The notes under the pieces were generated by a model. That model saw only the letters and a list, made by a program, of their open reading frames with translations. It was not told the DNA's origin and made no database searches. From IMG/VR virus record IMGVR_UViG_3300048921_000195, positions 1-26,967 of that record: 26,967 bases of DNA; one strand, given 5' to 3'. Positions 1 through 26,967 of the stretch are shown one piece after another. Position 1 is the first letter of the stretch; every line of letters begins with the position of its first letter. The stretch comes from a virus. Position numbers and translations under genes: made by a program.

Positions 1-2
1 TT

Positions 3-431
3 ATCGTTCAGGCCTTGGCGTGCTTCGACACGCCTTCACAGGTTGTTGAAGCCGTCCAAAAGGAATACGGGATATCGGTGACTCGCCAGCAGGTGGAGAC
101 ACACGACCCCACAAAGACATCAGGGAAAGGCCTGGCCAAGCGCTGGGTGACGATGTTTGAAGATGCCCGCAAGCGCTTCCGCGAGGAAACCGCCGAGATC
201 CCGATCGCCAACCGAGCATACCGCCTCCGCGCCATGAACCGGTTCGTTGAGAAGGCCGAATCGATGAAGAACATTGGCCTGGCCATGCAGATTCTGGAGC
301 AGGCCGCGAAGGAAGTCGGCGACGTCTACGTCAATCGCCAACGGAAAGATGAGCCAGACGATGAGCCAGCAATCCCGACGCGCATTCAGGTCGACGTAGT
401 GGATGCGAGGAAGCCGAATGCCGAGCCTTAA
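3..431 (+). CDS. terS: Terminase small subunit (5' partial)
   Basis: DNA-recognition subunit of the packaging motor, which binds the phage packaging site and hands DNA to the large terminase. The reading frame is already open at the window edge (it reads IVQALACFDTPSQVV...), so the real start lies outside; the TTG at 15 is an internal leucine and not a convincing start. Visible are an N-terminal part compatible with a helix-turn-helix DNA-binding region (TPSQVVEAVQKEYGISVTRQ) and a charged helical middle, as in the DUF2280-type small terminases of Pseudomonas and enteric prophages. The family name is from memory. The stop overlaps the start of the large terminase gene, the usual order for a packaging module. 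Function is therefore well supported by context and moderately by sequence. Confidence 0.85.
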   Translation: MVQALACFDTPSQVVEAVQKEYGISVTRQQVETHDPTKTSGKGLAKRWVTMFEDARKRFREETAEIPIANRAYRLRAMNRFVEKAESMKNIGLAMQILEQAAKEVGDVYVNRQRKDEPDDEPAIPTRIQVDVVDARKPNAEP

Positions 432-1719
432 CGTTCCGCAGTCGCAGTTCCTTCTGTTGCCCCACAAGTTTCGCGCATTCGTTGCTGGGTTCGGCTCCGG
501 AAAGACCTGGGTCGGATGCTCAGCGCTGAGCAAGCATTTCATGGAGTGGCCCGGCGTTAACGCTGGCTACTTCGCGCCGACTTACCCGCAGATCCGCGAC
601 ATCTTCTATCCCACGATGGAGGAAGTGGCCTACGACTGGGGGCTGAAGACAAAGATCAACCAGGCGAACCATGAGGTTCACATCTACAGCGGCCGGCAGT
701 ATCGCGGCACTGTAATTTGCCGATCGATGGAGAAGCCGCAGACCATCGTCGGCTTCAAGATCGGTCACGCGCTGGTCGACGAACTGGACGTGCTTACGTC
801 GATCAAGGCGCAGCAGGCTTGGCGCAAGATCATTGCCCGGATGCGTTACAACATCCCCGGGCTGAAGAACGGCGTGGACGTGACCACGACGCCGGAAGGC
901 TTCAAGTTCGTCTTTCTTCAGTTCGTGAAGCAGCTACGCGACAAACCGGCGCTGAAGGAAATGTATGGCCTGATCCAGGCCAGCACCTTCGACAACGAGC
1001 TGAACCTGCCGGACGACTACATCGCCTCGCTGATGGAGTCGTACCCCGAGCAGCTGATCCGCGCGTACCTGAATGGCCAGTTCGTCAACCTGACGTCCGG
1101 GTCGATCTACCACGCCTACGACCGCAAGCTGAATCAGTGCTTCGACACTGTGCAGCCCGGTGAGCCTTTGTTCATCGGTATGGACTTCAACGTCGGCAAG
1201 ATGGCGGCGATCACCCACGTCAAACGCGATCAGGGCCTGCCGCGCGCCGTGGATGAGCTGATGGATGGCTACGACACGCCGGACATGATCCGTCGCATCA
1301 AAGAGCGGTACTGGGAACACACCGGCAACGACTTCCGGAAAACCTGCGAGATACGGATCTATCCGGACGCCTCCGGTGATTCGCGCAAGTCGGTCAATGC
1401 CAGCCTCACCGATATCGCCATGCTCAAGCAGGCAGGTTTCACAGTCATCGCGCCCGCGGCCAACCCACCGGTCAAGGATCGGATCAACGCCATGAACGCC
1501 ATGTTCTGCAACGCGCAGGGCGAGCGGCGTTACCTGGTCAACCCGTTCACCTGCCCGACATACGCCGACGGCCTGGAGCAGCAGATCTGGGCGCCCAACG
1601 GCGAGCCGGATAAGAGCCAAGGCAACGACCACGCCAACGACGGCGGCGGTTACTTCATTCACCGCGAGTACCCGATCGTTAAACCGGTCACCGCTATCAA
1701 AATGGGATACGCCCGATGA
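418..1719 (+). CDS. terL: Terminase large subunit (packaging ATPase/nuclease)
   Basis: Motor ATPase and headful or cos nuclease that pumps DNA through the portal. The 433-residue product has a Walker A motif GFGSGKT at residues 24-30, a Walker B with catalytic Glu in LVDELD (119-124), and a C-terminal RuvC-like nuclease domain with acidic residues in FIGMDFN (Asp256), YPDASGD (Asp317) and DHANDGG (Asp404/Asp408). I prefer the ATG at 418 over an in-frame ATG at 403 because GAGGA at 407-411 sits 6 bases upstream of 418; both overlap the end of terS. The length is normal for a complete terminase and all catalytic residues are present, so it looks functional. Its stop overlaps the portal start as ATGA. 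Confidence 0.97.
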   Translation: MPSLNVPQSQFLLLPHKFRAFVAGFGSGKTWVGCSALSKHFMEWPGVNAGYFAPTYPQIRDIFYPTMEEVAYDWGLKTKINQANHEVHIYSGRQYRGTVICRSMEKPQTIVGFKIGHALVDELDVLTSIKAQQAWRKIIARMRYNIPGLKNGVDVTTTPEGFKFVFLQFVKQLRDKPALKEMYGLIQASTFDNELNLPDDYIASLMESYPEQLIRAYLNGQFVNLTSGSIYHAYDRKLNQCFDTVQPGEPLFIGMDFNVGKMAAITHVKRDQGLPRAVDELMDGYDTPDMIRRIKERYWEHTGNDFRKTCEIRIYPDASGDSRKSVNASLTDIAMLKQAGFTVIAPAANPPVKDRINAMNAMFCNAQGERRYLVNPFTCPTYADGLEQQIWAPNGEPDKSQGNDHANDGGGYFIHREYPIVKPVTAIKMGYAR

Positions 1720-3134
1720 GCAACGACGTCTCCTTCAAGCGAGCGGACTACATCGAAGCGCTGAGTCGCTGGGCCACCGTGCGCGACGTGTGCGCAGGAC
1801 AGCACCGCGTTGTCGATCGGCTGCCGTACATCAACGCTCACGACACGTCGCCTGAGAATAAGGATCGCAACAAGGCCTATCGCGAGCGGGCGGTGTTCAA
1901 GAACGCCACGGGCCATACCCGTAACGGACTGCTCGGCCTGGCCTTCCACAAAGACCCCACGCTGGCTGTTGCGAAGAAACTGGAGTACTTGCAGGACAAC
2001 GCCAATGGCTCCGGCGTGAGCATCTACCAGCACTCGCAAGGCACACTGGAAAAGGTGCTTGAGGCTGGGCGGCATGGTCTGTACGTCGACTATCACCAAG
2101 ACGCCGGCGCCGGTGGGCACTCGGTGATCCTGTCGTACTGCGCTGAGGACATCATCAACTGGCGTACAGGGATGGTGAACGGGCACAGCGTGCTGACTCT
2201 GGTGGTGTTGCGCGAATCACCGGAAATCGAAGACGGCTTCGGTTTCAAGGTGGTAGAGCAATACCGGGAACTGGCGCTTGAGACTGAGGGCTTTGTCTGC
2301 CGCGTTTGGCGCCGGTCCGGGCCGAAAGGTGGCGGACCGCTGGCTGTTGTTCAGGAATTCAAACCCACCGGCGCCGCCGGACGCCTGAAGGAAATCCCGT
2401 TCACCTTCGTAGGCGCACAGAACAATGACCCGAGCATTGACGAGTCACCGCTATACGACATTGCAATGATCAACCTGGGGCACTACCGGAACAGCGCTGA
2501 CTATGAAGACAGCGTCTTCTGGTGCGGCCAGGCCCAGCCATGGATTTCGGGTCTGGACGAGCAGTGGCGCGACTGGATGGAGAAGAACGGCGTTTACGTT
2601 GGGTCTCGAGCACCGATGATGCTGCCTGCCGGTGGCCAGTTCGGATACGCCCAGCCATTGCCGAACACGCTGGTGAAGGAGGCCATGGCCGACAAGAACC
2701 AGATGATGATCGAGCTGGGCGCCCGAATGGTGGTGGCTTCCCTCTCGTCCAAGACGGCTACCGAAGCCCGTGGTGATCAGTCTGCATCGACGTCGGTCCT
2801 TGCCGGCTGCGTCGCGAACGTCAGCGAGGCTTACACCCGGGCGATCATGTGGTGCTGTACCTACATGGGCGTCGACGACGCGAAGGTCGCCTACCAGATC
2901 AATCAGGAGTTCGTGGAGCTGACGGCGGATCCGCAAATGATCACCGCACTGGTCGGCCTCTGGCAGAACGGTGGATTCGCCAAGGCGGATCTTCGGGCGT
3001 ACCTACGCAAGTTGGGCCTGATCGCGCCTGAGCGCACAGACCAGCAAATCGATGGCGAGCTGGCGGAGCAGGGCGACGGCTTGGGCCTGGACGATGAGGA
3101 CAACGCAAATGGCGGTAAACCAAGCAATCCTTGA
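1716..3134 (+). CDS. Portal protein (DUF4055 type)
   Basis: Forms the dodecameric ring at one capsid vertex through which DNA is packaged and to which the connector and tail attach. The product of 472 residues begins MSNDVSFKRADYIEALSRW and carries the N-terminal region typical of the DUF4055 portal family (HDTSPENKDRNKAYRERAVF, then TRNGLLGLAF). This family name is recalled rather than searched. A helical segment around residues 320-400 (AMADKNQMMIELGARM, then TKTATEARGDQSAS nearby) fits the stem/clip-proximal part of portals. The C terminus is acidic and Gly/Asp-rich. It starts within the terL stop (ATGA) and its last 26 bases overlap the next gene, indicating translational coupling. Length is normal and there is no sign of damage. 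Confidence 0.93.
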   Translation: MSNDVSFKRADYIEALSRWATVRDVCAGQHRVVDRLPYINAHDTSPENKDRNKAYRERAVFKNATGHTRNGLLGLAFHKDPTLAVAKKLEYLQDNANGSGVSIYQHSQGTLEKVLEAGRHGLYVDYHQDAGAGGHSVILSYCAEDIINWRTGMVNGHSVLTLVVLRESPEIEDGFGFKVVEQYRELALETEGFVCRVWRRSGPKGGGPLAVVQEFKPTGAAGRLKEIPFTFVGAQNNDPSIDESPLYDIAMINLGHYRNSADYEDSVFWCGQAQPWISGLDEQWRDWMEKNGVYVGSRAPMMLPAGGQFGYAQPLPNTLVKEAMADKNQMMIELGARMVVASLSSKTATEARGDQSASTSVLAGCVANVSEAYTRAIMWCCTYMGVDDAKVAYQINQEFVELTADPQMITALVGLWQNGGFAKADLRAYLRKLGLIAPERTDQQIDGELAEQGDGLGLDDEDNANGGKPSNP

Positions 3135-4194
3135 CGCCACGATCCGGCACGCGGTCTTCCTCGAAAAGCTGAAGGCTGGGGAGGTCGGCAAGTTCGCTCC
3201 CTTCCTCAAAGAGATCGACCGCTCGATCCGTGACCGGCTCACCCAGTCGGATCTGACCGAGTACAACGTGAAGCGGCTGGAGGCGCTGCTGAAAGAGGTC
3301 GATAGTCTGCTGTTGGGCATCTTCGACCGCTACAGCGCGCAACTGAACCTCGACCTGATTGACATCGTAAACTACGAGGCTGAATTTGAGGCGTCGAGCC
3401 TAGCCCGGTCGGCGCCCTTTGGTGTTTCGTTGGATGTGGTTGCTCCGACGGCAGCGGCTATCCGCACGGCGGTACTGACCAATCCCCTCAGTGTGCGCGG
3501 CACCGGGGGCGGTAAGGTGCTGAAGTCGTTTATCAAGGGGTGGACCAGTGCCGAGCGCGACCGCGTCACCGGCACGATCCGGCAGGGCTTCTTCGAAGGC
3601 CAAACGAACTTCCAGATCATCCGCAACATCCGCGGCACCAAGGCAGCCGGGTACAAGGATGGGGTTCTCGCCACCACCAACCGTAATGCCAGCACGGTTG
3701 TGCACACCGCGATTCAGCATGTGTCGTCCCAGGCACGCATGGAGGTGGCCAAGGCCAACACGGACATCGTTTCCGAAGTCGAGATGGTCGCCACGCTGGA
3801 CAGCAAGACCAGCCAGCAGTGTCGGTCGATGGATAAGCGGCGGTTCCCGGTCAACTCTGGTCCGCGTCCGCCGTTTCACCCGAACTGCCGGACCACGTTC
3901 GTCTTGCTGACCAAGCTCAGCGAGATGTTTGCCAAGGGCGCTACCCGAGCCTCGGTGGGCTCAGATGGCGCAGGGCAGGTTAGCGCGAGCCTCGACTATT
4001 ACCACTGGCTTCAGCAGCAGCCAGCGTCGTTTCAGGATGTGGCTATCGGGCCGGTGCGGGCTAAGCTGTTTCGCGAAGGAGGACTGACCGTTGAGCGCTT
4101 CGCAGAACTTCAGCTCGATCGCAATTTTGCGCCACTGACGCTTGCGCAAATGAAAGGGCTGGAGCCTTTGGCATTCGAACGCGCCGGTATTTGA
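3109..4194 (+). CDS. Minor head protein, Mu gpF-like head morphogenesis protein
   Basis: Minor capsid protein made next to the portal; members of this family associate with the portal inside the procapsid and some travel with the DNA. The 361-residue protein has the family hallmark near its centre: Cys238 in QQCRSMD, then RFPVNSGPRPPFHPNC with His257 and Cys260, followed by RTTFV. I chose the ATG at 3109 (MAVNQAIL) over an upstream in-frame ATG at 3052: the extra 19 residues are low-complexity read-through of the portal frame, whereas GAGG at 3096-3099 precedes 3109. Overlap with the portal stop supports coupling. The downstream neighbour is a reverse-strand insertion, so the usual portal-MuF-scaffold order is interrupted here. 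Confidence 0.92.
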   Translation: MAVNQAILDATIRHAVFLEKLKAGEVGKFAPFLKEIDRSIRDRLTQSDLTEYNVKRLEALLKEVDSLLLGIFDRYSAQLNLDLIDIVNYEAEFEASSLARSAPFGVSLDVVAPTAAAIRTAVLTNPLSVRGTGGGKVLKSFIKGWTSAERDRVTGTIRQGFFEGQTNFQIIRNIRGTKAAGYKDGVLATTNRNASTVVHTAIQHVSSQARMEVAKANTDIVSEVEMVATLDSKTSQQCRSMDKRRFPVNSGPRPPFHPNCRTTFVLLTKLSEMFAKGATRASVGSDGAGQVSASLDYYHWLQQQPASFQDVAIGPVRAKLFREGGLTVERFAELQLDRNFAPLTLAQMKGLEPLAFERAGI

Positions 4195-4202
4195 CCGATC
4201 TC

Positions 4203-4742
4203 CTATTTTTGGCAGTCAAGTCGGCTTCGCTGAAAGTCATCCATTAATTGGTAGTACTGCGTTGGCCATTCCTGGGCAGTCGCATTCAATTTGTCCACTG
4301 CGGCAATGATTTCCTCATTGCTATCTACGATCAGAGTGTCTCGGACAGCCGAAGCAACTTTTATTGCAGATATGCCCATTTCGGTCGGGGCAAATGCGGA
4401 GAACTCAAGCGCGGACCTCATGGTTTTGACTGACAGAGAAATCATTTCATCATTTTGTACTGATGCATCTGCCCCCCTACCGAACTGGTCGGAGAGGTTC
4501 CCAAGGAACATGGCGGCTTTTTCTCGTATGCGAACTTCCTGCTGGTCCAGCCTTTGAATACAACTCTGGGCGCTCGCCTGACGGGTTGTTAGATAGCTTG
4601 AGTAAAAAGTGAGTCCAGCGCCTATTCCAGTGACTAGTGAGGCAATGACGGCGATAAGAATTGCTTCGTTAAATCGCTTCTTCTGTTCAGGATTCGTTGT
4701 TTCGTGAGTCTGCATCTTTTTGGTCACTGAATTTCTATCCAT
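4203..4742 (-). CDS. Membrane-anchored hypothetical protein (moron)
   Basis: Not recognised. The reverse-strand product of about 179 residues has a charged, Lys-rich N terminus, one strong hydrophobic segment at roughly residues 27-50 (AILIAVIASLVTGIGAGLTF), then a mostly helical polar domain with one Cys just after the membrane segment and one at the end. This predicts a single-pass inner-membrane protein with the bulk in the periplasm. The gene is opposite to the operon, visibly richer in A+T than its neighbours, and sits exactly between the MuF and scaffold genes, which is how phage morons look. The ATG at 4742 was chosen over a TTG at 4745; an internal ATG at 4715 is possible, and none has a strong ribosome-binding site. 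A superinfection-exclusion or host-fitness role is inference only. Confidence 0.72.
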   Translation of the reverse strand: MDRNSVTKKMQTHETTNPEQKKRFNEAILIAVIASLVTGIGAGLTFYSSYLTTRQASAQSCIQRLDQQEVRIREKAAMFLGNLSDQFGRGADASVQNDEMISLSVKTMRSALEFSAFAPTEMGISAIKVASAVRDTLIVDSNEEIIAAVDKLNATAQEWPTQYYQLMDDFQRSRLDCQK

Positions 4743-4803
4743 CAAGTCAGTTTCAGGGCTTTGGAAAAGCGTCGGGAGATGCTAGCAAAGAACGTAATTT
4801 CCG

Positions 4804-4824
4804 CCTGCATTTGCAGGTTTTTTT
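4804..4824 (+). terminator. Terminator-like hairpin before the scaffold gene
   Basis: CCTGC (4804-4808), loop ATTT, GCAGG (4813-4817), then seven T (4818-4824). The stem is only 5 bp but the U-tract is perfect. It lies downstream of the reverse moron's start and 43 bases before the scaffold GTG. The 3' arm can instead pair in a second hairpin: TTTGCAGG (4810-4817) with CCTGCAAA (4828-4835), 8 bp, enclosing the T-run in its loop. Confidence 0.7.
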
Positions 4825-4867
4825 ATGCCTGCAAAGCGGGCAATACATATCCAAGGGGCGCATCAAC

Positions 4868-5596
4868 GTGGCAGAAGAAAACGAAATCGACCTGGACAAT
4901 CCGGCAATCAAGGCCGCTATCGCGACTGCCGTTGAGGCCTCCGTTTCTGGTCTAAAAACCAAAAACTCCGAACTGCTGGGCAAGCTGAAAGACACCACTA
5001 CCAAGCTGTCGCAGTTCGAAACTCAGTTCGAGGGTATCGACATCGACGCCGTCAAAGGCTTGCTCAGCCGGGCCGGCCAAGACGAGGAAACCAAGCTGCT
5101 GACTGAGGGCAAGGTGGACGAGGTGTTCAATCGTCGCACCGAGCGCTTGCGCGCCGACAACGATAAGCAGTTGAAGGCGCTCACTGCGCGGGCCGAGAAG
5201 GCCGAAGCGTTCGCCGCCAAGTTCCAGGGCAAAGTCCTGGGCGACTCGGTACGCGGTGCAGCGCTGAAAGCCGGCGCACTGCCGGAAGCAACCGACGACA
5301 TCATCCTGCGCGCCAAGGGCGTGTTCTCGCTGAACGAAGAGGGCGAATCAGTCGCCGTTGATGAATCCGGCCAGGTCATCCTCGGCAAAGACGGCAAGAC
5401 TCCTCTGACCCCGCTCGAATGGGCGGAATCGCTGCGCGAAAGCGCACCTCATCTGTGGCCAAGGGCTTCAGGGACACAAGCCCCGGGCGGGGGTGGCGGC
5501 CAGGCTGCATTCAAACGCTCCGAAATGACTGCCGAGCAAAAGCGCGACTACCAGCGCAAGCACGGCCAAACCGCATATCTGCAATTGCCCAAGTAA
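4868..5596 (+). CDS. Capsid scaffold-like protein
   Basis: Likely internal scaffold that directs assembly of the major capsid protein and is absent from the mature head. The 242-residue protein is acidic and highly charged, with a predicted coiled coil at about residues 27-75 (LKTKNSELLGKLKDTTTKLSQ) and a basic C-terminal tail (EQKRDYQRKHGQTAY), an arrangement typical of phage scaffolds, and it lies immediately upstream of the capsid gene. GTG at 4868 is the start: AAGGGG at 4853-4858 is 9 bases upstream, and the open frame further upstream runs through a terminator hairpin and reads as noise. No protease motif is visible, so removal would depend on another protease or on exit of intact protein. 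Assignment rests mostly on position and composition. Confidence 0.75.
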   Translation: MAEENEIDLDNPAIKAAIATAVEASVSGLKTKNSELLGKLKDTTTKLSQFETQFEGIDIDAVKGLLSRAGQDEETKLLTEGKVDEVFNRRTERLRADNDKQLKALTARAEKAEAFAAKFQGKVLGDSVRGAALKAGALPEATDDIILRAKGVFSLNEEGESVAVDESGQVILGKDGKTPLTPLEWAESLRESAPHLWPRASGTQAPGGGGGQAAFKRSEMTAEQKRDYQRKHGQTAYLQLPK

Positions 5597-5608
5597 GGGG
5601 ATTCACCC

Positions 5609-6571
5609 ATGGCAACGACTGTGAACAGCGACCTGATCATCTACAACGATGAGGCGCAAACCGCATACCTGGAGCGTGTCCAGGACAACCTCGATGTGTT
5701 CAACGCATCGTCCAACGGCGCGATTGTGCTCGACAACGAGCTGATCGAAGGCGACTTCCGCAAGCGCTCGTTCTACAAGATCGGCGGCTCGCTGGAACAT
5801 CGCGACGTCAACTCCACCGGCAAGGTGACCGCGAAGAAGATCGGCGCAGGTGAAGCCGTTGGCGTCAAGGCGCCGTGGAAGTACGGTCCGTACCAGACCA
5901 CCGAGGAGGCGTTCAAACGCCGTGGTCGTCCGGTCGACGAGTTCTCCCAGATTATCGGCGCAGACGTCGCTGACGCCACTCTGGAAGGCTTCATCCAGTA
6001 CGCCACTGCCGCGCTGCGCGCTGCTATCGGCTCCAACGCCGGCATGGTGGTCACCGCCAACATCGAGACCGATGGCAAGAAAACCTTGACTCGCGGCATG
6101 CGCAAGTTCGGCGACAAATTCGGCCGTATCGCCCTGTGGGTCATGCACTCCAGCGCATACTTCGACATCGTAGACGAGGCGATCACCAACAAGATCTACG
6201 AAGAAGCAGGCGTCGTCATCTATGGCGGCCTGCCGGGCACTCTCGGCAAGCCGGTGCTGGTAACCGACACCGCGCCGGCCGACGTGATTTTCGGTCTGCT
6301 GCCGAATGCAGTGGTGATCACCGAGTCCCAGGCCCCAGGCTTCCGCTCCTACACGGTCGACGACGAAGAAAACCTCGGTATCGGCTACCGCGCCGAAGGC
6401 ACCGTGAACATCGACGTGCTGGGTTACAGCTGGAAGGACGCTACTGGCGGCTCGAACCCAACGCTGGCTGCGGTCGGCTCGGCTGCCAACTGGGTCAAAC
6501 ATGCCGACAGCAACAAGGTCACTGCGGGCGTGATGATCACCTTGACCACTACGCCACCAGCCGGCGGCTGA
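5609..6571 (+). CDS. Major capsid protein
   Basis: Main shell protein, presumed HK97 fold. The 320-residue product begins MATTVNSDLIIYNDEAQTAY and resembles capsid proteins of Pseudomonas/Burkholderia siphoprophages that carry MuF-scaffold-capsid order. Visible features include a long central helical region (DATLEGFIQYATAALRAA) compatible with the spine helix, a conserved FGRIALWVMHSSAYFD stretch, and a beta-rich C-terminal part (GFRSYTVDDEENLGIGY). The ATG at 5609 follows TAAGGGGA at 5594-5601 and directly succeeds the scaffold stop, so these two are co-translated. The GC content and codon use match strong expression. No N-terminal processing site is evident. The last residues (TLTTTPPAGG) look flexible. 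Confidence 0.92.
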   Translation: MATTVNSDLIIYNDEAQTAYLERVQDNLDVFNASSNGAIVLDNELIEGDFRKRSFYKIGGSLEHRDVNSTGKVTAKKIGAGEAVGVKAPWKYGPYQTTEEAFKRRGRPVDEFSQIIGADVADATLEGFIQYATAALRAAIGSNAGMVVTANIETDGKKTLTRGMRKFGDKFGRIALWVMHSSAYFDIVDEAITNKIYEEAGVVIYGGLPGTLGKPVLVTDTAPADVIFGLLPNAVVITESQAPGFRSYTVDDEENLGIGYRAEGTVNIDVLGYSWKDATGGSNPTLAAVGSAANWVKHADSNKVTAGVMITLTTTPPAGG

Positions 6572-6616
6572 TACTGGCCCTGACAGCGGTCAGCGATGGC
6601 CGCTACGGAGACTTTT

Positions 6617-7207
6617 ATGGAACTGGTTTATTCCACTCAGAATTCGGATTTCGATCCGGAAAAGCGGTACCGCAATCCGGCTCACTTTGATCGGCCAGAG
6701 TCTGGCGTAACCCATGCGGTCGTGATCGGCGACTGGCCGAAGGTGGTCGATGCCTATGAGGCGCTGGGAGTCGAGGTTTCGGTATTACAGCCTTTGATTA
6801 GCCAGCCGGCTGCTTCGGGTAATGCTGACTCCATTGTCGGTCTGGAACAGGACAACGCCGCGCTGCGCGCTGAGCGCGACGGCATTTTGCGACTGATCGA
6901 CGCCGCCGAGGGGCAATCGGAACTGGAGCATCCGGGCGCCGGCGAACTGCCGATCCGTTTGTTCGCCGCACTGAAATCCATTCATGAAGGCTTCGAAGCA
7001 CTGACGGGTGAGCGTAACAACTTGGCGGGAGAGGTTGAATCCTTACGCGCCGAAGTCGAACGCCTCAAAGTCGCAGCGGTGCCGGTCGACAATGCCGAGA
7101 AGATCGCCGGTCTCAAAGCGCAACTCGACGCCGCCAATGTACCGTACCGGGCGAATGCTTCGGTTGAATCGCTGGAAAAGGCGGTTTTGGAACTTCCGAA
7201 GGCGTAA
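6617..7207 (+). CDS. Coiled-coil protein with C-terminal HeH/LEM-like domain
   Basis: Function not established; genes in this place often encode accessory head or neck proteins. The 196-residue product has an N-terminal globular part (MELVYSTQNSDFDPEKRY...), two coiled-coil stretches (about residues 71-90 and 125-155, e.g. NNLAGEVESLRAEVERLK), and a C-terminal unit (IAGLKAQLDAANVPY, then SVESLEKAV) that looks like the HeH/LEM helix-extended loop-helix domain found in lambda FI-type and T4 VII-type phage proteins. I place the start at ATG 6617 because GGAG at 6607-6610 lies 6 bases upstream; an in-frame ATG at 6596 has no such site. It follows the capsid gene, where lambda-like phages place the packaging-accessory or decoration genes. 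Confidence 0.72.
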   Translation: MELVYSTQNSDFDPEKRYRNPAHFDRPESGVTHAVVIGDWPKVVDAYEALGVEVSVLQPLISQPAASGNADSIVGLEQDNAALRAERDGILRLIDAAEGQSELEHPGAGELPIRLFAALKSIHEGFEALTGERNNLAGEVESLRAEVERLKVAAVPVDNAEKIAGLKAQLDAANVPYRANASVESLEKAVLELPKA

Positions 7208-7212
7208 CAATC

Positions 7213-7236
7213 CGGGTGCCCATTCACTGGCGCCCG
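7213..7236 (+). other. Intergenic hairpin without U-tract
   Basis: CGGGTGCC (7213-7220), loop CATTCACT, GGCGCCCG (7229-7236): an 8-bp stem with one G-T wobble. It is followed by ATTCAAACAA, so it is not an intrinsic terminator. It fills the gap between two late genes and could act in RNA processing or stability. Confidence 0.5.
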
Positions 7237-7262
7237 ATTCAAACAACACAGCGAGCTGATTC

Positions 7263-7766
7263 ATGACTCTCATCATCGAGGACGGTACCGGCAAGCCTGA
7301 CGCCGAGAGCTACGCATCTGCCGAAGACCTGGCCATGTACGCAGTGAAATTCGGCGCGGTCATCCCGGCAGAAGTGCCGGCACAGGAAGCGCTGCTGCGT
7401 CGTGCCGCACTTGCGATGGATGGCATGACGTGGAAAGGGCGGAAGACCAACAGCGAGCAGGCCCTGTCCTGGCCGCGCCGGGGCGTCGAGCTGGATTGCG
7501 AGATCAAGCCCGACAACTACCTGCCGGCACGAATCCAGTACGGCCAGATGGCGCTGGCTGCCGAGATCCACACTGATGACGTCGACCCGATCGAGAAGCG
7601 CAAAGGCGCGGTAACGCTGGAGCGTGTCGAAGGCGCGGTAACTCGCGAGTACGCGACTATCCCGAACACCAGCGGACGACTGTTGCCGGCGGCACCTGAC
7701 CGACCGAGCGCGACTCAGTTTGCTGATTATTTGCAGAGGCGTGGGCTATTTGCTATCCGTGCATAG
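7263..7766 (+). CDS. Head-tail connector/adaptor (DnaT-like family)
   Basis: Probably the adaptor that docks under the portal ring. The 167-residue protein (MTLIIEDGTGKPDAESYASAE...) matches the pattern of phage proteins labelled 'DnaT-like ssDNA-binding' in databases: an N-terminal SYAS motif, AALAMDGMTWKGRKT, then QALSWPRRGV, and a C-terminal YLQRRG. That label comes from distant resemblance, while position between capsid and head-closure genes points to the HK97 gp6-type adaptor role. The ATG at 7263 has only a weak ribosome-binding site (GCGAG). A hairpin precedes it. The 36 bases after its stop contain no gene, only the ribosome-binding site of the next small ORF. Confidence 0.82.
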   Translation: MTLIIEDGTGKPDAESYASAEDLAMYAVKFGAVIPAEVPAQEALLRRAALAMDGMTWKGRKTNSEQALSWPRRGVELDCEIKPDNYLPARIQYGQMALAAEIHTDDVDPIEKRKGAVTLERVEGAVTREYATIPNTSGRLLPAAPDRPSATQFADYLQRRGLFAIRA

Positions 7767-7802
7767 TGTTAGTTTTGGGGTCCAATAAAAAGGAGCTCCA
7801 AC

Positions 7803-8021
7803 ATGGCTGACAAATATACCGATGAAGAACAGCAAGCCTGGGATCACTACTTTTCGGCAGCTCTTCCTCTTGCGAAAGCGGAGGGCGCAGCGACAGGTAG
7901 CAAGGTCGACGGTTCTTGGGCTGAGGTACTGAAACAGGCGGCTGGCATCGCTGACAACATGATCGAGGAGCGCCGGAAGCGTAAGCCTCTGCCTGAGTAC
8001 CACCTCGGGATGTTCAGCTAA
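7803..8021 (+). CDS. Small hypothetical protein in connector block
   Basis: Not recognised. A 72-residue soluble, charged, probably helical protein (MADKYTDEEQQAWDHYFS..., ending PEYHLGMFS). The start is well supported by AAAAAGGAG ending at 7795, 7 bases before the ATG. It carries no membrane segment, signal peptide or cysteine. It sits in the same direction between the adaptor and head-closure genes with short gaps on both sides, so it is probably expressed with them. A structural minor role or a small regulatory role are both open. Confidence 0.72.
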   Translation: MADKYTDEEQQAWDHYFSAALPLAKAEGAATGSKVDGSWAEVLKQAAGIADNMIEERRKRKPLPEYHLGMFS

Positions 8022-8040
8022 TTATATTTCTGGAGCCACC

Positions 8041-8409
8041 ATGGCCTTCTATGACGAAATGGCCATGATGGCTCTGGAGATGATCACAGAGTTCGGCCAG
8101 CCGGTGACCATCCGCGCCACAACCGTCGGCGAGTACGACCCGGAAGCCGGATCGGCACCTCCCGACAGCACCAAAGAGCAGACCGCCCAAGGCATCCTGC
8201 TCGACTTCACCGGTCAGGAATTCCAGAACAACAGCCTCATCAAGCAGGGCGACAAGAAGCTGAAGATCGCCGCGCAGGGGCTGGAGTGGATGCCAGACCT
8301 GCTGAACAAAGTGATCATTCAGGGGCGCACCTGGTCCATCGTGCCGCCGCTGAAAGAGGTGAATCCGGCCGGCACGCCGATCCTGTATGAGTTGCAGGTG
8401 CGGTCGTGA
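8041..8409 (+). CDS. Head closure / head-tail joining protein
   Basis: Predicted connector 'stopper' that seals the packaged head and provides the tail docking surface. The 122-residue protein is beta-rich with the layout of SPP1 gp16/HK97 gp7-type closure proteins: an N-terminal helix (FYDEMAMMALEMITEFG), a strand PVTIRATTVGEYDP, a loop region rich in Pro/Ser, then QGILLDFTG and QGRTWSIVPPLKEVNPAGTPILYELQV near the end (quoted in part). GGAG at 8031-8034 precedes the ATG. Its stop overlaps the next gene's GTG as GTGA. Assignment rests on size, fold pattern and gene order. Confidence 0.82.
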   Translation: MAFYDEMAMMALEMITEFGQPVTIRATTVGEYDPEAGSAPPDSTKEQTAQGILLDFTGQEFQNNSLIKQGDKKLKIAAQGLEWMPDLLNKVIIQGRTWSIVPPLKEVNPAGTPILYELQVRS

Positions 8410-9059
8410 GCAAATACTCGGGCCTCAACGGCAGCTTTGCCGAGAACATCCGCCAGTTTGCCGAGCAGGCCCAGACAGGGCTCGACGCCACCTTCCGCGA
8501 AATCGTGATCGAGATCGGCAGCAGCGTTATTCGGATGTCGCCGGTGGGCAACCCCGAGATCTGGGCTGCGAACGTGGCACATCGCGCCACCAACACCCGA
8601 GCCGCCGATGACTACGATTTTAAGGTCGCCGTGCGCAACACCCTCATCAATCTCGATGAGAACAACTTCACCAAGACCGGGAAGCTGAAGCGCGGCGTGA
8701 AGTACGCCAAGCCCCTGACAAAGACCGAGCGCGACCAAAACTTCAATGTGAATGGACTGGTTGCCGGCAAAGATTACGTCGGCGGCCGATTCCGCGGGAA
8801 TTGGCAATTCTCGATCGGGACGCCGGCTGAGGGCGAGCTTGATCAGGTCGATCCGGCCGGCGGTGCCACGTTGGCGAAGCTTAGGCTTCAGGTCGAGCAA
8901 CTCACCATTGGGCAAACGGCTTACATCGTAAACAACCTGCCATATGCGGTGCCGCTCGAGTACGGCCATTCCAAGCAGGCACCGGGCGGCATGGTGCGCA
9001 TCACGCTCGCAAGGTTCCAGCAGATCGTTGACGAAGCCATCAGGAACAACCAGGTATGA
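8406..9059 (+). CDS. HK97 gp10-like neck/tail-completion protein
   Basis: Component at the head-tail interface, expressed with tail completion proteins. The 217-residue product starts at GTG 8406, which overlaps the preceding stop. Features include an N-terminal helical part (FAENIRQFAEQAQTGLDATF), the typical VIRMSPVGNPEIWAAN segment where a tyrosine/glycine-rich 'P-V-x-T-G' element is usual, a YVGGRFRGNWQFSIGTP motif that is diagnostic for this phage family, and a C-terminal YAVPLEYGHSKQAPGGMVRI box. The 'LEYGHS..APGGM' block is the hallmark of HK97 gp10-type proteins. Between the two motifs lies a roughly 60-residue Lys-rich insertion that longer members of the family also have. The stop overlaps the next ATG. 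Confidence 0.85.
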   Translation: MSKYSGLNGSFAENIRQFAEQAQTGLDATFREIVIEIGSSVIRMSPVGNPEIWAANVAHRATNTRAADDYDFKVAVRNTLINLDENNFTKTGKLKRGVKYAKPLTKTERDQNFNVNGLVAGKDYVGGRFRGNWQFSIGTPAEGELDQVDPAGGATLAKLRLQVEQLTIGQTAYIVNNLPYAVPLEYGHSKQAPGGMVRITLARFQQIVDEAIRNNQV

Positions 9060-9472
9060 GCCACAACACCATCGCTTCGATCTACGAGGCCCGCCTGATC
9101 ACCTGGGCGAAGGCTTTGCCGATACCGCTCAAGGTTGTGGTCGAGAACGAGACATTCACGCCCGTCGACGGTGCAACCTACCTAAAAGCGTTCACGCTGC
9201 CGGGCGATACCACGAGCAACACGCTCGCCGGCGATCATAAGCTCTTCACCGGTGTGTTTCAGGTCAGCATCGTGACACCAGCGGGCAAGTATCGCGGCGC
9301 GGCCGGGGCGTTGGCTGACCAGATCGCCGCGCTTTTTCCGCTGTACGAGCGAAACACGAAGAATGCACTGACCGTGGTGACCATGACGCCGGTTGACCAA
9401 GGGCCAGGTATTCCTGACGACACGACTTACACCGTTCCGGTTTCGTTCGCGTACCGCGCCGACACCAACTAA
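9056..9472 (+). CDS. Tail terminator protein (DUF4128-like)
   Basis: Caps the tail tube at the head-proximal end and joins it to the neck, the lambda gpU role. The 138-residue protein begins MSHNTIASIYEARLITWAKA, followed by strands and the FTGVFQVSIVTPAGKYRGAA element and a C-terminal DDTTYTVPVSFAYRADT strand; this is the pattern of the DUF4128 tail terminators (family recalled, not searched). It overlaps the preceding gene as ATGA, so the connector set 8041-9472 is translationally coupled. The next gene is separated by a terminator-like hairpin. Confidence 0.83.
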   Translation: MSHNTIASIYEARLITWAKALPIPLKVVVENETFTPVDGATYLKAFTLPGDTTSNTLAGDHKLFTGVFQVSIVTPAGKYRGAAGALADQIAALFPLYERNTKNALTVVTMTPVDQGPGIPDDTTYTVPVSFAYRADTN

Positions 9473-9494
9473 TTCGCCCATTGGGCAAACCCAG

Positions 9495-9516
9495 AACCCG
9501 CCATTGAGCGGGTTTT
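9495..9516 (+). terminator. Terminator-like hairpin before the tail tube gene
   Basis: AACCCGC (9495-9501), loop CATTGA, GCGGGTT (9508-9514), U-tract TTTT (9513-9516): a 7-bp stem, 26 bases upstream of the tail tube start. The core is nearly identical to the hairpin at 25161-25187 (one base difference in the loop), so the element is repeated within the operon. Confidence 0.72.
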
Positions 9517-9542
9517 GTCATTTCTGAAGAGAGGAAAAGCCC

Positions 9543-10199
9543 ATGGCCGGCATTCAAATGCCCAACGGCGCAACGTTCGAAATTGCTTCCGCCTACGGCG
9601 CTGCAATCCCATTCACTGCCCTGACCAATGCCAACCCGGCAGTGGCCACCGCAGCGGCGCATGGGCTGGCAGAGGGCGACATCATCGCCGTCAGCTCTGG
9701 CTGGACCCGCTTGGACGGCCGCGCCGTGCAAGTCGGCGAAATCGCCAGCGGCACCTTTGCGCTCGATGGCGTGAATACCACGAACATCCAGCAGTATCCG
9801 GCCGGCTCTGGCGTCGGTACTGCACGTGAAGTGACCACCTTCACCGAAATCTCGAAAATCACTGAGCTCGGGTCAAGCGGCGGCGACCAACAGTTTCTGA
9901 CATTCGGCTTCCTGGCCGACGATGATGACCGCCAGATGCCGACCACCAAGAACCCGATCACGCTGACCATCACCGTCGCCGACGATCCGTCGCAGCCCTA
10001 TGTCGATGTTTGCGAGGCTGCGGACGATGACAAGCAGGCCCGCGTTCTGCGCCTGAACCTGCCGGGCGGTAGCCGCATCATCTACAACGGCTACGTCTCG
10101 ATCACTTCGACTCCGACCATGTCGCGCAACAATTTGATGACTCGCGTGATCAGCATCGCGCTGACCGGCCGCCCAACCCGTTACAGCGCCTCGGCGTAA
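9543..10199 (+). CDS. Major tail tube protein
   Basis: Forms the stacked hexameric rings of the non-contractile tail tube. The 218-residue protein is beta-rich. It begins MAGIQMPNGATFEIASAYG and has an inserted segment of roughly 60 residues (VATAAAHGLAEGDIIAVSSG through DGVNTTNIQ) that reads like the small 'AAHGL..GD' beta-domain found in many phage tail proteins. The tube core resumes at EVTTFTEISKITELGSSGGD and ends ISIALTGRPTRYSASA. Start support is GAGAGGAAAAG just upstream of the ATG at 9543. Position directly before the chaperone/tape measure genes confirms the role. Confidence 0.9.
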   Translation: MAGIQMPNGATFEIASAYGAAIPFTALTNANPAVATAAAHGLAEGDIIAVSSGWTRLDGRAVQVGEIASGTFALDGVNTTNIQQYPAGSGVGTAREVTTFTEISKITELGSSGGDQQFLTFGFLADDDDRQMPTTKNPITLTITVADDPSQPYVDVCEAADDDKQARVLRLNLPGGSRIIYNGYVSITSTPTMSRNNLMTRVISIALTGRPTRYSASA

Positions 10200-10208
10200 G
10201 GAAGGCAC

Positions 10209-10589
10209 ATGGCAAAGTTCACACTCGCCCAGAACCCAACGTTTAAGCACGTCGTCATGCTGCCAACAGTCGGCGGCGATCCGGTTAGCGTCGAATTTGA
10301 GTTTAAGTATCGCGATCGAACCGAATTGGCCGGCCTCTATGCCGAGTGGGGCGAGCGTCATAAGGCCCTCAAACAAAAAGCGGAAGAAGCCGGCATCGAG
10401 CAGTTCACGGCTTTGCTGATTGATCTGCAGGTCGAGCAGCTGAAGGCGATCGTCGCCGGCTGGGATATCGCTGAAGAGTTCACCGACGAAAACCTGCGCA
10501 TCCTGGTCAAATCCATCGCCGCCACTCCGGGCGCGGTGCTGGCCGCTTATTCCGATGCTTTCAGCAATGCACGCCTGGGAAACTCCTAA
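10209..10589 (+). CDS. Tail assembly chaperone, unshifted product (gpG-like)
   Basis: Binds and keeps the tape measure protein soluble while the tail tube polymerises; not part of the finished virion in lambda. The 126-residue zero-frame product begins MAKFTLAQNPTFKHVVMLPT and is mostly helical with acidic patches (TELAGLYAEWGERHKALKQK). AAGGAAGG at 10199-10206 precedes the ATG. Near its 3' end the zero frame reads CTG GGA AAC TCC TAA and contains the slippery heptamer GGGAAAC (10577-10583) just two codons before the stop. Normal termination gives this short, abundant form, while a -1 slip gives the longer fusion listed separately. Confidence 0.9.
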   Translation: MAKFTLAQNPTFKHVVMLPTVGGDPVSVEFEFKYRDRTELAGLYAEWGERHKALKQKAEEAGIEQFTALLIDLQVEQLKAIVAGWDIAEEFTDENLRILVKSIAATPGAVLAAYSDAFSNARLGNS

Positions 10590-10906
10590 GCGTCTCCCGC
10601 AAGCTGTACGAGCCGGGGCCGTCAGCCGAATCGCTGGCGGCCTTCGGCCTTTCTCTTCGTGACATACCCGATGAAGTTTGTGAGGTCTGGCCTGATGTCT
10701 GGCAAGCCTTCAAGGTCTTCGAGGCCATGGGCACTCAGTGGCGTACAGGCGCGTGCGGCGCTACCGGACTCGATTACACGTCAATTCGCCATGTCGCCGG
10801 CTTTCTTGGGCTTACTCGGTCGGAGGTCGCCGGCGTCTTTCCAGATATCCGCGTCATGGAAGCCGAAGCCCTGCGGGTGATGGCGGAACAGAGGGACAGT
10901 AAATGA
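10209..10906 (+). CDS. Tail assembly chaperone, -1 frameshift fusion (gpGT-like)
   Basis: Predicted as join(10209..10583, 10583..10906): 125 zero-frame residues plus 107 residues from the -1 frame, 232 in total. The -1 frame is open without interruption from the slippery site to TGA at 10904-10906. It encodes a DUF1799-like domain (gpT role): VWPDVWQAFKVFEAMGTQWR, then GATGLDYTSIRHVAGFLGL and PDIRVMEAEALRVM. This is the characteristic 'W..Q...GATGLDY' signature of that family. The -1 segment has no usable start codon or ribosome-binding site of its own and would be missed by gene callers. Its stop overlaps the tape measure ATG (ATGA), exactly as in lambda-like G-T-H order. Sequence, reading frame and gene order all agree. 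Confidence 0.9.
10577..10583 (+). promoter_or_regulatory. Slippery heptamer GGGAAAC (-1 programmed frameshift)
   Basis: In zero-frame phase X XXY YYZ = G GGA AAC, two codons before the TAA at 10587-10589. After a tandem slip the tRNAs re-pair on GGG AAA, and translation continues with CTC CTA AGC in the -1 frame. The lambda G/GT site is GGGAAAG, differing only in the last base. Confidence 0.9.
10617..10642 (+). other. Stem-loop downstream of the frameshift site
   Basis: GGCCGTCAGC (10617-10626), loop CGAATC, GCTGGCGGCC (10633-10642): a 10-bp stem with one T-G wobble. It begins 33 bases after the heptamer, further than the usual 5-9 base spacer for a stimulatory structure. A stimulatory role is therefore possible but uncertain. 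Confidence 0.5.
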
Positions 10907-13900
10907 GCACCACCTTCGCGTCCCTCGGCATCGAGGTGAACTCCTCGTCTGCATCCAAAGCGGCTGACGATCTCGACAAATTGGCCGATTCAGCGGTCGA
11001 TGCCGAAAAGGCGATTGATGATCTCGGCAAGTCGGGCGAGGGTCTGGCCAACACCGGCAAGAAGATCAGCCAAGCTGAGAATGAGGCTGCTCAGGGAATC
11101 GACAAAGCCACGGGCGCCAAAGAGCGCCAAGTCGATGCAAGTCGCAAGGCCGGTGCCAGTGCAGCCAGTGAAATCGCGATCATCAGCCAGCTCGACAAGG
11201 CGATGTCCGGCAACATCGGCAGCATGGAGCAACTGATCCAGGCTGAAGGTTTGCTGGAGCGTGCTCGCAAGGGCGGTCTTGTCACCATTGAACAGCAGGA
11301 GGCTTATCAGGACCGGCTCGCCAAGGCCTATGACAAGATGGAGAAAGCCGAAGCCAAGGAGATGGCACAGAAGCAGCGGCTGATCGACGCTGAAAACCGT
11401 CAGATTGAAGCGTTGAAGCGCACGGTCAACGGCATCGACCCGGTCACTGCGAAGTTGGCAAAGCTGGAGGCGCAGGAAAAAGCACTCAACGATCTGTACA
11501 AGGCCGGTCAGATTGACGCGACTCGCTATGGTGAGGCGCTGGCGAAGATCGGCAAAGACCGTGACGGCCTGACCGCGACAGAAACTGCATTCGACAAGCT
11601 GAAGCTCGGCACCCGCCAGGCTCAAGAAAACGTGATGCAGCTGACCAATGCCTTGCAGTCTGGGGATTGGGGTAGTGGTGCACGGGCGGTTGCTCAGCTC
11701 GGCGCCGGGGCAGGCGCTTCCGCCAAGAGTCTGGCAGCAGCGCTGATTCCCGCCGGCTTGCTGGCCGGTGTCCTCGGCGCGCTGGGCTATGCCTACTTCG
11801 ACGCACAGAAGCAGGCCCGCGAGTTCAACGTCGCCATCAACGGCGGATCGAACGATGCCGGGCAGAGCATTGCCAGCCTCAAGGTTATGGCTGAATCCGC
11901 TGGTGCGATCACTGAGAACTTTGCTGGCGCTCGCGAGGCGGTGATTGCGCTGGCTTCCGGTGCCGCTACCAGCGGCGTCCAAATGCAGAACCTGGCTCAG
12001 GCCGCCGCAGCAATAGGTGAAGTGACAGGGAAGGGCGCTGGAGACATCGCCAAATCGCTCGCGAATGCCGGTGACACCGCTACAGAAGCCGCCGAGAAGA
12101 TCAGCGACCAGTATGGGCTGCTTACCTACGAGCAATACCAGACGATCAAGGCGATTGATGATCAGGGAGACCATCAGCGAGCACTGGACGTCCTCAGTGA
12201 AGATCTCAATCAGTCGGCCCTGGAGCGTCTGAAGAACTACCGCGAATCCCTGTCCGACATCGAGCGTGACTGGGATCGGGTGAAAGTGGCCATCAAGGGA
12301 GCCTATGCTGAAGTTCGGTCTGAGATTTTTCCCGACTTGGCCAAGCAGATCGAAATCACCCAGCGCGTGCTGGATACCCGGAAGGGTGGTGGCGTTACCG
12401 GTGCGCTATCCAGCGGGCTCAGCTGGCTGAACTCTTCGCTGGGGCTGGATGACGGGGAGAATGACGACTCGACGCCGGCTTTGGAAGCCAGGCTTGCAGG
12501 GCTGAAGGCGCGTTTGTCAGCAAGCGAAAGCAACGCTGCGGCCACCGGTGAGGAGACCCGAGCGAACAAGGAACTGATCGCTGTCCAGAAGGAACTGGAC
12601 AAGCAAATGGACAACCTGAATCCGCTCGCGAAGCGTCGGGACGCGTACAAGAAACTCGATGACCAGTTCACCAAGCTCTATCAGAACGCGGAAAAAACAG
12701 GACAAAAATCGGCGCTGTTGGATGGTGTTCAGTTTGACGGGAAGAAGTTTTCCGGTGGTGCCTACGACCAGTTGCGCAAGGCAATCGACGAGCAGAAAAA
12801 GGACCCAAAAGCAGCCGCCGGTAGCGTCGATCTATCCGGTTTCAATGACACGAAAAACGCGCTCAATATCGTGCTCGCCGAGTACAAAAACGCTCAAAGG
12901 GACTTGGAGGCTTCGCAAAAGGCCGGTCTGATCTCGCAGGCTGATTATTTGCAAGCGCGTGAAGCCATGATCGGCAACGAGCGCGACGAAGTTACTGCTG
13001 CGTATGAGGCTGAGATCGCCGCACTGGAAGCGGCGAAGAGCAAAGCCGGCACATCGGCCGCGCAGCGCATCCAGCTTGACCAGAAAATCGCCGACGCCCG
13101 TGCCGCCATGGTCAAGGTGCAGCAGGATGCTGACACCGAATTGAGCGTGCTGGCGAAGAACGAAGAGGGCCGGCTGAAGAAACAGACCGAGGCCGTCAAC
13201 ACCTATAGCAGCGCGCTGCAGCAACAAGTCAAAACTCTGCGCGAGCAGGGCCAGCGTGCAGCTGCGGGCATCGGTCTGGGAGATCGTCAGCGCGATCTGG
13301 TGAGCCAGCAGAACGGCATCGACGATCGCTTCAATCAGCAGAAGCTGGATCTGGCGAACCAGTACGGCGATGGCTCGCGCGGCATGAGCCTCGACGAGTA
13401 CACGCAGAAGCTGGCGGCACTGAAGGCCACTCAGCAGGACCTGCACGATACGGTTCAAGCCAACTACGACGAGATGACAGCAGCCCAGGGCGACTGGAGT
13501 GCCGGAGCCTCGTCGGCGTGGCAGAACTATCTCGATTCCGCGCAGAACGCCGCGGGGCAGACGAAAAGCCTGCTCACCAATGCATTCAGTTCGGCAGAGG
13601 ACGCAGTAGCCAGCTTCGCTATCAACGGCAAATTCTCGTTTTCTGACTTCACCAAGTCGGTGTTGGCGGATATGGCGAAGATCGCTACCCGGCAGGCAAC
13701 TTCACAAGGGCTCAGCGCGCTGTTCGGTATTGCCGCATCAGCGGCAGGCTCCTACTTCGGTGGTGGCGGGAATGGCCTCGCGGCTGGTTCTGCCGGTGCT
13801 GTTTCGTCAGATGTTGGAGCTTCGCAGGCTGGATATTCCGGTATCGATTTTTCTGGATACCGAGCGGCTGGCGGACCTGTTGCGCCGAACTCCCTGTACG

Positions 13901-14229
13901 AAGTCAACGAACTGGGGCCGGAGCTCTATAACGAGGGCGGCCGATCGTTCCTGATGACCGGTGCCAACGGCGGTAGCGTCACGCCACTGACCACCGGTGG
14001 TGGGCCTGCACTGGCCTCAATGTCTGGTGGGGGGGGCAACACGTACAACTTTCCGGTAGCGGTCTCGGTGCAGACATCTGGGAGCGACGGGGCGGGTGTT
14101 TCGCAAGAGACAACCAACCAGCTTGGCAAGAGCATCCAGCAGGCTGCCAAAACCGAAGCGGAAACCGCGATCGCCAGAGCGTTGCAGCCGGGCGGTTCGA
14201 TCTGGCGCCTGACAAATGGGAGGGGCTGA
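10903..14229 (+). CDS. Tail tape measure protein
   Basis: Sets tail length and is ejected to help DNA cross the cell envelope. The protein has 1108 residues; with the roughly 1.5 angstrom per residue rule for tape measures this suggests a tail near 165 nm. It is dominated by Ala/Lys/Glu/Gln-rich helices throughout (e.g. KAEAKEMAQKQRLIDAENRQ). A hydrophobic Gly/Ala segment lies at about residues 267-299 (AAALIPAGLLAGVLGALGYA), and a conserved C-terminal block FSFSDFTKSVLADMAKIATR at about 909-928 is followed by a Gly-rich linker and a beta-like tail. The start overlaps the chaperone fusion stop, and its own stop overlaps the next ATG (TGATG). No lysozyme or peptidase motif was seen in the central part. 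Confidence 0.95.
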   Translation: MSTTFASLGIEVNSSSASKAADDLDKLADSAVDAEKAIDDLGKSGEGLANTGKKISQAENEAAQGIDKATGAKERQVDASRKAGASAASEIAIISQLDKAMSGNIGSMEQLIQAEGLLERARKGGLVTIEQQEAYQDRLAKAYDKMEKAEAKEMAQKQRLIDAENRQIEALKRTVNGIDPVTAKLAKLEAQEKALNDLYKAGQIDATRYGEALAKIGKDRDGLTATETAFDKLKLGTRQAQENVMQLTNALQSGDWGSGARAVAQLGAGAGASAKSLAAALIPAGLLAGVLGALGYAYFDAQKQAREFNVAINGGSNDAGQSIASLKVMAESAGAITENFAGAREAVIALASGAATSGVQMQNLAQAAAAIGEVTGKGAGDIAKSLANAGDTATEAAEKISDQYGLLTYEQYQTIKAIDDQGDHQRALDVLSEDLNQSALERLKNYRESLSDIERDWDRVKVAIKGAYAEVRSEIFPDLAKQIEITQRVLDTRKGGGVTGALSSGLSWLNSSLGLDDGENDDSTPALEARLAGLKARLSASESNAAATGEETRANKELIAVQKELDKQMDNLNPLAKRRDAYKKLDDQFTKLYQNAEKTGQKSALLDGVQFDGKKFSGGAYDQLRKAIDEQKKDPKAAAGSVDLSGFNDTKNALNIVLAEYKNAQRDLEASQKAGLISQADYLQAREAMIGNERDEVTAAYEAEIAALEAAKSKAGTSAAQRIQLDQKIADARAAMVKVQQDADTELSVLAKNEEGRLKKQTEAVNTYSSALQQQVKTLREQGQRAAAGIGLGDRQRDLVSQQNGIDDRFNQQKLDLANQYGDGSRGMSLDEYTQKLAALKATQQDLHDTVQANYDEMTAAQGDWSAGASSAWQNYLDSAQNAAGQTKSLLTNAFSSAEDAVASFAINGKFSFSDFTKSVLADMAKIATRQATSQGLSALFGIAASAAGSYFGGGGNGLAAGSAGAVSSDVGASQAGYSGIDFSGYRAAGGPVAPNSLYEVNELGPELYNEGGRSFLMTGANGGSVTPLTTGGGPALASMSGGGGNTYNFPVAVSVQTSGSDGAGVSQETTNQLGKSIQQAAKTEAETAIARALQPGGSIWRLTNGRG

Positions 14230-14567
14230 TGGCCATCGAGAAATTTACCTGGCCAACCGAGCGAGGGGAAACACCCGATATCAACTATCGGGTGCGCACC
14301 TCGAAGTTCGGCAATGGCTACGCGCAAAACGTCGGAGACGGACCGAACAACAAGGAGGATTCGTACCCGGTTACCTGCGTGGGTCAAAAGGCCAAGGTGT
14401 TGGAGATCATGAAGTTCCTCGACCGGCATGCCGGAGCGAAGGCGTTTCTTTGGACAACACCGCTCGGAGAGCTCGGCCTGTTCACCTGCAAAAATCCCGC
14501 TCCCACTCCGGTGGGCGGCGGCGTCTTCAAACTCACCGCCACCTTCGAGCGGGCGTTCCAACCATAA
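14229..14567 (+). CDS. Minor tail protein, gpM-like
   Basis: Tail-tip component that joins the tape measure end to the gpL/gpJ hub. The 112-residue protein shows the phage minor tail protein M pattern: FTWPTERGETPDINYRVRTS at the N terminus, then FGNGYAQNVGDGPNN, a central LEIMKFLDRHAGAKAFLWT segment, and KLTATFERAF at the end. The 'FGDGY.Q....G' and 'F.W..P' elements are the family marks. It starts inside the tape measure stop codon. Size is normal, and the order M-L-K that follows matches lambda. Confidence 0.92.
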   Translation: MAIEKFTWPTERGETPDINYRVRTSKFGNGYAQNVGDGPNNKEDSYPVTCVGQKAKVLEIMKFLDRHAGAKAFLWTTPLGELGLFTCKNPAPTPVGGGVFKLTATFERAFQP

Positions 14568-14576
14568 GGAGCAATC

Positions 14577-15326
14577 ATGCCGCTGATCAGTGATATCCAG
14601 GTACTTGAGCCTGGCAGCGAAGTGCTGCTCTTCGAATTGGACGGCACGGACTACGGTGCGGACGTGCTGCGCTTCCACGGGCACGCAATCCCGCACACGG
14701 CAGCCGAGCTGATCGCCGCCGGCGACAACGCGGACCAACTGCCGACGAAGGCGATCTACTGGCAAGGCAACGAGTACAGCGCCTGGCCGATGCAGATCGA
14801 CGGCATCGAGGCTAACGGCGACGGCACGGCGGTTCGGCCCACTCTTTCTGTGGGTAACGTCAACGGGCGCATCACGGCGCTCTGTCTGGCATTCGAGGAT
14901 TTGCTCGAGTTCAAGCTGACGATGCGTCACACGCTCGGAACCTACCTGGACGCGTTGAACTTCCCGGCCGGTAACCCAACGGCAGATCCGACGCAGGAGA
15001 CGATCGAGGTCTGGTACATCGACCAGAAAACGAACGAGGACGGGGAAACGGTCAGTTGGGAGTTGGCCAGCCCGGGCGACGTAGGTAACGAGTCCATCGG
15101 CCGGCAGGCGACGACGCTGTGCCACTGGTGCCTCACCGGTGGATACCGAGGGCCGAACTGTGGCTACACAGGCCCGTACGTGAACAAGGACGGAGTCGTT
15201 ACTGACAACCCTGAACTGGACGAGTGCGACGCCACGCTGGGCAAGGGTTGCATCCCACGCTTCGGCGAGGGTAACCCGCTGCCGTTCGGCGGCTACCCGG
15301 CCGTATCGCTGATCGCACGGAGCTGA
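14577..15326 (+). CDS. Minor tail protein, gpL-like, with Fe-S-type cysteines
   Basis: Tail-tip hub protein; lambda gpL carries a [4Fe-4S] cluster in its C-terminal domain. The 249-residue protein begins MPLISDIQVLEPGSEVLLFE and contains LGTYLDALNFPAGNPTADPT in the middle. The C-terminal domain has Cys182 and Cys185 (CHWC), Cys195 (GPNCGY), Cys217 (DECDATL) and Cys225 (GKGC), then RFGEGNPLPFGGYPAV. Five cysteines are present where four ligands are needed, so cluster binding is plausible but the exact ligand set is open. AAGGAG at 14566-14571 precedes the ATG. It is followed with a 1-base gap by gpK. Confidence 0.92.
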   Translation: MPLISDIQVLEPGSEVLLFELDGTDYGADVLRFHGHAIPHTAAELIAAGDNADQLPTKAIYWQGNEYSAWPMQIDGIEANGDGTAVRPTLSVGNVNGRITALCLAFEDLLEFKLTMRHTLGTYLDALNFPAGNPTADPTQETIEVWYIDQKTNEDGETVSWELASPGDVGNESIGRQATTLCHWCLTGGYRGPNCGYTGPYVNKDGVVTDNPELDECDATLGKGCIPRFGEGNPLPFGGYPAVSLIARS

Positions 15327-15327
15327 C

Positions 15328-16092
15328 ATGCGCAAACACATTTTGACCGCGATCCAAGTTCACGCGGCGGCCGAGTACCCGAAAGAGTGCTGCGGTCTGC
15401 TGTTGGCCGTGGGGCGCAAACAGCAGTACTACCCCTGCCGAAACGTCTCGACCGAGCCAAACGAAGAGTTCCGAATCGATCCGGAGGAATACGCTGCGGC
15501 CGAAGACGTAGGCGAGGTGATCGGCGTGGTGCATTCGCATCCGGACGCCACCAGCAGGCCGTCACCGCGCGACCTGGCCATGTGCGAGGCGACAGGCATG
15601 CCGTGGCACATCCTGAGCTGGCCCGAGGGCGATCTGCGAACCATCATGCCTTCCGGTGAGGTGCCGCTGCTCAAGCGCCCATTCGTGCACGGTGCCTGGG
15701 ACTGCTGGCAAGTCTGTGCAGACTGGTACAAGCGCGAATGGGGGCTGGAGTTCGAAGCCTTCAAGCGCTCTGACGGCTGGTGGGAGATCAAGGACAACAC
15801 CAGTCTGTACGAGGCGAACTACGAGGCCGCCGGCTTCTACCGGGTCGACCAGCCGCAGCGCGGCGATATGATCGTGATGGAAGTGGGGCGGTCGGTTTAC
15901 CCGAACCACGCGGGAATTTTCCTCGGCGCTGATCCGGCACTGCCAGGCGAGGATGCCGCGACGTTCGGCCCCGGCCCGTTCCTGCTGCACCACCTGTACG
16001 GCAGGCCGTCCGAGGTCATTGTCTTCGGCGGCCCGTGGCTAGACCGAACGAGCCTGGTCCTCAGGCACAAAGATGCACAACCAACGACATGA
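15328..16092 (+). CDS. Tail-tip peptidase gpK-like (JAMM + NlpC/P60)
   Basis: Two-domain enzyme of the tail tip: an N-terminal JAB1/MPN metalloprotease-like domain and a C-terminal NlpC/P60 peptidoglycan cysteine peptidase domain, thought to aid assembly and local wall digestion at entry. In this 254-residue protein the JAMM motif is complete: Glu20 (ECCG), His69 and His71 (HSHP), Ser79 and Asp82 (SPRD). The NlpC part shows Cys126 in WDCWQVCADWY, His194 in PNHAGIFLG and a further His pair at 221-222, consistent with an intact Cys-His active site. The gene begins right after the gpL stop. Its last 20 bases overlap the upstream-extended frame of the next small ORF, after which the moron island interrupts the normal K-I order. 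Confidence 0.93.
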   Translation: MRKHILTAIQVHAAAEYPKECCGLLLAVGRKQQYYPCRNVSTEPNEEFRIDPEEYAAAEDVGEVIGVVHSHPDATSRPSPRDLAMCEATGMPWHILSWPEGDLRTIMPSGEVPLLKRPFVHGAWDCWQVCADWYKREWGLEFEAFKRSDGWWEIKDNTSLYEANYEAAGFYRVDQPQRGDMIVMEVGRSVYPNHAGIFLGADPALPGEDAATFGPGPFLLHHLYGRPSEVIVFGGPWLDRTSLVLRHKDAQPTT

Positions 16093-16117
16093 TGCGGTAG
16101 CACAGCTGGAGCAGGGA

Positions 16118-16363
16118 ATGGAAATCGGTCAGAAATACACGCTGAACATTCGAAATTTATTTGGCACCTCCAGCAGCGTGGTATGCGGCGTGGAAGTTGT
16201 TGTCGCTCTTCTCGACGGGGACACCGAGATCGACCGTTTGAACTTCAAGGGCAAAGTTGGCCCCGGTGGTGATGGCTTCAGTCTCAGCTATACCGGGAAG
16301 CCAGGGCTGAGAGCCGAAATCATCTCGGACCCCGGATCCGTTACGCTGACGAATCTTGCTTAA
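16118..16363 (+). CDS. Small hypothetical protein in K-I moron island
   Basis: Not recognised. An 81-residue product (MEIGQKYTLNIRNLFGTSSS...) dominated by alternating hydrophobic residues (VVCGVEVVVALLDGDTEIDR), suggesting a small beta-sandwich and no membrane anchor. I prefer ATG 16118 because GGAG at 16108-16111 lies 6 bases upstream; an in-frame ATG at 16073 would overlap gpK and add 15 polar residues. Its TAA stop overlaps the TAA stop of the converging reverse-strand gene in a shared TTAA (16360-16363). It is the first gene of an insertion that separates gpK from gpI. Confidence 0.65.
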   Translation: MEIGQKYTLNIRNLFGTSSSVVCGVEVVVALLDGDTEIDRLNFKGKVGPGGDGFSLSYTGKPGLRAEIISDPGSVTLTNLA

Positions 16364-16563
16364 GAGGTCCAGACGAAGTCATCTGTACCTGGCCTGTGCG
16401 ATCCGTGACGTACTAGATAGCCTTCACCAGCATCAGCTGCTACAGACTCAGCTTCCTCTTCGCTTGGGTATATGCCAAGGAAACTCCACGGCGAGTTCCT
16501 AACAACACCCCAACCAAGCACCCACCCGGCGTTATCTGGGTCCTTCGGAAATTCTCTGCTCAT
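16360..16563 (-). CDS. Small reverse-strand hypothetical protein
   Basis: Not recognised. The 67-residue product (MSREFPKDPDNAGWVLGWGV..., ending GTDDFVWTS) is Trp-rich, acidic and without signal peptide or membrane segment. Its middle reads like a short 'SLGIYPSEEEAESVAADAG' domain of unknown function. It is real on these grounds: a good ribosome-binding site (AAGGAAAG about 6 bases before the ATG), a stop that exactly meets the converging gene, and codon use distinct from the opposite frames. It probably forms a reverse-strand unit with the membrane protein gene upstream of it (start at 17187). Confidence 0.65.
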   Translation of the reverse strand: MSREFPKDPDNAGWVLGWGVVRNSPWSFLGIYPSEEEAESVAADAGEGYLVRHGSHRPGTDDFVWTS

Positions 16564-16605
16564 TTCACTTTCCTTGCGTTATCCGCGCCGAATTGGGCGC
16601 AATCC

Positions 16606-16635
16606 CAGTCCTTGGGCTTGCGGGCAAAAGGACTG
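16606..16635. repeat. Inverted repeat between the two reverse-strand morons
   Basis: CAGTCCTT (16606-16613) and AAGGACTG (16628-16635), 8 bp perfect arms with a 14-base centre. Neither side is followed by a U-tract, so it is not a clear terminator. It lies in the gap between the membrane protein stop and the small gene's start on the reverse strand and may be an operator or RNA hairpin. Confidence 0.5.
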
Positions 16636-16650
16636 ATTATTTGTAGTCAA

Positions 16651-17187
16651 TCAGCATTGTTTGATTTGTTTCCAAGTGGTCGCCGTTTTCTTTGCGATCC
16701 TGATTTGTTCTTGCCGTACTTCGCGATCTTTTGCTCGCCTCAGAGAGAGATATCTGGAGGGGATGGTTCTCGTGAAACCATGCCCCAGGCGACCTGCTTC
16801 TTGAAGGAGCGTCTCAACAAACGCTTTCTGGGATAACCACCACACCTCTAGCGCGAGCGGTGGACCCATGTAAACAAGTTGGTAAATGATTCGACTGGTT
16901 GAAGTGTTAGTTTGAAGCGCGACTAACATGATCCCCATCGATACGATCGCTGACAACATGAAAGCTACAAAAAGCGCGCCTTCTTTTTGAATCTGTCGCT
17001 GTACAGCGAAGGCATCGACACGAATCGCCTTCGCCTTTCTCAGCTCTTTGCATCGAGACCGTCGGAAGGCTCTCCGCGCGGCGAACTGTGCGGGAACGAA
17101 AGCTTTTTTGAAGCCCCAAAAAGCCAGAGCGACCAGAACAGGGAGATACAGATCTTTGTAACTAGGCAAATCAGTAGCGAGATCCAT
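16651..17187 (-). CDS. Reverse-strand membrane protein (moron)
   Basis: Not recognised. The 178-residue product has an N-terminal hydrophobic segment (LYLPVLVALAFWGFKKAFV, residues about 13-32), a basic cytoplasmic-looking stretch rich in Arg/Lys, a second strong segment (GALFVAFMLSAIVSMGIMLV, about 70-90) and a third moderate one (IIYQLVYMGPPLALEVWWL). The C terminus is long and basic. This suggests an inner-membrane protein with two or three passes. ATG 17187 is preferred because AAGGA lies 6 bases upstream; a TTG at 17217 would extend it by 10 residues without support. Lower GC than the flanking tail genes, opposite orientation and insertion between K and I mark it as an acquired moron. 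A role in superinfection exclusion is inference. Confidence 0.7.
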   Translation of the reverse strand: MDLATDLPSYKDLYLPVLVALAFWGFKKAFVPAQFAARRAFRRSRCKELRKAKAIRVDAFAVQRQIQKEGALFVAFMLSAIVSMGIMLVALQTNTSTSRIIYQLVYMGPPLALEVWWLSQKAFVETLLQEAGRLGHGFTRTIPSRYLSLRRAKDREVRQEQIRIAKKTATTWKQIKQC

Positions 17188-17245
17188 CCACAATCCTTCT
17201 GGAAAAATAAGGCACAACGCTACTACTTATGGATCCAATTTTTCC

Positions 17246-17280
17246 ACTGTCCTTTCATCCACGCTGGATGCCCGGACAGT
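17246..17280. promoter_or_regulatory. Nested palindrome in divergent intergenic region
   Basis: ACTGTCC (17246-17252), TTT, CATCCA (17256-17261), CGC, TGGATG (17265-17270), CCC, GGACAGT (17274-17280). Outer 7-bp and inner 6-bp arms pair with a symmetric 3/3 internal loop. It lies between the start of the reverse membrane protein gene and the forward lipoprotein gene, where promoters and operators of both would be. No U-tract follows on either strand. Confidence 0.6.
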
Positions 17281-17347
17281 ATCGATGGCTAAGGCAAGCA
17301 TTACCGGTATGATGAGTGGCTATATTCAAAAACGGAAAAAGCAGTTG

Positions 17348-17665
17348 ATGCGTCAGTTTCTTGTGCTTGCTTTGGTATGCGTATTGTCGGCTTGCAAGAC
17401 CGTCGGACGGCCTATATCCCATGCTGACACCGATCAAATAACCAAAGGGGTTACCACTCGGGAAGAACTCCTGAATCGCTTTGGGCCACCCTATCTACTC
17501 AGCGAAGACGCAAATGGAAACAAGATGGTGAACTGGGTCTATGTTCGGTCTGGTTTTTTAGGGTTCGGCTATAAGAGTCAAGCTTTTACCGCGCGGTTTG
17601 ATTCTTCAGACAGAGTCATCGACTCATTGTTGACAGAGAAGTCAGAGCCCACCAGGCATAGGTGA
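17348..17665 (+). CDS. BamE/SmpA-like lipoprotein (moron)
   Basis: Predicted outer-membrane lipoprotein. The 105-residue product from ATG 17348 has a signal peptide MRQFLVLALVCVLSAC with lipobox LSAC (Cys16), and Lys at +2, which does not signal inner-membrane retention. The mature part carries the SmpA/OmlA pattern: ITKGVTTREELLNRFGPPYL, a short variable loop, NWVYVRSG, then a Phe-rich strand ending RVIDSLL. Cellular BamE binds BamD/BamA and phosphatidylglycerol in the outer-membrane protein assembly machine; this phage copy may mimic or compete with it, which is inference. In-frame ATGs at 17309, 17312 and 17285 give a longer basic N terminus and cannot be excluded; ribosome-binding sites are weak for all. 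Confidence 0.75.
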   Translation: MRQFLVLALVCVLSACKTVGRPISHADTDQITKGVTTREELLNRFGPPYLLSEDANGNKMVNWVYVRSGFLGFGYKSQAFTARFDSSDRVIDSLLTEKSEPTRHR

Positions 17666-17756
17666 GGCGCATTGCTGAGCCCTGTCCTGCGCTGGGCCTT
17701 TTGCATCGCTTCAACTGCTGCTCTACATTGCCCAGATTTCCACGGGAGTGACCTGC

Positions 17757-18098
17757 ATGAAATTGATCGTAGGAGCGCTGGCGTTAGCGCTGTTGGCGGG
17801 GTGTTCATCGCCTTCTGACCTCTTGTCTGAAGCGCCGGCGATTACTGTGTCCTCTGCAAAAACACCGAAATCCTTCGCGCTCTGTGTCTTCCCTGCTTGG
17901 CAAGAGCACAACTCAAATGCCAGCATGAGTGAAACAACCACCGGTTACCGCCTGGTCAACGGATTTGCACAGCAGACAGACGATGTGCTGGACATCAGCC
18001 ATGCGAAAGTTGGGAGCGTGGCAAAACTCTATCAGCGGGTCGCATGGTCTCAAATTGGACGGGGATCCTTGCGAGACTCAATTCAGAAGTGCAAATGA
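17757..18098 (+). CDS. Small lipoprotein (moron)
   Basis: Family not recognised. A 113-residue product with a clear lipoprotein signal peptide: MKLIVGALALALLAGCSS, lipobox LAGC with Cys16 and Ser at +2, predicting outer-membrane sorting. The mature domain contains a Cys in FALCVFPAW and one at the C-terminal end (QKCK), which could form a disulfide, and a TTTGYRLVNGFAQQTDDVLD segment. GGGAG at 17744-17748, 8 bases upstream, supports ATG 17757 over the GTG at 17748. It follows the BamE-like gene in the same direction and ends 8 bases before a terminator hairpin, so the two lipoproteins are probably a unit with its own stop. A surface role, such as receptor masking, is plausible but unproven. 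Confidence 0.75.
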   Translation: MKLIVGALALALLAGCSSPSDLLSEAPAITVSSAKTPKSFALCVFPAWQEHNSNASMSETTTGYRLVNGFAQQTDDVLDISHAKVGSVAKLYQRVAWSQIGRGSLRDSIQKCK

Positions 18099-18106
18099 AT
18101 ACAAGA

Positions 18107-18127
18107 CCGCCGAAAGGCGGTTTTTTT
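18107..18127 (+). terminator. Terminator-like hairpin before gpI
   Basis: CCGCC (18107-18111), tetraloop GAAA (GNRA type), GGCGG (18116-18120), seven T (18121-18127), then ATG and the ribosome-binding site GAAGGAG of the gpI gene. The sequence TTTTTTTATG recurs at 4818-4827 and 18764-18773. Confidence 0.8.
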
Positions 18128-18143
18128 ATGGAAGGAGAAAATT

Positions 18144-18728
18144 GTGGCCGCCATTACCGGCATGACAACCATCAAGCTGTCGGGCTCTCTTGCGCAGAAG
18201 TTTGGCAGGTCTCACGCCAAGAAAATCGATTCGGGTACATCCCGCGAAGTCTTCAAGGCCATGAGCTGCACTGTCGAAGGCTTTGAGGCGGAGATCAAAA
18301 GGCTTGCCGCTCTGGGGATGCGTTTCGCAGTTTTTCGAAATCGGGTGAATGTTGGTGAAGCTGAGTTGGATCTTGGTGGAACCAGAGAGATTCGAATCGT
18401 GCCCGTTGTCGAAGGGAACAAGCGCGCTGGCGTTCTGCAAACTGTCGTTGGTGTTGTGCTGTTAGCAATTTCCTACGCGCTTCCCTTCACCGCGCCCTAT
18501 TTGACGCCCGCCGGTATTGGCCTCATCGCTGGTGGTGTAATCCAAATGCTCAGCCCTCAAGCCTCGGGCCTGAAGCAAAGCGCTTCTCCGGAAAACGCAC
18601 CGTCCTACGCCTTCGGCAGCGCCAAGAACACCACGGCCAGCGGCAACCCGGTGCCGATCTGTATCGGCGAACGGCGGTGGGGCGGGATGATCATCTCGGC
18701 CTCGATCCTGGCCGAAGATAAAGTGTAA
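18144..18728 (+). CDS. Tail assembly protein gpI-like
   Basis: Needed for assembly of the lambda-type tail tip, probably in an early initiator complex with gpJ and gpL; it may not stay in the virion. The 194-residue product starts at GTG 18144, with GAAGGAG at 18131-18137 six bases upstream. The pattern is that of lambda tail I: N-terminal TTIKLSGSLAQKFGRSH, central FRNRVNVGEAELDLGG, then a Gly/Ala hydrophobic pair (VVGVVLLAISYALPF and AGIGLIAGGVIQML), and the C-terminal SYAFGSAKNTTASGNPVPIC with GERRWGGMIISASI. Position just before gpJ confirms it. It is separated from gpK by the moron island and flanked on both sides by near-identical hairpin types. Confidence 0.93.
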   Translation: MAAITGMTTIKLSGSLAQKFGRSHAKKIDSGTSREVFKAMSCTVEGFEAEIKRLAALGMRFAVFRNRVNVGEAELDLGGTREIRIVPVVEGNKRAGVLQTVVGVVLLAISYALPFTAPYLTPAGIGLIAGGVIQMLSPQASGLKQSASPENAPSYAFGSAKNTTASGNPVPICIGERRWGGMIISASILAEDKV

Positions 18729-18748
18729 GCAGGACAGCAAGACACCAA

Positions 18749-18770
18749 CCGCCCGCGAGGCGGTTTTTTT
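18749..18770 (+). terminator. Terminator-like hairpin before gpJ
   Basis: CCGCC (18749-18753), loop CGCGA, GGCGG (18759-18763), seven T (18764-18770), followed by ATG CCTGGAGGAAAG. The stem is identical to that at 18107-18120. It ends 16 bases before the gpJ start codon. Confidence 0.8.
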
Positions 18771-18786
18771 ATGCCTGGAGGAAAGC

Positions 18787-21700
18787 ATGGGCGCAGCGGA
18801 ACAGATTGAGATCCACGGCGAGAAGGGTGGCAGCAGCAAGCCGAAATCGCCGGTCGAAGCCAGCGACAGCCTGCGCTCGACCAACCTGGCAAAGCTGCTG
18901 ATCGCCGTGGGCGAGGGCGAGTTCGACGCCGTACCGACTGAGTACGACATCTACTTGGACAACACGCCGATACGCGATGCTAGCGGCAGCTACAACTTCC
19001 CGAACGTGAAGTGGGACTGGCGCCCGGGCTCGGTGGATCAGACCTACATTCCGGGCATCCCGTCCGTTGAAAATGAGACGTCGCTGAACATCGAGCTGCG
19101 CAGTGATGCGCCGTGGGTGCGCTCGATCACCAATACCCAGCTGTCGGCCGTGCGCATGCGCCTGGCTTGGCCAGCGCTTCAGCAGTCTGACGATCAGGGC
19201 AACATCGGCGGTTACCGTATCGAATACGCCATCGACGTGGCCACCGATGGCGGCGCCTATCAGCAGGTGCTGGTGGATGCCGTCGACGGCAAGACCACGA
19301 CCCGCTACGAGCGCTCGCGCCGCATCGATCTGCCGGACGCCACCACGGGCTGGCAGATCCGCGTGCGCCGTCTGACGCCGAACCAGAACAGCAACAAGAT
19401 CGCTGACACCATGCTGGTGGCCGGTTACACCGAGGTGATCGACGCCAAGCTGCGCTATCCAAACACCGCGCTGCTCTACATCGAATTCGACGCCGAGCAG
19501 TTCACCAATATTCCGGCTGTGACCGTGAAGTGCAAGGCCCGGCGCTGGATGGTGCCGAGCAACTACGACCCGATCCTGCGCACCTATACCGGGACGTGGG
19601 ATGGCTCGATGAAGTCGGCCTGGACCAACAATCCGGCGTGGATCACCTACGGTATCTGCACGAATGAAATGTTCGGCCTGGGCAAGCGCATCAAGCCGTT
19701 CATGGTCGACAAGTGGGAGCTGTACCGGATCGCGCAGTATTGCGACCAGTTGGTGCCGAACGGGCTCGGCGGTCAGGAGCCACGCTTTCTCTGTGACATG
19801 AACCTGCAGGGCAAGGCTGATGCCTGGTCGTTACTGCGCGACATCTCGGCGATTTACCGGGGCATGACCTACTGGGCTCAGGGGCAGCTGGTGATGCAGG
19901 CGGACATGCCGCGCGCGCAGGACTTCGACTATGTCTTCACCCGGGCAAACGTCATCGACGGGAAGTTCTCGTATGGCAGCGCATCGGCGAAGACCCGGTA
20001 CACCCGGGCGTTGGTCAGCTACGACAACCCGGCCAACAACTACGATACTGACGTCATCCCGTTCGCCGATCTGGATTTGCAGCGCCGGTACGGCGACCGG
20101 CCGACCGAACTGAGCGCCATTGGCTGCACCCGGGCGTCCGAGGCTCAGCGCCGAGGTAAGTGGGCGATCCTCAGCAACAACCAAGACCGCACCGTGTCTT
20201 TCAAGACCGGCATGGAGGGTGTGATCCCGTTGCCGGGATACATCATCCCTGTCGCGGACTCGCTGCTGGCAGGGCGGGAGGTTGGCGGGCGGATCTCGTC
20301 GGCGGCCGGCCGCGTGGTGACGCTCGACCATGACACCCTGGCCAAGGCCGGTGATCGATTGATCATCAACCTGCCCGGCGGGCGCGCTGAAGGCCGCACG
20401 GTGCAGAGCGTCAACGGCCGCGCAGTAACCGTCACGACCAACTACAGCGAGCCGCCGGTGGCACAACTTCAATGGGCGCTTGACGCGGATGACCTGGCGA
20501 TCCCGCTATACCGCGTCCTTCGCACCAAGCGCACGACCGAAGGCGACTTCGAAATCAGCGCGTTGCAGTTCGAACCGAGCAAGTTCGCGCACATCGACAC
20601 CGGCGCCCGCCTGGAAGAACGGCCGATCAGCGTGATTCCGATCACCGTGGTTCCGGCGCCGGCCAGCGTGACCGTCGCGTCGACGTCCTCGATCGTCCAA
20701 GGGCTTGCCGTGGCCACGATGACCATCAGTTGGCCTGCCGTGGATGGCGCGGTCGGCTATGACGTGGAGTGGCGCAAGGACAGCGGTAACTGGATCAAGC
20801 TGCAACGCACTGGCATGACCAACGTCGACGTGGTCGGCATTTACGCCGGCGCCTACGTGGCCCGGGTGCGGGCGGTGAGTGCGTACGACATCACTTCGAT
20901 CTGGCGCAATTCGATCCTGACCAACCTCAGTGGTAAGCAGGGGTTGCCGCCGGCGCTGAGTTATCTGACGGCCACGCCGCTGTTGTTCGGCATCTACCTC
21001 AAGTGGGGATTCCCGGCCGGCGCCGAGGACAGCCAGCGAACAGAGATCTGGTACGGCCCGACCACGGAGCTGGACGCCGCCACCAAGTTGACTGATCTGG
21101 CGTACCCGCAGAGTGATTTCTCGATGCTCGGTCTACGCGCCGGCGTGACGTTTTATTTCTGGGGACGGATCGTCGACAAGATTGGCAACATCGGGCCGTG
21201 GTTCCCGATTGGCACGGGTGTTCAAGGCCAGTCGAGTGCAGACGCCGCTGCCATTCTGGAAATGATCGCCGGCGAGATTGGCCGCACGGAGCTGGGGCAG
21301 GACATCCTCGACGAAATCGACAAGATCCCGGGGTTGCAGGCACAGATCGATGCGCTGGATGGGCTCAAGGGGTATGACCCAGACGCCACCTATGTCGAGT
21401 TCGACCTTGTAGTCGTCGGCAAGCGCATCTATCAAGCTACCGGCCCCGTACCTGTCGACACTCCACCGCCGAATCCTGCGTATTGGCTCGATGTGGGTCA
21501 AACCGTGGAAACAGCAAATGGCCTGGCTCAACAGGTAGCGACCAACACCGCCGATATCGTTGAGCTCGACGGAGCGGTCACCGCCCAGGCTACGGCATTT
21601 GAAGCGTTGCGGGCGGCCTATCGATATGACGACGGAGAGGGCGAACTGGCGGACGCTTTGAAAGGGTGGACCAGCACCGCCAGTATTGCCGAAGAGAGTC

Positions 21701-22353
21701 GGGTCAGGGCTTCGGAAACCAAAGCTTCTGCCCGGAGAATCACTACCTTCGACGCCAAGATTGCTGAAAACTCGGCGAACATCACGCTGCTCGAGGAAGT
21801 GGTGGTTACCAACGAGCAGGCTACCGCCCAGCAGCTCACCCAACTGAGCACGAAGGTCGGGCAGCAGCAGACCGCGATCGAGCAGAACAGCTCAATCATC
21901 AACGACGTGAACGGGAAGGTCACGGCGAGCTGGTCGGTGAAGATGCAGTACAACTCCGGGACGGGGCAGTACATCGCTGCGGGCATTGGGCTGGGGATTG
22001 AAAACAGCAGCGGCATTCTTCAAAGCCAGTTTCTGGTCAGCGCCGATCGGTTCGCCATCGTCAACACAATCGCGGGCGGAGCCATTGCGGTTCCGTTCGC
22101 GGTTCAGGGTGGGCAGACGTTCCTGAACTCGGCGTTCATCGCCGACGGCACCATCACCAACGCCAAGATCGGCAACTACATCAGTTCCACTAACTACATC
22201 GCCGGCCTGCAGGGCTGGATCCTCAACAAGGACGGCACGTTGGAAATCAACGGAATCGTCCCAGGGCAGGGCCGGCTGGTGATCAACTCACTGAACGTTT
22301 CGGTCTACGACGCCAACAACGTGTTGCGCGTCCGTCTTGGTTATCTGGGGTAA
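18787..22353 (+). CDS. Host specificity / central tail fibre protein gpJ-like
   Basis: Tail-tip hub and receptor-binding protein that determines host range. The 1188-residue product begins MGAAEQIEIHGEKGGSSKPK, an N-terminal signature of this family. A phage-tail hub part includes YGICTNEMFGLGKRI at about residues 288-302. Fibronectin type III-like repeats occupy about 618-810 (VTVASTSSIVQGLAVATMTI, then GAVGYDVEWRKDSGNW). A helical connector follows, and a C-terminal DUF1983-like region (from about 1040) contains SVKMQYNSGTGQYIAAGIGL and ends NVLRVRLGYLG. GGAGGAAAG just upstream supports the ATG. Length is close to lambda J (1132). Receptor choice would depend on the C-terminal region and cannot be read from sequence. 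Confidence 0.94.
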   Translation: MGAAEQIEIHGEKGGSSKPKSPVEASDSLRSTNLAKLLIAVGEGEFDAVPTEYDIYLDNTPIRDASGSYNFPNVKWDWRPGSVDQTYIPGIPSVENETSLNIELRSDAPWVRSITNTQLSAVRMRLAWPALQQSDDQGNIGGYRIEYAIDVATDGGAYQQVLVDAVDGKTTTRYERSRRIDLPDATTGWQIRVRRLTPNQNSNKIADTMLVAGYTEVIDAKLRYPNTALLYIEFDAEQFTNIPAVTVKCKARRWMVPSNYDPILRTYTGTWDGSMKSAWTNNPAWITYGICTNEMFGLGKRIKPFMVDKWELYRIAQYCDQLVPNGLGGQEPRFLCDMNLQGKADAWSLLRDISAIYRGMTYWAQGQLVMQADMPRAQDFDYVFTRANVIDGKFSYGSASAKTRYTRALVSYDNPANNYDTDVIPFADLDLQRRYGDRPTELSAIGCTRASEAQRRGKWAILSNNQDRTVSFKTGMEGVIPLPGYIIPVADSLLAGREVGGRISSAAGRVVTLDHDTLAKAGDRLIINLPGGRAEGRTVQSVNGRAVTVTTNYSEPPVAQLQWALDADDLAIPLYRVLRTKRTTEGDFEISALQFEPSKFAHIDTGARLEERPISVIPITVVPAPASVTVASTSSIVQGLAVATMTISWPAVDGAVGYDVEWRKDSGNWIKLQRTGMTNVDVVGIYAGAYVARVRAVSAYDITSIWRNSILTNLSGKQGLPPALSYLTATPLLFGIYLKWGFPAGAEDSQRTEIWYGPTTELDAATKLTDLAYPQSDFSMLGLRAGVTFYFWGRIVDKIGNIGPWFPIGTGVQGQSSADAAAILEMIAGEIGRTELGQDILDEIDKIPGLQAQIDALDGLKGYDPDATYVEFDLVVVGKRIYQATGPVPVDTPPPNPAYWLDVGQTVETANGLAQQVATNTADIVELDGAVTAQATAFEALRAAYRYDDGEGELADALKGWTSTASIAEESRVRASETKASARRITTFDAKIAENSANITLLEEVVVTNEQATAQQLTQLSTKVGQQQTAIEQNSSIINDVNGKVTASWSVKMQYNSGTGQYIAAGIGLGIENSSGILQSQFLVSADRFAIVNTIAGGAIAVPFAVQGGQTFLNSAFIADGTITNAKIGNYISSTNYIAGLQGWILNKDGTLEINGIVPGQGRLVINSLNVSVYDANNVLRVRLGYLG

Positions 22354-22356
22354 TAA

Positions 22357-22713
22357 ATGGCTCTATTTGGCTTGCGTGTATTTGACGAGAGCGGCCGGCT
22401 CGCCATGGACACGAACAGCTTCACTTACCAGGTGCTATGGCAGGGTGTGATCGACTTCAGCGGCGCCGCCACCATTTACACCTTCAACATTCCTGGCTTC
22501 AACCCCGCGAACTGCGTGTTCATGATCATCCCGACCCGGATTCAGGATGTGCAGTCATCGGAAACGGATGGTTTAGGGAATAGCAAGTCATACCCCTATG
22601 TCACGCCATCGGCCGGTCAGGTTGTCGTCAGGAACAAGAATCCGTCCGCAAGTGCAACCACTGTTGCCAGTCGGATTGTCGCAAAGGCTTACGCCATCAG
22701 GTACGCCACATGA
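22357..22713 (+). CDS. Tail-tip associated hypothetical protein
   Basis: Function unknown. The 118-residue product (MALFGLRVFDESGRLAMDTN...) is beta-rich and resembles small proteins found directly after gpJ in Pseudomonas prophages, with a typical MALFGLRVFDESG opening, a TYQVLWQGVIDFSG segment and a C-terminal IVAKAYAIRY strand. It follows the gpJ stop by 3 bases with only a weak GGGG site, and its stop overlaps the next start (ATGA), so translation is probably coupled to both. It may be a virion tip decoration or part of the receptor-binding apparatus, which is inference from position. Confidence 0.7.
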   Translation: MALFGLRVFDESGRLAMDTNSFTYQVLWQGVIDFSGAATIYTFNIPGFNPANCVFMIIPTRIQDVQSSETDGLGNSKSYPYVTPSAGQVVVRNKNPSASATTVASRIVAKAYAIRYAT

Positions 22714-23372
22714 GCTATGGCTTTCAAAGCATCAATGACAATTCATTTGTGCAAATCGATTCCGATACGCCCAGGCTTTGCATGCTGACGAAGGGAGCTT
22801 ACTCGGGGGTGGATACCGCGACGGCGGCCTTTGCCAGAGCAATTACGAGTCAGGACCCGCCGCTGGTCTTCATAAGGCCGGATCAATCTGGCGGCATTCA
22901 GGTACCGATATCAGTCTGGTTTGCAGGTGGCCCGGGAAACTGGACCGGATTCGCGATGAAGGCATCGAACGTAAACTCCACCTTAAGCGGGCAGTATTTT
23001 GTTGCTGCCTGGGCCTCGATGGGAACGGCATCTTACGGGTTGCGCCTGTGGGACCAGAACGCAGCGCTTGTCTATGACAGCGGAGCGCCGGCAGTGGTGG
23101 TGACGTTCGCTGCTGGTAACTGGACTTATCTCGGTATGGAGCAGCTATCGGTGGGGCGGAGGTATTTTTGGGGCATCAACAAAAGTCTGGGGGCGGGTGA
23201 GTATGTGTCGTTGAACCCTTTCACGATGAACTGCCACAACGAAGGATCCGGTGGCGGTTGTGCTCTTGGGGTGGATTACGCAAACGGTCGGATCATGATG
23301 TACAGCCTCGCCTTCAATGCCTGGATTGACCAAGGTCACCGGCCGTTCCTCTGCGCCAAATTGCTGGCCTGA
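22710..23372 (+). CDS. Fibre-region hypothetical protein
   Basis: Function unknown. The 220-residue product (MSYGFQSINDNSFVQIDSDT...) is beta-strand-rich and Gly/Ser/Tyr-rich with no signal or membrane segment. It contains repeated aromatic stretches (GYGLRLWDQNAAL-like and GGCALGVDYANGRIMMYSLA), compatible with a lectin-like or fibre-tip beta-sandwich. It starts inside the previous stop codon and precedes the fibre gene by 26 bases. Its place between gpJ and the fibre suggests a structural surface protein. No close family is recognised with confidence. Confidence 0.7.
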   Translation: MSYGFQSINDNSFVQIDSDTPRLCMLTKGAYSGVDTATAAFARAITSQDPPLVFIRPDQSGGIQVPISVWFAGGPGNWTGFAMKASNVNSTLSGQYFVAAWASMGTASYGLRLWDQNAALVYDSGAPAVVVTFAAGNWTYLGMEQLSVGRRYFWGINKSLGAGEYVSLNPFTMNCHNEGSGGGCALGVDYANGRIMMYSLAFNAWIDQGHRPFLCAKLLA

Positions 23373-23398
23373 CTCAAACACTTTCTGGAGAAAAATCG

Positions 23399-24424
23399 AT
23401 GCCCTGGTACAAAGCCGGGACGGTTTCTGTCGTCCAAAATTCCAATGTGGTAGCCGGGAACAGCACTGCATTCATTTCCAACAGCAGGACGGGCGATGCC
23501 TTTCGAGGGCCGGACGGGCGCTGGTACGAAGTCATCAACCTGGCTAGCGATACATCGATGTCGATTTATCCGAGCTACCAGGGAGTGACCGATCCCGCAG
23601 GCACCTATGCGTTGGCCCCCATGCAGGGCTACGTCAAAGCCTCAGCAGACGCGTTAAGGTCACTCGTCAACCAGTATGGCGGGGTGATGGCCGTGCTCGG
23701 CACGGTCGCCACGCTGGCCGGTGTTCGGGACTCTCTCGATCTGACCGACACTGATGGCCTTCCGGAGGGCGCGACCAACAAATATCTCTCCAATGCCGGT
23801 GTACTGGCTGTGGTGCTCGATGGTTTCTCGATACCCTCCGCCACAGCGGTTGTAGCCACGGACTCGATCCTAGCTGCCTTTGGCAAGCTGCAGGCAAGCA
23901 TGAATGCCCGGGCCAAAAAGGGCGCAAACGAAGACATTACGTCGTTGCTCGGCCTCACCACCGCATTATCTATCGCTCAGGGTGGTACAGGAGCCACTTC
24001 CGCCGGTGATGCGCGTACAGCGCTGGGGTTGAAGTACACCGCCACCGCAGACCTGGTGGGCACCGTCTCTCAGTCCGGTGGTCTTCCTACGGGATCGATC
24101 ATTGAGCGCAAATCGAATGCTGGTGGCGAATGGGTGAAGTTTGCCGATGGCACGCTCATCTGTTGGAGCGGGGCGGCGTCCATCCCAACTGGCGTTATCG
24201 GTGCGAACAACGTGGGTACGGTGGTCACGCTCACGCTCCCAATCGCTTTTGCCAATGCTCAGTTCAATATCTCGGCAACCGCCGGCCCGAATAGCTCGAA
24301 CGACCAATACGGCGTGACGAACGCGATTCCGAACGGCACCAATTCAATCAATGTCGTCATCCGTAACGGCGCGACGGCTCAGACGTTCAACATGCGATTT
24401 CTTGTTGTTGGGAGGTGGTTCTGA
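23399..24424 (+). CDS. Tail fibre protein
   Basis: Side or distal tail fibre. The 341-residue protein has the N-terminal attachment module common in Pseudomonas phage fibres (MPWYKAGTVSVVQNSNVVAG, then FRGPDGRWYEVINL), a central helical/triple-helical part with DLTDTDGLPEGATNKYLSN, and the collar-like motif AQGGTGATSAGDARTALGL that occurs in many fibres. The C-terminal receptor-facing part (WVKFADGTLICWSG...) ends FNMRFLVVGRWF, a beta-structured tip. GGAG at 23387-23390, 8 bases upstream, supports ATG 23399. The stop overlaps the chaperone-like gene as TGATG. Shorter than many long fibres, so probably a compact fibre or tip protein. Confidence 0.88.
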   Translation: MPWYKAGTVSVVQNSNVVAGNSTAFISNSRTGDAFRGPDGRWYEVINLASDTSMSIYPSYQGVTDPAGTYALAPMQGYVKASADALRSLVNQYGGVMAVLGTVATLAGVRDSLDLTDTDGLPEGATNKYLSNAGVLAVVLDGFSIPSATAVVATDSILAAFGKLQASMNARAKKGANEDITSLLGLTTALSIAQGGTGATSAGDARTALGLKYTATADLVGTVSQSGGLPTGSIIERKSNAGGEWVKFADGTLICWSGAASIPTGVIGANNVGTVVTLTLPIAFANAQFNISATAGPNSSNDQYGVTNAIPNGTNSINVVIRNGATAQTFNMRFLVVGRWF

Positions 24425-25143
24425 TGGATATTTTGCTGATCCCACAGCGGCGTGACGACTCGCTACATGCGGAGCGTCGCGGCGACACCATGGTGCTGAA
24501 CGGACAGTCGTTCGACTTTTCAGGCGTGGGCGAAGGCGACACTCTGCCGCGTGGGGCGATTGATTCCGAATGGATCGTCGGCGATGTCGAAAGGAAGAGC
24601 GGTCAACTCAGACTGACCTTGTTGCTGCCGAACCCAAGCAATTACAGCCCGGAGCAGGCTTTCCCGGCGCCGCTGCTGAGAGTGCCGGACGGTGATGTCG
24701 TCTTTCCCCGACCCTTGCCGCTCGAGCCCGGTGAAACGGGGCCAGCGCCGGCTCCCCTCGAATGGCCCCAGCAGCAGGGAAGCGTCGATTGGTCGCAACT
24801 GGTGACGGCACAAATGAAGGCGGCAGCGCAGTCGGCTGCACATATAGCAGAGATGAAATCTGAGCTTGCCGCACGCAACACACGAGCCGCTACGCAAATC
24901 GCAAGAATTCAGGACCGTGTCGACACTCTGGGGTATGGCATGGATGCAGGCGAGGCAACGGCGGCCGACGAGGCTGAGCAGGCTGCGCTGATCACTAGCC
25001 TCAAGGCGTGGAAGGGGTACAAGTTTTCCCTGGGCAAGGTTCCGGGACTGCCAACCTGGGCGACTTCACCAGCATGGCCAGCGGAACCGCCCATCCCGGT
25101 TATCGAGGCCGCGCCAATGTCGCGAGCCCCCGACGAGTTCTGA
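24424..25143 (+). CDS. Tail fibre assembly/chaperone-like protein
   Basis: Likely assists trimerisation of the preceding fibre. The 239-residue product has an N-terminal domain (MDILLIPQRRDDSLHAERRG...), a Pro-rich linker (LPLEPGETGPAPAPLEW), a helical middle (QMKAAAQSAAHIAEMKSELA) and a C-terminal block LKAWKGYKFSLGKVPGLPTW followed by SPAWPAEPPIP. That block matches the 'W..Y...L......W...P.WP..P' pattern of phage tail assembly chaperones of the Tfa/APC type (family recalled, not searched). ATG 24424 is chosen because GGAGG at 24411-24415 lies 8 bases upstream; a GTG at 24415 is in frame but sits on that site. It overlaps the fibre stop. Confidence 0.78.
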   Translation: MDILLIPQRRDDSLHAERRGDTMVLNGQSFDFSGVGEGDTLPRGAIDSEWIVGDVERKSGQLRLTLLLPNPSNYSPEQAFPAPLLRVPDGDVVFPRPLPLEPGETGPAPAPLEWPQQQGSVDWSQLVTAQMKAAAQSAAHIAEMKSELAARNTRAATQIARIQDRVDTLGYGMDAGEATAADEAEQAALITSLKAWKGYKFSLGKVPGLPTWATSPAWPAEPPIPVIEAAPMSRAPDEF

Positions 25144-25160
25144 AAAAAGCATCAATCGAA

Positions 25161-25187
25161 AACCCGCCATCGAGCGGGTATTTTTTT
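25161..25187 (+). terminator. Terminator-like hairpin before endolysin
   Basis: ACCCGC (25162-25167), loop CATCGA, GCGGGT (25174-25179), A, then seven T (25181-25187). The start codon of the endolysin follows 15 bases later. The core differs from the hairpin at 9495-9514 by a single loop base. Confidence 0.78.
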
Positions 25188-25202
25188 GTCTGGAGAAAAC
25201 TG

Positions 25203-25628
25203 ATGACTGTTACCGAACGAGATCGGGAAATTCTTGCGCGCACGCTATGGGGCGAGGCGCGCGGCGAATCGCCGGCGGGCAAGATTGCCGTGGCCTGGAC
25301 GATTCGCAACCGGGTGTTCGACGGCAAGACCAATTCGTGGTGGGGTGACGGGTACGCGGGCGTGTGCCAGAAGCCGTACCAGTTCAGCTGCTGGAACAAG
25401 GGTGACCCGAACTATGCATTTTTGAGTGGCGCGCGGGAGATCCCGCTCCGAGAACTGGCGCAGTGCCGGATCGCTGCCGACCAGGTGATCGACGGCAAGG
25501 TGCCGGATCCTACCGGCGGCGCCACGCACTATTACGCGCTCAGCATGAAGGTCGCGCCCGGTTGGGCGGTGAAGGCGAAGCGGACGCTGTTGCTCGGCGG
25601 CCACGTCTTCTTCAAGGATGTCCCGTGA
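25203..25628 (+). CDS. Endolysin, SleB-like cell wall hydrolase
   Basis: Peptidoglycan hydrolase that breaks the wall for lysis. The 141-residue protein has the SleB/cell wall hydrolase 2 pattern: ILARTLWGEARGESPAGKIA with predicted catalytic Glu18, then VAWTIRNRV, YAGVCQKPYQFSCWN, and a C-terminal GGATHYYALSMKVAPGW. No signal peptide is present, so it needs a holin for export. ATG 25203 is preceded by TCTGGAGAAAACTG; the longer open frame reaching back to 25008 passes through the terminator hairpin and the previous gene and is not used. Its stop overlaps the Rz start (TGATG). It looks complete and catalytically intact. Confidence 0.92.
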   Translation: MTVTERDREILARTLWGEARGESPAGKIAVAWTIRNRVFDGKTNSWWGDGYAGVCQKPYQFSCWNKGDPNYAFLSGAREIPLRELAQCRIAADQVIDGKVPDPTGGATHYYALSMKVAPGWAVKAKRTLLLGGHVFFKDVP

Positions 25629-26088
25629 TGGTTGTGCCGTGGCGTGCTATCGGTGCGGCCGCGCTGGTGCTGCTCGGCGCCGGCAGTGCCTGGCAATTCC
25701 AGAACTGGCGCTACGGGGGCAGTTGGCGGAGCAGGCCCGGCTGCACACAGAAGCCCTGAATCAGCTGACCATGGCCGCTCCCACCGCGCAGAAGTCCGAG
25801 CAGGACAAGCGCCTGGCGCTAGAGCAGCGGCAGGCGGCCAGCGACAAAACCCACTCCGAGAAAATGACCAATGCTCAAAAAGCCCAAGCTCTTCTGCGCG
25901 ATCGCCTTGCCACTTCTGATCTGCGGCTGTCAGTCCTCCTCGACGCAGGTTCAGCCGGTGGCTGCTCAGTGCCTGCCACCGCCGGCGCCGTGGATCATGC
26001 AGCCGTACGCGCCAGACTTGACCCAGCGCATGCTCAACGAATTGTCGAGATAAATAGCGGGCTCAATTGGTCAAACTTGCGCACTTAA
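25628..26088 (+). pseudogene. Rz: Rz-like inner-membrane spanin, frameshifted and 3'-truncated
   Basis: Inner-membrane spanin subunit that, with Rz1, fuses inner and outer membranes at lysis. Frame one starts at ATG 25628 and gives the N-terminal anchor (VPWRAIGAAALVLLGAGSAW) followed by QFQNWRYG, then becomes nonsense and stops at 25757-25759. After GGGGG (25715-25719) the -1 frame continues with the expected Rz body: QLAEQARLHTEALNQLTMAA, RLALEQRQAASDKTHSEKM and LRLSVLLDAGSAGGCSVPAT. A single missing base in the G run explains both frames. The C terminus runs DPAHAQRIVEI and then NSGLNWSNLRT, lacking the usual '...GLIAL.ACQ.Y' ending, so the 3' end also appears lost near 26050. A sequencing homopolymer error is possible for the first defect but not the second. 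Confidence 0.8.
25871..26053 (+). CDS. Rz1: Rz1-like outer-membrane spanin lipoprotein, nested in Rz
   Basis: Outer-membrane spanin encoded in an alternative frame inside the Rz gene. The 60-residue product MLKKPKLFCAIALPLLICGC... has a lipoprotein signal peptide with a Cys at position 20 (ICGC), then a short Pro-rich mature part (CLPPPAPWIMQPYAPDL), typical of Rz1. The nested arrangement matches the Rz/Rz1 pairs of lambda-like phages. The end (MLNELSR) is shorter than many relatives as I remember them and coincides with the place where Rz loses its normal ending, so a few C-terminal residues may be missing. Upstream GAGAAAATG offers a modest ribosome-binding site. Confidence 0.85.
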   Translation: MLKKPKLFCAIALPLLICGCQSSSTQVQPVAAQCLPPPAPWIMQPYAPDLTQRMLNELSR

Positions 26089-26967
26089 TTTATCTTTTTT
26101 ATGAACGGCAAAATCTGCGCATAAATAATCCCCCATATTGCCGCGATCAAAAGATTGAAGGTGATTAGGCGAAATACCGCAAAAAAGGCAGCGTATACGA
26201 TCATCGTAATTAACGTTGCTCGAATCAGGGTATAGGGGGTCGATTCCGATTTGACCAAATTCAGCCGAAAAACTACAGGGCCAAATAGCACAAAAGCGTA
26301 AATTGCGAGCCCGCTAATTCCGCCTACCATCAACATGTAAAATGGCCAATTGTGAACATATCCGACAGATTTGGTTAGTAAAGTGCCCTCTGAAGTTTCC
26401 CATTGCATTTCATGTTTAATACCAAAGCCATTGCCTAGCGCAGGATTTTCTAAGAACATCTTCCATGCAATGCTGTACTCATAAAGTCGCGAACTGACAT
26501 TGAAGTCCTTAGTATGATTTTTACTAGGTTCTTCTGTTGGTTCTGCGGCGCTTCTTGTACTGTTGATAGTGTTTTTTCTAGTTGAATCCTTTGAGTATGG
26601 TGTTGCTTGAGTGTTGTCGCTTTTTACGCTAGATGACTGAATTATTGTTTCTGGTGCTGTGTAGGCTTTGATGTCGCTTTTATCTATGTCAGTAAATTGC
26701 TTTGCGTTTTCGGACGATTTGCCGGCTTCATTCTTTTTAGTTAGGGTAGGCGTTGGTGGTGCATATGCAGTTGAGTCTATTTCTAATGGCCGCACTTCGA
26801 CCAAAGTGCTCATTCTGCCGATCCATATGTCCTGCATTCCAGTAGCGAAAATGAAAGATAATCCAGTGCCGATAAGAATTGTGGAGATCGATAATAATTT
26901 CAGTCGCAATGATTTGCGGAAAAATAGAATAAATAATGAAAACAAAGCTATAGTTAGCACTGCGCTC
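26085..26967 (-). CDS. O-antigen ligase/polymerase-like membrane protein (5' partial)
   Basis: Wzy_C/O-antigen ligase-type integral membrane protein acting on lipid-linked glycan repeat units at the periplasmic face. The frame is open to the window edge, so the N terminus is missing; the GTG at 26960 is only an internal codon. After one or two hydrophobic segments there is a hydrophilic Ser/Thr/Lys-rich stretch of about 100 residues (26460-26800). The conserved part follows: SRLYEYSIAWKMFLENPALG, NGFG, then YVHNWPFYMLMVGGISGLA (periplasmic His/Asn loop), and two more membrane segments to the end. It is much more AT-rich than the phage genes and is on the opposite strand. It may be a host gene next to the prophage end or a phage-carried serotype-conversion gene. 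Confidence 0.82.
   Translation of the reverse strand, partial: SAVLTIALFSLFILFFRKSLRLKLLSISTILIGTGLSFIFATGMQDIWIGRMSTLVEVRPLEIDSTAYAPPTPTLTKKNEAGKSSENAKQFTDIDKSDIKAYTAPETIIQSSSVKSDNTQATPYSKDSTRKNTINSTRSAAEPTEEPSKNHTKDFNVSSRLYEYSIAWKMFLENPALGNGFGIKHEMQWETSEGTLLTKSVGYVHNWPFYMLMVGGISGLAIYAFVLFGPVVFRLNLVKSESTPYTLIRATLITMIVYAAFFAVFRLITFNLLIAAIWGIIYAQILPFIKKIN

What the first reader, a model, noticed from the sequence alone, without database searches (positions are those of the whole stretch)
16093..18143. Moron island between gpK and gpI encoding one membrane protein and two lipoproteins
About 2 kb separates two tail genes that are normally adjacent. It carries a small forward ORF, two reverse-strand genes (one with 2-3 membrane segments), a BamE/SmpA-like lipoprotein and a second lipoprotein with two mature cysteines, and ends in a terminator hairpin. 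The envelope focus (inner membrane plus outer-membrane lipoproteins), opposite strand and lower GC suggest lysogen-expressed genes that alter the cell surface or block superinfecting phage. It is the best candidate for an undescribed system in the window.
Basis: partly seen in the sequence, partly recalled or inferred. Interest (0 to 1): 0.62.

Follow-up and report, generated by a model that had tools for sequence, protein, structure and literature searches.

The report
Lipoprotein paired with phage tail plug
Between two tail genes of a Pseudomonas prophage lies a swappable block of accessory genes, and one of them, an outer-membrane lipoprotein, is inherited together with the tail-tip plug protein next to it (even into phage satellites), which suggests that it guards the cell against DNA entry by phages carrying that plug.

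Summary
The island is real: five ORFs between gpK and gpI, lower GC, two on the reverse strand. It is a true hotspot: in 143 deduplicated relatives the K-I gap runs from 2 to 4,734 bp. The last gene, lipo2, is different from the rest. A lipoprotein sits just upstream of gpI in about 134 of 143 loci. It comes in two unrelated mature families (A, the window's, phrog_914; B, phrog_890) behind one shared signal peptide. Its sequence follows gpI (partial rank correlation 0.67/0.63, 0/500 permutations) but not the receptor-binding end of gpJ (about 0). The link covers gpI residues 1-132 (N-domain plus hydrophobic helices, the part predicted in lambda to enter the envelope) and stops at the anchored C-terminus. 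The family label changes 6 times on the gpI tree and 36-44 times on K, L and J trees. Lipoprotein+gpI pairs also occur outside tail operons: in the lysogeny region of phiAH14a and, in reversed order, in phiAH14b-type satellites. Best reading: a superinfection-exclusion/immunity lipoprotein keyed to the tail-tip plug, not to a receptor. Function is inferred; hitchhiking by physical linkage remains the main rival. The reverse-strand genes are ordinary variable morons sharing constant regulatory elements.

The parts
15328..16092 (+). gpK-like tail gene (JAB + NlpC/P60), left border of the hotspot
   Evidence: Pfam/PHROG hits; used as anchor for relatives
16073..16363 (+). orfA, 96 aa, phrog_38193, overlaps the end of K; in 7 K-I loci, with orfB also between I and J elsewhere
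16360..16563 (-). orfB, 67 aa, phrog_4280, convergent with orfA
16583..16638 (-). constant palindromic leader before the K-proximal reverse gene (hairpins CAGTCCTT..AAGGACTG and GCGCC..GGCGC)
   Evidence: 61 loci; 160 distinct contexts, 136 of them 250-1500 nt from K on the opposite strand (20 without K in view, 4 atypical), start codon mostly 31-33 nt on, 24 gene families follow; no Rfam hit
16651..17217 (-). orfC, 188 aa (likely ATG start at 17187), inner-membrane-type protein of unknown family; 6 distinct relatives, all from such phages
17246..17280 (.). 35-bp dyad ACTG-N6-CATCCA-N3-TGGATG-N6-CAGT between divergent orfC and lipo1: candidate operator/promoter region
   Evidence: 58 copies in K-I, 7 in I-J, 1 elsewhere in 143 loci (2.68 Mb), 0 in shuffles
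17348..17665 (+). lipo1, lipoprotein with BamE-like predicted fold, phrog_3135; 5 distinct relatives
17735..17804 (+). constant RBS + signal-peptide segment (..GGAGTGACCTGCATGAAATTGATCGTAGGAGCG..) shared by lipoprotein families A and B
17757..18098 (+). lipo2, family A lipoprotein (phrog_914), partner of gpI
18104..18127 (+). intrinsic terminator between lipo2 and gpI
   Evidence: 122/122 relatives have one
18144..18728 (+). gpI, tail-tip plug protein; residues 1-132 (18144-18539) co-vary with lipo2, residues 133-194 do not
18745..18767 (+). intrinsic terminator between gpI and gpJ
   Evidence: 78/78
18787..22353 (+). gpJ host-specificity protein; its C-terminal part varies independently of lipo2

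Best explanation
lipo2 is an outer-membrane-anchored periplasmic lipoprotein that works as the cognate partner of the neighbouring tail-tip plug protein gpI. In the lysogen it recognises the N-terminal domain and hydrophobic helices of gpI as an incoming virion of the same gpI type pushes them into the outer membrane and periplasm, and so stops DNA entry: homotypic superinfection exclusion, in the manner of an effector and its immunity protein. Shown here: pairing, co-variation confined to the mobile part of gpI, independence from the receptor-binding part of J, the terminator between the two genes, and travel of the pair outside tail operons. Inferred: outer-membrane location, contact, timing and exclusion. 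The other island genes (orfA, orfB, orfC, lipo1) are exchangeable morons with shared regulatory elements.
For: Lipoprotein directly before gpI in about 134/143 loci; absent in 7 empty sites and 2 distant loci. Mature lipoprotein vs gpI: rho 0.71 (A), 0.65 (B); partial 0.67/0.63 given L, K, J-N, 0/500 permutations; vs J C-terminus about 0. All 756 pairs with gpI at least 85% identical share the lipoprotein family. Family changes: 6 on gpI tree, 36-44 on K, L, J trees. The link is limited to gpI residues 1-132; most of the rest aligns with the lambda gpI part that stays in the tip (PMC11101478 proposes that lambda helices H1/H2 insert into the outer membrane). gpI is the diverse gene of the block (mean identity 0.69 vs 0.88 for L, K, J-N). 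Pair found elsewhere: phiAH14a lysogeny region, both genes nearest to the same relative L245; satellites phiAH14b, G323, G108, G364 and the element in G379, with gpI-lipoprotein order reversed; K-lipo-I order at 30-40% identity in Klebsiella and Serratia phages. A B-family lipoprotein lies directly downstream of the cI-like repressor in Vibrio phage H20.
Against: No experiment. lipo2 and gpI are 40-72 nt apart, and the spacer moves with them, so block recombination between the conserved leader and the conserved gpI 3' end could give the correlation without contact. The unlinked gpI C-terminus is very conserved, so it has little variation to correlate. Three solitary gpI loci (L594-L596) and seven empty sites have no lipoprotein. 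No promoter for lipo2 was identified. Fold of lipo2 has no clear relative.
Confidence: 0.5

Rival explanations
1. Receptor-masking exclusion lipoprotein of the Cor/Llp/Rtp45 kind: it binds an outer-membrane receptor from the periplasm and stops adsorption.
For: Small phage outer-membrane-type lipoprotein beside tail genes; the authors of PMC4936722 suggested Cor likeness for the phiAH14a lipoprotein; Llp and Rtp45 are precedents.
Against: Lipoprotein type is independent of the receptor-binding part of gpJ (rho about 0; partial -0.02/-0.05), while in mEpimmI phages lipoprotein type follows receptor use. No sequence match to solved exclusion lipoproteins. Its mature part (98 residues) is larger than Llp (61 residues).
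Confidence: 0.15
2. Hitchhiking: lipo2 is a generic envelope moron whose type follows gpI only because both lie in one recombination block between conserved flanks.
For: Short spacer that co-varies too; upstream DNA and leader show little or no link; other neighbouring genes are also correlated (K-L 0.64-0.66).
Against: Does not explain pairs far from the tail operon, the reversed order in satellites, or upkeep of the pair in distant phages.
Confidence: 0.2
3. lipo2 helps gpI: a late-gene factor for tail-tip assembly or for gpI action at the envelope during the phage's own infection or release, not an exclusion factor.
For: Same strand and place as the tail operon; near-constant pairing; satellites carry both.
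Against: A terminator separates the two genes in all 122 loci; the protein is predicted to be exported while tails assemble in the cytoplasm; empty-site phages keep gpI without it.
Confidence: 0.1

Closest known systems
P22 SieA (inner-membrane superinfection exclusion protein)
   Same: Exclusion aimed at injected virion proteins, not at the receptor; escape changes lie in ejection proteins gp16/gp20 (PMC10883804)
   Different: SieA is an inner-membrane protein of podophages; here an outer-membrane-type lipoprotein beside the lambda-type tail plug gene; no experimental proof yet
T5 Llp, phi80/N15/T1 Cor, Rtp45 and mEpimmI Lpp lipoproteins
   Same: Small phage lipoproteins beside tail genes; Llp and Cor also have an internal disulphide
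   Different: They act on the receptor and match the receptor-binding protein; here type matches gpI and is independent of the gpJ C-terminus
phiAH14a/phiAH14b helper-satellite pair (PMC4936722)
   Same: Published phages that carry the same gpI (TAPI) and lipoprotein genes; Cor likeness was proposed there for the tail-operon lipoprotein
   Different: The pairing, the co-variation and the lipoprotein nature of the second phiAH14a partner were, as far as the passages read show, not described
Tab/anti-Tab of Pseudomonas phage JBD26 (PMC10884400)
   Same: Reverse-strand moron with its own promoter inside the late operon of a Pseudomonas prophage
   Different: Different site (between terminase genes), different proteins, target is the tape measure protein
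BamE / SmpA lipoproteins
   Same: lipo1 has a BamE-like predicted fold
   Different: No sequence-model match; lipo1 is a rare cassette, not a Bam complex gene

Membership tests
Cor/Llp receptor-masking exclusion lipoproteins | Lipoprotein signal with lipobox Cys | tested here: met
   invariant C16 after LAG in 49 relatives
Cor/Llp receptor-masking exclusion lipoproteins | Sequence similarity to a solved member | tested here: not met
   profile of 49 lipo2 relatives finds no such chain
Cor/Llp receptor-masking exclusion lipoproteins | Type matched to receptor-binding protein | tested here: not met
   partial correlation with gpJ C-terminus -0.02/-0.05
Cor/Llp receptor-masking exclusion lipoproteins | Blocks adsorption | not testable with these tools
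   needs an adsorption assay
Exclusion proteins aimed at injected virion proteins (SieA-like in working) | Specificity follows an injected/tail-tip protein | tested here: inconclusive
   co-variation with gpI 1-132, but physical linkage not excluded
Exclusion proteins aimed at injected virion proteins (SieA-like in working) | Expressed in the lysogen and blocks DNA entry | not testable with these tools
   terminator anatomy fits; no expression data
Moron / variable hotspot | Present in some relatives, absent in others, with empty sites | tested here: met
   gap 2-4,734 bp, 7 empty sites
Moron / variable hotspot | Own promoter and terminator | tested here: inconclusive
   terminator 122/122; dyad and constant leader; sigma-70-like matches only slightly above shuffles and not at these sites
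BamE/SmpA_OmlA (lipo1) | Pfam family match | tested here: not met
   no match to the family
BamE/SmpA_OmlA (lipo1) | BamE fold | tested here: inconclusive
   BamE among top three hits, prob 1.00, E 0.01, TM 0.52-0.62, model pLDDT 71
Lambda gpI (Lambda_tail_I) | Sequence match to lambda gpI | tested here: met
   residues 122-192 align with lambda gpI 141-211, E 4e-11; phrog_32 E 2e-61

The most novel reading that the evidence does not exclude
gpI is the specificity tag of a lipoprotein-based exclusion system in lambda-type siphophages: each prophage excludes virions bearing its own gpI type. Satellites of the phiAH14b kind carry their own gpI+lipoprotein pair so that particles built from helper parts carry a different plug and can enter cells already holding the helper prophage. 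This would make gpI/lipoprotein an effector-immunity pair traded between phages and satellites.
Probability: 0.3. Interest if true: 0.86.

Novelty: new variant of a known kind. Interest (0 to 1): 0.72.

Why it matters
Known phage exclusion lipoproteins act on receptors. A lipoprotein matched to the tail-tip plug would be a second route of exclusion, would give the fast-changing N-terminal part of gpI a biological reason, and would explain why satellites that use their helper's capsids still carry one tail-tip gene. It turns the open question of what gpI's N-domain and hydrophobic helices do at the envelope into a simple plaque test with matched and mismatched lipoproteins.

Tried and rejected
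Rfam: no family in 16000-18800. tRNA-based insertion: no tRNA found in window or sampled loci. PADLOC: nothing for these genes beyond a weak E 0.013 hit for orfC. NCBIfam: only weak, mostly signal-peptide-level matches. PDB sequence search with lipo2 families A and B: nothing. Fold of lipo2 (pLDDT 83, beta-alpha-beta4-alpha, helix-grip-like): best matches Z about 8 with unrelated proteins, so no family is claimed. Homology of families A and B: only over the 19-residue leader. Covariation of the constant leader as an RNA was judged not worth a model, as its sequence hardly varies. Match of lipoprotein type to J receptor region: rejected. The genome search by relatives is not possible for a virus record. 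A LexA-box reading of CTGTACGAATCCCCAG upstream of some reverse genes was noticed but not tested.

Full report
1. What is there. The window is a virus record with the lambda-type tail order H-M-L-K-[island]-I-J. Prophages with near relatives of its gpK are found almost only in Pseudomonas genomes, mostly fluorescent species. Better starts are 17187 for orfC, 17348 for lipo1 and 17757 for lipo2, from the position of lipobox and ribosome site (sequence). GC falls to 49-53% against about 60% around it.

2. The site is a hotspot. gpK relatives were fetched from viral contigs and from 84,980 species genomes. After removal of identical copies, 143 loci with K, I and J had K-I gaps from 2 to 4,734 bp, with many small gene families between. 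Four prophages have K and I 2 bp apart and three have 51-52 bp: empty sites. The window's orfC has 6 distinct relatives (window included), lipo1 five, orfA seven. The orfA/orfB pair also sits between I and J in other phages. These are ordinary morons.

3. Shared regulatory elements. (a) A palindromic segment of about 55 nt (window 16583-16638) precedes the K-proximal reverse gene. It was seen in 61 loci and in 160 distinct contexts. Of these, 136 lay 250-1500 nt downstream of K on the opposite strand, 20 had no K in view and 4 were atypical; genes of 24 families follow it, mostly with a start codon 31-33 nt on. It has no Rfam match and hardly varies, so a role as a regulatory or recombination anchor is more likely than a covarying RNA (inference). 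(b) A 35-bp dyad, ACTG-N6-CATCCA-N3-TGGATG-N6-CAGT, occurs 58 times in K-I, 7 times in I-J and once elsewhere in 2.68 Mb, none in shuffles. In the window (17246-17280) it lies between the divergent orfC and lipo1. (c) A + strand terminator follows the lipoprotein in 122/122 loci and another follows gpI in 78/78. So lipo2 can in principle be expressed without gpI, while late transcripts must read through, as is known for antiterminated lambda-type late operons (general knowledge). Expression was not tested.

4. lipo2 is not a random moron. A lipoprotein gene lies directly before gpI in 132 of 143 loci, and in two more at about 200-240 nt. There are two families, A (window type) and B. Their DNA is alike from about 65 nt before the Cys codon to the Cys codon and then unlike. 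Profile comparison finds homology only over 19 leader residues. So one leader serves unrelated mature domains.

5. Linkage. For 122 loci, mature lipoprotein identity was compared with that of neighbouring proteins. Within family A, rho with gpI is 0.71, with K 0.19, with L 0.34, with J-N 0.37, with J C-terminus 0.09; within B: 0.65, 0.18, 0.20, 0.21, 0.03. With L, K and J-N held fixed, lipoprotein-gpI is 0.67 and 0.63 (0 of 500 permutations reach it) and lipoprotein-J C-terminus is -0.02 and -0.05. All 756 pairs of loci with gpI at least 85% identical have the same family; pairs with at least 80% alike J C-terminus share it no more often than chance (0.49 against 0.50). The A/B label needs 6 changes on the gpI tree and 36, 37, 36 and 44 on K, L, J-N and J-C trees. 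Along gpI the partial correlation is mostly 0.4-0.7 for residues 1-132 (lowest window 0.30, in A only) and falls to 0.2 or less from 133. Residues 122-192 align with lambda gpI 141-211. In lambda, gpI is the plug of the tail tip. Its N-terminal domain and helices H1/H2 disappear from view on opening and are proposed to enter the outer membrane, while the C-terminal part stays with gpJ (PMC11101478, PMC10721106). So the linked part of gpI is the part thought to meet the envelope.

6. The linkage caveat. The spacer co-varies as well, while leader and upstream DNA do so little or not at all. Block exchange between the conserved leader and the conserved gpI 3' end could create the pattern alone. 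The conserved gpI C-terminus also has little variation to correlate.

7. Pairs away from the tail operon. phiAH14a has a tail-operon pair (family B + gpI) and a second pair in its leftward region near the CI repressor. The second lipoprotein has an intact lipobox (MRIAALGLAVALLSGC...), its annotated start is too late, and both members of the pair have L245 as nearest relative (79% and 76%). The satellite phiAH14b, shown to use phiAH14a capsids (PMC4936722), carries gpI followed by a B lipoprotein and no other annotated tail gene. Its relatives in other genomes keep primase, helicase, p17-p19, gpI and lipoprotein (L592, L597); L598 has two gpI genes and a lipoprotein, and a further element, L593, keeps p19, gpI and a lipoprotein. 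Three solitary gpI loci lack a lipoprotein (L594-L596). The order gpI-lipoprotein in satellites is the reverse of the tail operon, which argues against mere co-transfer of one block. K-lipoprotein-I order persists at 30-40% identity in Klebsiella and Serratia phages. B-family lipoproteins also stand alone, for example directly downstream of a cI-like repressor in Vibrio phage H20.

8. Mechanism. Most likely: an outer-membrane-anchored periplasmic protein that recognises its own type of gpI during entry and stops infection, i.e. homotypic exclusion. The closest proven parallel is P22 SieA, whose targets are injected proteins (PMC10883804). Receptor masking as by Llp, Cor, Rtp45 or the mEpimmI lipoproteins predicts a match with gpJ's tip, which is not found. 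For satellites the model gives a reason to carry gpI: particles with another plug could enter helper lysogens (inference).

9. Novelty. Phage exclusion lipoproteins are known; a lipoprotein matched to the tail-tip plug and traded as a pair with it was not found in the papers searched (open-access library only). PMC4936722 noted the genes and the Cor likeness. Hence: new variant of a known kind, function inferred.

Noticed in passing
window 4203-4745 (-): Another reverse-strand ORF (180 aa, one membrane segment, weak PHROG hit) among head genes, with GC near 50%: probably a second moron site.
   Followed up: no
window 26085-26960 (-): ORF near the window end with an O-antigen ligase (Wzy_C) domain, GC 43%: possible surface-modifying gene next to the lysis region.
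   Followed up: partly
L592, L597, L598, L593 and L419: Pseudomonas satellites with a conserved module p19-gpI(-gpI)-lipoprotein; p19 has no family match. Tandem gpI genes occur in G324, G364, G288, G361 and G129.
   Followed up: partly
L416 3025-3945 (phiAH14a gp33-gp32): Second gpI+lipoprotein pair in the lysogeny region; annotated start of the lipoprotein is too late.
   Followed up: yes
window 17246-17280 and relatives: 35-bp dyad confined to K-I and I-J gaps; some reverse genes instead have CTGTACGAATCCCCAG (CTG-N10-CAG, LexA-box-like).
   Followed up: partly
window 17299-17312 and 18152-18165: CATTACCGG(T/C)ATGA occurs before lipo1 and at the gpI start; may be a trace of an older gpI start or chance.
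   Followed up: no
L407: Contig labelled Streptomyces carries a Pseudomonas phage gpK fragment: probable contamination.
   Followed up: no
L411 (HK639), L412 (SSU5), L413 (Vibrio H20): Stand-alone DUF2846-like lipoproteins (family B) in other phages: between H and M genes, beside a repressor, and downstream of a cI-like repressor.
   Followed up: partly
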